DNA of 64,000 bases, taken from the NCBI RefSeq assembly GCF_001269905.1, contig NZ_LHVK01000003.1, positions 1 to 64,000 of the forward strand, in the 5' to 3' direction. Origin of the DNA: Pseudomonas corrugata (GTDB taxonomy: Bacteria; Pseudomonadota; Gammaproteobacteria; Pseudomonadales; Pseudomonadaceae). Positions 1 through 64,000 of this stretch are shown here, piece after piece. The number at the start of each line of letters is the position of its first letter. Position 1 is the stretch's first letter. Both the position numbers and the translations under genes were made by a program. The notes under the pieces were generated by a model. It was not told the origin of the DNA, did not search any database, and was given only the letters and a program-made list of their open reading frames with translations.

Positions 1-37
1 TGTGTCAGACAACATATTCGTAAGCTGATACACCGCG

Positions 38-62
38 ATCGCGAGCAGGCTCGCTCCCACAG
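38..62. repeat. REP element (single)
   Basis: One copy of the dominant Pseudomonas REP in this window, reading ATCGCGAGCAGGCTCGCTCC and on into CACAG. It lies upstream of the RarD-like gene. No partner copy is visible, but the window begins just to the left. Confidence 0.85.
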
Positions 63-155
63 GAGGTATTTGCGTTGTTGCTCAAAGGTTCGCCCAAAAC
101 CTGACAAATCTACTTACAATCACTCCTTTGTTAGCTGCCTAAGCAAGGATTCTGC

Positions 156-1043
156 ATGCAAGCCGCCAACCCGCGTCGCGGGTATATCCTGGGCCTGAGT
201 GCCTACGTCATCTGGGGGTTGTTCCCCATCTATTTCAAAGCCATCGCTGCCGTCCCTTCAGTGGAAATCATCGTCCATCGGGTACTGTGGTCGGCGCTGT
301 TCGGCTCGGCATTGCTGCTGGTCTGGAAACATCCGGGCTGGTGGCGCGAACTGCGCGACAACCCGCGTCGCCTGGCGATCCTGGCCCTGAGCGGCACCTT
401 GATCGCGGCCAACTGGCTGACTTACGTCTGGGCGGTGAACAACGGTCGCATGCTCGAAGCCAGCCTGGGTTATTACATCAACCCGCTGGTAAACGTGTTG
501 CTGGGGATGCTGATCCTGGGGGAGCGGCTGCGGCGCATGCAGTGGCTGGCGGTGGGGTTGGCAGCGGTTGGTGTGGCGCAGCAGGTCTGGCAGGTCGGCA
601 GCCTGCCATGGGTGTCGCTGGCCCTGGCGCTGACCTTCGGCTTCTACGGGTTGATCCGTAAACAGGCTCCGGTCCAGGCCTTGCCGGGGCTGGTGGTGGA
701 AACCTGGATGCTGGTGCCGATTGCCCTGGCCTGGTTGCTGTTCAATCCAACGGCCATCAGTGCCCAAGCCACCTTCTGGACCACCTCCGAAGCCTGGTGG
801 CTGGTAGCGGCCGGCCCGGTGACGCTGGTTCCGCTGGTGTGCTTCAACGCCGCTGCCCGGCATTTGCCCTACACGACGTTGGGATTTCTCCAGTACATCG
901 CCCCGACATTGGTGCTACTGCTGGCGGTGCTGCTGTTCGGCGAGCATTTGTCGTCCAGCACCTTGATGGCATTCCTGTTCATCTGGGCCGGGCTCGCGGT
1001 GTACAGCCTCGATGCCGTGATCAGCATGCGCCGTCGCACCTGA
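156..1043 (+). CDS. rarD: RarD-type EamA-family permease
   Basis: A 295-residue inner-membrane protein of the drug/metabolite transporter superfamily, RarD branch. About ten hydrophobic helices are visible, with the N-terminal YIWGLFPIYFKAI signature near residues 17-30 and a second EamA half from about residue 150. The substrate is unknown; RarD is named from chloramphenicol-sensitivity work in E. coli and a transport role is inferred from the fold. The start is the ATG after an AAGGA box. It stands alone, convergent with the downstream ACT-domain gene. Confidence 0.9.
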   Translation: MQAANPRRGYILGLSAYVIWGLFPIYFKAIAAVPSVEIIVHRVLWSALFGSALLLVWKHPGWWRELRDNPRRLAILALSGTLIAANWLTYVWAVNNGRMLEASLGYYINPLVNVLLGMLILGERLRRMQWLAVGLAAVGVAQQVWQVGSLPWVSLALALTFGFYGLIRKQAPVQALPGLVVETWMLVPIALAWLLFNPTAISAQATFWTTSEAWWLVAAGPVTLVPLVCFNAAARHLPYTTLGFLQYIAPTLVLLLAVLLFGEHLSSSTLMAFLFIWAGLAVYSLDAVISMRRRT

Positions 1044-1260
1044 TCAAAAATCGTACAGCTCCCTGCAGGCCACGTTCGACGTGGCCTGCGCCGATCGACC
1101 CCAAGGTTATCCACAGCATCATCCCCGCCGTTTGTGCACAAGCCCTTGAAAATTGGCGATTTTTTGATCATCACCGGCAAAGGCACGCCAGGCTTGGGCT
1201 GGCACCGTATCTCTACAGGTTATCCACAGGCAGGTGCAGTTTTTCCTTGGATAACCGGGC
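1044..1260. other. Intergenic region with two DnaA-box 9-mers
   Basis: The gap between the convergent rarD and gcvR-like genes holds no gene. It carries two exact TTATCCACA 9-mers in the same orientation at 1107-1115 and 1220-1228. No clear terminator hairpin with a T-run was seen. Confidence 0.6.
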
Positions 1261-1779
1261 TCACGCTTCGTCGCTCAATTTGAGCTCCACCATTAATTCG
1301 TCGGCCAAGGTTTCCAGGCGTTCCTGCAAGGTGTCCAACGACAGCGTCAGCGGCACGCCCAGGATCGCTTCGGCGTGAAACAACAATTCGCTGCTCATCG
1401 GTGCCGGCCCGACATGGGTCACCAACCGCTCGACATTGACGCCCTGCTCGCTCAACAAACGGGTGATGTCCCGCACGATACCGGGACGGTCGTTACCCAC
1501 CAGTTCCATGGCAATGGGTTTCCAACTGCAGGACTCCTCGATTGTGCTCTCCGCGATGAGCACGCGAATGCCGTGGCTCGACAACCCCTGCAAGGCTTCG
1601 ATCAGTTCCTGTTGGGATTCGGCAGGAGCGCTGAGGCGCAATATTCCGGCAAATTGCCCCGCCAGATGCGACATGCGGCTTTCCAGCCAGTTACCGCCGT
1701 GCTCGGCGATGCATTGGGCGATGCGCTCGACCTGCCCAGGTTTGTCCGGGGCGAAAACGGTAATGACGAGATGGTCCAT
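1261..1779 (-). CDS. gcvR: GcvR-like double-ACT regulator
   Basis: A 172-residue protein made of two ACT domains, about residues 3-80 (VFAPDKPGQV) and 90-170 (ELVGNDRPGIV). There is no DNA-binding domain. This matches the glycine cleavage system repressor GcvR, which in enterobacteria binds glycine and antagonises GcvA. The open frame continues upstream, but the ATG at 1779 was chosen because it begins the conserved MDHLVITVFAPDKPG segment and has a purine-rich box before it. It is divergent from glcB, an order also known from P. putida. Whether it regulates glycine cleavage here is an inference from the family. Confidence 0.8.
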   Translation of the reverse strand: MDHLVITVFAPDKPGQVERIAQCIAEHGGNWLESRMSHLAGQFAGILRLSAPAESQQELIEALQGLSSHGIRVLIAESTIEESCSWKPIAMELVGNDRPGIVRDITRLLSEQGVNVERLVTHVGPAPMSSELLFHAEAILGVPLTLSLDTLQERLETLADELMVELKLSDEA

Positions 1780-1869
1780 GGCGCAGCCCTCTTGTGATGA
1801 GAAGAAGGAGTATAGGCAGGGCACACAAACCCTGCGGAAAGAGTTATGCAGGATCTGCCGAGTGCAACG

Positions 1870-1934
1870 AGGCTGCGATCTTTCCCATGCCAACTGAGTC
1901 GAGAGCGAAAGATCAAAGCAAAGATCGCAGGCTC
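1870..1934. repeat. REP-like inverted repeat, GATCGCAG type
   Basis: The arms GCTGCGATCTTT and AAAGATCGCAGGC face each other across about 40 bases. This is a different repeat family from the GCGAGCAGGCTCGC type that fills the rest of the window. Confidence 0.55.
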
Positions 1935-2116
1935 CTGCGCTTGGCGGTTGCTTCTGTCCATTTCTGAACGTACCGGTAAATCGTGTACAAGTTTCGAGAT
2001 TTTTATGGAACAATTAATAAGTTTTTTGAGAACATCCCATGCTTCGTCGTGACTGTACTGCTTTAGTCGGTCGCGGAACGACGCAATTAGTCTAATTTTC
2101 ACAACCGCAACTGTTC

Positions 2117-2144
2117 ATGTAGTATGCCGCAGCACACACTACAT
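2117..2144 (+). promoter_or_regulatory. Inverted repeat upstream of glcB, possible operator
   Basis: Perfect 7-bp arms ATGTAGT and ACTACAT are separated by 14 bases about 200 bases before the glcB start. A TACATAAT string overlapping the right arm could act as a -10 box. The regulator is unknown. Confidence 0.3.
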
Positions 2145-2347
2145 AATGTTGGACCGATGTCTGCTTAAGGCACAGTCGCATCCCTGAAAGCCCCGTCAGC
2201 AAGGCTTAATGCCCATGATAGGACCCACCCAGCCGCCAGCGATGGCATGTACTGGTTTCGGGGTTTGTGGTTTAAATGTCCCGAGGCTTCATTGTCAAAA
2301 TCGAAGAGCTGAAAAGCGAAATAGCTGAGCAGAGTGAGAGGCAAGCA

Positions 2348-4525
2348 ATGACTGAACACGTTCAAGTCGGTGGCCTTCGGGTCGCCAGAGTCCTGTTCGA
2401 CTTCGTGAACAACGAAGCCATCCCCGGTACCGGTCTGACCGCCGACCAATTCTGGGCCGGTGCCGACAAGGTCATCCACGACCTGGCGCCGAAGAACAAA
2501 GCCCTACTCGCCAAACGCGATGATTTCCAGGCTCGGATCGATGCCTGGCACCAGTCGAAGGCCGGCCAGGCCTTTGATGCCGTGGCTTACAAAGCCTTCC
2601 TGCAAGACATTGGATACCTGCTGCCAGAAGTGGCGGATTTCCAGGCTACGACCCAAAACGTCGATGACGAAATCGCCCGCATGGCCGGCCCGCAGCTGGT
2701 GGTGCCGGTGATGAATGCCCGTTTCGCCCTCAACGCTTCGAACGCCCGCTGGGGTTCGTTGTACGACGCGTTGTACGGCACTGATGCCATCAGCGAAGCC
2801 GATGGCGCGGAAAAAGGCAAAGGCTACAACAAGGTTCGTGGCGACAAGGTCATTGCCTTCGCCCGCGCTTTCCTCGACGAAGCGGCGCCCCTGGCGGCCG
2901 GTTCCCACGTCGACTCCACCGCCTACAAGATCGTCGACGGCAAACTGGTGGTCGCTCTCAAGGGTGGCAGCAACAGTGGCCTGCGTGACGATGCCCAACT
3001 GATCGGCTTCCAGGGCGACGCTTCGGCCCCCACTGCAGTGCTGTTGAAGCACAACGGCCTGCACTTCGAAATCCAGGTCGATGCCAGCACCCCAGTCGGC
3101 CAGACCGACGCCGCTGGCGTCAAAGACATCCTGATGGAAGCAGCCCTGACCACCATCATGGATTGCGAAGACTCGGTCGCCGCGGTCGATGCCGATGACA
3201 AGGTGGTGATCTACCGCAACTGGCTTGGCCTGATGAAAGGCGACCTGTCGGAAGAGGTCGCCAAGGGCGGTCAGACGTTTACCCGCACCATGAACCCCGA
3301 CCGCGTGTACACCGCCGTCGACGGTTCGAGTCTGACGCTGCACGGGCGGTCGCTGTTGTTCGTGCGCAACGTCGGTCACCTGATGACTATCGACGCGATC
3401 TTCGACAAACACGGCAACGAAGTGCCTGAAGGCATTCTCGATGGCCTGGTGACAAGCCTGGCGGCGATCCACAGCCTCAACGGCAACACCTCGCGCCGCA
3501 ACAGCCGCACCGGCTCGGTGTACATCGTCAAGCCGAAGATGCACGGCCCGGAAGAAGCCGCGTTCACCAACGAGCTGTTCGGCCGCGTCGAAGACGTGCT
3601 GAACCTGCCGCGCAACACCCTCAAAGTCGGGATCATGGACGAGGAGCGCCGTACCACGGTCAACCTCAAGGCCTGCATCAAGGCTGCCAGCGAACGCGTA
3701 GTGTTCATCAACACCGGTTTCCTGGACCGCACCGGCGATGAAATCCATACCTCGATGGAAGCCGGCCCGATGGTGCGCAAGGCCGACATGAAAGCCGAGA
3801 AATGGATTGCCGCCTACGAAAACTGGAACGTCGACATCGGCCTGAGCACCGGCCTGCAAGGTCGTGCACAGATTGGCAAGGGCATGTGGGCCATGCCGGA
3901 CCTGATGGCGGCGATGCTCGAACAGAAAATCGCCCATCCGATGGCGGGCGCCAACACCGCCTGGGTACCATCGCCGACCGCCGCCGCACTGCATGCGCTG
4001 CATTACCACAAGGTCGACGTGTTCGCCCGCCAGGCAGAACTGGCCAAGCGAACTCGGGCCTCGGTGGACGATATCCTGACCATCCCGCTGGCGGTCAACC
4101 CGAACTGGACGCCGGAGCAGATCAAAAACGAGTTGGACAACAATGCCCAGGGCATCCTCGGCTACGTGGTGCGTTGGATCGATCAGGGCGTCGGCTGCTC
4201 CAAGGTGCCGGACATCAACGACATCGGCCTTATGGAAGACCGAGCGACGCTGCGCATTTCCAGCCAGCACATCGCCAACTGGCTGCGCCATGGCATCGTC
4301 ACGCAGGACCAGGTGATGGAAAGCCTCAAGCGCATGGCGCCAGTGGTGGACCGCCAGAACGCCAGCGATCCGCTGTACCGTCCGCTGGCACCGGACTTCG
4401 ACAGCAACATCGCTTTCCAGGCGGCGGTCGAGCTGGTGATCGAAGGCACCCGGCAGCCTAACGGCTACACCGAGCCGGTGCTGCACCGTCGTCGCCGCGA
4501 GTTCAAGGCGGCCAACGGGCTGTGA
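2348..4525 (+). CDS. glcB: Malate synthase G
   Basis: A 725-residue cytoplasmic enzyme that condenses acetyl-CoA and glyoxylate to malate in the glyoxylate shunt. Length and sequence match the monomeric G isoform. The catalytic aspartate is visible in LMEDRATLR at residue 631, the same number as in E. coli [18 protein letters not shown] (about 332-346) lies at the glyoxylate/Mg site, and GVGCSKVPD carries a conserved cysteine. The frame opens upstream at 2276, but the ATG at 2348 has the GAGAGG box and the family N-terminus ([10 protein letters not shown]). A strong terminator follows. Glyoxylate use fits the C2/C1 metabolism elsewhere in the window, but linkage is distant. Confidence 0.97.
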
Positions 4526-4550
4526 TTAAGCGGTAACGATAAATGAGGAA

Positions 4551-4580
4551 GGCCCTGATCTTGCGATCAGGGCCTTTTTT
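4551..4580 (+). terminator. Rho-independent terminator of glcB
   Basis: A perfect 10-bp stem GGCCCTGATC / GATCAGGGCC with a four-base loop is followed by TTTTTT, 26 bases after the glcB stop codon. Confidence 0.92.
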
Positions 4581-4600
4581 GTTTGCCGTGCAGACCGATC

Positions 4601-4623
4601 ATCCCCACGCTCTGCGTGGGGAT
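4601..4623. repeat. Short palindromic repeat, CCCCACGC type
   Basis: ATCCCCACGC and GCGTGGGGAT form a perfect palindrome with a three-base centre, between the convergent glcB and response-regulator genes. A related palindrome lies at 35184-35216. There is no T-run, so it was not called a terminator. Confidence 0.55.
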
Positions 4624-4631
4624 GCCGCAGG

Positions 4632-5078
4632 CTAGAGATCCATCCCCAGCTCTCGCTTGACCAACCCTAGCAATTTCTCCGTATCGATGGGCTTGAGCAG
4701 AAAATCCACTACGCTCAAATGCATCGCCTCAATGGCGTCCTTCACGTCGGCATCGCCGGACACGATGATGATCGGCAACGCGGCCCGCTCCGACTCGCGG
4801 ACCAGGCGGATCAGTTCCAGGCCATCGACATTGCCCATGCGCAGATCGGTGATCAGCAGACCGATCGACGGCTTGGTTTCCAGCATCTTGAGTGCCGTTT
4901 CGCCACTGGCGGCGGTCATGCAGTGGATTCCGTCCAGCGCCAGGATCTCCGACAACAGCTCGCGAGCGTCCTTGTCGTCATCGGCGATCAAGACCCGCTG
5001 CGGTGGCAGATCAGGTTCCAGCATGACGGCGCTCAATGCTTCGCGCTCGGCGTCACTCAAAATATCGTGGTCGGACAT
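4632..5078 (-). CDS. Single-domain response regulator
   Basis: A 148-residue protein with one receiver domain at about residues 28-145 and no output domain. The acidic pocket DDD is at 33-35, the phospho-acceptor D78 in LITDLRM, S107 in IIVSGD and K129 in LLKPID. A short N-terminal extension (residues 1-26) has no recognised motif. Stand-alone receivers usually act by protein-protein contact or as phosphate sinks. The neighbouring cNMP/CBS protein starts divergently 258 bases away. The cognate kinase is not visible in the window. Confidence 0.85.
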   Translation of the reverse strand: MSDHDILSDAEREALSAVMLEPDLPPQRVLIADDDKDARELLSEILALDGIHCMTAASGETALKMLETKPSIGLLITDLRMGNVDGLELIRLVRESERAALPIIIVSGDADVKDAIEAMHLSVVDFLLKPIDTEKLLGLVKRELGMDL

Positions 5079-5336
5079 GATGCTCTCTACATTCCTTGAA
5101 TCGATCCCCTGGCACAGTGGTCAGACATCGTTCGGCAGCACTTCAATGTGCACTTCGTCGGATTTTTTTCCAAGAGAATTCACTGAAGATTTTTCGAGGC
5201 TTCGTGCGGGACTTTTCTGTAGTTCTGCCTGCGTCGCAGGAACCTAGACTTACGTCCAATGGGCACTCCCCCTGCAGAGGTCGACCATGGGGAACAGATC
5301 CGACCACAACAATTCAAAAAAGATTGCGCAATGGTT

Positions 5337-7271
5337 ATGAAAAAAGCGGACGCCTTCATCCAGGCAGGAAAGACCGCGGTGTTGCAGAACATCCAGGGCA
5401 CGTTGCAATTCCTGCAGCGCTTCCCCCCGTTCAACCAGATGGAAAATGCTCACCTGGCCTACTTGGTGGAACAATGCCTGCTGCGCTTCTACGCATCGGG
5501 TGAAACCATCATCAAGCCGGCCGACGGTCCGGTGGAGCACTTCTACATCGTCAAGCAGGGCCGGGTGGTGGGGGAGCGTCCGCATTCGGCCAAAGGTGGC
5601 ACCGAGACCACTTTCGAAATCACCACCGGCGAATGCTTTCCCCTCGCCGCCCTGCTGGGGGAGCGGGCCACGCGCACCGAGCACCGGGCCGGCGAGGACA
5701 CGTTTTGCCTGCAACTGAACAAGCAGGCCTTTATCAAACTGTTTGCTTTGTCCAGCCCGTTTCGAGATTTCGCCCTGCGCGGAGTCAGCAGCCTGCTCGA
5801 CCAGGTCAACCAGCAGGTCCAGCAAAAATCCGCGCAGACCCTGGGCACCCAATATTCCCTGAATACACGGCTGGGTGAGCTGGCGATGCGTCATCCGGTG
5901 AGCTGCAGCCCGGACACCCCCCTGCGCGAAGCTGTGAAGCTGATGCATGAACAACAGGTCGGCAGCATCGTGGTGGTGGATGAACGCAAGGCGCCGGTGG
6001 GGATCTTTACCCTGCGCGACCTGCGACAGGTCGTGGCCGATGGCGCCGGGGACTTCTCCCAGGCCATCGCGGCGCACATGACCCAGGCACCGTTTTTTCT
6101 CTCGCCGGATCACAGCGCTTTCGATGCGGCCATCGCCATGACCGAGCGCCACATTGCCCATGTCTGCCTGGTCAAGGAACAGCGCCTGTGCGGCGTGGTG
6201 TCGGAACGGGATCTGTTTTCCCTGCAGCGAGTCGATCTGGTGCACCTGGCCCGGACCATTCGCAGCGCCCCCCGGGTGGAAAACCTGGTAGCCCTGCGGG
6301 GCGAGATCGGCCAACTGGTGGAACGCATGCTGGCCCACGGCGCGTCGTCGACCCAGATCACCCACATCATCACCTTGCTCAACGACCACACTGTGAGCCG
6401 GGTCATCGAACTGACTCTCGCGGAGAAAGGCGATCCGGGGGTGCCGTTCAGTTGGCTGTGCTTCGGCAGTGAGGGACGGCGCGAGCAAACCCTGCATACC
6501 GATCAGGACAACGGCATTCTGTTCGAGGCCCGGGACGCGGCCCATGCGGCGCAGATCCGCGGCCTGCTGCTGCCCATCGCCCAACAGATCAACCAGAGCC
6601 TGGCGCTGTGCGGCTTCACGTTGTGCAAAGGCAACATCATGGCCGGCAATCCCGAACTGTGTCTGTCCCGCGCCGAATGGTCCCGACGCTTTGCCGCCTT
6701 CATTCGCGAAGCGACGCCGGAAAACCTGCTGGGCTCCAGTATCTATTTCGACCTGCGGGTGGTCTGGGGCGACGAACAAGGCTGCGCGCAGTTACGCCGA
6801 CAGATCCTCGACCAGGTGGGCGACAACCGGCTGTTCCAGCGCATGATGGCCCAGAACGCCTTGCGTCATCGCCCACCGGTCGGGCGTTTCAGGGATTTCG
6901 TGCTGAGCCGCAAAAACGGTGAGAAGGCTACCCTGGATTTGAAAGTGCAGGGCCTGACGCCCTTCGTCGACGGTGCCCGCCTGCTGGCGCTGGCCAATGG
7001 CATAGAGGCCAACAACACCCTGGAACGCCTGCGGCAACTGGTCGCCCGGGAAGTAATCGACCCCCTGGATGGCGCAGCCTATGAAGAGGCCTACCACTTC
7101 ATCCAGCAAACCCGCATGCAGCAACATCAGTTGCAGACCCGCGAGAACCTGCCCTACTCCAACCGCGTCGACCCCGACAGCCTCAATCACCTGGATCGGC
7201 GGATCCTGCGTGAATCATTGCGCCAGGCCCAACGCCTGCAAAGCAGCCTGACGTTGAGGTATCAACTGTGA
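5337..7271 (+). CDS. cNMP-binding / CBS / DUF294 nucleotidyltransferase-like protein
   Basis: A 644-residue cytoplasmic protein. Domains in order: a cyclic-nucleotide-binding fold (about 30-140), paired CBS domains (about 185-305, e.g. EAVKLMHEQQVGSIVVVD), a DUF294 nucleotidyltransferase-like domain with GSEGRREQT at about 377-385 followed by TDQDNG, and the DUF294 C-terminal domain. The architecture suggests a nucleotide-controlled nucleotidyltransferase; the reaction is unknown. The ATG at 5337 (MKKADAF) was preferred by recalled homologues; ATGs at 5331 and 5259 are also in frame. Its stop overlaps the start of the exonuclease gene by four bases, so the two are probably translationally coupled. 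Confidence 0.85.
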   Translation: MKKADAFIQAGKTAVLQNIQGTLQFLQRFPPFNQMENAHLAYLVEQCLLRFYASGETIIKPADGPVEHFYIVKQGRVVGERPHSAKGGTETTFEITTGECFPLAALLGERATRTEHRAGEDTFCLQLNKQAFIKLFALSSPFRDFALRGVSSLLDQVNQQVQQKSAQTLGTQYSLNTRLGELAMRHPVSCSPDTPLREAVKLMHEQQVGSIVVVDERKAPVGIFTLRDLRQVVADGAGDFSQAIAAHMTQAPFFLSPDHSAFDAAIAMTERHIAHVCLVKEQRLCGVVSERDLFSLQRVDLVHLARTIRSAPRVENLVALRGEIGQLVERMLAHGASSTQITHIITLLNDHTVSRVIELTLAEKGDPGVPFSWLCFGSEGRREQTLHTDQDNGILFEARDAAHAAQIRGLLLPIAQQINQSLALCGFTLCKGNIMAGNPELCLSRAEWSRRFAAFIREATPENLLGSSIYFDLRVVWGDEQGCAQLRRQILDQVGDNRLFQRMMAQNALRHRPPVGRFRDFVLSRKNGEKATLDLKVQGLTPFVDGARLLALANGIEANNTLERLRQLVAREVIDPLDGAAYEEAYHFIQQTRMQQHQLQTRENLPYSNRVDPDSLNHLDRRILRESLRQAQRLQSSLTLRYQL

Positions 7272-7975
7272 ACCTGTTTTCCTGGTTGCGCCCGGCTCCG
7301 CCGATGTTGCCGGACGCGTTGCAGCGACGCCTGGCAAATCTCTCGCCGCCATCACCCCTGGATGAGCGCAGCCTGCGGGAACAGCGCTGGGTAGTGGTGG
7401 ACCTGGAAACCACCGGCCTGAACCTGAACAAGGATCAGGTGCTGTCCATCGGCGCGGTGGTGATCGAAGACGGCGCTATCGATTTCAGCCAACAGTTCGA
7501 GCGCACCTTGCAATGCGAGAAGCAGAAGCTCGGGCCGAGCGTGTTGATCCATGGCCTGGCACCCAGCGCAATCGCCGCCGGCAGCGACCCGGCCGAAGCA
7601 CTGCTGGCGTTCATGGAGTTCGTCGGCGACAGTCCGCTGCTTGCCTTCCATGCGCCCTTCGACGCTCACATGCTCGGACGCGCACTGAAAGACCACCTGG
7701 GCTATCGCTTGCAGCATACGTTCCTCGACGTAGCGGACCTGGCGCCGATGCTCTGCCCCCAGGCAGCGCTACGCAAGGCGAGCCTGGACGACTGGATCGA
7801 TGCCTTCAAGCTGCAAGTGGTCGATCGCCACAACGCCAGCGCCGACGCCCTGGCCACGGCCGAGCTGGCGCTGATCCTGTTCAGTCGTGCCCGCCAGCAA
7901 CAGATCCACAGCCCGCTCAACCTGCAACAGTGCCTGGGCCAGTGGAAGCGCCGGCAGCAGGCGCCTTCCATCTAA
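7268..7975 (+). CDS. DnaQ-type 3'-5' exonuclease
   Basis: A 235-residue DEDD-superfamily exonuclease resembling the epsilon subunit of DNA polymerase III. Exo I is VVVDLETTGL with D45 and E47, Exo II is in LAFHAPFDAHML, and Exo III (DEDDh type) is HNASADALATAEL. The start is a GTG overlapping the upstream TGA (GTGA), indicating coupling to the cNMP/CBS gene. It is not the main dnaQ, which usually sits beside rnhA. A role in DNA repair or RNA turnover is an inference. Confidence 0.85.
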   Translation: MNLFSWLRPAPPMLPDALQRRLANLSPPSPLDERSLREQRWVVVDLETTGLNLNKDQVLSIGAVVIEDGAIDFSQQFERTLQCEKQKLGPSVLIHGLAPSAIAAGSDPAEALLAFMEFVGDSPLLAFHAPFDAHMLGRALKDHLGYRLQHTFLDVADLAPMLCPQAALRKASLDDWIDAFKLQVVDRHNASADALATAELALILFSRARQQQIHSPLNLQQCLGQWKRRQQAPSI

Positions 7976-7995
7976 CACTGCCCCAGCATGGCTGA

Positions 7996-8107
7996 CCTGT
8001 AGGAGCATGGCTGATCTGTAGGAGCATGGCTTGCCCGCGATGCAGACAACTCGGTCAGGCTGTTAATCCCGGATGATGCTATCGCGGGCAAGCCTTGCTC
8101 CCACAGA
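7996..8107. repeat. REP pair (GCTTGCCCGCGAT type), with a short duplication
   Basis: A left arm around 8018-8042 (TAGGAGCATGGCTTGCCCGCG) and a right arm at 8080-8106 (ATCGCGGGCAAGCCTTGCTC) are in inverted orientation. The beginning CTGTAGGAGCATGGCTGA is duplicated just to the left. Confidence 0.8.
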
Positions 8108-8177
8108 GTCAGCTAAATCCACAGACAGTATCCCGATCAGCTCCAATTGCATTCCCGCCCCCGCCTCTGCCACAATC

Positions 8178-8196
8178 GCGAACAATTCTCGTTACT
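8178..8196 (+). promoter_or_regulatory. Possible Fur box upstream of fecI-like gene
   Basis: Read on the complement, AGTAACGAGAATTGTTCGC matches about 11 of 19 positions of the Fur consensus, including the GAGAATTGTTC core. It lies about 20 bases before the sigma-factor start, where iron repression would be expected. Confidence 0.4.
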
Positions 8197-8216
8197 TAAA
8201 ACATCGGTGAAGCTCC

Positions 8217-8735
8217 GTGTCGTCAGTCCCTAGTCCTCACAATGATCTGGTTGGTGCGTTGTACCGTGATCATCGCGGCTGGCTACTGGCATGGTTGCGC
8301 CGCAACGTGGCCTGTCCACAGCGGGCCGAGGACTTGAGCCAGGACACGTTCGTGCGTCTGCTCGGTCGCGATGAACTGACGACACCCCGTGAACCCCGAG
8401 CATTGCTGGTAGCCATCGCCAAAGGTCTGCTGTTCGATTATTTCCGTCGGGCGGCCCTGGAGCAGGCTTACCTCACCGAACTGATGTTGATTCCCGAAGG
8501 TGAACAGCCATCGCTGGAAGAACAGCAATTGATCCTCGAGGACCTCCGGCAGATCGATTACCTGCTCGGCAAGCTGTCAAGCAAGGCTCGCGCCGCGTTC
8601 CTGTATAACCGGCTCGACGGCCTCGGCCACGCCGAAATCGCCAGGCGCCTGGGGGTTTCGGTGCCGCGGGTACGCCAGTATCTGGCCCAGGGCATCCGAC
8701 AGTGCTACATCGCACTCTATGGAGAGCCGACATGA
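8217..8735 (+). CDS. FecI-type ECF sigma factor
   Basis: A 172-residue ECF sigma factor. Region 2 is at about 14-80 (LYRDHRGWLLAWLRR, then AEDLSQDTFVRLL) and region 4 at about 115-165 (helix-turn-helix GLGHAEIARRLGVSVPRVRQYL). With the FecR and TonB-receptor genes directly downstream it forms a cell-surface signalling set that would switch on siderophore-receptor transcription. The start is a GTG; no upstream ATG gives a better fit. The stop overlaps the FecR start (ATGA). Confidence 0.9.
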   Translation: MSSVPSPHNDLVGALYRDHRGWLLAWLRRNVACPQRAEDLSQDTFVRLLGRDELTTPREPRALLVAIAKGLLFDYFRRAALEQAYLTELMLIPEGEQPSLEEQQLILEDLRQIDYLLGKLSSKARAAFLYNRLDGLGHAEIARRLGVSVPRVRQYLAQGIRQCYIALYGEPT

Positions 8736-9715
8736 ACCCGGCCCATTCCAAACCGGTTTCGGCCGGCGTATTGGATGCCGCTATTGCCTGGCAGTTGTCG
8801 CTGGATTCGGGCTGCGGCAGCGCCCAGGAGCGCGAAGCGTTCGCCCACTGGCACGCCGCCGATGAAGAACATGCCAGGGCTTGGCGGCAGTTGGGCATGC
8901 TCGAGCAGCGTTTCAGCGTTGCCAATGGACCGGCACGGGCCGCGCTACTGCAGTCGCGAGTGAGTATCCGTCGCCGGATACGCAAGGTGGGCGGCGGCCT
9001 GGCCAGTATTGTCGCAGTCATCGGCCTGGCATTGTTTGCCGGTGAACGTTACTTGCCGCTGGACTATTGGCTGGCAGACCAACGCACCGCGACGGGTGAA
9101 CAGCGCACCCTGCGCCTGGCCGACGGCACGCTGATCAACCTCAACACCCACAGTGCGCTCGACGTGCGTTTCGACGATAAACAGCGGCGCATTGTGCTCC
9201 AGGAAGGCGAGATCCAGGTCGAGACCGGCCACAACGACCCACGTCCATTCATCGTCGAAACCCGCGAAGGCAGCCTGCGTGCCTTAGGCACAAGGTTCCT
9301 GGTCAAGCGCGAGGACGACGGCACTCGCCTCAGCGTATTGAAATCCGCCGTGGCCGCCCATCCGCAGGCCATGGAGCAAGAACAGATCCTGCGCGAAGGC
9401 CAGCAGATGCTGATGCGCCGTGACAGCCTTGGCCCCGCCCTGGCCCTGAGCCCCGACGCCGATGCCTGGACCCGGGGCATGCTGGTGGTAGACAACGCTC
9501 GCCTCGAGGATCTGGTGCATGAACTGGGGCGCTATCGACGTGGCTACCTGGGCGTCGAGCCACAAGTGGCGGATTTGCGCATCACCGGCAGCTTCCCGCT
9601 GCATGACACCGACCTGGCCCTGAGCGCGCTGCTGCCGACCTTGCCGGTGCAGATTGAACATCACACGCGGTGGTGGGTGGTGGTGCAACCCAGCACCGGG
9701 GCCAAGGCCCGATAA
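8732..9715 (+). CDS. FecR-type anti-sigma/sigma regulator
   Basis: A 327-residue inner-membrane protein. The N-terminal cytoplasmic part (about 8-55, DUF4880-like, with WHAADEEHARAWRQL) binds the sigma factor. One hydrophobic segment lies at about 88-105. The periplasmic FecR domain runs from about 115 to 220 (TATGEQRTLRLADGT), followed by a C-terminal receptor-contact region. It should relay ligand occupancy of the TonB receptor to the FecI-type factor. The ATG at 8732 overlaps the upstream stop by four bases; an earlier in-frame ATG is inside fecI. Confidence 0.9.
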   Translation: MNPAHSKPVSAGVLDAAIAWQLSLDSGCGSAQEREAFAHWHAADEEHARAWRQLGMLEQRFSVANGPARAALLQSRVSIRRRIRKVGGGLASIVAVIGLALFAGERYLPLDYWLADQRTATGEQRTLRLADGTLINLNTHSALDVRFDDKQRRIVLQEGEIQVETGHNDPRPFIVETREGSLRALGTRFLVKREDDGTRLSVLKSAVAAHPQAMEQEQILREGQQMLMRRDSLGPALALSPDADAWTRGMLVVDNARLEDLVHELGRYRRGYLGVEPQVADLRITGSFPLHDTDLALSALLPTLPVQIEHHTRWWVVVQPSTGAKAR

Positions 9716-9731
9716 AAGGTGATCCATGGGA

Positions 9732-9811
9732 TCGCCTTCGCAAGCAGGCTCGCTTCCACAATGCATTGGCGCGCATCCATCCCTGTGGGAGCGAGCCTGC
9801 TCGCGAAGGGG
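9732..9811. repeat. REP pair
   Basis: Two inverted copies, CGCAAGCAGGCTCGCTTCCA at about 9740 and TGTGGGAGCGAGCCTGCTCG at about 9784, lie between the fecR-like and receptor genes. They could separate transcription of the receptor from that of its regulators. Confidence 0.85.
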
Positions 9812-9949
9812 CCGTCAGCCCTGCACAAAACAGGTCTGGTCCCACCATTTAAATCCTGAATCTAAATTATTTTCATCTACCCCTATCACTTTTGCATTTT
9901 CATTCGGCATCCAGGCAATTGAGAAATATTTCCATTCAGGAGCCGCCGT

Positions 9950-12388
9950 ATGTCCCGCCCGCTAGACACCCTATTGCGCCCCAGCCTGTTGGCCGTTGCC
10001 ATCGTCCTTGCCGTCCCGTTGGCCAGCGGCCTACTCCTGGCGGCCGAACAGCCGTCCAGCGTGCGCACTTACAACCTGCCCGCCGCGTCACTGGCCAGCA
10101 CCCTGAACCAGATCGCCAGTCAGGCCGGTCTCGCTCTGAGCCTGAGCCCGACATTGGCCGCAGGCAAAACCTCGGCCCCGGTCCAGGGCCAGTTCGATGC
10201 CGCGGGCGCATTGCGTGAAGCCTTGCGCGGCACCGGCTTGCAACTGCAACAGAGCAGCACCGGCACCTACAGCCTGGTGGCCGTGCCTGAAGGCGTCATG
10301 GCCCTGCCGGAAACCAGCGTGATCGGCGCCGGCCTGAGCGAAAGCGCCTGGGGCCCGAGCGAGAGCTATGCAGCCACTCGCACCGCCGCCGGCACCAAGA
10401 CCGATACGCCGATCGTCGAACTGCCGCGCTCGGTCTCGGTGGTGACACGCCAGCAGATGGAGGATCGCTCGGTACTCAACCTCAATGACGCCCTGCGCTA
10501 CACCGCCGGGGTGCAGAGCAGCGGCTACGGCTCGGACTCGCGTAACGACTGGCTACTGGTGCGCGGCTTCATACCGACTCAGTTCCTCGATGGCCTGCCG
10601 CTGCCCAAAGGCAACTACGTCACGCCAAAAATCGAGCCCTGGAACCTGGAGCGCATTGCCGTGCTACGCGGCCCGGCATCGTCGGTCTATGGCCAGACGC
10701 CGCCCGGCGGCATGCTCGACATGGTCAGCCGTCGCCCGCAGGCCGAGAGCAGCCATGAAGTCGAGTTGCAGGCCGGCAGCTATGAACACAAGCAGATCAA
10801 CTTCGACAGCACCGGCCAGATCGATGACGAAGGCCAATTCCTCTATCGGCTCAGCGGCACCCTGCGCGACAGCAATGCCCAGGTCGATCACATCCCGGAC
10901 AAGCGCTACAACATCGCGCCGAGCCTGACCTGGAACATCAACGACGACACTCGCCTGACCTTCCTGTCCCAGTACACCCGCGACGACACTGGCATCACCG
11001 GGCAATTCCTGCCCTTGCAAGGCACCAAGCTGTCCTCGCCGGCCGGCAGGATTTCCCACCACAAGAACCTGGGCGATCCGGACTGGGAATTCTACGACCG
11101 CACCTACTACGCCCTCGGTTATGCCTTCGAACATCGCTTCAACGACACCTGGCAGTTCCGCCAGAACCTGCGCTACACCAAGAGCGACCTGGAGTTCCAG
11201 GGCCTCACCGCCGGCGGGTCGTTCTTCCCGGCGGGCCCCGATCAAGCCGTGAGCGCCGACGGCACGGTCAAACGCAGCGCCGGTATCGTTAACGAAGACA
11301 TCAGTCAGTTCGCCGTCGATAACAATTTCCAGGCCGACGTCCAGACCGGTGCCCTGAGCCATACGCTATTGCTTGGCCTGGACCATCAGCGTTCCAACAG
11401 CAATTCGCGCTGGAAATGGGGATCCACCGGCGTCCCGACCACCAATATCAACAACCCGATCTATGGGCAGGATTTTTCCAACGTCCAGTACTTCGATATG
11501 TACGACTACAACCAGAAGACCCAGCAGACCGGTCTGTATATCCAGGACCAGATGGCCCTGGACAACTGGCGCCTGACCCTAGGCGGTCGTGAGGACTGGA
11601 TTCACACCGGCACCGAGTTCCACAACCTGAACAACGCCACGAACACTCAGCGCGATAAGAAATTCAGCGGTAACGCCGCACTGAGCTACGTCTTTGATAA
11701 CGGCGTGACGCCTTATATTTCTTTCGCCCAGTCGTTCCAGGCGGCGGCCGGCTCGACCGTCAACAGCACCGACGCGTTCAAACCGACCGAGGGCGAACAG
11801 TACGAGGCTGGCATCAAGTACCAGCCCCCAGGCACCAAGACCCTGCTGACAGCCGCAGTGTTCGACCTGACCCAGAAGAACAACTCCGTGACCGAAAACA
11901 ACATCACCCGCCAAGTCGGCGAGGTGCAGGTACGCGGCCTGGAGCTGGAAGCCTCCGGTGACGTCACCGACAATCTGAAACTGATCGGTTCCTACACCTA
12001 TAACGACAGCGAAATCACCAAGGGCACCGCAGCTGAAAAGGGCAAGCGCATGGCCCAGGTGCCACGCAACCAGGCCACCGCGTGGGCCGACTACACCTGG
12101 CACAACGGCCTGCTCGATGGCTTCGGTGTCGGTGCCGGTGTGCGTTATGTCGGCGACACCTACGGCAACACCACCAACACCGATTGGGGTCATGTCGGCT
12201 CCTACACCGTCTACGACGCATCGGCCCATTACGATCTGGGGCGTGTGAGCAGCTCCCTCAAAGGCGTATCGGTGGCGGTGGACGCAAAGAACATCTTCAA
12301 CAAGGACTACCTCTCCACCTGCGACGGCTTCTATTGCTACTACGGCGATCAACGCAACGTGGTCGCCAGTGTGAATTACAAGTGGTAA
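9950..12388 (+). CDS. TonB-dependent siderophore receptor with signalling domain
   Basis: An 812-residue outer-membrane receptor. A signal peptide covers about residues 1-30 and is followed by a secretin/TonB short N-terminal signalling domain (about 38-95, TYNLPAASLASTLNQIA). The plug is at about 145-260 (ELPRSVSVVTRQQMEDRS) and the beta-barrel runs to the C-terminal aromatic (NYKW). The signalling domain fits the fecI/fecR pair upstream. Resemblance to ferrichrome/ferrioxamine-type receptors (FhuA/FoxA class) is suggested by SYEHKQINFDSTG and the plug, but the ligand cannot be fixed from sequence. The ribosome site is AGGAG. Confidence 0.93.
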   Translation: MSRPLDTLLRPSLLAVAIVLAVPLASGLLLAAEQPSSVRTYNLPAASLASTLNQIASQAGLALSLSPTLAAGKTSAPVQGQFDAAGALREALRGTGLQLQQSSTGTYSLVAVPEGVMALPETSVIGAGLSESAWGPSESYAATRTAAGTKTDTPIVELPRSVSVVTRQQMEDRSVLNLNDALRYTAGVQSSGYGSDSRNDWLLVRGFIPTQFLDGLPLPKGNYVTPKIEPWNLERIAVLRGPASSVYGQTPPGGMLDMVSRRPQAESSHEVELQAGSYEHKQINFDSTGQIDDEGQFLYRLSGTLRDSNAQVDHIPDKRYNIAPSLTWNINDDTRLTFLSQYTRDDTGITGQFLPLQGTKLSSPAGRISHHKNLGDPDWEFYDRTYYALGYAFEHRFNDTWQFRQNLRYTKSDLEFQGLTAGGSFFPAGPDQAVSADGTVKRSAGIVNEDISQFAVDNNFQADVQTGALSHTLLLGLDHQRSNSNSRWKWGSTGVPTTNINNPIYGQDFSNVQYFDMYDYNQKTQQTGLYIQDQMALDNWRLTLGGREDWIHTGTEFHNLNNATNTQRDKKFSGNAALSYVFDNGVTPYISFAQSFQAAAGSTVNSTDAFKPTEGEQYEAGIKYQPPGTKTLLTAAVFDLTQKNNSVTENNITRQVGEVQVRGLELEASGDVTDNLKLIGSYTYNDSEITKGTAAEKGKRMAQVPRNQATAWADYTWHNGLLDGFGVGAGVRYVGDTYGNTTNTDWGHVGSYTVYDASAHYDLGRVSSSLKGVSVAVDAKNIFNKDYLSTCDGFYCYYGDQRNVVASVNYKW

Positions 12389-12412
12389 CTGGCCGCCTTC
12401 ATTTGAAGAGTC

Positions 12413-12442
12413 CGTGGCGAGGAAGCTTGCTCCCTCGCCACG
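12413..12442. repeat. Palindromic repeat, GTGGCGAGG type
   Basis: The arms CGTGGCGAGG and CCTCGCCACG flank AAGCTTGCT just after the receptor gene. This resembles another Pseudomonas REP class. There is no T-run, so any termination effect is uncertain. Confidence 0.6.
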
Positions 12443-12491
12443 ATGAATCACACAGCTCTTGAGTGAAGCGCTTTCGCAATCGGACCCCCTC

Positions 12492-13622
12492 ATGAAAAGT
12501 AAAACCATCCGTCGCTGGTCCTTCGTCCATACGTGGTCCAGCCTGATCTGCACAGTGTTCCTGCTGATGCTGGCAGTCACCGGGTTGCCGCTGATTTTCC
12601 ATCACGAGATCGAACACCTGCTGGGCGACGCTCCGGAGTTTCGGGACATGCCCGCCGATACGCCGCGGCTTGACCTCCAGCAACTGGTGGAAAAGGCCAA
12701 GGCCCATCGCCCGGGTGAAGTGGTGCAGTATTTTGGCTGGGACGAGGACGAGCCCAACGGCGTCGTCACCATCATGGCCCCGACACCGGGTACCGAACCC
12801 AATGCCTCCCATACTTTCATGCTCGACGCCCGTACCGGCGAGGCCCTGGAGACACCTGCGGCCAATGGCGGCTTCATGATGGTCATGCGGCGCCTGCACG
12901 TGGACATGTATGCCGGACTGCCTGGCAAATTATTGCTGGCATCGATGGGACTGCTGTTCGTGGTCGCCATCGTTTCCGGCGTGGTCCTGTACTTGCCGTT
13001 CATGCGGCGCCTGAAGTTCGCCACGGTGCGCCAGGACAAGTCCCCGCGTCTGCGCTGGCTCGACCTGCATAACCTGATCGGCGTGGTCACGTTGGTCTGG
13101 GCATTGACGGTTGGAGTCACCGGCGTAATCGCCGCCTGCGCCGACCTGATCATCGCGGCGTGGCGCAACGACAGTCTCAGTGCCATGGTCGAGCCCTACC
13201 GCAACGCGGCGCCACTGGAGCAACTGGCGCCGGCCACCCGCCTGCTGGACATCGCCAGGAACGTCGCACCCGGCATGGAGCCGAGCTTCATTGCTTTCCC
13301 CGGCACCTTGTTTTCCAGTGCACACCACTATGGCGTGTTCATGAAGGGCAGTACCCACCTGACCGCCCATCTACTGACACCGGTACTCATCGACGCCAGC
13401 ACTCTGGACGTCACCGCCGTGGCCGAACGACCGTGGTACATGGACCTGATGAGCCTGTCCCTGCCGCTGCACTTCGGCGACTATGGCGGCAGGCCGATGC
13501 AGATCTTCTGGGCGGCCCTGGACGTGCTGACGATCATCGTCCTCGGCAGCGGCGTTTACCTCTGGGTGGTTCGGCGTAGAACGAACCTGCGCGTGGCTGC
13601 CGATAGGGAGGCCGTCTCGTGA
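12492..13622 (+). CDS. PepSY-associated membrane protein (iron-uptake linked)
   Basis: A 376-residue inner-membrane protein of the PepSY_TM family. Transmembrane segments lie near residues 12-35, 140-165, 190-215 and 335-360, and an H-rich N-terminal helix (HTWSSL) is typical. Such proteins often accompany TonB receptors and are thought to reduce ferric siderophores in the periplasm; here that is inferred from position. The ATG at 12492 begins the conserved MKSKTIRRWSFVHTW. Its stop overlaps the next small gene by four bases. Confidence 0.85.
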   Translation: MKSKTIRRWSFVHTWSSLICTVFLLMLAVTGLPLIFHHEIEHLLGDAPEFRDMPADTPRLDLQQLVEKAKAHRPGEVVQYFGWDEDEPNGVVTIMAPTPGTEPNASHTFMLDARTGEALETPAANGGFMMVMRRLHVDMYAGLPGKLLLASMGLLFVVAIVSGVVLYLPFMRRLKFATVRQDKSPRLRWLDLHNLIGVVTLVWALTVGVTGVIAACADLIIAAWRNDSLSAMVEPYRNAAPLEQLAPATRLLDIARNVAPGMEPSFIAFPGTLFSSAHHYGVFMKGSTHLTAHLLTPVLIDASTLDVTAVAERPWYMDLMSLSLPLHFGDYGGRPMQIFWAALDVLTIIVLGSGVYLWVVRRRTNLRVAADREAVS

Positions 13623-13798
13623 AGCCCCGGCAGTCAAGTGTCTGGAAAGTGTTCGGCATGCCCGCAACCATTGGCGCCCTTTGCGCAGCTGGGCTATTCA
13701 GCGCCTTGCTCGGCGATGGTCTGTGGGATGCGGTGAGCTGGCTGGGGCTGGGTATCCCTTCTGTCGTGGCGGTGTGGGGACTGGTCCCGCGCCGCTGA
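13619..13798 (+). CDS. 59-aa small hydrophobic membrane protein
   Basis: A 59-codon gene starting with GTG inside the previous stop codon (GTGA), so it is probably co-translated with the PepSY gene. It reads MKPRQSSVWKVFGMPATIGA near the start, then two hydrophobic stretches at about 16-32 and 38-56, and ends in VPRR. This looks like a two-helix inner-membrane protein that may stabilise or modulate the PepSY protein. Small partners of this kind are known beside PepSY_TM genes in Pseudomonas. The function is unknown. Confidence 0.75.
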   Translation: MKPRQSSVWKVFGMPATIGALCAAGLFSALLGDGLWDAVSWLGLGIPSVVAVWGLVPRR

Positions 13799-13900
13799 GT
13801 CACCAGGGCGCTCTAACCGATTGAGCCCCCTCCACAGACCAGTCATACGATGACGCCATCCTCGGGCGCCCTGAAACTCGCCCAATATCTGACATATTTG

Positions 13901-13930
13901 TTGACAAATTATTCCTTGCACTCCTATAAA
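13901..13930 (+). promoter_or_regulatory. Sigma-70 promoter of the ExuT-like permease gene
   Basis: A consensus TTGACA at 13901-13906 and TATAAA at 13925-13930 are 18 bases apart. It is the best sigma-70 promoter seen in the window and lies 65 bases before the permease start. Confidence 0.75.
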
Positions 13931-13938
13931 GGCTAATG

Positions 13939-13949
13939 TTGTACGACAA
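13939..13949 (+). promoter_or_regulatory. Operator-like dyad TTGTACGACAA
   Basis: The inverted repeat TTGT-N3-ACAA falls about where transcription should start, a repressor position. GntR-family (FadR subfamily) regulators of sugar-acid genes bind similar TTGTnnnACAA dyads. The regulator gene is not in the window. Confidence 0.5.
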
Positions 13950-13994
13950 CCTACAACAGCGACACCAACTCCAAAAATAATCGATGGTGAAGTG

Positions 13995-15296
13995 ATGAAG
14001 ATCAAAGGCATCCGCTGGTGGATGGTCGGCCTGGTCACGGCCGGCCTGATGGTCAACTACCTGGCGCGCAATACCCTCTCGGTGGCCGCTCCGACCCTGA
14101 TGAGCGAGATGAATATCTCCACCGAGCAGTACTCCCATATCGTCGTCGCCTGGCAAATCTGCTATGCGCTGATGCAGCCGGTGGCCGGTTACATCATCGA
14201 TGCCATTGGCACCAAGATGGGCTTCGCCATTTTCGCCTTCGCCTGGTCTATCGCCTGCGCCGCCGCAGCAATGGCCTCGGGCTGGCAAGGCCTGGCATTT
14301 TTCCGTGGCTTGCTTGGCCTGACAGAAGCCGCCGGGCTGCCCGCCGCCGTCAAGGCATCGACCGAATGGTTCCCCGCCAAGGAGCGCTCGGTCGCCATCG
14401 GCTGGTTCAACATCGGCTCGTCGGTCGGTGCCGTCCTGGCGCCACCGCTGGTGGTCTGGGCAATCTTGAACAGTGGCTGGGAACTGGCGTTCCTGATCGT
14501 CGGTGGCCTGGGCATCGCCTGGACTTTTCTCTGGCTGGTCCTCTATAAGCACCCCCGTGACCAGAAGCGCCTGAGCGACACCGAACGCGATTACATCATC
14601 AGCGGCCAGGAAGCTCACTTCCAGGAGCAGAACCCGAAAAAAGGCAGCTGGAAAAAGATCATCGCCAGCCGCAATTTCTACGCCATCGCCAGCGCCCGGA
14701 TCCTCTCCGAGCCGGCCTGGCAGACCTTCAACGCCTGGATTCCGCTATACCTGATGACCGAGCGGCACATGAACATCAAGGAGATCGCGATGTTCGCCTG
14801 GCTGCCGTTCCTGGCCGCCGACCTGGGCTGCGTGTTGGGCGGTTACCTGAGCCCGTTCTTCCACAAATACTGCAAAGTGTCGTTGTTCACCTCTCGCAAG
14901 ATGGTCTTGCTGTTCGGCGCATCCTGCATGGTTGGTCCGGCCTGCATCGGCCTGGTGGACAGTCCGTATACGGCAATCGCTCTGCTGTGCATTGGCGGCT
15001 TTGCCCACCAGACCTTGTCGGGTGCGTTGTATGCCATCACTTCCGACTCGTTCGGCAAGAATGAAGTCGCCACCGCCACCGGCATGGGCGGCATGTTCGG
15101 TTACCTGGGTGCCGCGGCCTTCACGCTGTTGTTTGGCGTGATGGTGACAAAAATCGGCTATAGCCCGCTGTTCGTGCTGCTGGCGATTTTTGACGTGATT
15201 GCTGCGTTCATCGTCTGGACCGTCGCCCGGGAACTCAAGCAACAACCGGCAACGCCAGCCCCGTTGGAGCCGCAGGCCCTTCAACCGGCCGTGTGA
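13995..15296 (+). CDS. MFS hexuronate-type permease (ExuT-like)
   Basis: A 433-residue major facilitator of the anion:cation symporter family with twelve predicted helices. The sequence resembles ExuT-type hexuronate permeases: NYLARNTLSVAAPTLM at about 21-36, FRGLLGLTEAAGLPAAVKASTEWFP at about 102-126, and a central loop rich in charged residues. It probably imports galacturonate or glucuronate with protons. It stands without catabolic genes, which in other pseudomonads lie elsewhere. Adjacent GTG (13992) and ATG (13995) codons are both possible starts. Confidence 0.8.
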   Translation: MKIKGIRWWMVGLVTAGLMVNYLARNTLSVAAPTLMSEMNISTEQYSHIVVAWQICYALMQPVAGYIIDAIGTKMGFAIFAFAWSIACAAAAMASGWQGLAFFRGLLGLTEAAGLPAAVKASTEWFPAKERSVAIGWFNIGSSVGAVLAPPLVVWAILNSGWELAFLIVGGLGIAWTFLWLVLYKHPRDQKRLSDTERDYIISGQEAHFQEQNPKKGSWKKIIASRNFYAIASARILSEPAWQTFNAWIPLYLMTERHMNIKEIAMFAWLPFLAADLGCVLGGYLSPFFHKYCKVSLFTSRKMVLLFGASCMVGPACIGLVDSPYTAIALLCIGGFAHQTLSGALYAITSDSFGKNEVATATGMGGMFGYLGAAAFTLLFGVMVTKIGYSPLFVLLAIFDVIAAFIVWTVARELKQQPATPAPLEPQALQPAV

Positions 15297-15396
15297 TCCG
15301 AGGCACAGACCGGGCCGAAGGGCTCGGTCACCCTTGCCTTGCGCATTGATGATCGCGCTATGCTGCGCGACATCCTTCCCTGATCGAGACGCTGCC

Positions 15397-16026
15397 ATGT
15401 CCGTTCCCAGCATGACGCTGTTCCACAACCCCGCCTCGCCCTTCGTTCGCAAGGTCCTGGTGCTGCTGCACGAAACCGGCCAGCAGGACCGCGTGGCGTT
15501 ACAGCTCAGCCAGCTCACGCCCGTCAAACCGGACCAGAAACTCATCGATGACAACCCGTTGAGCAAGATCCCGGCCCTGCGCCTGGCCAACGGCAGTGTG
15601 ATCCACGACAGCCGCGTCATCCTCGATTACCTCGATCACCAGCACGTCGGCAATCCACTGATCCCCCGTGACGGCGCGGCCCGCTGGCGGCGCCTGACCC
15701 TGGCCTCCCTGGCTGACGGGATCATGGATGCGGCGGTGATGGTCCGCTATGAAACCGCCCTGCGGCCGGCGGAAAAGCACTGGGACGAATGGCTCGACGC
15801 CCAACGGGACAAGATTCGCCGCGCCTTGGGCATGCTCGAAGCCGAAGCGATTGCCGAACTGGCCAGCCATTTTGACGTGGCGTCCATCAGCGTCGCCTGC
15901 GCCTTGGGTTACCTGGACCTGCGCCATCCCGATCTGGAATGGCGCAAGACCCATCCGCAGCTGGCGGCGTGGTTTGCCGAGGTGAGCTTGCGGCCTTCAA
16001 TGGTCGCTACCGTGCCCAGGATCTAG
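15397..16026 (+). CDS. Glutathione S-transferase family protein
   Basis: A 209-residue cytoplasmic protein. The thioredoxin-like GST N-domain covers about 5-80 (FHNPASPFVRKVLVLLHETG, with IPALRL and DSRVILDYLD forming the glutathione site), and a helical C-domain covers 90-205. The ATG at 15397 was chosen over earlier in-frame codons because homology starts there. Substrate unknown. Confidence 0.85.
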   Translation: MSVPSMTLFHNPASPFVRKVLVLLHETGQQDRVALQLSQLTPVKPDQKLIDDNPLSKIPALRLANGSVIHDSRVILDYLDHQHVGNPLIPRDGAARWRRLTLASLADGIMDAAVMVRYETALRPAEKHWDEWLDAQRDKIRRALGMLEAEAIAELASHFDVASISVACALGYLDLRHPDLEWRKTHPQLAAWFAEVSLRPSMVATVPRI

Positions 16027-16050
16027 ATCTTTCTCCAAATGTGACGACCT

Positions 16051-16119
16051 CATCGCGAGCAGGCTCGCTCCCACAAAGGACAGCCCCGGACCTGTGGGAG
16101 CGAGCCTGCTCGCGATAGA
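16051..16119. repeat. REP pair
   Basis: Inverted copies ATCGCGAGCAGGCTCGCTCC and TGTGGGAGCGAGCCTGCTCG are separated by about 17 bases, between the convergent GST and creD genes. Confidence 0.9.
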
Positions 16120-16209
16120 GGCCCACCGGATCCAACGGAAACAACTCAGATACAAGCGCCACGAGCACTTCCCTCACCCGCCGATCTTCGCGCAACCCCA
16201 GCGACCGGC

Positions 16210-17583
16210 TCATTTCACCTCTCCCAGATCGAAGGTCATGGCAGGCGCCGGTTTCGATCCGACCCCGTACCAATCCAGTTTACGGGTCAGCACCATGAAC
16301 ACACCCAACAGCCCGAACAGCAACAGCGAGCCCATCAACAGTGCGTAGTCCTCGGCGCTCAACAGGCCGTAAAGCAAGGCATACAGCGCCGCCAACCCCG
16401 CCGAGAAGCCCAGGCCATGGTTCACGCTGCGCAGCACATGGCAGACGTAGAACCCGATCAACAGTACACAGGCACTGGCCGACACCAGGTACGCCGGGGC
16501 AAAGCCGATGTGTTCCGACAGAGACAACAGCAACAGGTAGAAAAATGCCAGCGCCACGCCCACCAGGGCATATTGGACCGGGTGCACCGCCAGGCTCTTG
16601 AGCACTTCGAAAAGAAAGAAGCCGGCGAAGGTCAGGGCGATGAACAGCAATGCATATTTGATTGCCCGGTCGCTCTTGAGGTACTGGTCCACCGGGTCGA
16701 TGAAGCTCACGCCGAAGGTACGGCTGCGAAACATTTCACAGCTCTCGCCCGACACGCAGTTCTGCAGCGCTTCTTCAAGGTTGGTCGAGAAGAACGAGGT
16801 CTGCCAGTCGGCGCTGAAGCCCTTCTCGTTGATGTCGCGGCTGACGGGCAAGTAGTTGCCGATGAAGCTCGGGTGCGGCCAGTCGGCGGTCAAGTGCACT
16901 TTGCTGGTCTTGCCCACCGGCAGAATCTGCAACTCGCCGGTGCCTTGCAGGCTCAGGTCGAAACCGAAAGTCAACTCGGCGCTGTTCTGGGCGTTGACCA
17001 TCGGCAGCGGCACATGTACCCCCTGCCCCAGCCAGCTGACCCGTGAGCCGGGCAGGAAGTCGACGGTCTGCTGGTTGAGTTGCAGGGTCAATGCATTCTC
17101 GATACCACGGATGTCGCTGATGCCCACGGTCAGGTACGGTTCGTCGAAGCGGTAATCGGCCATATCCTTGGCGGCCAGGCCATAGCGCTCAGGCACCTTG
17201 AAGCGTCCATCGATCCGGTTGTCGGCGTGGAACAACCGCGCCTCGTAGATCCCCCGGGCACGGGTTTCGGTCCGGACCTGGCCGTCGAGTTCGAATTGCT
17301 CCGGCAGGAAATATAACTCACCGCTCTGCTCGACGGTTTCCAGGAAGCGGACACCGGTTTTCTCGTTGGTATTCCAGACCCGCACATCCTTGCGAAACGG
17401 CACCACAATCATCGGTCCGATGAGCTGCTGACTGTGGCTGGAGCTGCTGGCGATCTCCTGCAGCACGCCGTCGCGCAGGGACTGGCGTTCGTCGATGAGG
17501 CCGTTGATCATCAACAGCGGAATCATCAGCAAGAGAATCAATAGGGCGATCATGCCCAGTTTCATGGCGAGGCTGCGGTTCAT
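16210..17583 (-). CDS. creD: CreD inner-membrane protein
   Basis: A 457-residue membrane protein of the CreD family. It has an N-terminal helix (about 8-28), a large periplasmic domain (about 30-300) and about five closely spaced helices from residue 305 on. In E. coli and Pseudomonas, creD is the main target of the CreBC two-component system and its product affects envelope integrity and beta-lactam or colicin response. It follows creB-creC on the same strand after a gap of 140 bases that contains a candidate Cre tag and a perfect REP palindrome. Confidence 0.93.
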   Translation of the reverse strand: MNRSLAMKLGMIALLILLLMIPLLMINGLIDERQSLRDGVLQEIASSSSHSQQLIGPMIVVPFRKDVRVWNTNEKTGVRFLETVEQSGELYFLPEQFELDGQVRTETRARGIYEARLFHADNRIDGRFKVPERYGLAAKDMADYRFDEPYLTVGISDIRGIENALTLQLNQQTVDFLPGSRVSWLGQGVHVPLPMVNAQNSAELTFGFDLSLQGTGELQILPVGKTSKVHLTADWPHPSFIGNYLPVSRDINEKGFSADWQTSFFSTNLEEALQNCVSGESCEMFRSRTFGVSFIDPVDQYLKSDRAIKYALLFIALTFAGFFLFEVLKSLAVHPVQYALVGVALAFFYLLLLSLSEHIGFAPAYLVSASACVLLIGFYVCHVLRSVNHGLGFSAGLAALYALLYGLLSAEDYALLMGSLLLFGLLGVFMVLTRKLDWYGVGSKPAPAMTFDLGEVK

Positions 17584-17649
17584 GTGGGGCTCTCCCTGTT
17601 CGAATGGGGAGAGTCTGGCGGCGCTGTGTGGGCTGTTTATGTAGGCAAT

Positions 17650-17665
17650 GTGGAGATTGTGTGGA
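17650..17665 (-). promoter_or_regulatory. Candidate Cre/Blr tag upstream of creD
   Basis: On the minus strand TCCAC-N6-TCCAC is a direct repeat with the 11-bp period of the known tag TTCAC-N6-TTCAC, differing at the same position in both halves. It lies 67 bases before the creD start, with TACATAA just downstream as a possible -10 box. CreB is the expected binder. Confidence 0.6.
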
Positions 17666-17678
17666 GACTAGAGAACCT

Positions 17679-17706
17679 GTGGGAGCGAGCAGGCTCGCTC
17701 CCACAA
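17679..17706. repeat. Perfect REP palindrome between creC and creD
   Basis: TGTGGGAGCGAGC and GCTCGCTCCCACA join with a two-base centre to give a 13-bp perfect stem, as if a REP pair had collapsed. It lies 17 bases beyond the creC stop and could lower read-through into creD. Confidence 0.85.
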
Positions 17707-17723
17707 AGGCTATGCGCCGAATC

Positions 17724-19142
17724 TCAGGGCAGCCGCAGCACCACTTCCACCCCGCCCTCGACATTGCCGATACCGAACTCGCCCCCATGCAACTGCACCA
17801 CTTCCTCCACGAAATTGAGTCCCAGGCCGGTGCTCTTGCGACCGCTGTCCGGCCGCGGCAGAGAATAGAAGCGTTCGCTCAGGCGCGGCAGGGCGTAGTC
17901 GGGGATCGGGGCGGCCTGGTTGAACAACCGGATCTCGACACGGTTGCCGCTGCGCCCGGCACTGACGCGCAGTACCCCGTTGACGGGGGTGAAATCCAGG
18001 GCATTGTCCAGCAGGTTGCCCAACGCCTGGCGCAACAGAAACGCCTCGCCAGTCAGTGCCATGTCGGCGGCGATGTGTCGCTCGACCCGTAACTGCCGGC
18101 GCTCGATCCAGCCGCTACGGGCCTCGATAAGCTCATCCAGCAACGCCGCCAGCGGCACCGCGACCTGTTCCTCCAGCCCCTGACGCTGTTCGATCTGGGC
18201 CAGGTTGAGCAAACGTTCGATCAGCTGTTGCATACGCACGCTTTCACTGTCGATGTTGCTGACAAAACGCTGGTGCTGCGCGGCGGGCATGTCACTTTGC
18301 AACAGCTCGGCGGCGCCGCGAATCGCCGCCAGCGGGCTCTTGAGTTCGTGCGTCAGGGTATGCACGTAACGTTCGACGTAAGCCTTGCCTTCGAGCTGCG
18401 TGCGCATGTGCTCCAGGGCGTGCGCCAGTTGCTCGAACTCACCACCGCGATAATGCGGCACTTCCACCCGCTGCCCCTGGCTGACGGCCTGGGCATAGGC
18501 GGTCAAGCGGCGTAGCGCCGAGCTGAGCCACCACGACAGCAGCGCCCCCAGCAGCAGGCCCAGGCCGATCAACCCGACACCATAGAGCAGCAGCCGTCGT
18601 TCCGTGCGGTCGATATAAGGCTGCAGCGAACTGTTGGGCTTGGCCACGGTAACCACGCCGATGATCCGGCCGTTATCGCGGATCGGCGCACCGACATGCA
18701 TCACCGAAGAGTTTGGGTCATCCGCGATGCTGCGACTCGAGCGAGCTCCGTACTGGCCGCGCAAGGTCAGGTAGACATCGTTCCAGCGCGAATAGTCCTG
18801 GCCCACCGCCGCGCCGCTGGAGTCGAGCACTACGATGCCCTTGGCATCCGTGACGTAGATGCGATGGCTGACCTGGTTCTTCGGCAAGCCCCAGATCGTC
18901 GCCGCCGGCTGCCGCTCGCCATAGGCCTTGAGTAGTTGTGGCCAGCGATTCTGGTTGAGGGTCCCGGCCTTGAAATCGTCCCGCAGAATCTCAGCCATCA
19001 GGTTGGCCGTATCCACCAAAGTTTCCTCGGTGGACTGGCGCACGCCGGGACGGATCTGCTCGATCACCGTGCCAAGCACGAAATACCCGGTCAAGCCGAT
19101 GAACAGCACATAGACCAGAAAGATGCGGATCCCCAACGGCAT
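17724..19142 (-). CDS. creC: CreC sensor histidine kinase
   Basis: A 472-residue membrane sensor kinase. TM1 is at about 5-27 and TM2 at about 187-207, enclosing a periplasmic sensing domain. HAMP covers about 205-260. The phospho-acceptor is in HTLTHELKSPLAAIRGAAELL (about 265-285). The N box lies in LGNLLDNALDF, and the G box is the DSGRKSTGLGLNFV region. Its substrate is the adjacent regulator CreB. The start ATG overlaps the creB stop by one base (TGATG), so the two are translationally coupled. Confidence 0.95.
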   Translation of the reverse strand: MPLGIRIFLVYVLFIGLTGYFVLGTVIEQIRPGVRQSTEETLVDTANLMAEILRDDFKAGTLNQNRWPQLLKAYGERQPAATIWGLPKNQVSHRIYVTDAKGIVVLDSSGAAVGQDYSRWNDVYLTLRGQYGARSSRSIADDPNSSVMHVGAPIRDNGRIIGVVTVAKPNSSLQPYIDRTERRLLLYGVGLIGLGLLLGALLSWWLSSALRRLTAYAQAVSQGQRVEVPHYRGGEFEQLAHALEHMRTQLEGKAYVERYVHTLTHELKSPLAAIRGAAELLQSDMPAAQHQRFVSNIDSESVRMQQLIERLLNLAQIEQRQGLEEQVAVPLAALLDELIEARSGWIERRQLRVERHIAADMALTGEAFLLRQALGNLLDNALDFTPVNGVLRVSAGRSGNRVEIRLFNQAAPIPDYALPRLSERFYSLPRPDSGRKSTGLGLNFVEEVVQLHGGEFGIGNVEGGVEVVLRLP

Positions 19143-19828
19143 CAGCTGTGCCCCGGGCTGTAGCTGTAGCCAAGGCCACGATGGGTCTGGATCGGTTCGG
19201 CCTCGGCCCTGACCAGGCGCAACTTGGCGCGCACGCTCTTGATGTGACTGTCGATGCTGCGCTCGTAGCCGGCATCGCTGGCCACGCCCAAGGCGTCGAG
19301 CAGTTGTTCGCGGCTGAATACCCGTTCGGGTTGCTCCAACAGACAGTTCAGCAGGCGGAACTCGTGGCGCGTGAGATTCAACGGCTTACCGCGGTAATTG
19401 ATCTGCACGCGCTCGCTGTCCACCTGGAACAACGCCGTACCCAGCTCCACGGGCGGGCGTGGCGCTGGCGCTACCCGCTTGAGGATGGCCCGGACCCTGG
19501 CCACCACCTCGCGGGGGCTGAAGGGTTTGACCACGTAATCGTCGGCACCGATTTCCAAGCCCACGACCCGATCGATCTCGCCATCCCGAGCTGTAAGAAA
19601 AATGACCGGAACGTCACTGAAACGTCTGAGATTCTTGCAAGTCTCAAAACCACTGATATCTGGCAGGCCCACGTCGAGGATGATCAGGTCTGCGGGAGTG
19701 TTTTTCTGGTGTTCAAGCGCGGCGACGCCAAGGCTCAGCCAAGTGGTCTGGAAGCCCTCCCCTTGCAGGGCGAACACCAGCGTATCGGCGATGGCGGCTT
19801 CGTCTTCGACAATCAGAATATGAGGCAT
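19142..19828 (-). CDS. creB: CreB response regulator
   Basis: A 228-residue OmpR-family regulator. The receiver covers about 3-118 (ILIVEDEAAIADT, phospho-acceptor D52 in LIILDVGLPD, K in VVKPFSP) and the winged-helix DNA-binding domain about 130-225 (LTRHEFRLLNCLLEQPERVFSREQL). It is activated by CreC and binds TTCAC-type tags; one is proposed upstream of creD. The ATG at 19828 begins the conserved MPHILIVEDE; a longer frame upstream is unlikely. Confidence 0.95.
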   Translation of the reverse strand: MPHILIVEDEAAIADTLVFALQGEGFQTTWLSLGVAALEHQKNTPADLIILDVGLPDISGFETCKNLRRFSDVPVIFLTARDGEIDRVVGLEIGADDYVVKPFSPREVVARVRAILKRVAPAPRPPVELGTALFQVDSERVQINYRGKPLNLTRHEFRLLNCLLEQPERVFSREQLLDALGVASDAGYERSIDSHIKSVRAKLRLVRAEAEPIQTHRGLGYSYSPGHS

Positions 19829-19897
19829 GTCTTGCGAGCCCGACAGTAAAGTTGCCGGAACGGTGCCCCAAGCCTCGGGGCACGTCAATCGGGGAAA

Positions 19898-20404
19898 TCA
19901 GCAGTCTGGCTTATCCGCCGTGAAACGTCGGGCCGGGTTCACCGCTGCACCGAATTCGCGCAGGGCCTTGGCGCCGATCAACAGCGGATAATTGAAGCTG
20001 CTGCGGTCGGTCAGGTTGACCTCAACGGTACGCTTGACGTTACCCAGACACAGCTCCAGGTCTACGACCGGGCGTTTGCTGGGAGCAATCTTTTCGTCCT
20101 CGTCCTCATCCTCCTCGGAACGGGTCTTGATCTTGCTGATACGCGCGATCTTGTGCTCGTAGACCTTGTTGCTCGCGTCCTTGGTTGCCAGGCGGAACCG
20201 CACCCAGTCGTCACCGTCGCGGGTAAAGGTTTCAATGTCCTTGGCCGACAGCGAGGCGGTCAGGGCCCCGGTGTCCATCTTGGCCTTGAGCACTTCACCG
20301 CCGATTTCCGGCAGCGCGATGTATTCGTAGCGCCCATAAAGAGTCGGTTCGGCGGCCAGCACGGGGAGGGCCACCAGGGAAAACAAGGCGAGAATGGATT
20401 TCAT
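19898..20404 (-). CDS. Exported retropepsin-like (Zn_protease/RimB-type) peptidase
   Basis: A 168-residue protein with a signal peptide (about 1-18, ending LPVLAAEP). It belongs to the family long annotated as ATP-dependent zinc protease, which has a retroviral-protease-like aspartic fold. The active-site loop is MDTGALTAS at about 43-51, and PLLIGAKALREFG at about 139-151 forms the flap region. An acidic stretch EEDEDEDEK at about 98-106 is unusual. It lies 69 bases upstream of creB on the same strand and may share its transcript. Substrate unknown. Confidence 0.75.
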   Translation of the reverse strand: MKSILALFSLVALPVLAAEPTLYGRYEYIALPEIGGEVLKAKMDTGALTASLSAKDIETFTRDGDDWVRFRLATKDASNKVYEHKIARISKIKTRSEEDEDEDEKIAPSKRPVVDLELCLGNVKRTVEVNLTDRSSFNYPLLIGAKALREFGAAVNPARRFTADKPDC

Positions 20405-20587
20405 GCAATAGGGCTCCTGTGTGGGTGGCTTTTTAGACCGTGAGCAGTGGATTCGTTCGGTTGCTCTCGATCGCCATGTGCGGCACCCAGCATATCGGTC
20501 AAAAGGTGAAACATTCGTCCAGCACAATTTGGCCTGCCGCGCGAAGCTGCTTATCATGGCCCGCCTACCCGTTTTCAAGAGTTATCT

Positions 20588-21475
20588 ATGCGCCGCCTGC
20601 TCACCGGCTGTTTCGTCACCCTGTTGCTGTTATTCAATACCCTGGTGCTGTTCGGGCCGTTGATGGTGTTCGCACTGCTAAAGCTGATCCTGCCCGGACG
20701 CCTTCGCGACCATGCCTCGTGGGCAGTGATGTGGATCGCTGAAACCTGGGCCGAGATCGACAAACTGATCTTCGCCCTGTGCATCCCCACCTGCTGGGAC
20801 ATTCGCGGCGGCGAAGGCTTGCGCAGCGATACTTCTTACCTGGTCATCAGCAATCACCAATCCTGGGTGGACATTCCCGCCCTCATCCAGACCCTCAACC
20901 GGCGAACACCATTCTTCAAGTTTTTCCTCAAGAGAGAGCTGATCTGGGTGCCGTTCCTGGGATTGGCCTGGTGGGCTCTGGATTACCCGTTCATGAAGCG
21001 CTACACCAAGGCCTTCCTGGCGAAGAACCCGGAACTGGCCGGCAAGGACCTGGAAATCACCCGGGCGGCCTGCGAGTTGTTCAAGCGCCAGCCGGTCACC
21101 GTAGTGAACTACCTCGAAGGGACACGCTTTACCGCCGCCAAAAGCCAACAGCAGCAATCACCCTTTGCCCATCTGCTCAAACCGAAGGCAGGCGGCGTGG
21201 CGTTCGTGCTGGCGGCAATGGGCGAACAACTGGACGCGATACTGGATGTCACCGTGGTGTATCCGCAGGAACGGATTCCGGGGTTCTGGGATTTGATCAG
21301 CGGTCGCGTGCCGAGGGTTATCATCGACATCCAGACCCGCCCGCTGGACCCTGCGCTGTGGCAAGGCGATTACGAAAACGATCCGGTGTTTCGCCAGTAC
21401 GTCCAGAACTGGGTCAACCAGCTCTGGACCGAAAAGGACCGGCGCGTCGTCGCCTTGCTTGACGAGCGCCGCTGA
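20588..21475 (+). CDS. YihG-like 1-acylglycerol-3-phosphate acyltransferase
   Basis: A 295-residue membrane-associated acyltransferase of the PlsC superfamily. The catalytic NHQSWVD (HX4D) is at about 90-96 and the second motif EGTR at about 178-181, with an N-terminal membrane segment (about 8-38). It should acylate lysophosphatidic acid at sn-2, as the E. coli paralogue YihG does. Monocistronic by context. Confidence 0.88.
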   Translation: MRRLLTGCFVTLLLLFNTLVLFGPLMVFALLKLILPGRLRDHASWAVMWIAETWAEIDKLIFALCIPTCWDIRGGEGLRSDTSYLVISNHQSWVDIPALIQTLNRRTPFFKFFLKRELIWVPFLGLAWWALDYPFMKRYTKAFLAKNPELAGKDLEITRAACELFKRQPVTVVNYLEGTRFTAAKSQQQQSPFAHLLKPKAGGVAFVLAAMGEQLDAILDVTVVYPQERIPGFWDLISGRVPRVIIDIQTRPLDPALWQGDYENDPVFRQYVQNWVNQLWTEKDRRVVALLDERR

Positions 21476-22054
21476 TCACATACCGGCGCCGGTGCCCCAG
21501 ATGCCGCCGAGGTTCTGCAGCAAGGCGCTGGCCACGCCTTGCTGGCCGAGGTACTGGAGGATCACCGGAGCAAACTGACCGATCATGCCGCTGTCCATGC
21601 CCAACGCACTGAAGGCGTTGTTCAAGTCATTGGTGTCCTTGACGTTGCCCAGCAGGCCATCGAGCAAGGCATTCTTCTGCGAACCGCCACCGAGCAGGCC
21701 GCCCAGGCCATTTAGTCCGCCGATGGCGCTGTTGCCGGCAATCTGGTCCAGGCCCGGCACACTTTGGCTCAACTCGGAAAACTGCGGCTCACTGAGCCGG
21801 TTCTTCGCCAGCCCCAACATCGCACCGGCACCGCCGACGGCCTGTTCCGGCGTGATCTTCAGCTGCGAACCCAACGTGTTGAGCAGCCCGGCGGCCTCGG
21901 GCGCGGCGGCCACGGCGCCCTTCCCCTGCTCACCCTGACCGCCCTGCATGGCCGCCACCGCATTGGCCGCATCACTGAGGCTGAACTGCGCGAAGGCTGG
22001 ACTGGCCGCCAGCGAGAGCAGGCAAGACAGTGCAAAACCGCGTGAAACCTTCAT
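21476..22054 (-). CDS. DUF2780 exported protein (VcgC/VcgE-like)
   Basis: A 192-residue protein with a signal peptide (about 1-22, cleavage after AFA). The body matches the DUF2780 family: GLLNTLGSQLKITPEQAVGG at about 56-75, then glycine-rich segments (GLNGLGGLLGGGS) and a C-terminal MIGQFAPVILQYLGQQG. Members are periplasmic or outer-membrane proteins without known function. The start at 22054 follows a GAGGA box. A terminator-like hairpin lies directly upstream (see 22072-22102). Confidence 0.8.
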   Translation of the reverse strand: MKVSRGFALSCLLSLAASPAFAQFSLSDAANAVAAMQGGQGEQGKGAVAAAPEAAGLLNTLGSQLKITPEQAVGGAGAMLGLAKNRLSEPQFSELSQSVPGLDQIAGNSAIGGLNGLGGLLGGGSQKNALLDGLLGNVKDTNDLNNAFSALGMDSGMIGQFAPVILQYLGQQGVASALLQNLGGIWGTGAGM

Positions 22055-22071
22055 TGCGAACGTCCTCTTGA

Positions 22072-22102
22072 GCCAAAAAAAACCGCCCGAGATGAGGGCG
22101 GC
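22072..22102 (-). terminator. Terminator-like hairpin in the DUF2780 gene leader
   Basis: Read on the minus strand, CCGCCC-N7-GGGCGG is followed by eight T residues, ending about 20 bases before the DUF2780 start codon. No minus-strand gene is visible upstream that would need termination, so it may attenuate the DUF2780 gene itself. Confidence 0.6.
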
Positions 22103-22268
22103 ACAAAATCGTGGGTTGGACTGAGGGCAGCAGGGATTGTTCCCCGACCACATTCCGACCGTCTTCGGACCAAGCTACAAACGTCCCTCGATTGTCCCCC
22201 GCATAGAGGACGACTATCACCGAAAGTGCTATGAAGGCTGCGAGCTAATTCTACATAGGCATAAAAAA

Positions 22269-22287
22269 CTGTCAGGATTGACAGTAG
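22269..22287 (+). promoter_or_regulatory. Lux-box-like dyad, copy A
   Basis: CTGTCAGGATTGACAGTAG. The dyad CTGTCA-N4-TGACAG plus TAG is shared with copies at 23502 and 55820. It lies 53 bases before the start of the secreted-protein gene at 22341. Confidence 0.6.
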
Positions 22288-22340
22288 CTCGATCGGCTCC
22301 AATGGGGACCATGTTCAATGTGAACCAATGGAGCCTGGAC

Positions 22341-22754
22341 ATGAAAAATACTCTGACGGGATGCACGTGGTTACTTCTATTGTTTATCAACCATGTTAAG
22401 GCCGGTGAAATAACCTGTCCTGCCATTGCGGAGGTTCGTGAACACCTGAAACTCTCGGATGTTAAGTCCATAGAAGTACAGGATGATCGGGAGTGGGCAG
22501 ATCAGGGCGCTATTAAAATGGTCGATCCCGCATCCATGAAACTCAACGGTGCCGAGTTTGCTCTCCACGACATTGACGTTCCACAAACACCGGGAAGAGC
22601 AACCCTCACTTGCGCATATGCGTCCGTAAATCTGGCCCTCCAGTATCTTCAAGTACAGCCGCCTTTTTCAGAGTGGACGAACCGGCGCTGCGAAAATCTT
22701 GCCCTTCAGGTGTGCAATCTCATCAATGCTGACGACTTCAACCTGAGTTTCTGA
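22341..22754 (+). CDS. Small secreted protein, possibly DUF3757-like
   Basis: A 137-residue protein with a signal peptide (about 1-21: NTLTGCTWLLLLFINHVKAG). The mature part begins EITCPAI and has cysteines at about 25, 93, 115 and 123, which could form disulphides. The spacing CPAIAEV...WADQG...TLTCAY recalls the DUF3757 family found in fluorescent pseudomonads, but this is a weak match by eye. The gene is richer in A+T than its neighbours, suggesting acquisition. A lux-box-like dyad precedes it. Function unknown. Confidence 0.65.
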   Translation: MKNTLTGCTWLLLLFINHVKAGEITCPAIAEVREHLKLSDVKSIEVQDDREWADQGAIKMVDPASMKLNGAEFALHDIDVPQTPGRATLTCAYASVNLALQYLQVQPPFSEWTNRRCENLALQVCNLINADDFNLSF

Positions 22755-22838
22755 TTGATTTATCGTTCACCCGCCGCTGGCAGATGACCCGGAGTCAATA
22801 GATACCTTACAGTGCGCCTCCTCCTGAAGAGTTTGCCC

Positions 22839-23414
22839 ATGGACGTAAAAATTGGTGGCGCCACCCTCGCGGTCATCCTGGCGGGCATGCTGATTGCGCT
22901 GGGTGTCAACGAATGCCAGCGAGGACCGCTGAATCCGGAAGTTGCCGATGGCGTCAGCGAAGAGCAGAAGACCTGGCTGACCATCGAGCACCGCATCAAG
23001 CGCTCCGACCCGTCTCTGACCGCGGTCACCCGCGACCAGCAAACGCTCACCGTGACCTATCGCCCGGACGCCGACGGGACCGACGAGGGTTGGGTGCCGC
23101 GCCTGCTACGCGTTGTTGGCCATGGCCTCGCCGCGCTCAATAACGCCCCAGGAGGGACGCAGTACCCTCAGGTAACGGTCAAGGCCCGGCTCCTTGCCGA
23201 CGACGACGTTGAACTGGTCTACGACATGCGGGGGTTCGACGCGATCAAGACCCAAAGGGACGGCTACACCACCTTCGCCAGCCTGCCCCGCAGCCTCACA
23301 TTCGACAGGAATGCGCTGGCCCAGGCCCAGAATGAATGTCGGGACACGAATGTCTGGGGTTTCTACCCTGACTTCTGCGAGCGGGTCAAAACAGCAACGG
23401 TAACCCAGCCCTGA
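22839..23414 (+). CDS. Hypothetical single-pass membrane protein
   Basis: A 191-residue protein. An N-terminal membrane anchor (about 5-25, GGATLAVILAGMLIALGV) is followed by a periplasmic domain with three cysteines, two of them near the C-terminus (NECRDTN and YPDFCERV). It was not recognised as a named family. The ATG at 22839 places the anchor correctly; a GTG at 22812 is also in frame. It stands alone between the small secreted-protein gene and its truncated relative. Confidence 0.7.
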   Translation: MDVKIGGATLAVILAGMLIALGVNECQRGPLNPEVADGVSEEQKTWLTIEHRIKRSDPSLTAVTRDQQTLTVTYRPDADGTDEGWVPRLLRVVGHGLAALNNAPGGTQYPQVTVKARLLADDDVELVYDMRGFDAIKTQRDGYTTFASLPRSLTFDRNALAQAQNECRDTNVWGFYPDFCERVKTATVTQP

Positions 23415-23501
23415 GTGGGGTTATCCTTGCCCGACGGGGAATGGAACGGACAACTTCTGGGTATATACACAAGCGAGACTATTTCTTATCGGCCTTGAGT
23501 G

Positions 23502-23520
23502 CTGTCAGCTCTGACAGTAG
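23502..23520 (+). promoter_or_regulatory. Lux-box-like dyad, copy B
   Basis: CTGTCAGCTCTGACAGTAG. It matches the pattern CTGnCAGnTCTGnCAG known for LuxR-family boxes and lies 58 bases before the truncated gene at 23579. Confidence 0.6.
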
Positions 23521-23578
23521 TCGAGGACCTGCCTGTCGATGAACATCCAGACTGTCATCAAGTCACGGAGTACATCGA

Positions 23579-23716
23579 ATGTGCAAAATAATGTTCGCCG
23601 GTATGTTTTCGCTCGTGGCTTTGCCTGGCCTTGTCCACGCTGCGAATATCGCATCATGTCCTCAGCCGAACACCATAGAGTGCAACGCCTGTGGGAGTAA
23701 AGCTTGCTCGCGATAG
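23579..23716 (+). pseudogene. Truncated secreted-protein gene ending inside a REP
   Basis: A 45-codon frame starts with a signal peptide (MCKIMFAGMFSLVALPGLVH, then AAN) and a mature start ASCPQPNTIECNACG, like the CP-containing N-terminus of the protein at 22341. The last codons (GSKACSR, stop) are encoded by a REP element, so the rest of the gene seems to have been lost at the REP junction. It is shorter than 60 residues but has the same upstream dyad as the intact relative. Confidence 0.6.
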
Positions 23717-23797
23717 CGATGGCCCCGTCAACATTGTTGCTGACTGACTTACCGCAATCGTCGGATCGCCGCCCGGAGCAAGCTTTGCTCCCACGGG
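23687..23797. repeat. REP pair (GCTTGCTCGCGAT type)
   Basis: The left copy CTGTGGGAGTAAAGCTTGCT begins at about 23689 and interrupts the truncated gene; the right copy GGAGCAAGCTTTGCTCCCAC ends at about 23794. Spacer about 55 bases. Confidence 0.85.
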
Positions 23798-23838
23798 TTT
23801 GTGGCTTAACTGACTGGCATTAGCCGCTGGGCCCCAAT

Positions 23839-23872
23839 AAAAAGGGCGACATCACTGTCGCCCTTTTTCCGT
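23839..23872 (-). terminator. Terminator of fdhA / sox operon
   Basis: The stem GGGCGACA / TGTCGCCC is flanked by A- and T-runs, so it could act in both directions. It lies just beyond the fdhA stop and would end the seven-gene minus-strand operon. Confidence 0.85.
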
Positions 23873-23885
23873 CTTGCTTCCAACC

Positions 23886-25085
23886 TTACGCCGCGCTGAA
23901 CAGCTTGTGCGGGTCGATCACGAATTTCTTCGGCACGCCAGCGTCGAACTCGCCGTAGCCTTTCGGCGCGTCGTCCAGGCTGATGACCTGTACGCCGACG
24001 ATTTCCGCGATGTTGATGCGGTCCCACATGATCGCCTGCATCAGCGCACGGTTGTACTTCATCACTGGGGTCTGGCCAGTGTGGAAGCTGTGGGACTTGG
24101 CCCAGCCGAGGCCGAAACGGATGCTCAGGGCACCGATCTTGGCGGCGGCATCGACCGCGCCCGGATCTTCGGTGACGTACAGGCCAGGGATACCGATCTT
24201 GCCGGCGACACGGGTCACTTGCATCAACGAGTTGAGCACGGTGGCCGGGGCTTCGTGCTTGACGCCGTCATGACCATGACCACGGGCTTCGAAGCCTACG
24301 CAGTCAACGGCGCAATCGACTTCAGGTTCGCCCAACAACGCGGCGATTTGCTCGTGCAATGGTGTGTCGGTGGACAGGTCGACAACTTCAAAACCCTGCG
24401 CCTTGGCGTGAGCCAGACGGATGGAGTTGACGTCACCGACGATCACCACCGCTGCACCGAGCAGACGAGCAGAAGCCGCAGCAGCCAGGCCGACTGGGCC
24501 AGCGCCAGCAATGTATACGGTGCTGCCAGGACCAACGCCGGCAGTCACTGCACCGTGGTAACCGGTAGGCAGGATGTCGGACAGGCAGGTCAGGTCACGG
24601 ATCTTCTCCATGGCCTTGTCGCGGTCCGGCAGTTTCAGCAGGTTGAAGTCAGCGTACGGCACCAGCACGTACTCGGCCTGGCCGCCGGTCCAGTCGCCCA
24701 TGTCGACATAACCGTAGGCGCCACCGGCACGAGCCGGGTTGACGGTCAAGCAGACGCCGGTGTGCTGTTCCTTGCAGGAACGGCAACGACCGCACGCGAC
24801 GTTGAACGGTACCGACACCAGGTCACCGATCTTCAGGTTCTCGACGTCGCTGCCCTTCTCGATCACTTCACCGGTGATCTCATGACCCAGGACCAGGCCG
24901 GTCTGGGCGGTGGTACGGCCGCGCACCATGTGCTGGTCGGAGCCGCAGATGTTGGTGGATACCACGCGCAGGATGACGCCGTGCTCGATCTTCCTGCCAC
25001 GCGGGTCCTGCATTTTTGGATAGTCGATCTTCTGGACTTCGACCTTGCCGTTGCCGAGATACACGACACCACGATTACCGGACAT
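23886..25085 (-). CDS. fdhA: Glutathione-independent formaldehyde dehydrogenase
   Basis: A 399-residue cytosolic zinc-dependent medium-chain dehydrogenase that oxidises formaldehyde to formate with NAD+, without glutathione. Catalytic zinc ligands are C47 (TNICGSDQH) and H68 (LGHE). The structural zinc cluster CGRCRSCKEQHTGVC is at about 98-112, and the Rossmann motif IAGAGPVGLAA at about 194-204. The sequence matches the P. putida enzyme family. As the last gene of glyA-soxBDAG-purU-fdhA it removes formaldehyde released by demethylation of betaine, dimethylglycine and sarcosine. Confidence 0.96.
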   Translation of the reverse strand: MSGNRGVVYLGNGKVEVQKIDYPKMQDPRGRKIEHGVILRVVSTNICGSDQHMVRGRTTAQTGLVLGHEITGEVIEKGSDVENLKIGDLVSVPFNVACGRCRSCKEQHTGVCLTVNPARAGGAYGYVDMGDWTGGQAEYVLVPYADFNLLKLPDRDKAMEKIRDLTCLSDILPTGYHGAVTAGVGPGSTVYIAGAGPVGLAAAASARLLGAAVVIVGDVNSIRLAHAKAQGFEVVDLSTDTPLHEQIAALLGEPEVDCAVDCVGFEARGHGHDGVKHEAPATVLNSLMQVTRVAGKIGIPGLYVTEDPGAVDAAAKIGALSIRFGLGWAKSHSFHTGQTPVMKYNRALMQAIMWDRINIAEIVGVQVISLDDAPKGYGEFDAGVPKKFVIDPHKLFSAA

Positions 25086-25179
25086 GCTTTCACCTCGCTG
25101 TTGTTTTTATGAAACCGCGTCGCCCAGGCAGGCAGCGCGTTGATTGCTCGGGTAGTGCTTGTGTCTCTGTTTCTGTGCT

Positions 25180-25249
25180 GTATGGGAGCGCCTCACCGCG
25201 AGCAGGCTCGCTCCCACAATGGGGTTACACAATCTCCTGCTCGCGATGG
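25180..25249. repeat. REP element with degenerate partner
   Basis: A good copy CGCGAGCAGGCTCGCTCCCA lies at about 25198, with degenerate partial copies on either side (TATGGGAGCG and CTGCTCGCGATGG). It is in the gap between purU and fdhA. Confidence 0.7.
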
Positions 25250-25257
25250 CGTCACCG

Positions 25258-26115
25258 TCAGAGCACCACCGTACGATTGGCGTTCAGGAAGACCCGTCGT
25301 TCAATGTGATAGCCCACGGCCCTGGCCAATGTGAGCCCTTCGATATCCCGCCCCTTGGCGATCAGATCTTCGGGGTAATGACTGTGGTCCACCACTTCCA
25401 CGCCCTGGGCGATGATCGGACCTTCGTCCAGGTCGTTGTTGATGTAGTGCGCCGTGGCACCGACCAGCTTCACGCCTTTGTTGTAGGCCTGGTGATACGG
25501 CTTGGCACCTTTGAAGCCAGGCAGCAGGGAGTGGTGGATGTTGATCGCCTTGCCGTCGAGCTTGCGACACAGTTCCGGCGACAGCACCTGCATGTAGCGG
25601 GCTAGAATCACCAGTTCGGCGCCGGTGTCTTCGATCACCTGCCACACCTGCCGCTCCTGGGCCGGCTTGTCGTTCGGATCCAGAGGGAAATGGTAGTAGG
25701 GAATCTGATGCCAGTCGGCCAACGGCTTGAGGTCCGGGTGATTGGACACCACTGCAACGACGTCCATGGACAACTGGCCGATGCGCTGGCGATAGAGCAA
25801 GTCGTTGAGGCAGTGATCGGCCTTGGAGACCATGATCACCACTTTCGGCCGGTAGTTTGGCGGCGTCAGTTCGAAGACCATGTCAAAGGCTTCGGCGCGC
25901 CCGGCCAGGCCGGCACGGAAAGCCTGCTCGTCAAAGCCCTCGGGCTGGCGAAACTCCACGCGAATGAAGAAACGCCCGGAGAGCCGATCATCGAAGGAAT
26001 GGTGCTCGGTGACGTAGCAACCCTGCTCGAACAGAAAGCGAGTCACCGCGTCCACCGTGCCGAGCACGCTGGGGCAGTCGGCAGTCAAAATCCATGTGTC
26101 TGGGGCACGGCTCAT
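25258..26115 (-). CDS. purU: Formyltetrahydrofolate deformylase
   Basis: A 285-residue cytosolic enzyme hydrolysing 10-formyl-THF to formate and THF. An N-terminal ACT domain (about 6-80) precedes the formyltransferase-fold domain (about 90-280). The catalytic residues are visible in INIHHSLLPGFKGAKPY (Asn, His) and in the Asp of NNDLDEGPI. Within the sox operon it frees THF from the C1 unit that sarcosine oxidase loads on folate. The ATG at 26115 begins the conserved MSRAPDTWILTADCP. Confidence 0.95.
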   Translation of the reverse strand: MSRAPDTWILTADCPSVLGTVDAVTRFLFEQGCYVTEHHSFDDRLSGRFFIRVEFRQPEGFDEQAFRAGLAGRAEAFDMVFELTPPNYRPKVVIMVSKADHCLNDLLYRQRIGQLSMDVVAVVSNHPDLKPLADWHQIPYYHFPLDPNDKPAQERQVWQVIEDTGAELVILARYMQVLSPELCRKLDGKAINIHHSLLPGFKGAKPYHQAYNKGVKLVGATAHYINNDLDEGPIIAQGVEVVDHSHYPEDLIAKGRDIEGLTLARAVGYHIERRVFLNANRTVVL

Positions 26116-26166
26116 TGCGGTGACTCCTGTTGATTGTGAACAACTGCTGCTATGGCAGGGAGGCCT

Positions 26167-26254
26167 CTGTGGGAGCAAAGCTTGCTCGCGATGAAGCAAT
26201 GCGGTCTCGTTGAAACCGAGGTAGCCCGATCGCGAGCAAGCTTTGCTCCCACAG
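26167..26254. repeat. REP pair between soxG and purU
   Basis: TGTGGGAGCAAAGCTTGCTC and the inverted CGCGAGCAAGCTTTGCTCCC face each other with about 40 bases between. Confidence 0.9.
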
Positions 26255-26275
26255 ATTGACCGCCAAGGCCAAAAA

Positions 26276-26908
26276 TCAGGCCTGCACGCTCAAACCATAC
26301 TCAGCCGAAGCGTCCTGCAACCACAGCCACCAGTAATCGGAGAAGCTGCGGCGGATCAGCAGCTCCCAGGTGTCTTCGGCGGTGTGGCGGATCACCAATT
26401 GCGACTTGGCGAACACCGTGCCCACGGCCTTACCTACCGGGAAGCTGCTTGGGTGTACGTCGTAGCTGGTGGATTTCATCAGTACGTCGCGCACGTTTGG
26501 GCCGGACAGTTCAAGAATCTGCTGGCCGCCGCTGACATTGACGATCTGAATGTGCAGGTCGCCCAAGGCTTCCCGCAGCTTTTTCTCGGCGGCGAACTCT
26601 TCACCGGTCGGCACGACCAGCAGCCATTCATCCGGCCCCATCCATTGCAGGCTGGTCTCACCCTTGACGATAACGCTCAATGCGCCCGGCAATTCGATAC
26701 CCAGTGCCTTGTGCACGCCCGCGGCGAATGCCGCATCGTGACCGTCGCCACGAATGGTCAGGTGGCCCAGGAGCTTTTTCTCGCGCACGGTCACACCGGC
26801 GTTCTTGCGGCCCTTGCCCACCAGGCTGGCGAGGTCGGCATGATGCAGCGACGACTCGGCTTTGGCCCCGGTGGTTGGGCGTTGTTGGTAAACATTGGCT
26901 GCTGTCAT
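26276..26908 (-). CDS. soxG: Sarcosine oxidase gamma subunit
   Basis: A 210-residue subunit of heterotetrameric sarcosine oxidase (SoxBDAG), which oxidises sarcosine to glycine and passes the methyl group to THF. Typical segments are LHHADLASLVGKGRKNAGV at about 23-41, the WMGPDEWLLVVP motif at about 96-107 and DVLMKSTSYDVHP at about 146-158. The ATG at 26908 (MTAANVYQQRP) is the usual family start; longer in-frame extensions run into REP DNA. Confidence 0.95.
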   Translation of the reverse strand: MTAANVYQQRPTTGAKAESSLHHADLASLVGKGRKNAGVTVREKKLLGHLTIRGDGHDAAFAAGVHKALGIELPGALSVIVKGETSLQWMGPDEWLLVVPTGEEFAAEKKLREALGDLHIQIVNVSGGQQILELSGPNVRDVLMKSTSYDVHPSSFPVGKAVGTVFAKSQLVIRHTAEDTWELLIRRSFSDYWWLWLQDASAEYGLSVQA

Positions 26909-26953
26909 ATAGCACCTGTCTTGAGTCTTGCTTGGCCTGCCGTTGCGTAGGGC

Positions 26954-27042
26954 TGTGGGAGCAAGGCTTGCCCGCGATGAACGATAATTCGGTCTGACGG
27001 CTACCGTGTCGCCTGCATCGCGAGCAAGCTTTGCTCCCACAC
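26954..27042. repeat. REP pair between soxA and soxG
   Basis: TGTGGGAGCAAGGCTTGCCC and the inverted ATCGCGAGCAAGCTTTGCTC. The two arms belong to slightly different subtypes. Confidence 0.9.
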
Positions 27043-27067
27043 GCCCCCTACCCACGGGGCTTGAATG

Positions 27068-30000
27068 TTAAATATTCTGCCGATCGCCCTTCGGATCGAA
27101 GAACACCGAAGAAACGATCTCTGCCTCGATCACGCTGCCATCAGCCTGCGGCGAGAAGACCCTCTCACCGATACGCTTCAAGCCCCCCTTGACCACACCC
27201 ATGGCGAACGAATAGCCCAGGGAGTTGTGCGCATAGCTGGAGGTCACGTGACCTACCATGGTCATCGGAATCGACTGCTTGGGGTTGAAGACCAACTGCG
27301 CGCCTTCCGGCAGCCATACATTCGGGTCGATTGGCTTGAGGCCCACCAGTTGCTTACGGTTCTCACGCACGCAATCTTCGCGGTTCATGCCACGCCAGCC
27401 GATCCACGAGAACGGTTTGGTACGGCCCACGCACCAGCCCATGTTCAGGTCATCCGGGGTCATCGAGCCGTCGGTGTCCTGGCCGACGATGATGAAGCCC
27501 TTCTCGGCCCGCAGTACGTGCATGGTTTCAGTGCCGTACGGGGTCAGGTTGTACTTCTTGCCGGCCTCGACGATCTTCTCGAGCACGCCCATGGCGTAGT
27601 CGGCCTGCACGTTGACTTCGTACGACAGCTCGCCGGTGAACGAGATCCGGAACACCCGCGCCGGCACGCCACCCACCAGGCCTTCTTTCCAGGTCATGAA
27701 CGGGAAGCCGTCACGATCCAGGTCGATGTCGGTGACTTCGCTCAACAGCTTGCGGCTGTTGGGACCCGACAGGGTCATGGTTGCCCAGTGGTCGGTGACC
27801 GAGGTGAAGTACACCTTCAGGTCCGGCCATTCGGTCTGCTGGTAGATCTCCAGCCATTGCAGCACACGAGCCGCACCGCCGGTGGTGGTGGTCATGATGA
27901 AATGGTTGTCAGCGACGCAGGCGGTTACGCCGTCGTCGAACACCATGCCGTCTTCCTTGCACATCAGGCCGTAGCGGGCCTTGCCCACGTCGAGCTTGGT
28001 CCAGGCGTTGGTGTAGATGCGGTTGAGGAACTCACGGGCATCCGGACCTTGGATGTCGATTTTGCCCAGGGTCGATGCGTCCAGCAGGCCGACACTGTCG
28101 CGCACAGCCTTGCATTCGCGCTTGACCGCGGCATGCAAATCTTCGCCATTCCTCGGGAAGTACCAAGGGCGCTTCCACTGACCCACGTCTTCGAACTCGG
28201 CGCCATTTTTCACATGCCAGGCATGCAGCGCGGTGAAGCGAACCGGTTCGAAGATGTGCCCGCAGTGCCGGCCGGCCACCGCGCCGAATGTCACCGGCGT
28301 GTAGTTCGGACGGAACATCGTGGTGCCCATCTGCGGAATGCTCACGTTCAGCGAACGGGCCGCGATGGCCAGGCCGTTGACGTTGCCCAGCTTGCCCTGG
28401 TCGGTACCGAAGCCCAGTGCGGTGTAGCGCTTGACGTGTTCCACCGACTCGAAGCCTTCGCGGGTAGCGAGTTCGATGGCGGCGGCGGTGACGTCGTTCT
28501 GCAGGTCGACGAACTGCTTCGGCGCCCGTGCGGTTGCTTTCTCGTGCGGCACCTGGAACAGCGCCAGAGTTGGCTCTTCATGACGGCTCAGGGCTTTAGG
28601 CAACACCCCTTCCACGGTTTTGAAGCCCGCTTCGCTGGCTGCGCGCGCGCCGCCCTCGAAACCATCGGCCAACGTATCGCCGAGGCTGTAGACGCCATTC
28701 ACGCCGCCGACGCACACGCGTTTCTGCGGTGCTTCGCCCGGTACGAAACCGAGGATGTCTTCACGCCAGATCGGCTTGCCGCCCAAGTGCGAAGCCAGGT
28801 GGACCACCGGGCTGTAGCCGCCGGAACTGGCGACCAGATCGCAGTCCAGCCATTCGCCGGGACTGGTAACTTTCTGTCCGCGAACATCGATCGCGGCGAC
28901 GCGAGCAGCGGTCACGCGCTTGCTGCCACGGGCCTCGATCACGGCGCTGCCGGTGAGGATGCGGATACCTTTGGCCCGGGCTTCTTCCACCAGCGCTCCT
29001 CGCGGATTGCTGCGGGCATCGGCGACGGCAACGACTTGCAGGCCGGCGTCGAACCAGTCCAGCGCAACGCGATAGGCGTGATCGTTGTTGGTGGACAACA
29101 CCAGTTTCTTGCCCGGTGCCACGCCGTAGCGACGCACATAGGTAGAGACTGCACCGGCCAGCATGTTGCCCGGCACATCGTTGTTGCCGTAGACCAGCGG
29201 ACGCTCGCAAGCACCGGTGGCCAGCACTACGCGCTTGGCGCGGACACGGTTGATGCGCTGACGCACCTGGCCGATTGGCGCACGGTCACCGAGGTGATCG
29301 GTGAGGCGTTCGTGGATGGTCAGGAAGTTGTGGTCGTGGTAACCGTTCACCGTGGCGCGAGGCAACAGTAATACTTCCGGCATCGAGCGCAGCTCAGCCA
29401 CAACCGCCGCGACCCATTCAGTCGCCGGCTTGCCGTCCAGACTCTCGCGGGAATCTAGCAGGCTGCCGCCGAACTCTTCCTGCTCGTCAGCCACGATCAC
29501 CCGCGCACCGCTGCGGCCGGCGGCCAGAGCGGCGGCCAGGCCGGCAGGGCCGGCACCGACGATCAGCACGTCGCAGTGACGGTTCATGTAGTCGTAGGTA
29601 TCCGGATCGTTCTCGGTCGGCGAGCGACCCAGGCCGGCGGCCTTGCGGATGTACTTTTCGTAAGTCATCCAGAACGATTGCGGGTACATGAAGGTTTTGT
29701 AGTAGAAGCCCGGCGGCATCAGCTTGCCGCCGACCTTGCCGAGAATGCCCATCATGTCGTTGTTCACGCTCGGCCAGCCGTTGGTGCTGGTGGCGACCAG
29801 GCCCTGGTACAGCGCCTGTTGCGTGGCACGTACGTTAGGAATCTGCGTGGCTTCGGTGGCGCCGATCTGCAGCACCGCGTTCGGCTCTTCCGCACCGGCG
29901 GCAAAGATGCCCCGTGGACGGGAATACTTGAAGCTGCGGCCGATGATATCGACGCCGTTGGCCAGCAGTGCAGCGGCCAGGGAATCGCCTTCGAAGCCTT

Positions 30001-30085
30001 TATAGGTCTGGCCGTTGAAGGTGAAGCTCAGCACTTTGTTGCGGTCGATCCGTCCGCCGTTGGACAGGCGATTGATCTGGCTCAT
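27068..30085 (-). CDS. soxA: Sarcosine oxidase alpha subunit
   Basis: A 1005-residue subunit of sarcosine oxidase. A ferredoxin-like domain (about 17-100) is followed by an NAD-binding flavoprotein domain (VLIVGAGPAGLAAALAAGRSG at about 173-193) and a C-terminal aminomethyltransferase-like, THF-binding domain (about 610-1000). Full family length. Its start overlaps the soxD stop by four bases (ATGA). Together with SoxB it forms the internal channel that transfers the imine intermediate to folate, giving 5,10-methylene-THF for GlyA. Confidence 0.97.
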   Translation of the reverse strand: MSQINRLSNGGRIDRNKVLSFTFNGQTYKGFEGDSLAAALLANGVDIIGRSFKYSRPRGIFAAGAEEPNAVLQIGATEATQIPNVRATQQALYQGLVATSTNGWPSVNNDMMGILGKVGGKLMPPGFYYKTFMYPQSFWMTYEKYIRKAAGLGRSPTENDPDTYDYMNRHCDVLIVGAGPAGLAAALAAGRSGARVIVADEQEEFGGSLLDSRESLDGKPATEWVAAVVAELRSMPEVLLLPRATVNGYHDHNFLTIHERLTDHLGDRAPIGQVRQRINRVRAKRVVLATGACERPLVYGNNDVPGNMLAGAVSTYVRRYGVAPGKKLVLSTNNDHAYRVALDWFDAGLQVVAVADARSNPRGALVEEARAKGIRILTGSAVIEARGSKRVTAARVAAIDVRGQKVTSPGEWLDCDLVASSGGYSPVVHLASHLGGKPIWREDILGFVPGEAPQKRVCVGGVNGVYSLGDTLADGFEGGARAASEAGFKTVEGVLPKALSRHEEPTLALFQVPHEKATARAPKQFVDLQNDVTAAAIELATREGFESVEHVKRYTALGFGTDQGKLGNVNGLAIAARSLNVSIPQMGTTMFRPNYTPVTFGAVAGRHCGHIFEPVRFTALHAWHVKNGAEFEDVGQWKRPWYFPRNGEDLHAAVKRECKAVRDSVGLLDASTLGKIDIQGPDAREFLNRIYTNAWTKLDVGKARYGLMCKEDGMVFDDGVTACVADNHFIMTTTTGGAARVLQWLEIYQQTEWPDLKVYFTSVTDHWATMTLSGPNSRKLLSEVTDIDLDRDGFPFMTWKEGLVGGVPARVFRISFTGELSYEVNVQADYAMGVLEKIVEAGKKYNLTPYGTETMHVLRAEKGFIIVGQDTDGSMTPDDLNMGWCVGRTKPFSWIGWRGMNREDCVRENRKQLVGLKPIDPNVWLPEGAQLVFNPKQSIPMTMVGHVTSSYAHNSLGYSFAMGVVKGGLKRIGERVFSPQADGSVIEAEIVSSVFFDPKGDRQNI

Positions 30086-30411
30086 ACCTTCTCTCCCAGA
30101 GCCTGTGCGGCCGCTTTCGGACTGTCAGCCTTGTCAGTGAATTGCGGCTTTTGGCCGATCTTGTAGGTTTCCAGGATTTCGTAGGTCACGGTATCGCGGG
30201 TCGCATTGAAGTACTGGCGGCAACCGGCAGCGTGGATCCACAACTCATGGTGCAAACCGCGAGGGTTGTCGCGGAAGAACATGTAGTCGCCCCACTCCTC
30301 GTCGGTGCAGCTGTTCGGGTCCAGTGGACGCGGGATGTGCGCCTGGCCGGACGAATGGAATTCCTCTTCGGAGCGCAGTTCGCCGCAGTGAGGACAGAAG
30401 ATGTGCAACAT
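30082..30411 (-). CDS. soxD: Sarcosine oxidase delta subunit
   Basis: A 109-residue zinc-binding subunit. Ligands are visible in HIFCPHCGELRSEEEFH (C6, C9 with H3) and in HAAGCRQYF (H61, C65). Short extra C-terminal tail EKV. The gene lies between soxB (14-base gap) and soxA (four-base overlap), the canonical order. Confidence 0.96.
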   Translation of the reverse strand: MLHIFCPHCGELRSEEEFHSSGQAHIPRPLDPNSCTDEEWGDYMFFRDNPRGLHHELWIHAAGCRQYFNATRDTVTYEILETYKIGQKPQFTDKADSPKAAAQALGEKV

Positions 30412-30425
30412 AGGGATTTCTCCTG

Positions 30426-31676
30426 TTAGTGGGCGACGGCAGCAGCGCCGTGTTCGTCGATGAGCGCACCGTTGTGGAAACGGTCGATGGAAAACGGTGC
30501 GGCCAGTGGGTGCATTTCACCCTTGGCCAGGCTGGCGGCAAACACGTTGCCCGAGCCTGGGGTAGCCTTGAAGCCACCGGTACCCCAACCGCAGTTGAAG
30601 AACATGTTCGGCACTGGCGTCTTGGAGATGATCGGGCAGGCGTCCGGCGTGGTGTCGACGATGCCGCCCCACTGACGGTTCATGCGCACCCGCGAGAGCA
30701 CCGGGAACATCTCGACGATGGCCTGGATGGTGTGCTCGATCACTGGGTACGAACCGCGCTGGCCGTAGCCGACCCAGCCGTCGATACCGGCACCGATCAC
30801 CAGGTCGCCCTTGTCGGACTGGCTGATGTAGCCGTGCACGGCGTTGGACATGATCACGCTGTCGATGATCGGCTTGATCGGCTCGGACACCAAGGCTTGC
30901 AACGGGTGGGATTCGACCGGCAGGCGGAAGCCGGCCAGCTTGGCCATGTGCCCCGAGTTACCGGCGGTCACCACGCCGACGCGCTTGGCGCCGATGAAGC
31001 CCTTGTTGGTTTCAACACCGATGCACACGCCGTTTTCCTTGCGGAAGCCGATCACTTCGGTCTGCTGGATCAGGTCCACGCCGAGGGCGTCCGCGGCACG
31101 GGCAAAGCCCCAGGCCACGGCATCGTGACGGGCCACGCCGCCGCGACGCTGGACGGTGGCGCCCAGTACCGGGTAGCGGGTGTTCTTCGAGCAATCCAGG
31201 TACGGAATCTCGTCGGCCACTTGCTTGGCGTTGAGCAGCTCGCCATCCACGCCGTTCAGGCGGTTGGCGTTGACCCGACGCTCGGAGTCACGGATGTCTT
31301 GCAGGGTGTGGCACAGGTTGTACACACCGCGCTGGGAGAACATCACGTTGTAGTTCAAGTCCTGGGACAGACCTTCCCAGAGTTTCATCGCATGTTCGTA
31401 CAGGTGGGCCGATTCGTCCCACAGGTAGTTGGAGCGCACGATGGTGGTGTTGCGCGCGGTGTTACCGCCGCCCAGCCAGCCTTTCTCGACCACGGCCACG
31501 TTGGTGATGCCGTGCTCCTTGGCCAGGTAGTAGGCGGTCGCCAGACCATGCCCGCCACCGCCGACGATAACCACGTCGTAGACCTTTTTCGGCGTCGGCG
31601 TACGCCACATCCGCTGCCAGTTTTCGTGATGGCTGAGAGAGTGCTTGAAGAGGCCGAAGCCCGAATAGCGTTGCAT
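30426..31676 (-). CDS. soxB: Sarcosine oxidase beta subunit
   Basis: A 416-residue FAD/FMN-binding subunit where sarcosine is oxidised. The dinucleotide-binding motif [18 protein letters not shown] is at about 35-52, and the FMN site includes H173 of [12 protein letters not shown]. The family start [16 protein letters not shown] is at 31676; an ATG six bases earlier is also in frame. Second gene of the glyA-led operon. Confidence 0.97.
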
Positions 31677-31697
31677 AGTCATTACTCCAAAACCGAC

Positions 31698-32951
31698 TCA
31701 GCGATAAACCGGGAAGTCCGCGCACAGGGCTGCCACTTGCTGGGCGACATTGGCCTCGACATCGGCGTCGCCGAGGTTGTCGAGGATGTCGCAGATCCAG
31801 CCGGCCAGCGTCACGCACTGGGAAACCTTGAAGCCGCGCGTGGTCACCGCCGGGGTACCGATGCGCAGGCCCGAAGTCACGAATGGCGACTGCGGATCGT
31901 TCGGCACGGCGTTCTTGTTGACGGTGATGTGAGCGCGACCCAGGGCGGCATCGGCGTCCTTGCCGGTCAAGCCCTGACGGATCAGGCTGACCAGGAACAG
32001 GTGGTTATCGGTGCCGCCGGACACTACATCGTAGCCGCGCTTGATGAACACGCCAGCCATGGCCTGGGCGTTTTCGATCACTTGCTGCTGGTAGGCCTTG
32101 AAGCCAGGCTCCAGCGCTTCCTTGAAGCACACCGCCTTACCGGCGATCACGTGCATCAGCGGGCCGCCCTGGGCGCCCGGGAATACCGCAGCGTTGAGCT
32201 TCTTCTCGATCTCTTCGTTGGACTTGGCCAGGATCAGGCCGCCACGCGGACCACGCAGGGTCTTGTGGGTGGTGGTGGTGACCACGTCGGCGTAAGGCAG
32301 TGGGTTCGGGTACAGACCGGCGGCAACCAGGCCAGCGACGTGGGCCATGTCGACGAACAGCAGGGCACCGACCTTGTCGGCGATCTGGCGGAAGCGTGGG
32401 AAGTCCAACGTCTTGGAGTAGGCCGAGAAACCGGCAACAATCATTTTTGGCTTGTGCTCGACCGCCAGGCGCTCGACTTCGTCGTAATCGATCAAGCCGG
32501 TGGTGGTGTCGATGCCGTACTGCACGGCGTTGTAGAGCTTGCCCGAGGACGACACCTTGGCACCGTGGGTCAGGTGACCGCCGTGGGCCAGGCTCATGCC
32601 CAGGATGGTGTCGCCAGCCTGCAGCAGGGCCAGGTATACGGCGCTGTTGGCCGAAGAACCGGAGTGCGGCTGGACGTTGGCGTAATCGGCGCCGAACAAT
32701 TGCTTGGCGCGTTCGATGGCCAGGGCTTCGACCTTGTCGACGTGCTCGCAGCCACCGTAGTAGCGCTTGCCTGGATAGCCTTCGGCGTATTTGTTGGTCA
32801 GGCCGCTGCCCTGGGCCTGCATGACACGCTTGCTGGTGTAGTTCTCTGACGCGATCAGTTCGATGTGATCTTCCTGGCGTTGCTCTTCGGCGTTCATCGC
32901 CGCCAGCAGTGCATCATCGTAACCCTGGATTTGGTCTTGCTTGCTGAACAT
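31698..32951 (-). CDS. glyA: Serine hydroxymethyltransferase
   Basis: A 417-residue PLP enzyme converting glycine plus 5,10-methylene-THF to serine. The PLP lysine is in [16 protein letters not shown] at about 223-238. Full family length; the ATG at 32951 begins [12 protein letters not shown], while the frame extends far upstream without homology. It leads glyA-soxBDAG-purU-fdhA and uses both glycine and the folate C1 unit produced by SoxBDAG. This is the copy linked to sarcosine; another glyA probably exists elsewhere in the genome. Confidence 0.96.
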
Positions 32952-33130
32952 CGCGTCTCTCCCAGCGGCGTCGGTACGCCTTTTTGTCTTGGTGAGGCAC
33001 CGCCCGTTCGACAGTGCCCTTTGGATGCGATGGTATGGCTGGCGCAGGCAGGTCAAATGCCTATGGACGCCACGCAAAGGCGCGTTTACGACATGCACTT
33101 GCAGAGTTGAAGGTGTGGATGGAACAAAGC

Positions 33131-33217
33131 AGTGGGAGCAAGGCTTGCCCGCGATGAAAACAACGCGCTCGCTCGGCTGACAAGGCGCCTGGTCGCGGGC
33201 AAGCCTTGCTCCCACAA
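33131..33217. repeat. REP pair upstream of glyA
   Basis: GTGGGAGCAAGGCTTGCCCG and the inverted GCGGGCAAGCCTTGCTCCCA lie between traX and the glyA promoter region. Confidence 0.9.
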
Positions 33218-33231
33218 CTGTTCCACGGGCG

Positions 33232-33936
33232 TTACTGGATGACCTGGCGAACCGCGAGCAATACCAGGAAGTGTCCGGGATACAAGGCATATGCCCAGCG
33301 CCGCATCGCCGGCGGATGGAAACGACCCGCCCGCCGCAAAAGCAGCAGTCCAAGCCCTGGCGCAAACAGGCAAGCCAGCATGCCCCACGCCGCCACCTCA
33401 TTCCCCAACCATGCAGCGCCGTAGAGCACCCGCCACTGATTGGCCGCCAGGCACACCAGCCCCGGCAACCATGCGAAGTACCAGGGCCGGTGGAACACCA
33501 GCACCATCGCCAAGGGCAGCAGCACGCCAAAGAAACCGAACATCAGGTGTGAAGAGTACAGCGCCGCCAGCAGCAAAGCCCCCGCCGCCATACACCGAGC
33601 CTCCCATGTCGAGGCCTGCCAGAGGCGTGCCACCAGCAGCCCCAGGATCAGTGTCGGCAACACATTCAAGGTAGAGGAATCGGGAATGAACAATCGATAA
33701 GGCATTTCACTGACCGCGCCGAACAGCAACAGCCAGCCCAGATAACGCCGCGGCACGTCACCGGCCCCGTCCCGTGCCAGGTTCGCCGCCATCGCCAGAC
33801 AGAACCAAGGGAAAGCCAGACGCCCAGGCACATAGAGCCAATCAGCGGAAAAGCCGACATATCGCAGATGATCGAGCACCATCGCCAACAAAGCCAGCCA
33901 CTTGAGCAGATCCAAGGCCCCGTCGCGCCGGTTCAT
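33232..33936 (-). CDS. TraX family membrane protein
   Basis: A 234-residue protein with about seven hydrophobic helices and the family N-terminus [21 protein letters not shown]. TraX of the F plasmid acetylates pilin; chromosomal homologues like this one are probably membrane acyltransferases of other substrates. The ATG at 33936 was preferred to a GTG at 33942. Nothing conjugative lies nearby. P. aeruginosa may carry a similar gene beside its sox operon (recalled, not checked). Confidence 0.75.
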
Positions 33937-34124
33937 GTGCACAGCAGCTCGGCGATTTTGTGATTTCCTGACAGAAACATCCGGTGTGTTCCCCCGCTAA
34001 TCTTGGGTAAAGTGCGCACCAACATCGACGTCGTGAACCAAACACGCCGAACCAAGGGACTCCCCACTCGGGAATTCCGCCAGGGAACCCTTTACCCAGG
34101 ACTCTCTACCTCAGGAGCAAGGCC

Positions 34125-35165
34125 ATGACCGACAAGAGTCAACAGTTCGCCAGCGACAACTATTCCGGCATTTGCCCCGAAGCCTGGGCGGCCATGGAAG
34201 AAGCCAACCAGGGCCACCAACGCGCCTACGGCGACGACGAATGGACCCACCGGGCAGCCGATGATTTCCGTGCCCTGTTCGAAACCGACTGCGAAGTGTT
34301 CTTCGCGTTCAACGGCACCGCGGCCAACTCCCTGGCGTTGTCCTCGTTGTGCCAGAGTTACCACAGCGTGATCTGCTCGGAAACCGCCCACGTCGAAACC
34401 GATGAATGCGGCGCCCCGGAGTTCTTTTCCAACGGCTCCAAACTGCTGGTGGCGCGCACTGAAAACGGCAAGCTGACGCCCGACTCGATCCGCGAAGTTG
34501 CCCTCAAGCGCCAGGATATCCACTACCCCAAGCCCCGGGTCGTGACCCTGACCCAGGCGACAGAGGTCGGTAGCGTCTATACACCGGACGAAATCCGCGC
34601 CATCAGCACCACCTGCAAGGAACTGGGACTGAACCTGCACATGGACGGCGCGCGGTTTTCCAATGCCTGCGCCTTCCTCGGCTGCTCACCGGCAGACCTG
34701 ACCTGGAAAGTGGGCGTGGACGTGTTGTGCTTTGGCGGCACGAAAAACGGCATGGCGGTGGGTGAAGCCATCCTGTTCTTCAACCACGACCTGGCGGTGG
34801 ACTTCGACTATCGCTGCAAGCAGGCCGGGCAACTGGCATCGAAAATGCGTTTCCTCTCAGCCCCTTGGGTCGGCCTGCTGCAAAACGACGCCTGGCTCAA
34901 GCATGCCCGCCACGCCAACCACTGCGCCCAGCTGCTGGCGCAACTGGTCAGCGATATCCCTGGCGTAGAACTGATGTTCCCGGTCCAGGCCAACGGCGTG
35001 TTCCTGCAACTCTCGGAGCCGGCCATCGCCGCACTCACGGCCCGCGGCTGGCGCTTCTATACCTTCATTGGCAAGGGCGGCGCACGGTTCATGTGCTCGT
35101 GGGATACCGAAGAGGCGCGGGTACGGGAATTGGCGGCGGATATTCGGGAAGTGATGAGCGCCTGA
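34125..35165 (+). CDS. ltaE: Low-specificity L-threonine aldolase
   Basis: A 346-residue PLP enzyme cleaving L-threonine and L-allo-threonine to glycine and acetaldehyde. The PLP lysine is K207 in CFGGTKNGM. HMDGARFSNA at about 173-182 holds the conserved Asp-Gly-Ala-Arg motif, and an early HVETDECG forms part of the substrate site. The ribosome site is AGGAGCAAGGCC. Divergent from traX. The reaction supplies or consumes glycine, which fits the glycine-centred neighbourhood. Confidence 0.92.
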   Translation: MTDKSQQFASDNYSGICPEAWAAMEEANQGHQRAYGDDEWTHRAADDFRALFETDCEVFFAFNGTAANSLALSSLCQSYHSVICSETAHVETDECGAPEFFSNGSKLLVARTENGKLTPDSIREVALKRQDIHYPKPRVVTLTQATEVGSVYTPDEIRAISTTCKELGLNLHMDGARFSNACAFLGCSPADLTWKVGVDVLCFGGTKNGMAVGEAILFFNHDLAVDFDYRCKQAGQLASKMRFLSAPWVGLLQNDAWLKHARHANHCAQLLAQLVSDIPGVELMFPVQANGVFLQLSEPAIAALTARGWRFYTFIGKGGARFMCSWDTEEARVRELAADIREVMSA

Positions 35166-35183
35166 AGCCAGCGCCTGAGCTAC

Positions 35184-35216
35184 TGATCGTTCCCACGCAG
35201 AGCGTGGGAACGATCA
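35184..35216. repeat. Perfect palindrome TGATCGTTCCCACGC type
   Basis: Arms TGATCGTTCCCACGC and GCGTGGGAACGATCA with a three-base centre (15-bp perfect stem) lie between the convergent ltaE and gbcB genes. It is the long form of the element at 4601-4623. Confidence 0.7.
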
Positions 35217-35240
35217 GCAGGAAGACCTGGATGTGCCGGA

Positions 35241-36341
35241 TCAGAAATCGATCCGCACATCCCCCTTCGGCACGCTGCAGCACGACAGGATGTAGCCTTC
35301 GGCCTCGTCGTCCTCGGTGATCCCGCCGTTGTGGTCCATCTCCACTTCCCCACCCAGCTTCAACACCTTGCAGGTGCCGCAGATGCCCATGCCGCAGGCC
35401 TTGGGGATCATCATGCCAAGCTTGGCGGCAGCGGCGTGGACGGTTTCTCCCGGTGCCACGCGGATACTCTTGCCGGATGAGGTGAATTCCACCAGATGCA
35501 GGTCCGCTGCATCGACCTCGGGGGCGTCGGCGGCTTGCTCGGCCTGTTCCACCGCGTCGGCGCGGGCTTCCGGCGGCGTGGCGCCGAAGGATTCCTCGTG
35601 GTAACGCTTCATGTCGAAGCCGGCGGTTTCCAACAGCCGCTTGACCGCGTTCATGTACGGCGTCGGGCCGCAGCAGAACACTTCGCGCTCCATGAAATCT
35701 GGCGCCATCAGCTCCAGCATCTTGTGGTTCAGGTAGCCGCGATAGCCGGCCCAGGGCTCGCCCAGACCATGTTTTTCACAGATCAGGTGCAGGCTGAAGT
35801 TGTCGATCCGCGACGCCATGTGCTCCAGCTCGCGATGATAGATGATGTCCTTGGGCGAACGGGCGCTGTGGATGAACACCATGTCGACGTTGCCGTTGGT
35901 GTCGTAGTACCAGCGCGCCATGGACATCACCGGGGTGATGCCGACGCCGCCGCTGAGGTAGAGCACCTTCGGGCTGGAGAAGTCGATGGCGTTGAACAGC
36001 CCCACCGGCCCATGCACCGCCAGCTCCTGGCCTTCGTGCAGGGTGTCGTGCAGCCAATTGGAGACCTTGCCCCCTGGCACACGCTTGATGGTCACCGAAA
36101 AGCTGTAGGGCACCGACGGCGAGCTGGAAATGGTGTAGGAGCGCATGATCGGCTGGCCTTCGATTTCCAGCTCCAGCGTGACGAACTGCCCGGGCTTGAA
36201 AAAGAACATGATCGGCTGGTCAGCCATGAAGCAGAACGTGCGCACATCCCAGGTTTCCTGGATGACTTTGACGCAACGTACGATATGTCGGCCATTGGCC
36301 CAGGTCTGGGTGGTGACCGGGTTCAGGAAATTATTGGACAT
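35241..36341 (-). CDS. gbcB: Glycine betaine demethylase reductase subunit GbcB
   Basis: A 366-residue cytosolic reductase passing electrons from NAD(P)H through FAD and a 2Fe-2S cluster to GbcA. The FAD-binding domain has RSYTISSSP at about 78-86, and the NAD-binding domain has LSGGVGITPVMSM. The C-terminal ferredoxin domain carries CGMGICGTC and a later CC pair. The ATG at 36341 (MSNNFLNPV) is the family start. The gene is divergent from gbcA across a 283-base control region. Confidence 0.95.
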   Translation of the reverse strand: MSNNFLNPVTTQTWANGRHIVRCVKVIQETWDVRTFCFMADQPIMFFFKPGQFVTLELEIEGQPIMRSYTISSSPSVPYSFSVTIKRVPGGKVSNWLHDTLHEGQELAVHGPVGLFNAIDFSSPKVLYLSGGVGITPVMSMARWYYDTNGNVDMVFIHSARSPKDIIYHRELEHMASRIDNFSLHLICEKHGLGEPWAGYRGYLNHKMLELMAPDFMEREVFCCGPTPYMNAVKRLLETAGFDMKRYHEESFGATPPEARADAVEQAEQAADAPEVDAADLHLVEFTSSGKSIRVAPGETVHAAAAKLGMMIPKACGMGICGTCKVLKLGGEVEMDHNGGITEDDEAEGYILSCCSVPKGDVRIDF

Positions 36342-36624
36342 GTTGATCTCCACGGCCGACTGCCGGCCTTCATGGTGGCGATTGTGCGCAGGCGCCAGAA
36401 CGGCCATTTACCTATCTGCGACATTCACATACTTATCGCGACCAGCCCCTAACTACCGGCTCTGGCGCGTCGGGAACAGATTGGGCCATGTCGCCCATGG
36501 ATAAGGTTCCAGCCCGGCGCGGCCCCACACTCGCCCCAACAGACAAACAACGTTTTCTGCCTTGCGTAGCACAACCGATTAGCCATATTTCGCCGGCCAC
36601 ACAGATGGCCATGAGGATACAACG
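36342..36624. promoter_or_regulatory. gbcA/gbcB divergent control region
   Basis: No gene. GCGAC occurs twice, at 36418-36422 and 36438-36442, 20 bp apart, in CTATCTGCGAC and CTTATCGCGAC. Read on the minus strand this gives GTCGC half-sites, like the GTCGC repeat proposed upstream of caiX. AraC-type GbdR is the known activator of gbcA and gbcB in P. aeruginosa; whether this is its site is a guess. Confidence 0.35.
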
Positions 36625-37920
36625 ATGGACGTGACCACAACCCTGAGCCTGGGCGATCCACTGGAACCCGCACGCAAGGCCACCGTGCAGATGCTGCAGG
36701 AACGCGAGCGCACCTACTCGCTGCCGCAGCCATTCTATAGCGACGAGCGCCTGTTCGATATCGACATGCAGGAGATCTTCCAGAAGGAATGGCTGATCGC
36801 CGGCATGACCTGCGAGATCCCGACCAAAGGCAACTACCTGACCCTGCAAGTCGGCAAGAACCCGATCATCGTGATCCGCGGCGCCGACGGTGTGGTCCAC
36901 GCTTTCCACAACGTCTGCCGCCACCGTGGTTCGCGCCTGTGCACCAGCGACAAAGGCAAGGTTGCCAAGCTGGTCTGCCATTACCACCAGTGGACCTACG
37001 AGCTCGACGGTCGCCTGCTGTTCGCCGGTACCGAAATGGGCGCCGACTTCGACATGAATCAGTATGGCCTCAAGCCGGTGAACGTGAAGACCGCCGGTGG
37101 CTACATCTTCATCAGCCTGGCAGAGAACCCGCCGGCCATCGATGATTTCCTGTCGACCCTGAGCCATTACATGGAACCCTACGACATGGAAAACACCAAG
37201 GTGGCGGTGCAAACCACCTTGATGGAGAAGGCCAACTGGAAACTGGTGCTGGAAAACAACCGCGAGTGCTACCACTGCGGCGGCTCGCACCCGGAATTGC
37301 TCAAGACCCTGCTGGAATGGGACGACGTCACCGACCCGCGCGCAGACCAGGCGTTCAAGGACCACGTGGCCGCTTCCGCTGCTGCCTGGGAAGCGGAGAA
37401 GATCCCTTACGCACACGCCAGCTTCGGCCTGCGTAACCGCATCGTGCGCATGCCGCTGCTCAAAGGCACTGTGTCGATGACCATGGATGGCAAGCAGGGC
37501 TGCGCCAAGTTGATGGGTCGCATCAAGAACCCGGACCTGGGCTCGATGCGTATCCTGCACCTGCCGCACTCATGGAACCACTGCATGGGCGACCACATCA
37601 TCGTGTTCACCGTGTGGCCGATCAGCGCCCAGGAAACCATGGTCACCACCAAGTGGATCGTGCACAAGGACGCGGTCGAAGGCGTGGACTACGACGTGGC
37701 GCGCATGCGCGAAGTCTGGGACGCTACCAACGACCAGGACCGTCGCCTGGCCGAAGAAAACCAGCGCGGCATCAACTCCACCGCCTACCAGCCTGGCCCA
37801 TACTCCAAGACCTATGAGTTCGGCGTGGTGAACTTCGTGGACTGGTACAGCGGTCGCATGCTGAACAACCTGGGCGCCGAGCCTGCTCCGTACCTCAAGG
37901 GCATCAAGGTCCAGGCCTAA
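36625..37920 (+). CDS. gbcA: Glycine betaine demethylase oxygenase subunit GbcA
   Basis: A 431-residue Rieske non-haem iron oxygenase. It demethylates glycine betaine to dimethylglycine, releasing formaldehyde. The Rieske cluster ligands are C98 and H100 (CRHRG) and C118 and H121 (CHYHQW). The catalytic domain includes ENNRECYHCGGSHPEL. Electrons come from GbcB. The ribosome site GAGGA lies 8 bases before the ATG. Family-length and highly typical. Confidence 0.96.
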   Translation: MDVTTTLSLGDPLEPARKATVQMLQERERTYSLPQPFYSDERLFDIDMQEIFQKEWLIAGMTCEIPTKGNYLTLQVGKNPIIVIRGADGVVHAFHNVCRHRGSRLCTSDKGKVAKLVCHYHQWTYELDGRLLFAGTEMGADFDMNQYGLKPVNVKTAGGYIFISLAENPPAIDDFLSTLSHYMEPYDMENTKVAVQTTLMEKANWKLVLENNRECYHCGGSHPELLKTLLEWDDVTDPRADQAFKDHVAASAAAWEAEKIPYAHASFGLRNRIVRMPLLKGTVSMTMDGKQGCAKLMGRIKNPDLGSMRILHLPHSWNHCMGDHIIVFTVWPISAQETMVTTKWIVHKDAVEGVDYDVARMREVWDATNDQDRRLAEENQRGINSTAYQPGPYSKTYEFGVVNFVDWYSGRMLNNLGAEPAPYLKGIKVQA

Positions 37921-37930
37921 GAGCAACGGC

Positions 37931-38145
37931 ATCGCGAGCAGGCTCGCTTCCACATTCGATCTTCGGTCCGCCAAAGATCCCCTGTGGGAGCGAGCCTGCT
38001 CGCGATAGCGGTGGATCAACTCGCATCAATGTTGTTTGTACCACCGTCTTCGCGGGCAAGCCTGGCTCCCACAGGTCCCGCGTCATGCATAAATATCGTA
38101 TACACCACAAATTCACTGTGGGAGCGAGCCTGCTCGCGATAGCGG
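37931..38145. repeat. Cluster of four REP elements
   Basis: Alternating orientations: ATCGCGAGCAGGCTCGCTTC (37931), TGTGGGAGCGAGCCTGCTCG (37983), TCGCGGGCAAGCCTGGCTCC (38050) and TGTGGGAGCGAGCCTGCTCG (38118). This is the densest REP cluster of the window, at the junction between the betaine genes and the 8.4 kb redox block. Confidence 0.9.
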
Positions 38146-38153
38146 CCTGACTA

Positions 38154-39404
38154 TCAGCCCGTCACCGAAGACCACCGCACCGAGCCATCCTCCCCGTAGA
38201 ACGTCTCTTCGATGTTCTCGCCCACCAGCCGCACCTTCACATACCCGTTCAGCACCCGCTCCGGATACACCTCGTCCCCCGCCAGTTTCGTCTCCGACCA
38301 CAACACCCGCGGATGCCCGTTCAGCTCGCTGGTGGTGCCATAGGGAATCGCACCGTGCCCGGCGCAGCGTGCGTGCAACCCGCCTTGGGTGGCGTAGCAG
38401 ATCCCGTTGTGCAAATGCCCCCAATACCAGTAATCCGGTTCACGCCCCAGCGCATCGCACACCGGCTGGTACAGCGCGGTCTTGTTGTGCCCGGAAATGT
38501 CGAACCCCTGGTGATGACTGAGCACCATCAGTTTCTTGCGCTTGGGCAGGCTTTTCATCCAGTCGATCTGTTGAACGTTGAGTGTGCCGTCCATGTACAG
38601 GTTCATGGCATCCGAGGCGTAGGCGCTGTCGAGGCCGACCACCAGCCAGTCGTCGTTGTACAAGGCAAAGTAACTGGTGCCCTGCTGCACCGGAAAGCGC
38701 TTGGCCAGCTCCTTGAAGTAGCCATGGGCGCCGCTGTACATCTCATGATTGGAATTGAGGGTGAACGAACCGTGCTTGCCCTGGGGCCAGCCGACCATGT
38801 CGACGTCTTCCTGGGAATGCGTGCCGGCGTAGTAGACGTCCCCCAGGTGAATGGTGAAATCGGCCTCGGCCAGTTGCATCTGATTGGCCACCGCCACGGC
38901 TGGAGCGTGGCTATCGAACGGTCCGGTACCCCAGTCGCCAGCAATGGCCAGCACCACGTCGCTGTCCATTTTCACCAACGCGGGGTTGGTGGCGAACGGC
39001 GCATGATGGCGCAGGTTCTCGATCCACTTGAGCAGCGCCTCGCTCCACAACAGGTCCAGCAATTCCCATTTGCGACAGCCCAGCAAAGTGCCGTCCTTGA
39101 GCACCCGGGTCGGCAATTCGTCTTCGCTTTGCGGCAAGGGCTTGGCGTTGCCGATCTTCAGGATCGACAGGCCGTGGGCCAGCTCCCACGGCACGGCCGG
39201 CTCGTCGTCCGGCAGGTCGCCATGTTCGATCACGTGCCGGGCCTGGTCGTGGCCCCGTTGCAACAGCTTGACGATGGCCTGGAACTCCTCGGGCTCCAGA
39301 TCGTTGACGAGCTTTTTCCAGGACATCTCCAGCCGCGTGACCAACCCATGCAGGCGGACCTTGACCTTGTCGAACTCATGTTCCCAATGATGCAGTAATG
39401 ACAT
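38154..39404 (-). CDS. Calcineurin-like metallophosphoesterase
   Basis: A 416-residue protein. An N-terminal helical region (about 1-140) of unknown function precedes a metallophosphoesterase domain from about 150. Metal ligands are visible: the first block is LAIAGDWGTG (D156), the second LGDVYYAG (D188), then SNHEMYSG (N, H), HHQGF and WGHLHN. No signal peptide is evident. Last gene of a same-strand group with the cytochrome (39432) and the GMC fusion (41434); gap to the cytochrome 27 bases, so probably one operon. Substrate unknown. Confidence 0.8.
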   Translation of the reverse strand: MSLLHHWEHEFDKVKVRLHGLVTRLEMSWKKLVNDLEPEEFQAIVKLLQRGHDQARHVIEHGDLPDDEPAVPWELAHGLSILKIGNAKPLPQSEDELPTRVLKDGTLLGCRKWELLDLLWSEALLKWIENLRHHAPFATNPALVKMDSDVVLAIAGDWGTGPFDSHAPAVAVANQMQLAEADFTIHLGDVYYAGTHSQEDVDMVGWPQGKHGSFTLNSNHEMYSGAHGYFKELAKRFPVQQGTSYFALYNDDWLVVGLDSAYASDAMNLYMDGTLNVQQIDWMKSLPKRKKLMVLSHHQGFDISGHNKTALYQPVCDALGREPDYWYWGHLHNGICYATQGGLHARCAGHGAIPYGTTSELNGHPRVLWSETKLAGDEVYPERVLNGYVKVRLVGENIEETFYGEDGSVRWSSVTG

Positions 39405-39431
39405 GTGGACGCTCCTTCGCAGTGCCCTGGG

Positions 39432-41306
39432 CTACAGGGTCTTCATGAACTCGATCAGGGCTCGCTTGTCAGTGTCCGACAGCTGCGTGCCATACAGGTG
39501 ACCGCCGTTGTGGTTGCCCTCCAGCCGGGTGTCGTATTTGAAATCCGCCGACGCCTTCATCTGCCCGCCGCTGGTGATAAAGCCGACCTTCTGCGGATCG
39601 TAGATATCGGAGCCGGTGTAGAACACCTGCGGACGCTGCTCCGGCGGCAGCAACAGGTCCCACAAGGTCGGCACCGAGCCGTTGTGCAGATACGGCGCAC
39701 GCAACCAGACGCCGTCGGTGGGGGTGTTGCTGTAGCTTTGGGTCTTGCGGTAAGCGTTGAAATCGAATGGCGGCTTCTTGAAGCCGTGGAACGCCGTCAC
39801 CAACCCGGTGGTGAAGGAATTCAGGCGATGGGGATCGGTGCCCAACTGGTCGATGTTGGTAGTGACCTGGCCCGTGTCGGTGCGGCCGAAGTCGTGGCAA
39901 CCGGCGCAGTTTTTCTCCCAGATCGGTTTGCCCTGGGCCACCTTCGCCTGATCCAGGGCGAACGGCCAGGCCGGCGCCTTGTGCCCCAGCAACCAGTTGG
40001 TCACCCGGTTGAAGCTGGGCGGCAGCACCGACTCCGGCGTCGCGCCAACAGCCATGGCGGCGGCGTAGTTGCGCTCGTGAATGTTGTTGTTATTGCCGTC
40101 CCAGTGCAGGTACATCGACTCGCGAGGCTTCTGGTTCCAGACCTGCGGCAGGTCCACAGTGCCGATGGTCGAGTCGTCCGGGAAGCCGAACACCACCATT
40201 TTGGTCGGATTGAAGGTGTCGGTCCGCCCGGGGCCCTGGGCCGGGCGCAGTTTCTGCCAGGCGTAGGCCTGCTTCTGCTTGAGCAGCGCGCTCTTGGCCA
40301 TCGGGATGATCAGGTAGCGGTTGTACAGCTTCTCGAAAAAGCCCAGTTGGAACTTGCCGTTGATCGCGGCCATGATCGCATCGGGGGTGAATTTCGGGTC
40401 GCTGGCACAATCGTAGGCAAACCACTGGAAGGCTTGCAGTTGCAAGGTATTGGCCGGCGCGGTTGCGACCGGAACCGCTACGTCGGTGGCGTTGGCCCGG
40501 TATGAGCCGGTATGGCACAGGGCGCAGTTCGGCTCCACGGTGGGGTAGCCCAGTTGTCGCTTGGCCATGCCGATGGGCAGGTCCTTACCGTTTTCATAGA
40601 GGAAACCGAATACTTCGTAGCCACCCGGCTTGGGCATCTTTTCCGGGCACATCTGCGGCAACACGGCGAACAGGTAGTAAGGAATCCGTGCTTCTATGCC
40701 AAGGCCGATGGCAGCGTATTTGTAATGGTCTTCGTCGGAAGCGAAGTCCGGCTGTGGTACCTCGCGGATCATCTGGTACCAGGTCTGGTAACCGATGAAG
40801 CCCAGTACCAGCACCACGACCAGCACACCGGTCCTGAAGCGCGGACTGTGCCAGTGCCGTGTCCAGCCTTCACGCCACTCCCGGCACCCCGTACAGAGCA
40901 AGGCCAGCGGGCGATGGGCAACCGTGCTGCCCAGGTACAGCAGCACGCCCAGTATCAGGAACATGCTCAGGTCACCCATCAGCATCGGCACGAACAACGA
41001 GCCCTGGTTGTTGGTGTTGATCAGGTAGATCCAGAACACCACCGCCACCAGCCGCGAGAGCACGCACAGCCACGAATTCACCACGAAGCGTGGCGCATTG
41101 AACCCCGACGGCATATAGAACAGGCTGATCCCCACCAGCAACATGCCGGTGTTTTCCAGCCAGGGATCGGACAGCACGGGCGGCAGGCCAAGCATGGACG
41201 TCAGCAATGCCGGCGCGAACAGCGCCGGAATCGCGAAGAACATGTTCATGACAATCCCGACCCAGATGATGCGTTGGTACCAGCGGATGTAAGTGTTCAT
41301 GGGCAT
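39432..41306 (-). CDS. Membrane-anchored cytochrome c with two CXXCH motifs
   Basis: A 624-residue protein. The N-terminal third has about five hydrophobic helices (about 12-35, 45-65, 75-95, 105-125, 155-175), the first four arranged like a DoxX-type bundle. The rest should be periplasmic, with haem motifs CALCH at about 261-265 and CAGCH at about 466-470. Relatives are diverse di-haem cytochromes of the RoxA/peroxidase superfamily, but the membrane bundle is not a usual part. It lies between a phosphoesterase and the GMC dehydrogenase fusion and may accept its electrons. ATGs at 41306 and 41300 both have good ribosome sites. Confidence 0.8.
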   Translation of the reverse strand: MPMNTYIRWYQRIIWVGIVMNMFFAIPALFAPALLTSMLGLPPVLSDPWLENTGMLLVGISLFYMPSGFNAPRFVVNSWLCVLSRLVAVVFWIYLINTNNQGSLFVPMLMGDLSMFLILGVLLYLGSTVAHRPLALLCTGCREWREGWTRHWHSPRFRTGVLVVVLVLGFIGYQTWYQMIREVPQPDFASDEDHYKYAAIGLGIEARIPYYLFAVLPQMCPEKMPKPGGYEVFGFLYENGKDLPIGMAKRQLGYPTVEPNCALCHTGSYRANATDVAVPVATAPANTLQLQAFQWFAYDCASDPKFTPDAIMAAINGKFQLGFFEKLYNRYLIIPMAKSALLKQKQAYAWQKLRPAQGPGRTDTFNPTKMVVFGFPDDSTIGTVDLPQVWNQKPRESMYLHWDGNNNNIHERNYAAAMAVGATPESVLPPSFNRVTNWLLGHKAPAWPFALDQAKVAQGKPIWEKNCAGCHDFGRTDTGQVTTNIDQLGTDPHRLNSFTTGLVTAFHGFKKPPFDFNAYRKTQSYSNTPTDGVWLRAPYLHNGSVPTLWDLLLPPEQRPQVFYTGSDIYDPQKVGFITSGGQMKASADFKYDTRLEGNHNGGHLYGTQLSDTDKRALIEFMKTL

Positions 41307-41354
41307 CCTTTTTCCTTAAGCCTATCCACGAGGTGCAGCGCCCTACCGATCGAT

Positions 41355-41420
41355 TTCGCGAGCAGGCTCGCTCCCACATGGGCATGCGGTCTCCTGTGGG
41401 AGCGAGCCTGCTCGCGAAGA
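41355..41420. repeat. REP pair
   Basis: TCGCGAGCAGGCTCGCTCCC and TGTGGGAGCGAGCCTGCTCG lie 14 bases before the cytochrome and GMC genes meet, within the proposed operon. Confidence 0.9.
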
Positions 41421-41433
41421 AGTCGACGCGGTT

Positions 41434-44400
41434 CTAACCCAGCGCAGTCTTCTCCAGGTGCTGGAGGATGATCGGATACACATCCACCACCGCATCCTTG
41501 CCGAACATGCAGTCGATATGGCCGTAGCCCGGTATTTCGTGGCGGCTGAACAGTTGCGGGCCATGCATGTCGCACAGTCGCTCATAGGTCTTGAGGGTGC
41601 TCTGCGGCAAGTAGCACTGGTTGTCGGCACCGCTGATGAAGCAGATCGGCAATTTCAGCCGATCGAAATGCGGCATATAGACGTCGTTGCCCTTGAAGTC
41701 CACCAGATGCCCCTTGCGCACGATCAGCGCCAGGTGCTCGAAGGTGTGCATGTTCGACTCGCCGAACAGTTCATGCAGGTTGTCGTGCAGGGTTTCGTTG
41801 AGGGTGTCGTGGCGGTACAGCGACGCATACATGAAGGTGATGCGATGACAGACCGGGTTGGTGCAGTAGCCCTGGGCCTCGATCCGGGCATAACCATTGA
41901 GCGCTTTGTCGTAGAGCTTGTTGAACCAGTTCTCCTTGGTGTCGGCGTAGGCGGTAAGGGACTTGATGCCGATGGCGTCGAGCATGCCCGGCAGGTGCAG
42001 GCCGGCCTTCAGACCGGTGGCGGTGGCGACCACCGTATCGGCGGCAATCTGCGAGCAGACTACCGAGCGCACCCCTTGCAGCCCCGCCAGCATCGACATG
42101 AAGAAGGTCGTGGCACCGTAGCAATGCACCACACACTGCACGTCGCGGGCGAGGGTCGCCTGCTGGATCTGTTCGATGGCCGCCTTGAAGTCGTACTGGG
42201 CCACCTGGTCGCCGTTCCATTCATGCTTGCTGGCGGGCAGCAGGATGCTCACTCGCAAGTCCAGCAGCCAGACGTCGTATTCGTGCTTGCACAGGTACTC
42301 CAGCAGGTTGGTGTGAATGGTATCGGTGGAAAAGATGTTCGAGCCCACGCCCAGCCCGTGAACCAGCATCACCGGACCTTTGCTGCCCGCCTGATAACGG
42401 GTCAGGCGCAGCTGGACGTTGTCTTCGGTCTCGAAGAAATGCACGGTCGGTGCCGGCGCGTCCAGCGGCCGCTTGATCCGCGGTGGCGCATCCGGGTTGA
42501 AGTAGATATCGCCGGCGAACACCCCGCCGTAGCTCTCCCACAGGATGCCGGCAAAGAACTTGCCGAACCGCGCCAGGGCTTCGACCCGCTCGCGTTCGTT
42601 GCGGGCGTTGAGCACCTTCATGGTGGTCATCTGCTTGGCAAAGTCCGCCGGCAGGATGTGCATCACCCCCGAGCCGAGTACCGCGCCGGTCTTGTCCGGC
42701 CCGCGATAGAGGGTGACATAGAGGGTGCTGGTGTCATGCCAGATGTTCAGCACGCCATTGTCCTCGGGCACGGTCTTGAAGGCACTGAAGTAATAGTCGC
42801 TGCCGTCCTCGGCGGTCAGCTTCATGTCGTAGTTCATGTGCCGCACGCCCACCTGCTCCTGGTATTGCTCGAACAGATTGAAGACGCCGTTGCTGGCAAC
42901 CAGCGGCTGCGGCGAGAGCAAGGGGGCGTCCAGAGTGCCCACCAGTGTCGCAGCGTGCTCCGGCTCCTTGATCATCCGATTGAGGTCGTCGGCGGTAATG
43001 GTCAGGGTGAACTCGATGGTCGAGTTGTCGGTTCTTCCGCGTTTCGCCGCCGCTTCGTAAAGCGTGAGATCCGTGCCTTGGGCCTGGGTGAAGGCGGTAG
43101 AGAAATAGCCCTTCATGGTTTCGGTGAACTGCACGCCGAGGGTTGGCGCCGCCACCGACTTTTTCGGGGCCGAAGGCAGCGTATAGTCGATATGCCAGCC
43201 ACGATCGGCCGCCAACAGCCCCATGTTGCGTTCGCTCACCGCCGAAATCGTCAGCAGCGGGTTGACTGCCAGTGAGGTCGGAATCACTGCACCGTCGGCC
43301 ACGTACAGGCCAGGGTAGACATCCGTGCCGCTGGTGCCGCTGAACACCTGGCCCTTGTGGTTGACCACGCCTTGCGTCGCGTCCTCACCCATCACGCAGC
43401 CGCCCAGCGGATGAACCGAGACGATGCTGTGCTTGAGCAACTTGGTCCAGATCGGGTTCTCGACCCAGATCCCGCCCAGCGCCTTGGTGCTCTGGTGCAG
43501 GCGTTCATTGCCGAGGGTGACGTTTTCCTGCTCACCGACACCGGGCCAGTCGATGCGCAACTGGTCCTTGCTGTCGAGTACCATACGGCCCTTGCCGTTG
43601 TCGTGGCTCATGATCAGATAAGTCTGCATGTTGTGCAGCGCGCCGTAATACGGGCCGCGCAGGAAGCTTTCGGCTTCCCGTCCCTTGTATTTCAGGCTGG
43701 CACCGAACCCCTTATCGGTGGGCACGCCAATCATCTCGGCGAACGCCGCCATGCTCGGCACCATCGGCCGACCAAGAGCGCCAGGGATCGAGCCTTCCTC
43801 GATGACCATGCGGCTGCGCCAGTCACCCTCGGTGCGCATGTCGATGATCGAGGTGATACACGGCCCCACCGGTTCCAGTTCCTTGGCCGAATGGGCGCCG
43901 AAACCGATGCCGTTGATGGTCTGGTCGCAGTTGTGGCCGAACCCGAGGATGTCGCCGTTGCCGCTCATGTTCTCGCCCAGTTGACTGGACAGCGACAGCC
44001 CCTTGTCCCGGGAACGCAGCATGATCTCGGTGGAACCCAGAGTTCCGGCGGACACCACCACGATGTCGGCCCGCACGAACAGCGTCGGTGCCGAGAACAG
44101 TTCGCGGCCGCTGTCCAGGTACTGGAAGTGTACGATCCAGCCGTCACCGTCGCGCTCCAGGTGCCGGACCTCGGCCTGGCAGAAAATTTCCGCGCCGTGG
44201 TTCCAGGCATCCGGCAGGTAATTCATCAGCGTGGTGTTCTTGGCCTTGTTGTTACAACCGGAGACGCAGTCGCCACAGCCGTTGCACGGCAACTGTTCGA
44301 CGCCGACGTGGTTGAGGTTGTTGGGCAACTTGTCGAACGTAACGTTGATCGGCGGCCGATAGAAATGCGCAGTTTGCTTGAGGTAGTCGGCCGACTTGCG

Positions 44401-44886
44401 GTGGGCTTCGAGCTTGGGCAGCTTCGGCTCCGATGACGGATAGGCATTGGGCTTGAGCATTTCCCTGGCCCGGGCGTAACCGTCCTTGAGCAATGTGTCG
44501 CGGTGTTCACGCACTTCCAACGGCCAGCGTGGATCTTCGAATACACCGGACTCCGGTTCCAGGGAGACATTGGCGTTGATCAGCGAAGTACCGCCCAGGC
44601 CACAGCCCACCACCACGTTCTGCTGGGCATTGACGTGCAAGTCGAACATGCCGGTGCGCGAGCCGATGTGGCCGTCCGGGTCATGTACCTGCAACTCCTC
44701 GGTGGCCGCCAGCATGGTGTTGGGGTATTCGCCGGGTTGCATCTCTCGGCCCCGCTCCAGCAGGCACACCTTGCGTCCGGCCCGGGATAGTCTTGAAGCG
44801 GCGATGCCACCACCGTAACCGGAGCCGATGACGATAACGTCGTAGTGTTCCTTGATATCACTGATGGGGGTCGAGATCCGTGTCAT
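41434..44886 (-). CDS. GMC-family dehydrogenase fused to an alpha/beta hydrolase
   Basis: A very large 1150-residue protein. Residues about 15-575 are a GMC oxidoreductase of the cholesterol-oxidase class: FAD motif VIVIGSGYGGG at about 17-27, VVVGCGLGGTSLINAN, and a C-terminal HPLGGCVMG. A cysteine cluster C201-x2-C204-x2-C207-x3-C211 resembles a 4Fe-4S motif. A middle beta-rich region (about 620-780, STIEFTLTITADDLNRM) is of unknown family. From about 830 an alpha/beta hydrolase follows (VMLVHGLGVGSN), with nucleophile elbow VHCYGAT (Cys922 at the usual serine position) and late GHID. Start ATG 44886 with GAGAGGA; a TTG lies six bases upstream. Substrate probably a lipid, sterol-like or ester compound (inference). 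Confidence 0.85.
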   Translation of the reverse strand: MTRISTPISDIKEHYDVIVIGSGYGGGIAASRLSRAGRKVCLLERGREMQPGEYPNTMLAATEELQVHDPDGHIGSRTGMFDLHVNAQQNVVVGCGLGGTSLINANVSLEPESGVFEDPRWPLEVREHRDTLLKDGYARAREMLKPNAYPSSEPKLPKLEAHRKSADYLKQTAHFYRPPINVTFDKLPNNLNHVGVEQLPCNGCGDCVSGCNNKAKNTTLMNYLPDAWNHGAEIFCQAEVRHLERDGDGWIVHFQYLDSGRELFSAPTLFVRADIVVVSAGTLGSTEIMLRSRDKGLSLSSQLGENMSGNGDILGFGHNCDQTINGIGFGAHSAKELEPVGPCITSIIDMRTEGDWRSRMVIEEGSIPGALGRPMVPSMAAFAEMIGVPTDKGFGASLKYKGREAESFLRGPYYGALHNMQTYLIMSHDNGKGRMVLDSKDQLRIDWPGVGEQENVTLGNERLHQSTKALGGIWVENPIWTKLLKHSIVSVHPLGGCVMGEDATQGVVNHKGQVFSGTSGTDVYPGLYVADGAVIPTSLAVNPLLTISAVSERNMGLLAADRGWHIDYTLPSAPKKSVAAPTLGVQFTETMKGYFSTAFTQAQGTDLTLYEAAAKRGRTDNSTIEFTLTITADDLNRMIKEPEHAATLVGTLDAPLLSPQPLVASNGVFNLFEQYQEQVGVRHMNYDMKLTAEDGSDYYFSAFKTVPEDNGVLNIWHDTSTLYVTLYRGPDKTGAVLGSGVMHILPADFAKQMTTMKVLNARNERERVEALARFGKFFAGILWESYGGVFAGDIYFNPDAPPRIKRPLDAPAPTVHFFETEDNVQLRLTRYQAGSKGPVMLVHGLGVGSNIFSTDTIHTNLLEYLCKHEYDVWLLDLRVSILLPASKHEWNGDQVAQYDFKAAIEQIQQATLARDVQCVVHCYGATTFFMSMLAGLQGVRSVVCSQIAADTVVATATGLKAGLHLPGMLDAIGIKSLTAYADTKENWFNKLYDKALNGYARIEAQGYCTNPVCHRITFMYASLYRHDTLNETLHDNLHELFGESNMHTFEHLALIVRKGHLVDFKGNDVYMPHFDRLKLPICFISGADNQCYLPQSTLKTYERLCDMHGPQLFSRHEIPGYGHIDCMFGKDAVVDVYPIILQHLEKTALG

Positions 44887-45931
44887 GTCCAAGTCCTCTC
44901 AGGCAGAAAGGGCAACTCTTCGGTTGCCTGTAAATCGAAGGCGTACAAAAACGCCTGGCCATGGCCCCGCAAGGGTACCCGCGGCAATCAACGGTATTGC
45001 GGGTGAAACCAGGCGTGCATGAAGGCTATTGGCGCACACGCTGATTGGCGGCGTGGCGACGAATGCGTCTGGGCAACAACGTGGGAGGCGTCGGAACGCG
45101 ATTCACCGAGGAGGGGAGGTACGCGTGAGGGGGTCGGCTATCCATCCTGTGCTCTCCCTGAACCGGATGTGGATAAAAACGCTGGTGTCCTTGTCGTTTG
45201 GAGTGAAGACACGCGACAGGTATGCGTCAAGGCAGTTCCTTAGAACTGTATGAAATTTGATCTATCGCGATTCGAACTATACCCGGCGGGCGTCGCAGCC
45301 TTTCGCCAACAAGTTATCCACATGACAACCCACAGCTAATGGGGACAAGTCCACCGAGGAATGAGCAATTTCTTGGAAAACCCCAGAATGAACCGGAATT
45401 TATCCCCATAGAGGGATTTTCCAGCACATCGGTCATTTTATGATCAAAGACCGCAGATGCCTGATCCATATGGCCTGCGACGGGGAGCGAACACCTTATC
45501 CACAGAAGCGCCAACAGCGTTTGGGGGTAATTTTGACGAATCTGTGGAAAAGCGCTGGCAGGCCCTGTAAATCAAGGTTCTATGGGATGTTTTCCAATTG
45601 CTCAGGTGATTTGATCATTTAATGACCAATCAAGCCAAACGCCCGTACCGCTTGGCTTGTAGAGGAGAGCGAACATCTTATCCACAAAAGCGCCAACAAG
45701 TATTGGGGGCAACTGTGGATCACACTCTGTCTTCGCCGATCAGAAAAAGCCAATAAAAACCGTGAGTTGGCTGATCATTATTTGAACGAAGCCTTGGATG
45801 GCTTGATTGGCAAGGGGTATAGCAAGGAGCGAACAGGTTATCCACAAGTAGGTATACAGTAACTGTGGGTAAGCAACTATTCCGCGGGAGGTACCTGCTC
45901 ACTCCTCCACGGAATCTGGTCATGCAACAGT
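44887..45931. other. Non-coding region with DnaA-box array
   Basis: About 1 kb without a supportable gene. Exact TTATCCACA 9-mers lie at 45168-45176 (minus), 45314-45322, 45496-45504, 45678-45686 and 45838-45846, with one-mismatch partners at 45400, 45543, 45714 and 45864. From about 45240 the DNA is organised in imperfect 160-180 bp repeats sharing GAGCGAACA-N2-TTATCCACA and a TGATCATTT-type string. Another exact box is at 46538. Confidence 0.7.
45430..45880. repeat. Imperfect tandem repeats of about 160-180 bp with DnaA boxes
   Basis: Three units can be aligned by eye. Each has an AT-rich TGATC-containing string, then GAGCGAACA, then an exact TTATCCACA, then usually AAGCGCCAACA and a TGTGG-type inverted near-box 30-45 bases later. 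Box-to-box distances are 182 and 160 bases; the box at 45314 fits the same 182-base period but the rest of its unit is diverged. Confidence 0.6.
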
Positions 45932-46498
45932 TCAGGGCCGATGCATGAGATACGCGTCTCCCGTTACCTTAATCATTGGATGCGGGACGATCTGACAGGT
46001 TTTAACGATGCCAAAGCCATGGCGCTCATAGAAGCGCCGGGCACCGGTGTTCGCTGCGTAGTCAATCAGGCTCAGCCCCTTGAGCTTCAATCGATCGGCC
46101 CGCTGTTGTGCCAGGTCGAGAAAACGCACGCCCAGCCCCTTGTTACGCCAACCTTCGTGCAGGGCCAGGCTCGATATATAGAGCGTATCGGGAATTTCCA
46201 TATCGGCGTAAGGCGCCAGGACCGGATCCGTGACGGGCGTCGCCAGCGGGTCATGATGCATCACGTAGCAATGCATCATCCCGATAACCCGACCGTCAGC
46301 CTCTGCAATGACGCAGTTCTGGTAGGAGAAATCAACATCCTCCCGAGCGTAGCGAGCTGCGCCCACTTCTACCAGATCCTGTCCAGGCTCCGCCAGCTGG
46401 CTCCAGATGTAGTCAGAAGCACCTTCGGAGGAAATCTGGAACAAGCGAGCGATCTCGGGCGTATCCGCGGGTGAAGCGGGACGAAATACGATGTCCAT
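45932..46498 (-). CDS. GNAT-family N-acetyltransferase
   Basis: A 188-residue acetyltransferase. The acetyl-CoA-binding motif is HEGWRNKGLGVRFLDLA at about 115-131 (the R/Q-x-x-G-x-G/A pattern), and ARRFYERHGFGIVK at about 152-165 is the second conserved segment. Acceptor unknown. The ATG at 46498 begins MDIVFRPASPAD. It is flanked by DnaA-box-like 9-mers on both sides. Confidence 0.85.
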   Translation of the reverse strand: MDIVFRPASPADTPEIARLFQISSEGASDYIWSQLAEPGQDLVEVGAARYAREDVDFSYQNCVIAEADGRVIGMMHCYVMHHDPLATPVTDPVLAPYADMEIPDTLYISSLALHEGWRNKGLGVRFLDLAQQRADRLKLKGLSLIDYAANTGARRFYERHGFGIVKTCQIVPHPMIKVTGDAYLMHRP

Positions 46499-46537
46499 GA
46501 AAGAGGGTTCCAATAGCTATCAGACGCCTTTCGGGGT

Positions 46538-46572
46538 TATCCACAGAGGCGCACAGGGGAGATTGTGGGTAA
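46538..46572. promoter_or_regulatory. DnaA-box pair upstream of the GNAT gene
   Basis: An exact TTATCCACA at 46538-46546 is paired with the inverted near-match TGTGGGTAA at 46564-46572. The pattern resembles the unit ending at 45872. Confidence 0.55.
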
Positions 46573-46582
46573 ACCCGAATCC

Positions 46583-46673
46583 CTTGTGAGCGAGCCTGCT
46601 CGCGATAGCGGCGTATCAGGCGACAACCCTGTCACCTGACACCCAGCCATCGCGAGCAGGCTCGCTCGCACAT
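46583..46673. repeat. REP pair
   Basis: TGTGAGCGAGCCTGCTCGCG and ATCGCGAGCAGGCTCGCTCG, both slightly diverged, lie just past the etfB stop. Confidence 0.85.
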
Positions 46674-46695
46674 AGGGTTTTGCGGGGATGTGGGG

Positions 46696-47466
46696 TTAAC
46701 GAACTACCCCTTCCTCCACCAACAGCTTGAGAATCGCCTCGGCACCGGCCTCCGGGCTCACGCCCTTAAGCACTTGCCCACCTCCGCCGCTGGCCTTGGC
46801 CGTGGCGGCTTTCATGCGGTCGGCGCCGCTCTTGGCCTTGATCACTTTCAGGCGTTTGGGCCGCGGTTTGGCCGGTTGCAGCGTCGCCGCTGCGAGCAAG
46901 TCGTCGTCGATCACTTCGACTTCTTCGGCATGCAAGACGCCACGTCGGGCCGGACCGTAGGCACTCTGACGAGGTTTTGGCGCCGCGTTATCCACAGTAG
47001 CGAGAAACGGCAGACGCACCTTCAGCCGGCGTCGTTGACCACGGGGCAATGCCTGCAACACCAGCGCCACGCCATTATCGATGGACTCCACCTGGGCCAG
47101 CCCCACCACCAATGGCCAGCCCAGGTTTTCTGCCAGCAGGAACGGCAGCATTCCCGAACCTTCGCCGGTTTCCGCCTGGCTACCGGTGAGCACCACCTGG
47201 GGCCCCGCGTCGCGCAGGTAGTCGGTCAGGGCCGGTAGCGCGTCGGCCCCTGCCGGGTTTTCCAGCACGCGAAGTTCGTCCAGACCCATCCCCAGGTAAG
47301 CGCGCAGGGCTGGTTCGGCCACGTCGCCGGCATGCAGTACTTGCAGGTCGCTTCCGGCCAGTTGCAAGCCCAGCTCCACGGCCCGGGCGTCCTGGTCAGC
47401 ACGCCTTGGCCGACCGGAGGTAGGGTGGGCGCCGATGGAGACGAGGCTGATCACTTGAGTCGTCAT
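46696..47466 (-). CDS. etfB: Electron transfer flavoprotein beta subunit (dgc-linked)
   Basis: A 256-residue ETF beta-like protein. The N-terminal adenine-nucleotide alpha-hydrolase-type fold is present (ISLVSIGAHPTSGRPRRADQ, GSQAETGEGSGMLPFLLAENL), while the C-terminal arm differs from housekeeping EtfB. It pairs with the alpha subunit at 47482 and should carry electrons from dimethylglycine oxidation to the quinone pool, as proposed for the PA5400/PA5401 pair of P. aeruginosa. The gene contains an exact TTATCCACA at 46988. Confidence 0.85.
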   Translation of the reverse strand: MTTQVISLVSIGAHPTSGRPRRADQDARAVELGLQLAGSDLQVLHAGDVAEPALRAYLGMGLDELRVLENPAGADALPALTDYLRDAGPQVVLTGSQAETGEGSGMLPFLLAENLGWPLVVGLAQVESIDNGVALVLQALPRGQRRRLKVRLPFLATVDNAAPKPRQSAYGPARRGVLHAEEVEVIDDDLLAAATLQPAKPRPKRLKVIKAKSGADRMKAATAKASGGGGQVLKGVSPEAGAEAILKLLVEEGVVR

Positions 47467-47481
47467 GGTTGAATCCTTAAC

Positions 47482-48702
47482 TTAAGCCGCATCACGCTTG
47501 GCCTCGTTGCGGTAAGCCTCTACCGCCGCGATCAAGGCTTGAAGAATCGCCGCGCTGTCGCCGATCACCGACAGGTCTGCCCGCTTGATCATGTCGCAGC
47601 CCGGATCGAGGTTGATCGCCACCACCTTGTCGCAGGCACCGATGCCTTGCAGGTGCTGGATCGCACCGGAAATCCCCACGGCCACATAGACCCGCGCGGT
47701 GACCCAGGTGCCACTGGCGCCGACCTGACGGTCCCGGGCCATGAAACCATCGTCCACCGCCACCCGCGAAGCGCCTTCGGTAGCACCCAGGGCCGCAGCC
47801 GTCTGATGGAACAGCGCCCAGTCCTTGACCCCGTTGCCGCCCGAGAAAATGAATTCGGCTTCGGCCATAGGGATCGCACCCGGATCCACCGCCACCGCCC
47901 CCAGATCCTCGATGCGCGACAGGCTACGAGCCACGCCTGTGGATAACTCCACCGGCAACGCCTCGTGGCGGGTTTCGCTGACCGGTTCGGCACATTCGGC
48001 GGCGGCCAGGATCAACCGGGCCAAAGGCCGGGCCAAGTCTTGCAGGCCCGCACCGGCGCGACCGATGCACTCCTCGCCCTTGACCTGCCAGACGCGGGTA
48101 GCCGGACGCTCGCCCAGGGCCGCGGCAAAGCGCCGGCCCAGTTCAGCGCCACCGCTGCGGCTGTCGGGCAGCAACCAATGTCGCGGGTTGAACTGGTTAT
48201 CCACAGCCCGCAGGCCCTGCACACGTTGTTCTGGTGCGTAACCGCTGAACTCCTCGCCGTCCAGCACCAACAGACGATCCACGCCGGCTGTGGCGAACGC
48301 GCTTTCCTTATGCTCACCAAAGACCACTGCCAGCACGGCACCCTCCGTCCCGGCCAACTGATGAGCCAGGCCCAGCAGATCGCGATCGTGACTGCTGAGG
48401 CGTCCGCCCACCATGTCCGGCACCACACAGATGTGGAACGCCGGTTGCAGCACTTGATGCAGCGGCAGTTGCACTTCGGTCGCGGCGCTGCGCTTGGCCG
48501 TGCCGCCCTGCTGGGCGCCACTGCGATCGATACGCTTGATACCGTTGGGGCCGATAAAGCCGACGCCATGGACATTCTTGCGAATGATGCCGTTAGGCCC
48601 CATCCAGCTGTGCTGTACCGGTTGCATGGCCGCGTGCAGCGGGTGCAGGCGGTTGCGGGCGATCCACTCGGCGCGAGGGTCGCGGCGGATGATGTCGCTC
48701 AT
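47482..48702 (-). CDS. etfA: Electron transfer flavoprotein alpha subunit (dgc-linked)
   Basis: A 406-residue ETF alpha. The FAD-binding C-terminal domain is clear (VAVGISGAIQHLQGI, then AINLDPGCDMIKRADLSVIGD). The N-terminus has an unusual extension of about 90 residues with MGPNGIIRKN and IGPNGIKRID, a repeated GPNGI motif not found in housekeeping EtfA. The start overlaps the dgcB stop by one base (TAATG). It links DgcAB to the respiratory chain. Confidence 0.88.
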   Translation of the reverse strand: MSDIIRRDPRAEWIARNRLHPLHAAMQPVQHSWMGPNGIIRKNVHGVGFIGPNGIKRIDRSGAQQGGTAKRSAATEVQLPLHQVLQPAFHICVVPDMVGGRLSSHDRDLLGLAHQLAGTEGAVLAVVFGEHKESAFATAGVDRLLVLDGEEFSGYAPEQRVQGLRAVDNQFNPRHWLLPDSRSGGAELGRRFAAALGERPATRVWQVKGEECIGRAGAGLQDLARPLARLILAAAECAEPVSETRHEALPVELSTGVARSLSRIEDLGAVAVDPGAIPMAEAEFIFSGGNGVKDWALFHQTAAALGATEGASRVAVDDGFMARDRQVGASGTWVTARVYVAVGISGAIQHLQGIGACDKVVAINLDPGCDMIKRADLSVIGDSAAILQALIAAVEAYRNEAKRDAA

Positions 48703-50651
48703 TAATGCACCTCCGCAGGTTCACGTTTGGCCGAGGCCGCAGGCTTGCTCGGCGCTGCATCTTCGAGCAGGGCATCAGCCACCAGCTCGGCGATGTCCTT
48801 GATCATCGGCCGAGGCTCGACTACACCCTCGAGCATCGCAGTGCATTGTGGACAACCCACGGCCACCAGCTCGGCGCCGGTTTCGCGGATGTCTTCCATA
48901 CGCATGTCAGGGATCCGCTGCTTGCCCGGGATGTCGGTGATCGGCGCACCGCCGCCACCGCCGCAGCAACGCGAACGGAAACCGGAACGCTGCATTTCCT
49001 TGACCTCTATGCCCAGGGCACGCAGCACCTGGCGCGGCGCCTCGTATTCGCCGTTGTAGCGACCCAGGTAGCACGGGTCGTGATACGTCACGCTGTCACC
49101 CTTGTGCTGGCCGAGGCTGAGGGCACCGGCGTCGATGATTTCCGCCAGGTAGGTGCTGTGGTGCTGCACCAGGTAGTTGCCATCGAAGGCGCCGTATTCA
49201 TTTTTCAGCACGTGGAAACTGTGAGGATCGCAAGTCACGATGCGCTTGAAATTGTATTTGGCCAGGGTCTGGATATTGCGCTTGGCCAACAGCTGGAACG
49301 TCGCTTCGTCACCGAGACGCCGGGCCACGTCGCCGCTGTCGCGCTCCTCAAGACCGAGCACGGCGAAATCGATGTCCGCGGCCTTCAGCACTTTGACGAA
49401 GGCGCGCAGGGTGCGCTGGTTACGCATGTCGAAGGCACCGTCACCGACCCAGAACAACACGTCGGTGGATTTCTTCTCGCTGAGCAGGTTCAGGTTGAGG
49501 TCCGCCGCCCAGTTCATCCGCCCGCCCGGGGCGAAGCCCCCAGGGTTATCAGTGGCGATGAGATTCTCCAGCACCTCGGCGCCCTTGTTCGGCGTGGCGC
49601 CTTTTTCCAGGGTCAGGTGCCGGCGCATGTCGACGATAGCGTCGACGTGCTCGATCATCATCGGGCATTCCTCGACGCAGGCACGGCAGGTGGTGCAGGA
49701 CCACAGCGTCTCGGCGTCCACAAGGCCGTTGACGATCGGCTGGTGCGGATTGCCGCCGTGCTCGCCCACCGGTTTGCCCGGATACGGGCTGCCGGCGAAC
49801 TTCGCATCGGTGCCGCCAGCCAGGCCGACGACCATATCCTGGATGAGCTTCTTCGGGTTCAGCGGCTGGCCGGCGGCGAACGCCGGGCAGGCTGCTTCAC
49901 ACTTGCCGCACTGCACGCAGGCGTCGAAACCGAGCAACTGGTTCCAGGTGAAATCCTTGGGTTTCTCCACGCCCAACGGCGCAGTGGGATCGTTCAGGTC
50001 CAATGGCTTCAGGCCAGTGGAGCGACCACCGCCAAAGCGCTCGGCACGACGGTGCCAGGCCAGGTGCAGGGCACCGGCAAAGGCGTGCTTCATCGGCCCG
50101 CCCCAGGTCATGCCGAACAACAGCTCCGACACACCCCACAGCACGCCGACGCCCAGGATCGCCGCCAACAGCCAACCACCGAAGTTTTCCGGGAGAATAC
50201 CGGCCACCGGCAGGGTCACCAGGAAGAACGATGCCGAGAACGCCAACAGGCTTTTCGGCAGGCGCATCCACGGGCCTTTCGACAGGCGCGCCGGCGGATT
50301 GCGCCGACGCAGGTAGACAAAGATCGCACCGACGAACATCACCGCCGACATCAACAGCAGTGCATAGCCAAGGATACGGTTATGCAGGCCGAAACCGTGC
50401 ACCAGGATTGCCAGCACAAGCGACGCCACCGCACCACCGGCCGTGGCAACGTGGGTGTTGGCAATGTATTTGTCCCGCGCCACCACGTGGTGCAAATCCA
50501 CCATGTAGCGCTTGGGCATGGCAAAGAGGCCGCCGATCAGGTTGACCTTGGACGGTCGCCCCCGGCGCCACATGTTCACCCGCCGCAAGGCGCCAAGGAC
50601 CGCGAGGCCCAAAGCGGCGAACAGCAGGATGGGAAGAAGGGTGTTCAGCAT
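48702..50651 (-). CDS. dgcB: Dimethylglycine demethylase subunit DgcB (Fe-S)
   Basis: A 649-residue membrane Fe-S protein. Several N-terminal helices (about 3-23, 70-90, 93-113, 135-175) precede two 4Fe-4S motifs, CVQCGKCEAACP and CTTCRACVEECP. Two cysteine-rich CCG-type domains follow (DPCYLGRYNG...CCGGGGGAP and GCPQC). It receives electrons from DgcA and passes them to the ETF or quinones. The ATG at 50651 (MLNTLLPILL) was preferred to an in-frame codon 36 bases upstream. Confidence 0.93.
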   Translation of the reverse strand: MLNTLLPILLFAALGLAVLGALRRVNMWRRGRPSKVNLIGGLFAMPKRYMVDLHHVVARDKYIANTHVATAGGAVASLVLAILVHGFGLHNRILGYALLLMSAVMFVGAIFVYLRRRNPPARLSKGPWMRLPKSLLAFSASFFLVTLPVAGILPENFGGWLLAAILGVGVLWGVSELLFGMTWGGPMKHAFAGALHLAWHRRAERFGGGRSTGLKPLDLNDPTAPLGVEKPKDFTWNQLLGFDACVQCGKCEAACPAFAAGQPLNPKKLIQDMVVGLAGGTDAKFAGSPYPGKPVGEHGGNPHQPIVNGLVDAETLWSCTTCRACVEECPMMIEHVDAIVDMRRHLTLEKGATPNKGAEVLENLIATDNPGGFAPGGRMNWAADLNLNLLSEKKSTDVLFWVGDGAFDMRNQRTLRAFVKVLKAADIDFAVLGLEERDSGDVARRLGDEATFQLLAKRNIQTLAKYNFKRIVTCDPHSFHVLKNEYGAFDGNYLVQHHSTYLAEIIDAGALSLGQHKGDSVTYHDPCYLGRYNGEYEAPRQVLRALGIEVKEMQRSGFRSRCCGGGGGAPITDIPGKQRIPDMRMEDIRETGAELVAVGCPQCTAMLEGVVEPRPMIKDIAELVADALLEDAAPSKPAASAKREPAEVH

Positions 50652-50713
50652 GGTGAAGCTCCCAAAGACCTCAGGTCTTGCAGGCACAGAAACCTGGATG
50701 TCTTGCTCGATTC

Positions 50714-50802
50714 CTGTGGGAGCAAGGCTTGCCTGCGATGGGATTGACTCGGTCAGTCAGATGCTCCGTATCGCTGCTATCGCGGGCAAGCCTTGCTCCC
50801 AC
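50714..50802. repeat. REP pair between dgcA and dgcB
   Basis: TGTGGGAGCAAGGCTTGCCT and ATCGCGGGCAAGCCTTGCTC, directly followed by an exact TTATCCACA at 50807-50815. Confidence 0.85.
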
Positions 50803-50820
50803 TGGGTTATCCACAAGCCG

Positions 50821-52881
50821 TTAGAAATCCTTGCACAGCCGCAGGGCGTCATAGATGGCGGCGTGGGTATTACGCTGCGCCACACAGTCACCGATGCGGA
50901 ACAGCAGGTAGCCGTCGCCGCTCTGCTCCAGGCATGGTTGAGGCTTGATCGCGAACAGGGCCTCGACGTCGATCTGACCCTTGTTGCGCGAGCCTTCCTT
51001 GAGGGCGTAGTAGATCTCCTCGTCCGGCCGCACGCCATTCTCCACCACCACCTGGTCCACCACGCGTTCTTCCTTGGCACCGGTGTATTCGTTCTCCAGC
51101 ACCGCCACCAGCTTGTCGCCTTCGCGGTAGACCTTCTCCAGCATCATGTCCCCGGTCATGATCACTTCTTTGGGGTACATGCTGCGGTAGTAGGTTGGGA
51201 ACGAAGTCCCGCCGATGGCCACGCCCGGTTTGATGTCGTCGGTGACGATCTCGACCTGGCTGCCCTTGTCGGCGAGGAAGTCGGCCACGGACATGCCGGT
51301 AAACTCGCAAATGGTGTCGTAGACCAGCACGTTCTTGCCCGGCGCAACCTTGCCGTCGAGCACGTCCCAGCTGCTGACCACCAGCCCTTCGGCGGCACCC
51401 CAGTGTTCGTTCTGCTCCAGGAACGGATGCCCGCCGACAGCGAGTACTACCACGTCCGGACGCAAGTCCATGATGGTTGCCGCGTCAGCCGCCACGCCCA
51501 GGCGCAGATCGACTTTCAGTCGCGCGAGCTCCAGTTGGAACCAGCGGGTGATACCGGCGATCTGGTCCCGTTGTGGGGCTTTCGAAGCGGTGGTGATCTG
51601 CCCACCGATGAATTCCTTCTTCTCGAACAGGGTCACGTCGTGGCCACGTTCAGCCGCCACACGAGCGGCTTCCATCCCGGCAGGGCCGGCACCGACCACC
51701 ACCACCTTGCGTTTCGGCCCGGTGGATTTCTCGATGATGTGCGGCACTCCCATGTATTCACGGGAGGTCGCGGCGTTCTGGATGCACAGTACGTCCAGGC
51801 CTTGGTACTGACGATCGATGCAGTAGTTGGCGCCGACGCACTGCTTGATCTGGTCGACCTGGCCCATCTTGATCTTGGCGATCAGGTGCGGGTCGGCGAT
51901 GTGGGCACGGGTCATGCCGACCATGTCGACATAACCGCCCTCCAGGATCCGCGTGGCCTGGTTCGGGTCCTTGATGTTCTGCGCGTGCAGCACCGGAACC
52001 TTGACCACTTCCTTGATGCCGGCGGCCAGGTGCAGGAACGGCTCCGGTGGATAACTCATGTTCGGGATGACGTTGGCCAGGGTGTTGTGAGTGTCGCAAC
52101 CCGAACCCACGACACCGATGAAGTCCAGCATGCCGGTGTCGTCGTAGTACTTGGCGATCTGCTTCATGTCCTCGTGGGACAGGCCGTCCGGGTGGAACTC
52201 GTCACCGCAGATGCGCATGCCCACGCAGAAGTCGTCGCCCACTTCGGCGCGCACGGCCTTGAGCACTTCCAGGCCAAACTTCATCCGGCCTTCGAAGCTG
52301 CCGCCCCATTCGTCGGTACGCTTGTTGACCCGCGGACTCCAGAACTGGTCGATCATGTGCTGGTGCACGGCGGACAGCTCAACGCCGTCCAGGCCACCGG
52401 CCTTGGCCCGGCGCGCAGCCTGGGCGTAGTTGCCGATCACCCGCCAGATTTCTTCCGGTTCGATGGTCTTGCACGTGGCGCGGTGCACCGGCTCACGGAC
52501 ACCGGACGGCGACATCAGGGTCGGCCAGTTGAAGCCGTCCCAGCGCGAACGACGACCCATGTGAGTAATCTGGATCATGATCTTGGCGCCATGCTTGTGC
52601 ATGGCGTCGGCCAGGTTCTGGAAGTGCGGGATGATGCGATCGGTGGACAGGTTTACCGAGCTCCACCATTCCTGCGGGCTGTCGATGGCAACCACCGACG
52701 AGCCACCACAGATTGCCAGGCCGATGCCGCCCTTGGCCTTCTCTTCGTAATACTTCACGTACCGGTCGGTGGTCATCCCGCCGTCAGTGGCATAGACCTC
52801 GGCATGCGCGGTGCTGAGCACGCGGTTGCGGATGGTCAGCTTGCCGATCTGGATCGGCTGGAACATTGCTTCAAAAGCCAT
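50821..52881 (-). CDS. dgcA: Dimethylglycine demethylase subunit DgcA
   Basis: A 686-residue old-yellow-enzyme/trimethylamine-dehydrogenase-type flavoprotein that demethylates dimethylglycine to sarcosine. The FMN barrel covers about 1-350 (QPIQIGKLTIRNRVLSTAH), a cysteine segment CVGANYCIDR...LDVLCIQN stands in the 4Fe-4S region, and the C-terminal NAD/FAD-binding half has VVVVGAGPAGMEAARVAAERG at about 391-411. It belongs to the operon dipeptidase - DUF5943 - dgcA - dgcB - etfA - etfB. Confidence 0.93.
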   Translation of the reverse strand: MAFEAMFQPIQIGKLTIRNRVLSTAHAEVYATDGGMTTDRYVKYYEEKAKGGIGLAICGGSSVVAIDSPQEWWSSVNLSTDRIIPHFQNLADAMHKHGAKIMIQITHMGRRSRWDGFNWPTLMSPSGVREPVHRATCKTIEPEEIWRVIGNYAQAARRAKAGGLDGVELSAVHQHMIDQFWSPRVNKRTDEWGGSFEGRMKFGLEVLKAVRAEVGDDFCVGMRICGDEFHPDGLSHEDMKQIAKYYDDTGMLDFIGVVGSGCDTHNTLANVIPNMSYPPEPFLHLAAGIKEVVKVPVLHAQNIKDPNQATRILEGGYVDMVGMTRAHIADPHLIAKIKMGQVDQIKQCVGANYCIDRQYQGLDVLCIQNAATSREYMGVPHIIEKSTGPKRKVVVVGAGPAGMEAARVAAERGHDVTLFEKKEFIGGQITTASKAPQRDQIAGITRWFQLELARLKVDLRLGVAADAATIMDLRPDVVVLAVGGHPFLEQNEHWGAAEGLVVSSWDVLDGKVAPGKNVLVYDTICEFTGMSVADFLADKGSQVEIVTDDIKPGVAIGGTSFPTYYRSMYPKEVIMTGDMMLEKVYREGDKLVAVLENEYTGAKEERVVDQVVVENGVRPDEEIYYALKEGSRNKGQIDVEALFAIKPQPCLEQSGDGYLLFRIGDCVAQRNTHAAIYDALRLCKDF

Positions 52882-52896
52882 GGCGCAATCCTCGAC

Positions 52897-53427
52897 TTAC
52901 AACGGCTTGACGATGAACAGGCCGTCATCGTGGCCTTCTTCGGAACCACCGTAGACCTGTTCGGCCACGGTACGGATCGAACTGCCGCGAGCAGCGAGGA
53001 TCTGGTCCATGGCACCGGCGAACCAGCCGGTGAACATGTAGTCGACCTTGCGCCCGACCTTGCCGTACACATAGACGAATGCCGAGTGTTCGAGCTTGAC
53101 GCTGCAGGTGCCTTTGTCGAGGTCGATGTCCTGGATCTTGAACAGGCCCCAACCACGTTGCGACAGGCGCTTCATGTAGTGTTCGAACACCGCGACGCCT
53201 TCCAGGCCGTGGCATTCGGCTTCTTTTTCACACCAGTGCCAGGCGGATTTATAGCCGGCCTTGTAGAGGATCTCGGCGTAGGCGTCGGCGCCCAGCACTT
53301 CCTCGATGCCCATGTGGTTGTTGACGAAGAAGTGACGCGGTACATAGAGCATCGGCAGGGCGTCGGAGGTCCAGACACCGGTTTCGCTGTCGACTTCGAT
53401 AGGCAGTTGAGGGGCGATTTTGGCCAT
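52897..53427 (-). CDS. DUF5943-like (4-vinyl-reductase fold) protein of the dgc operon
   Basis: A 176-residue soluble protein. Sequence features: PMLYVPRHFFVNNHMGIEE at about 25-43, WHWCEKEAECHG with two cysteines at about 72-83, and a C-terminal GWFAGAMDQILAARGSS. It resembles the V4R/DUF5943 class of small-ligand-binding proteins, from memory. It lies 15 bases upstream of dgcA on the same strand, and the same order is known in P. aeruginosa (PA5397). A role as an accessory to demethylation is inferred from context only. Confidence 0.7.
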   Translation of the reverse strand: MAKIAPQLPIEVDSETGVWTSDALPMLYVPRHFFVNNHMGIEEVLGADAYAEILYKAGYKSAWHWCEKEAECHGLEGVAVFEHYMKRLSQRGWGLFKIQDIDLDKGTCSVKLEHSAFVYVYGKVGRKVDYMFTGWFAGAMDQILAARGSSIRTVAEQVYGGSEEGHDDGLFIVKPL

Positions 53428-53507
53428 TGAAACTTGACTCCGGAAATTCGTGATGTTGCCCGCGGCGCGGATGGCCGCAGGTAAAGGATTCAGTGCAGCA
53501 GCGGCGT

Positions 53508-54485
<978 letters not shown>

Positions 54486-54719
54486 CAGGCAGTCCCCTTT
54501 TATCGGATTTCATGCGCCGAATCGTCTGCCGGCGCTTTGGGGCCAGCATATGCCTGAGGGCCGTGGCGACCCGGTGCAAAAACGACAGGGGAATTGCCGA
54601 AAGCGTCAATCCGCGACAAAGGGCTGCGCGAGGCCCTCCCTCGCCGTCTGTTCTTTGCCCGGCGCTTGCGCCAGAATCCGCTGCATCACTGGTTTTCACT
54701 GGACTCGAACGGCAACGCA

Positions 54720-55121
54720 ATGAAATCAATCCTCCTGGCTTTGGCACTGATCAGCACCGTCGCCCACGCGACCGAAGACACCGAACAGAACCCCTGCGAC
54801 GCCGTCGAAAACGACGTCCAGACCCTGGCCTGCTCGGCCTATGGCAAGACGGCCGCCGAACAGCTGCTGAGCGAAAACCTGCAGAGCCTCAACGAACGTC
54901 TGCAGACCCGCTACGGCAGCGACAAGGCCCAACTCAACGACATCACCGCCAAGATCAAGGCCGCCCAGCAACTATGGCAAAAACAGCGCGACGCCGACTG
55001 CGCCATCGCCGCCTTCCCGGCCAAACCGGGCAGCGAAGCGTACAAGATCGCCGAAAACGACTGCATGGCGCAGGTGAGCGACGATAGGTCGGAGTTTTTG
55101 GAGTCAATTGGGCAGGAGTGA
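54720..55121 (+). CDS. LprI-family exported protein (DUF1311)
   Basis: A 133-residue protein with a signal peptide (about 1-17, LLALALISTVAHA). It has the family pattern of four cysteines (NPCDAV, LACSAY, DADCAI, ENDCMA) and WQKQRDADC. LprI-type proteins can inhibit lysozymes. The ATG at 54720 gives the signal peptide; the frame also extends further upstream. Confidence 0.85.
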   Translation: MKSILLALALISTVAHATEDTEQNPCDAVENDVQTLACSAYGKTAAEQLLSENLQSLNERLQTRYGSDKAQLNDITAKIKAAQQLWQKQRDADCAIAAFPAKPGSEAYKIAENDCMAQVSDDRSEFLESIGQE

Positions 55122-55204
55122 TGACGGGGCAATATCCAGACACCGTTCATGCATTCGCGTCGGAAAAAATATAAGTCAGGATTCGCAAGCCTTATAAAAG
55201 ACTT

Positions 55205-55469
55205 ATGTTCTTTCAGGAACACAATCTACTAGACCCGAAAAGCCGTTAAGCAGCTTCTGAAATTGCATTCTCCCCATCAGGTTCAGGTCCGGGACGCCAT
55301 CTCGGCTCTCGTTGAAATGCCTGATGTGGTGAATGTCAAAGCGCTTGTCGGCCATGGCTACGCTTACCGCCTTCGAGTTGGGAGCTATCGAGTCATGTTC
55401 GATTGGGACGGGGCGATCAAAGTCGTCAGCATTCAAGAGGTCAAGAAACGCGATGAACGTACCTACTGA
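55205..55469 (+). pseudogene. RelE/HigB-type toxin gene with N-terminal frameshift
   Basis: From 55233 a frame reads TRKAVKQLLKLHSP, then VRDAISALVEMPDVVNVKAL...YRLRVGSYRVMFDWDG, the body of a RelE-type toxin. A TAG stands directly before it. An ATG at 55205 opens MFFQEHNLL in another frame, and removing one base near 55232 would join both parts. The toxin therefore appears broken, or starts late at TTG 55263 and lacks about 20 residues. The antitoxin start lies inside its 3' end. Confidence 0.6.
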
Positions 55470-55776
55470 TATTCAGATCATCAACGATGCCGAGGGAAAT
55501 CCGGCATTTGTGGTGATTCCGTACTCACAATACGTTGCACAAAAACTGGAGCCAGAGCTAATCCCCCATGAGGTGGTCAGCCGCATCGTCAACGGCGCAA
55601 CCCCCATCCGTGCCTGGCGCGAACATCTGAATCTGACCCAGGACGACGTCGCCAAGCGTCTGGGCATTTCGCAACCGGCCTTTGCTCAGCAGGAGTCCGT
55701 TGCAAAACCCCGCCGGGCCACTCGCGAAAAAATCGCCGCGGCCTTTGGTATCCATGCCGATCAACTTGAACTCTAG
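55453..55776 (+). CDS. XRE-family antitoxin
   Basis: A 107-residue protein. The N-terminal part (about 1-40, VPTDIQIINDAEGNPAFVVIPYSQY) is the toxin-binding region typical for this class, and the helix-turn-helix is at about 55-90 (NLTQDDVAKRLGISQPAFAQQE). It overlaps the toxin gene by 17 bases. It would neutralise the RelE-like toxin and autoregulate. The antitoxin looks intact while the toxin does not. Confidence 0.85.
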   Translation: MNVPTDIQIINDAEGNPAFVVIPYSQYVAQKLEPELIPHEVVSRIVNGATPIRAWREHLNLTQDDVAKRLGISQPAFAQQESVAKPRRATREKIAAAFGIHADQLEL

Positions 55777-55819
55777 TGGCCGAGTCCCCGAACCAGCTAC
55801 ACAGTCCACTAGCCGCCAA

Positions 55820-55838
55820 CTGTCAACTCTGACAGTAG
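55820..55838 (+). promoter_or_regulatory. Lux-box-like dyad, copy C
   Basis: CTGTCAACTCTGACAGTAG, 77 bases before the start of the frameshifted gene at 55916. It shares 15 of 19 positions with both copies at 22269 and 23502. Confidence 0.6.
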
Positions 55839-55915
55839 GCGGGCCAAACAGAGAAGCCTAGGATCAGCACGTGACAGGGTTCCCGTTACTTCGGCCTAAT
55901 CGCCAGGAGCTGATC

Positions 55916-56360
55916 ATGCTGACTCAACATACTTTGCCTCAGGCCCGGCAACCCCATCATCCGGCAGTGTTGTCGCCCAGTTGGAGGATGGTGCCCCCTT
56001 CCAATCCAACATGATCAATTTTGCCTACGACTACTACACGACGGACCGACAGCTACGCCTGACGCTTCCGCCGTCCAGGTGCCGGACACGGCCGCCGAAC
56101 GGGTTATTCGCGGGGTCAAAATGGTGTTCAGCCCAGAAGTGACCAACGAGACCCTGGTGATCGGAGAGCGGAAGGTGCACGTCACTTACTGGACAATGTC
56201 GGCGGAGAATGGCCAGACACGCTTCCTGACCAACAACGCCGACAACGGCTCGGTCTCGGTGATTTTCAATCACGAGGAAGAAACCTACCTCGGTAGTTTC
56301 ACTTTCGGACCCGCCGGAAGCGTTATCCACGGGCAGTTTCTCCATCCAGGGACGGGATAA
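55916..56360 (+). pseudogene. Frameshifted gene of unknown family
   Basis: Three frames must be joined. The ATG at 55916 follows AGGAG. One missing base after it would give ADSTYFASGPATPSSGSVVA and AQLEDGAPFQSNMINFAYDY, ending near TTDRQLR. A second missing base near 56054 would restore PDASAVQVPDTAAER and run to GQFLHPGTG before the TAA at 56358. Intact, it would be a protein of about 148 residues, family unknown. Two single-base deletions suggest decay; sequencing error is the alternative. A short frame from GTG 56079 remains open. Confidence 0.55.
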
Positions 56361-56492
56361 CTTCACCCTTTGAGGGACTCACCGGTCATCGTCCGGTATG
56401 TGATCCTGGACTTCGAGTACCCCCGCTTCGGCGTTATCCGAGTCGACTACTTCGACAAAATCATGCTGGATTTGCGCAAGTCCCTGGACTGA
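56361..56492 (+). pseudogene. C-terminal fragment of a DUF4239-like protein
   Basis: After the TAA of the previous gene a short frame reads LRDSPVIVRYVILDFEYPRF, then GVIRVDYFDKIMLDLRKSLD and stop. The ILDxExPRxGxIRVDxxD pattern with a LDLR tail resembles the end of bestrophin-like DUF4239 membrane proteins. No start codon or membrane segments remain. Confidence 0.45.
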
Positions 56493-56570
56493 GGCAATAA
56501 AAATCACCACGTCCCCCGGCTCCGATATGGATAGACTTGGACCTCATACCTCCCCACTCCGAAGGCTCGA

Positions 56571-56987
56571 ATGATTATCTGCGGCATCGAAATCAAAGGC
56601 AGCGAAGCGATCATCGCCGTCGCTTCGCTGGATCAACAGGCATTGAGCCACGTCGCGCTGAACACCCGGAAAATCGCCCTGGACGATGATGACGAAGCCG
56701 CCAACGTCAAGGCTTTCGCTGCCCGGATACAGGCGTTCGTCGCCGAGAACGCGATCGAACGCATCGCCATCAAGAAACGCAGCAAGAAAGGCGAGTTTGC
56801 TGGCGGCCCGACAACGTTCAAGATCGAAGGCGTCTTCCAACTGCTGGAAGGTTGCGACGTGACGCTGCTGTCACCGCAGACAATCAACGCGCAACACAAG
56901 AAACATGATTTCGCCTTGCCGGCAACGCTGAACAAATATCAGCATGAGGCTTACAAGACGGCGTGTGCGGCGTTGATGAAGCAATAA
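56571..56987 (+). CDS. DUF3010 family protein
   Basis: A 138-residue protein. MIICGIEIKGSEAIIAVAS at the start and the KKRSKKGEFAGGPTTFKIEG segment at about 68-87 are the hallmarks of DUF3010, a family with a RuvC/RNase H-like fold. Function unknown; homologues are widespread single-copy genes in gammaproteobacteria. Confidence 0.8.
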   Translation: MIICGIEIKGSEAIIAVASLDQQALSHVALNTRKIALDDDDEAANVKAFAARIQAFVAENAIERIAIKKRSKKGEFAGGPTTFKIEGVFQLLEGCDVTLLSPQTINAQHKKHDFALPATLNKYQHEAYKTACAALMKQ

Positions 56988-56997
56988 GCAGGTTTTC

Positions 56998-57089
56998 TGT
57001 GGGAGCGAGCCTGCTCGCGAAGGCGGTGGATCAGTAGGTATCCATGTTGGATTTGCCACCGTCATCGCGAGCAGGCTCGCTCCCACAGG
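56998..57089. repeat. REP pair
   Basis: TGTGGGAGCGAGCCTGCTCG and ATCGCGAGCAGGCTCGCTCC between the convergent DUF3010 and cdhR genes. Confidence 0.9.
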
Positions 57090-57104
57090 GCCTGTGTTCG
57101 GCCC

Positions 57105-58046
57105 TCAGACCACCTTGCGCCGATCCTCCCGAGGGCAGCGTTCGAACCTCGCCCGATAGCTGCGGGTGAAATATGACGGTGACTCGAACCCGCAGGCGAT
57201 GCTCACTTCCAATACGCTCATGTCGGTCTGGCGCAGCAGTTGCCGGGCCTTTTCCAGGCGCAAGCGCAAGTAGAAGTTGCTGGGGGTGTCGTTCAGGTGC
57301 AAGCGGAACAGACGTTCGAGCTGGCGACGGGTAACCCCGATGGATTCGGCCAGCTCAAGGGTACTCAGGGGCGGCTCGCTGTGGGTTTCCATCTCACCGA
57401 TGACATGCACCAGCTTCTTGTTGCGGATGCCGTAGCGGCTGGCGATTTCCATGCGCTGGTGATCCTTGCGCGGGCGGATGCGGCCAAGCACGAACTGTTC
57501 GCTGACCTGAATCGCCAGGTCCGCGCCATGGGCCTGGCCGATCAGGTCCAGCATGAGATCGATGGAGGCCGTGCCGCCGGCACAGGTGATGCGGCGGCGG
57601 TCTATTTCGAAGAGCTCCTGGGTCACGCTGAGCTGAGGATAAGACTCCTTGAACGCCTCGATGGCTTCCCAGTGCAGGGTCACGCGGTGCCCTTCCAGCA
57701 ACCCCGCGTCGGCCAGGACCACGCTGCCCGTATCGATGCCACCCAGGGTCACGCCCTCCTTGTCCAGCCGATGCAACCAGCGTTGCAACGCTTGTGTGGC
57801 GAACTTCAGCGGTTCGAACCCCGCCACCACCCACAACGTCGCGCCCTTCTTCAACGGCTCCAGCGCAGCGTCGGCGTTGACCGACATGCCATTGCTGGCC
57901 AGGACCGCGCCGCCATCGGCACTCAGCACATGCCAGCGGTACAGTTCGCCACGAAAGCGATTGGCGACCCGCAACGGTTCGATGGCCGAAATGAAACCGA
58001 TGGCCGAAAAACCCGGCATCAGCAAAAAGTAGAAATCCTGGGACAT
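57105..58046 (-). CDS. cdhR: CdhR, carnitine-catabolism activator (GlxA/AraC family)
   Basis: A 313-residue regulator. The N-terminal DJ-1/PfpI-like ligand domain spans about 5-180 (FLLMPGFSAIGFISAIEPLR; ITCAGGTASIDLMLDLIG) and the AraC-type double helix-turn-helix about 215-300 (ESIGVTRRQLERLFRLHLND; MSVLEVSIACGFESPSYFTR). It should activate the divergent caiX-cdhCAB genes in response to carnitine, as CdhR does in P. aeruginosa. A repeated GTCGC-GCAGTGC motif lies in the shared control region. Confidence 0.9.
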   Translation of the reverse strand: MSQDFYFLLMPGFSAIGFISAIEPLRVANRFRGELYRWHVLSADGGAVLASNGMSVNADAALEPLKKGATLWVVAGFEPLKFATQALQRWLHRLDKEGVTLGGIDTGSVVLADAGLLEGHRVTLHWEAIEAFKESYPQLSVTQELFEIDRRRITCAGGTASIDLMLDLIGQAHGADLAIQVSEQFVLGRIRPRKDHQRMEIASRYGIRNKKLVHVIGEMETHSEPPLSTLELAESIGVTRRQLERLFRLHLNDTPSNFYLRLRLEKARQLLRQTDMSVLEVSIACGFESPSYFTRSYRARFERCPREDRRKVV

Positions 58047-58110
58047 GGCGCACTCGGTCGACGGGTAGCGTGGGGATCTTGATACGCCACTTGCCAGGGC
58101 CGTTCAAGAG

Positions 58111-58144
58111 GTCGCTGCAGTGCAAGTGCGAGTCGCCGCAGTGC
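58111..58144 (+). promoter_or_regulatory. Candidate CdhR operator (direct repeat, 21-bp spacing)
   Basis: GTCGCTGCAGTGC at 58111-58123 and GTCGCCGCAGTGC at 58132-58144 match at 12 of 13 positions and start 21 bp apart, two helical turns, the layout expected for an AraC-family site. It lies 88 bases before caiX and 65 bases from cdhR. Confidence 0.55.
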
Positions 58145-58231
58145 GTTTTGCGAAAGGGCCGGCTGCGTAACTTGGCATCACCGGCGCGCAGACACCGGAA
58201 CCCATAACAATAAGCTGCCGAGGAACCCGAC

Positions 58232-59182
58232 ATGAAACGACTGATCAGCTACTGCGTTCTTGCACTCAGCGGTACCACTTTCCTGGGCATGAGCTCGGCC
58301 ACCCTGGCAGCCGAACCGGCCGCGTGCCAGAACGTGCGCCTGGGCGTCGTCAACTGGACCGACGTCATCGCCACCAGCGCCTTGACCCAGGTGATGCTCG
58401 ACGGCCTCGGCTACCAGACCAAGCAGACCAGCGCCTCCCAGCAGATCATCTTCGCCGGCATCCGGGATCAGCGCCTGGACATGTTCCTGGGCTACTGGAA
58501 CCCACTGATGACCCAGACCATCACGCCGTTCGTCGAGGCCAAGCAGGTGAAGGTGCTGGAGCAACCCAGCCTGAAAGATGCCCGCGCTACCCTGGCCGTA
58601 CCGACTTACCTGGCCGACAAGGGCCTGAAGACCTTCGCCGACATCGCCAAGTTCGAGAAGGAACTGGGCGGCAAGATCTATGGCATCGAACCCGGGTCCG
58701 GCGCCAATACCCAGATCAAGGCAATGATCGCCAAGAACCAGTTCGGCCTGGGCAAATTCCAACTGGTGGAGTCCAGCGAGGCCGGCATGCTCGCCGCTGT
58801 GGACCGTGCCGTGCGACGCAAGGAAGCCGTGGTGTTCTTCGGCTGGGCGCCGCATCCGATGAACGTCAACGTACAGATGACCTACCTCACCGGCAGCGAT
58901 GACGCCCTCGGCCCGAATGAAGGCATGGCCACCGTTTGGACCGTCACGGCGCCGAACTACGCCGAACAATGCCCGAACGTCAACCGCTTGCTGAGCAACT
59001 TGACCTTCAGTGCCGAAGACGAGAGCCGGATGATGCAGCCGTTGCTGGATCACAAGGATCCGCTCGAATCGGCCCGGCAATGGCTCAAGGATCACCCCCA
59101 GGACAAGCAGCGCTGGCTCGAAGGCGTGACCACCTTCGACGGCAAGCCGGCCGCCGACAACCTGAAACTGACCAGTAACTGA
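58232..59182 (+). CDS. caiX: Carnitine/choline/betaine ABC substrate-binding protein CaiX
   Basis: A 316-residue periplasmic binding protein with a signal peptide (about 1-29, ending ATLAAEP). The mature start is ACQNVRLGVVNWTD. LDMFLGYWNPLM and VVFFGWAPHPMN carry the aromatic residues that typically form the quaternary-ammonium box. It delivers carnitine to a Cbc-type ABC permease, which is not in this window. First gene of the carnitine operon. Confidence 0.93.
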   Translation: MKRLISYCVLALSGTTFLGMSSATLAAEPAACQNVRLGVVNWTDVIATSALTQVMLDGLGYQTKQTSASQQIIFAGIRDQRLDMFLGYWNPLMTQTITPFVEAKQVKVLEQPSLKDARATLAVPTYLADKGLKTFADIAKFEKELGGKIYGIEPGSGANTQIKAMIAKNQFGLGKFQLVESSEAGMLAAVDRAVRRKEAVVFFGWAPHPMNVNVQMTYLTGSDDALGPNEGMATVWTVTAPNYAEQCPNVNRLLSNLTFSAEDESRMMQPLLDHKDPLESARQWLKDHPQDKQRWLEGVTTFDGKPAADNLKLTSN

Positions 59183-59254
59183 TCGAACGTTATCCCTCTG
59201 CGCGGCACCCGGCTGGCTGCGCAGTGACTCACTACGCCTGAAGGAAACCGCACC

Positions 59255-60142
59255 ATGAACCACGACGTCATCATCACTTGCGCACTCACCGGTGCTGGCG
59301 ACACAACCGCCAAGAGCCCCCACGTACCGGTCACGCCGAAACAGATCGCCGAGGCCGCCGTAGAAGCCGCCAAGGCCGGAGCCACGGTCGTCCATTGCCA
59401 TGTCCGCGATCCGCAGACCGGCAGGTTCAGCCGCGACGTGGCGTTGTATCGCGAAGTGATGGAGCGCATCCGCGAGGCGGACGTGGACATCATCGTCAAC
59501 CTCACCGCCGGCATGGGTGGCGACCTGGAAATCGGCAGCGGCGAGCGGCCGATGGAGTTCGGCCCCAATACTGATCTGGTGGGACCGCTGACCCGCCTGG
59601 CCCACGTCGAAGAACTGCTGCCGGAAATCTGCACCCTGGATTGCGGCACCCTTAATTTCGGTGACGGCGACACCATTTACGTATCCACCCCCGCGCAACT
59701 GCGGGCCGGGGCCAGGCGCATCACCGAGCTGGGGGTCAAGGCCGAGCTGGAAATCTTCGACACCGGCCACCTGTGGTTCGCCAAGCAGATGATCAAGGAA
59801 GGCCTGCTGGACAATCCGCTGTTTCAGCTCTGCCTGGGCATCCCATGGGGCGCACCGGCCGACACCACCACCATGAAAGCCATGGTCGACAACCTGCCGG
59901 CGGACGCGGTGTGGGCCGGCTTCGGCATCGGTCGCATGCAAATGCCGATGGCCGCCCAAGCGGTGCTGTTGGGAGGCAACGTGCGGGTCGGTCTGGAAGA
60001 TAACCTGTGGCTGGACAAAGGCGTGCTCGCCACCAACGGCCAACTGGTGGATCGGGCCCGTGAAATCCTCAGCCGCCTCGGTGCCCGCGTACTCACGCCT
60101 GCTGAAGGTCGCAAGAAAATGGGCCTGACCAAACGCAGCTGA
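59255..60142 (+). CDS. cdhC: 3-dehydrocarnitine cleavage enzyme CdhC (BKACE family)
   Basis: A 295-residue zinc enzyme of the beta-keto acid cleavage family. It converts 3-dehydrocarnitine and acetyl-CoA to betainyl-CoA and acetoacetate. Zn ligands H47 and H49 are in [12 protein letters not shown], and a conserved NLTAGMGGD lies at about 84-92. It stands between caiX and cdhA, as in P. aeruginosa (PA5387). Confidence 0.92.
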
Positions 60143-60163
60143 CAGCCCCCTCCACTCCCCTCT

Positions 60164-60257
60164 CTGTGGGAGCAAGGTCTGCCCGCGATGGCGATTGAAC
60201 AGTCGACATCCGCGTTGCATGTGCCGCCGTTATCGCGGGCAAGCCTTGCTCCCACAG
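60164..60257. repeat. REP pair between cdhC and cdhA
   Basis: TGTGGGAGCAAGGTCTGCCC (slightly diverged) and the inverted ATCGCGGGCAAGCCTTGCTC. Confidence 0.9.
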
Positions 60258-60287
60258 AAGATTACCGACCCTTTTCAGGAAACCACC

Positions 60288-61253
60288 ATGAGCTTTATCA
60301 CCGACATCAAGACCTTCGCCGCCCTGGGCAGTGGCGTCATCGGCAGCGGCTGGGTCAGCCGGGCCCTGGCCCATGGGCTGGACGTTGTGGCCTGGGACCC
60401 GGCACCGGGTGCCGAAGCAGCGCTGCGCAAACGCGTCGCCAGTGCCTGGGGCGCACTGGAGAAACAGGGCCTGGCGCCTGGCGCTTCCCAGGACCGGCTG
60501 CGTTTTGTCACGACCATCGAAGAGTGCGTACGCGATGCCGACTTCATCCAAGAGAGCGCACCCGAGCGCCTGGAACTCAAACTTGAACTGCACAGCCAGA
60601 TCAGCGCCGCTGCCAAGCCCAATGCACTGATTGGCTCCAGCACCTCGGGGCTGCTGCCGAGCGAGTTCTACGAAGGCTCCACCCATCCGGAACGCTGCGT
60701 GGTCGGTCACCCGTTCAACCCGGTCTACCTGCTGCCGCTGGTGGAAGTGGTCGGCGGCAAGCACACCGCGCCCGAAGCCATCCAGGCCGCCATGCAGGTC
60801 TATGAATCGCTCGGCATGCGCCCCCTGCACGTGCGCAAGGAAGTGCCCGGTTTCATCGCCGATCGGCTGCTTGAAGCGCTCTGGCGCGAAGCTCTGCATC
60901 TGGTCAACGACGGCGTGGCCACCACCGGGGAAATCGATGACGCCATCCGCTTTGGTGCCGGCTTGCGCTGGTCGTTCATGGGTACGTTCCTGACGTACAC
61001 GCTGGCCGGTGGCGACGCCGGGATGCGCCATTTCATGGCTCAGTTCGGCCCGGCGTTGCAATTGCCGTGGACCTATCTGCCGGCCCCCGAACTGACCGAG
61101 AAGCTGATTGACGATGTGGTGGAAGGCACCAGCGATCAGTTGGGCAGCCACAGCATTTCGGCACTGGAGCGCTATCGTGACGACTGCCTGCTGGCGGTGC
61201 TGGAAGCGGTGAAGACCACCAAGGCCAAGCATGGAATGAGCTTTATCGAATAA
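60288..61253 (+). CDS. cdhA: L-carnitine 3-dehydrogenase CdhA
   Basis: A 321-residue NAD-dependent dehydrogenase of the 3-hydroxyacyl-CoA dehydrogenase superfamily, oxidising carnitine to 3-dehydrocarnitine. Rossmann motif [13 protein letters not shown] at about 11-23, the catalytic serine in [12 protein letters not shown] at about 117-128, the His of [10 protein letters not shown] at about 141-150 and the later [10 protein letters not shown]. The ATG at 60288 begins [10 protein letters not shown]; an ATG upstream lies within the REP. Confidence 0.94.
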
Positions 61254-61259
61254 TTCCCT

Positions 61260-61353
61260 TGTGGGAGCGGGCTTGCTCGCGAAGGCGGCATTCCTTTCAC
61301 AGGAAAATCCGTTGGATGCACCGGCCTCTTCGCGAGCAAGCCCGCTCCCACAG
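61260..61353. repeat. REP pair between cdhA and cdhB
   Basis: TGTGGGAGCGGGCTTGCTCG and TCGCGAGCAAGCCCGCTCCC, a subtype with GGGC arms. Confidence 0.9.
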
Positions 61354-61382
61354 TAACCACAGTCTTCCGTTGGATCGTCATC

Positions 61383-61859
61383 ATGCCCACCCTCACCACC
61401 TACCAAACCCACATCCGCCCCGAATGGGTCGATTACAACGGTCACCTGCGCGACGCTTACTATCTGTTGATTTTCAGCTACGCCACCGACGCGCTGATGG
61501 ACATGCTCGACATGGACAGCCAGAACCGCGACGCCAGCGGCCACTCGTTGTTCACCCTCGAACTGCATCTCAATTACCTGCACGAAGTGAAGGTCGACGC
61601 CGACGTCGAAGTGCATACGCAGATCATCGGTCACGACGCCAAACGCCTGCATCTCTACCACAGCCTGCATCTGGTTGGCGGGGATAAGGCGTTGGCGGGC
61701 AACGAGCAGATGCTGTTACACGTCGACCTGGCCGGCCCGCGTTCGGCCCCCTTCACGGAGCCTACCCTGGGCAAACTCAAGGCTTTGATCACCGAACAAT
61801 CCGACCTGCCACTGCCAGCCTGCATCGGTCGGGTGATCGCCCTGCCGCCCGCCCGTTAG
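61383..61859 (+). CDS. cdhB: Betainyl-CoA thioesterase CdhB (hot-dog fold)
   Basis: A 158-residue thioesterase that releases glycine betaine from betainyl-CoA. The active-site Asp is in IRPEWVDYNGHLRDAYY at about 11-27, and the helix that follows is typical of 4-hydroxybenzoyl-CoA-thioesterase-like hot-dog proteins. Its product feeds GbcAB. Confidence 0.9.
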   Translation: MPTLTTYQTHIRPEWVDYNGHLRDAYYLLIFSYATDALMDMLDMDSQNRDASGHSLFTLELHLNYLHEVKVDADVEVHTQIIGHDAKRLHLYHSLHLVGGDKALAGNEQMLLHVDLAGPRSAPFTEPTLGKLKALITEQSDLPLPACIGRVIALPPAR

Positions 61860-61879
61860 GCCTCGAAAAGGAGCTCGCC

Positions 61880-63043
61880 ATGAACATCGCCGCCGCTGTT
61901 GCCGACTTCCGTTGCTATCCCCGGGTTTGCGCGTTGAGCGCGGCAAGCCCCTTCGCTGACCGCATACAGATCACCTGGGCCGACGGCCGCATCAGCCCGT
62001 TTCATCATCAATGGCTGCGGGATAACTGCCCCTGCCCACACTGTGTCTATACCGTTACCCGGGAACAGGTGCTGGAAATCGTCGATGTGCCTGAAGACCT
62101 GGAGCCTGGCGCGATCCGCCTCGATGCCGAAGGCTGTCTGTGCGTGGATTGGCGGGACGGCCATCAGAGCCGTTTCGATCCGGGATGGCTGCGCGCCCAC
62201 GCCTACGATGATGAATCCAGGGCCGAGCGCCTGGCGGGCAAGGGCAAGCGCCAACTTTGGAAACACGATCTGCAACTGCCGGTGTTCGATTATCCGGCGC
62301 TGATGGAGGATGACAGCGCGCTGCTGCAATGGTTGCTCGCGGTACGAGACATCGGTCTGACCCAGGTGCGCGGCGTGCCCACCGAACCCGGTTCGCTGAA
62401 ACAGATTGCCCAGCGCATTTCATTCATCCGCGAAAGCAACTTTGGCGTGCTGTTCAATGTGCAATCCAAGGCCAACGCCGACAGTAACGCCTACACCGCC
62501 TTCAACCTGCCGCTGCACAGCGACTTGCCGACCCGGGAACTGCAGCCGGGATTGCAGTTCCTGCATTGTCTGGTCAATGACGCCGAGGGTGGCGAGAGCA
62601 TTTTCGTCGACGGTTTTTCCATTGCCGAAGCCCTGCGCCAGGAAGACCCGGAGGCTTTTGCCGCGTTATGCGAGATCCCGGTGGAATTTCGCAACAAGGA
62701 TCGCCACAGCGACTATCGCTGCCTGGCGCCCATCATCGCGCTGGATGCGCTGGGCCAGGTTTCGGAAATCCGCATGGCGAACTTCCTGCGCGGACCGTTC
62801 GACACCTCGGTCAAGCAGATGCCCAGCCTCTACCGCGCCTACCGACGCTTCATCGCCCTGACCCGCGAGCCGTCGTTTCGCCTGACACAGCGGCTGGAGC
62901 CCGGTCAGCTGTGGTGTTTCGACAACCGCCGCACCCTCCACGCCCGCAACGCCTTCGACCCGGCCACCGGGGCACGGCATTTCCAGGGCTGCTATGTGGA
63001 CCGGGATGAGTTGCTGTCGCGGATTCTGGTGTTGCAGCGTTAG
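61880..63043 (+). CDS. gamma-Butyrobetaine dioxygenase (BBOX-type)
   Basis: A 387-residue Fe(II)/2-oxoglutarate oxygenase hydroxylating gamma-butyrobetaine to L-carnitine. The N-terminal zinc domain (DUF971-like) has C50, C52 and C55 in DNCPCPHC. The iron facial triad is H213 and D215 (LHSDLP) and H354 (RTLHARNAF), and the 2-oxoglutarate arginine is in the following segment. Enzymatically characterised from Pseudomonas sp. AK1. Stop of cdhB 20 bases upstream, so it probably belongs to the operon and lets the cell use butyrobetaine as a carnitine source. Confidence 0.9.
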   Translation: MNIAAAVADFRCYPRVCALSAASPFADRIQITWADGRISPFHHQWLRDNCPCPHCVYTVTREQVLEIVDVPEDLEPGAIRLDAEGCLCVDWRDGHQSRFDPGWLRAHAYDDESRAERLAGKGKRQLWKHDLQLPVFDYPALMEDDSALLQWLLAVRDIGLTQVRGVPTEPGSLKQIAQRISFIRESNFGVLFNVQSKANADSNAYTAFNLPLHSDLPTRELQPGLQFLHCLVNDAEGGESIFVDGFSIAEALRQEDPEAFAALCEIPVEFRNKDRHSDYRCLAPIIALDALGQVSEIRMANFLRGPFDTSVKQMPSLYRAYRRFIALTREPSFRLTQRLEPGQLWCFDNRRTLHARNAFDPATGARHFQGCYVDRDELLSRILVLQR

Positions 63044-63057
63044 ACCGCGTCGTGGCT

Positions 63058-63120
63058 ATCGCGAGCAGGCTCGCTCCCACAGGAGCCCCTTTTCCCTGTG
63101 GGAGCGAGCTTGCTCGCGAT
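63058..63120. repeat. REP pair
   Basis: ATCGCGAGCAGGCTCGCTCC and TGTGGGAGCGAGCTTGCTCG, only 14 bases apart, after the dioxygenase gene. Confidence 0.9.
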
Positions 63121-63144
63121 GGGCGGCGGCACGAATAGCGCAGG

Positions 63145-63178
63145 CAAAAAAATCCCCGATCAAGCCGTGACATGATCG
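63145..63178 (-). terminator. Terminator-like hairpin (minus strand)
   Basis: CCCCGATC and GATCGGGG form an 8-bp stem; read on the minus strand it is followed by ATTTTTTT. No minus-strand gene is visible directly upstream except gbdR beyond a plus-strand gene. Confidence 0.5.
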
Positions 63179-63307
63179 GGGCAGGAGGCGTTACTGGAGG
63201 AGCTGTCGCGCGAGGGTGACCAAACCATCGTGATTCAGCTTGAGGCCAGTGTGCCCAGTCCCGATCAGCGTCAGTTAGCCGAAAACGACACGCTCATAGC
63301 CATATAG
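63172..63307 (+). pseudogene. Possible gene remnant (C-terminal frame without a start)
   Basis: An open frame after a TGA reads SGQEALLEELSREGDQTIVIQ, then LEASVPSPDQRQLAENDTLI, AI and stop. The composition looks protein-like, but there is no start codon or ribosome site and no family was recognised. It may be the tail of a lost gene. Confidence 0.25.
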
Positions 63308-63393
63308 GTCATCGCGACGATTTGCCCTTGCCGCCGCTTCGGGTGGCTACCAGAATCGAGTCACGCCCCCATCCATGAACAAGGAAAAGCGTC

Positions 63394-63657
63394 ATGATGC
63401 ACGCCGATTTGATCGACCAGGAAGACCTGCTGGGCCAGCTCAAGGCTCTCGGCCTCCAGATACCCAGCGGCTCTACCGCCGAGCAGGCCTGTGAGTGTGC
63501 GGTGCGCGGCCTGGACAAGGCTCGCGCCAATGAACTGCGCCGGATGGTCAAGGAAATGTACACCAGCAGCGCCACCATCCTGCCGGCCGTGCGCCAGGCG
63601 ATCGATAAGCAGCTATTGCCGGCACTGGCGCAATACCAGCAGAACCACAGCGCCTGA
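63394..63657 (+). CDS. Conserved hypothetical small protein
   Basis: An 87-residue soluble helical protein (DLIDQEDLLGQLKALGLQIP, then AVRGLDKARANELRRMVKEMY). Two adjacent ATGs (63394 and 63397) follow AAGGAAAAG. No family recognised. It lies in the gap between the carnitine operon and the convergent gbdR. Confidence 0.65.
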   Translation: MMHADLIDQEDLLGQLKALGLQIPSGSTAEQACECAVRGLDKARANELRRMVKEMYTSSATILPAVRQAIDKQLLPALAQYQQNHSA

Positions 63658-63663
63658 AAAATC

Positions 63664-63774
63664 TATCGCGAGCAAGCTTTGCTCCCACAGGCCTGGACTG
63701 CCCCTAAGGGTTGGATTTGTGTCCAACTTCTTGGGGGTAGTCCAGGCCTGTGGGAGCAAAGCTTGCTCGCGACG
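63664..63774. repeat. Giant near-perfect hairpin: REP pair with inner palindrome
   Basis: From outside in: ATCGCGAGCAAGCTTTGCTC pairs with the inverted copy ending GAGCAAAGCTTGCTCGCGA; then AGGCCTGGACTGCCCC pairs with GGGGGTAGTCCAGGCCT; then GTTGGA pairs with TCCAAC around a short loop. The pairing covers about 50 bases per arm, with only a few mismatches. Confidence 0.8.
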
Positions 63775-63787
63775 AAAGCGCCTCGGT

Positions 63788-64000
63788 CTAGAGCCTCACG
63801 CTGGCAAACGTCGACTCGTTACGCGCTTGGCTCAACGCCGACAACGGACCGGACAACGGTGACAGCACCAGGGCCTGCGGCAACGGCATCATCGCCACCT
63901 GTTGCGTGGTGTTGGAACCGACGCGCTCGTCGCGCGGTGGAATGCCGAAGTATTCGCGGTAGCACTTGGAGAAGTGCGGCGTGGAGACGAAGCCGCACAC
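63788..64000 (-). CDS. gbdR: GbdR, C-terminal part (gene runs off the window)
   Basis: The last 70 residues of an AraC-family activator. The second helix-turn-helix ends in CGFVSTPHFSKCYREYFGIPPRDER, followed by an unusually long tail (VGSNTTQQVAMMPLPQALV and on) to ASVRL. This matches GbdR, which activates betaine, dimethylglycine and related genes when glycine betaine or dimethylglycine is present. The 5' end lies outside; the first codon is not visible. Confidence 0.85.
   Translation of the reverse strand: MCGFVSTPHFSKCYREYFGIPPRDERVGSNTTQQVAMMPLPQALVLSPLSGPLSALSQARNESTFASVRL

Follow-up and report, generated by a model that had tools for sequence, protein, structure and literature searches.

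A tandem array of composite DnaA-box elements with Fis-consensus sites in Pseudomonas that may work like E. coli DARS

The cluster of DnaA boxes that begins at position 45168 of the 64,000-nt Pseudomonas corrugata window (the window being the whole stretch of DNA that was analysed) is more accurately seen as a composite element repeated four times, each copy combining a perfect DnaA box, two weak boxes and a Fis-consensus site. The locus most likely acts on DnaA, and we lean towards the view that it is a tandem array of four Fis-linked DnaA-control elements working like E. coli DARS. At the sequence level, this is supported by the conservation of the boxes, their geometry, the Fis consensus at a fixed distance, the helical-turn steps between units, conservation in relatives, and copies to either side of dnaA; that DnaA and Fis bind the units, that nucleotide exchange takes place there and that timing is affected is what we infer from them.

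The exact 9-mer TTATCCACA occurs 12 times in the window against 0.24 occurrences computed as expected, and 0 of 100 shuffles reached 12; what chance would produce is far exceeded, and the array is real. Ten of the 12 fall within 45168-50815, that is, in 5.6 kb. All six exact 9-mers that had been reported are present (45168 on the minus strand, 45314, 45496, 45678, 45838 and 46537, the last having been given as 46538, off by one), as are the five reported one-mismatch partners at 45400, 45543, 45714, 45864 and 46564; the distances of 182, 182 and 160 between plus-strand boxes and the imperfect repetition of the surrounding DNA are likewise borne out. The region had been called non-coding, which holds for 45168-45931, where there is no evident gene, and does not hold for 45932-46513. 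The features of the array and its surroundings are:

45168-45176, minus strand: exact DnaA box, 146 bp before unit 1
45248-45348, plus strand: unit 1, with Fis consensus 45248-45262 (at -66), DnaA box 45314-45322, weak forward box 45326-45334 and weak reverse box 45340-45348
45431-45530, plus strand: unit 2, with Fis consensus 45431-45445 (at -65), DnaA box 45496-45504, weak forward box 45508-45516 and weak reverse box 45522-45530
45613-45712, plus strand: unit 3, with Fis consensus 45613-45627, DnaA box 45678-45686, weak forward box 45690-45698 and weak reverse box 45704-45712
45773-45872, plus strand: unit 4, with Fis consensus 45773-45787, DnaA box 45838-45846, weak forward box 45850-45858 and reverse box 45864-45872 (TTACCCACA)
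45932-46513, minus strand: GNAT acetyltransferase gene
46537-46572, plus strand: isolated exact box lying upstream of the GNAT gene, its reverse partner at +27
46988-46996, plus strand: exact box in etfB, kept in 65 of 80 relatives
47938-47946, minus strand: exact box in etfA, kept in 80 of 80 relatives
48197-48205, plus strand: exact box in etfA, kept in 78 of 80 relatives
50807: exact box, beyond the end of the initial annotation
1107 and 1220: exact boxes far from the array

Counterparts of the 45168 box lie at about the same distance from the array in part of the relatives and about 2.2 kb away in others, and in some no counterpart was seen. The lone box at 46537 has no Fis-consensus site near -65, its mid box is unrecognisable (degenerate or unrelated), and its match to our search profile proves nothing, since it was among the sequences used to build that profile.

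The genome to which the window belongs (6.13 Mb in 31 contigs) holds 113 exact boxes, compared to 12 for a reversed control pattern. A genome-wide comparison with oriC had been suggested as a check on whether equal or denser clusters occur elsewhere. Among the 100 of 113 boxes listed, the largest cluster is the oriC/dnaA region itself (C29:117785-151543, 22 exact boxes in ~34 kb); at C29:63484-73492 there is a smaller cluster, with 6 exact boxes in 10 kb and no composite unit.

In each unit a perfect forward DnaA box is followed by two weak ones, forward at +12 and reverse at +26, a spacing of 9-3-9-5-9. Compared to the box consensus, the mid boxes of the window array match at 4-6 of 9 positions and the reverse boxes at 6-8 of 9. 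The aligned units yielded the core and the search profile, and matches of the array to this profile are therefore by construction. When box matches were counted at every offset, the best forward offset was +12 and the best reverse offset +26 in 7 of 7 tabulated groups (A, the array; B, C and D, the further loci described below; and g15, g1x and g9 from other genomes, the two g12 units being left out of the table), where the groups other than A had been found with a profile covering +12 and +26, so that their geometry is partly a matter of selection. An unselected test was made on 100 of the 113 boxes of the own genome. Reverse boxes matching at least 6 of 9 positions were most frequent at +26, with 10 boxes against 4 at the second-ranking offset. 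The pair +12/+26 topped all offset pairs with 5 boxes, against 2 for the next pair and a mean of 0.05; of the single forward offsets in the same test, -11 came first (12 boxes) and +12 second (10 boxes). The primary box is exact in 288 of the 292 units from the window and 72 further loci. Mean information content reaches 1.63-1.83 bits per position in the 45-bp core and 0.98-1.33 bits across the Fis site and the DNA that links it to the core, compared to 0.12-0.94 bits further upstream and just downstream.

The Fis consensus GNNYRNNWNNYRNNC begins at -65 from the perfect box (-66 in unit 1) and lies outside the profile. It is found near -65 in 73 of 73 cases for each of the array units A1-A4, and hence in 292/292 array units, while the rate in shuffled sequences is 0-5% by group, and 2-4% where A1-A4, B, C, D and g15 are concerned. 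The non-array units carry it in 38 of 43 cases (9/9 in B, 11/11 in C, 6/6 in D, 9/9 in g15, 2/2 in g9, 1/2 in g12 and 0/4 in g1x), a set that was hand-picked from profile matches with 15 boxes left out; of these 15, 13 have a reverse box, and 10 of the 13 the Fis consensus. In g15, which belongs to another genus, the site begins at -65 in eight units and at -64 in one, and the g1x units that lack the strict consensus are weaker units from two genomes of the own genus. The outer G and C of the motif are invariant in A2-A4 and the inner letters vary; these outer positions are described as being among the most important for Fis binding (PMC4278767). Both orientations of the motif occur, differing between loci. 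For P. putida, the same source reports Fis binding at lapF by footprint and that deletion of fis seems to be lethal in Pseudomonas (PMC4278767).

The Fis consensus and the reverse box go together. In the own genome, a reverse box matching at least 5 of 9 positions stands at +26 in 9/9 Fis-positive boxes compared to 8/91 others (p 1.3e-8; 100 of 113 boxes), and in the complete relative G073 in 7/7 compared to 3/56 (p 2.2e-7; 63 of 134 boxes, picked from the first 100 listed); since array units make up 4/9 and 4/7 of these Fis-positive boxes, they represent only five and four loci, and shared ancestry of the units means that the counts overstate independence. At loci from other or more distant genomes the figures are 35/36 Fis-positive and 9/33 Fis-negative boxes, a count that is biased because most of these loci were fetched for their match to the core. 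Units with a reverse box and without the Fis consensus do occur, namely 3 of the 13 left-out ones and one in G073 at 3375612. None of the 22 oriC-region boxes has a Fis consensus near -65.

Scanning the array units for the IHF consensus gave no consistently placed IHF site; the best matches are nearer to the consensus than those in shuffles in units 2-4, at places that vary between units. The A-tract/GATC motif upstream of the box resembled the E. coli oriC element 'GATCAACAACCTG', which we take to be an IHF site. We rejected it as an IHF site given the lack of consistent IHF placement; read in either direction, it agrees with the Fis consensus. A third conserved stretch lies between the Fis site and the box (45454-45482 in the window, for example) and looks like an inverted repeat, GCAAGCC...GGCTTGC in some loci; tried as a hairpin, this repeat gave no clear covariation signal.

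Relatives were collected by EtfA, taking the best 80 of 569 loci found; the EtfA of the window shares 99% identity with its counterparts in P. mediterranea CFBP 5447 and other strains, which suggests a genome of the P. fluorescens lineage. Absence of the array from close relatives, which had been named as a finding that would refute the initial reading, was not seen: four units are present in 78 of the 80 genomes, in 72 within the fetched stretch and in 6 by genome search, where the contig ended early or the array lay outside that stretch. The two exceptions are L055, with two units before the contig end (fetched stretch only), and L078, whose genome has only two. Conservation was calculated first on the 67 arrays with four exact boxes (window and 66 loci), and then on 73 without that condition. 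All 219 inter-unit distances fall within 2 bp of 150, 161, 171.5, 182 or 192.5, five class centres ~10.5 bp apart that were chosen after the data were seen. Although much of this regularity is shared ancestry, the less frequent classes suggest that whole helical turns were preserved when lengths changed. The flanks vary, with a GMC gene within 600 bp in 36/72 loci and the GNAT gene adjacent in 18/72 and not found in 38/72; in G190, a two-unit version lies ~0.69 Mb from etfA. The locus L030 (P. fluorescens PS723) has six units in two blocks, which looks like a partial duplication of the array.

The wider sample comprised 248 genomes of the family. Of the 55 own-genus genomes shown, 25 have a best unit match below 1e-12 (G190, G218 and G224 with only two strong array units listed), and a strong match is absent from the other 30, 24 having weaker matches only and six none at E 0.01; part of the genus is thus without strong units. 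In G137, from another genus, the array stands beside etfB. An order-wide profile search of 194 genomes with stricter filters found no array outside the family; eight genomes outside it gave one weak match each (E 3e-5 to 6e-4), and these we treated as chance rather than as real units.

Searching the own genome with the array by blastn (E 0.001) returned no second copy, and further units were found only with the profile. A second oriC is not supported as an explanation: the array showed no similarity to the own oriC in this search, and the oriC-region boxes are without the Fis site near -65. The further loci are:

Locus B, own genome: between livF and a short-chain dehydrogenase (SDR) gene
Locus C, own genome: beside yigZ, two units
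Locus D, own genome: between histone-deacetylase-like (HDAC) and HI0933-like genes
Locus E, 1042-1141, plus strand: between rarD and a gcvR-like gene, with the Fis consensus at -65, DnaA box 1107-1115, mid box 6/9 and reverse box 7/9

The second box near locus E, at 1220, has a reverse box matching at 7/9 and no strict Fis consensus. The gene neighbours of B, C and D are kept in the relatives fetched, B being found also in the g9 genome L132 and C in the g15 genome L131; for E there is a candidate in one genome, G073, recognised by the unit itself, 34 kb from the array of that genome. A, B and D sit upstream of a gene start, while C and E are each flanked by two genes that converge on them. 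Because the own assembly is split into contigs, the distance of its array from dnaA is inferred from complete relatives: A lies ~501, 512, 502, 381, 554 and 523 kb from dnaA in G073, G240, G222, G190, G001 and G002, always on one side, and in the same six genomes B lies 588-709 kb away on the opposite side. C is found on B's side at 773-815 kb in three genomes (G001, G002 and G190), and D on A's side at 812-887 kb in three synteny-checked genomes (G001, G002 and G073). Element loci thus occur on both sides of dnaA at ~0.4-0.9 Mb in complete relatives.

The spacing of the unit, with two boxes one way and one the other, is that of E. coli DARS. In MG1655 the DARS1 core reads TAATACACA-3-TTATCCACA-5-AGTGGATAA and the DARS2 core, on the strand shown, TTCTTCACA-3-CTATCCACA-5-GGTGAATAA, the limits of the latter being set by deletion primers (PMC4585315) and by the text of PMC5742627, which describes DARS1 and DARS2 as sharing three equally spaced boxes, box I opposite to II and III. 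An apparent difference between the geometry of DARS2 and that of the unit rested on boxes outside the core and was discarded, the true core being 9-3-9-5-9. Box strengths differ: the middle box is the strong one in E. coli DARS (9/9 and 8/9), whereas in the window units the outer first box is perfect and the weak boxes match at only 4-8 of 9 positions, weaker than in DARS. DARS1 is a single core with a stronger middle box than the units here, and we know of no Fis dependence for it. DARS2 depends on IHF, and additional boxes lie in its regulatory region of ~400 bp; it has one core per locus, in contrast to the tandem units here, whose Fis consensus stands 65 bp from the outer box and for which no IHF site at a constant position was found. 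DARS2 and the units are both intergenic and both have a Fis site, required in DARS2 and here a consensus match, and Fis is reported to activate DARS2 (PMC4245941, PMC8682772). The genes nearby are different, the E. coli loci lying at bioD-uvrB and rppH-mutH and those here at etfB/GMC, livF/SDR, yigZ, HDAC/HI0933-like and rarD/gcvR-like genes.

If the units do work like DARS, DnaA would occupy the perfect box and bring more DnaA to the two weak boxes, the one at 12 bp pointing the same way and the one at 26 bp the opposite way, resulting in a head-to-head DnaA pair of the kind that in DARS loosens ADP. Fis bound ~50 bp upstream may introduce a bend and restrict the complex to growing cells, while helical phasing could let four such complexes stack on one face. 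The released DnaA would then reload with ATP, so that the loci would tune initiation at oriC. Going further, pseudomonads might have a dispersed, Fis-gated DnaA-recharging system unlike that of E. coli, in which one chromosome arm carries a helically phased tandem array of DARS-like cores and each arm has other fixed sites with one or two copies, a proposal that we regard as rather doubtful; were it true, the level of Fis would set initiation directly, and Fis-gated recharging could be one reason for the apparent lethality of fis loss reported in PMC4278767.

The main rival to a DARS-like role is a titration or datA-like one, in which the array would be a sink able to take up much DnaA; duplicated shortly after initiation, it would reduce the free (or ATP-bound) pool and so restrain re-initiation. 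We regard this as possible without thinking it probable. The weakness of the inner boxes and the failure to find an IHF site in a constant place keep it a live rival, and titration in E. coli has published support (PMC12371093). The 10 exact boxes in 5.6 kb suit such a sink, as does their place: datA and the array are both non-coding DnaA-box clusters, the array 381-554 kb from dnaA in six complete relatives and datA 0.47 Mb from oriC (PMC5742627). So does the distribution in G073, where the 1.32-4.19 Mb interval of the 5.99-Mb chromosome contains only 7/134 exact boxes, with dnaA at 1 kb. The boxes within etfA, kept at the codon level, fit as well. At the 47938 box the codons GAG-TTA-TCC-ACA are identical in 81/81 sequences; TTA is otherwise rare, 81 of the 89 TTA codons across all these etfA genes being this one, and the codon is fixed in only 14 of 288 amino-acid-invariant columns with codon choice, the four box codons among them. 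This fixation points to selection on the DNA itself, and the box at 48197-48205 is also held at the codon level across relatives. A sink, however, needs boxes only; it does not account for weak boxes at the constant offsets +12 and +26, for the Fis consensus at -65 or for the DARS spacing. Nor is the build that of datA, whose essential boxes are described as sharing one orientation, boxes 2 and 3 being separated by an IHF site (PMC5742627), in contrast to units that carry a reverse box at +26 and in which no IHF site was found at a constant place; around the exact box of datA, no Fis-consensus match was found between -120 and +149. Of the datA or titration reading in the initial annotation, what stands is a conserved DnaA-box locus near the datA-oriC distance, and what falls is the datA build. 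Chromosomal DnaA-box clusters that repress untimely initiation are also described in B. subtilis and Streptomyces (PMC5742627), and the likeness to the array is by description only. A DARS-like and a titration or datA-like role predict opposite effects of deletion on initiation.

Control of the neighbouring genes (GMC oxidoreductase, GNAT and the etf operon) by DnaA and Fis, both of which act as transcription factors, appears quite improbable to us. Three of the five own-genome loci (A, B and D) do lie upstream of a gene start, but C and E sit where two genes converge, with only 3' gene ends facing them, the form of the array is kept while its neighbours change (GMC in 36/72 and GNAT in 18/72 loci, and ~0.69 Mb from etfA in G190), and a simple consensus scan of 44800-46800 for sigma-70-type promoters found none. 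The loci on both sides of dnaA at ~0.4-0.9 Mb, as well as the helical-turn spacing of the tandem units, would also suit an architectural or segregation site, at which clusters of DnaA and Fis organise the origin-proximal chromosome domain; we consider this very improbable, as such a site has no clear need for the layout of a DARS core.

The resetting of DnaA activity in each cycle has been worked out mainly in E. coli. DARS are placed among E. coli-like proteobacteria in PMC4245941, PMC8682772 and PMC5742627, and the literature searched (titles and abstract openings, with few subscription journals covered) gave no description of DARS, datA or such arrays in Pseudomonas. If the DARS-like reading is right, the array and its companion loci would be defined, deletable sites in a major genus, in which DARS-type cores are used in tandem at a fixed distance from Fis, and where the roles of titration, reactivation and Fis could be tested separately.

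A few minor observations were made alongside. The window carries a REP-like 41-nt inverted repeat at 46585-46670; Rfam MIR-family matches at 46588-46668 fall on this repeat and were set aside, scoring below the gathering threshold. In G073, 15 exact boxes recur with a 630-bp period at C1:141182-150002, which inflates box counts there; a long gene for a repeat protein may lie at this place, the box being a coding by-product. In another genus, repeated unit matches with a period near 204 bp are found at G110:C1:2210894-2212373 (L138), ~30 kb from dnaA.
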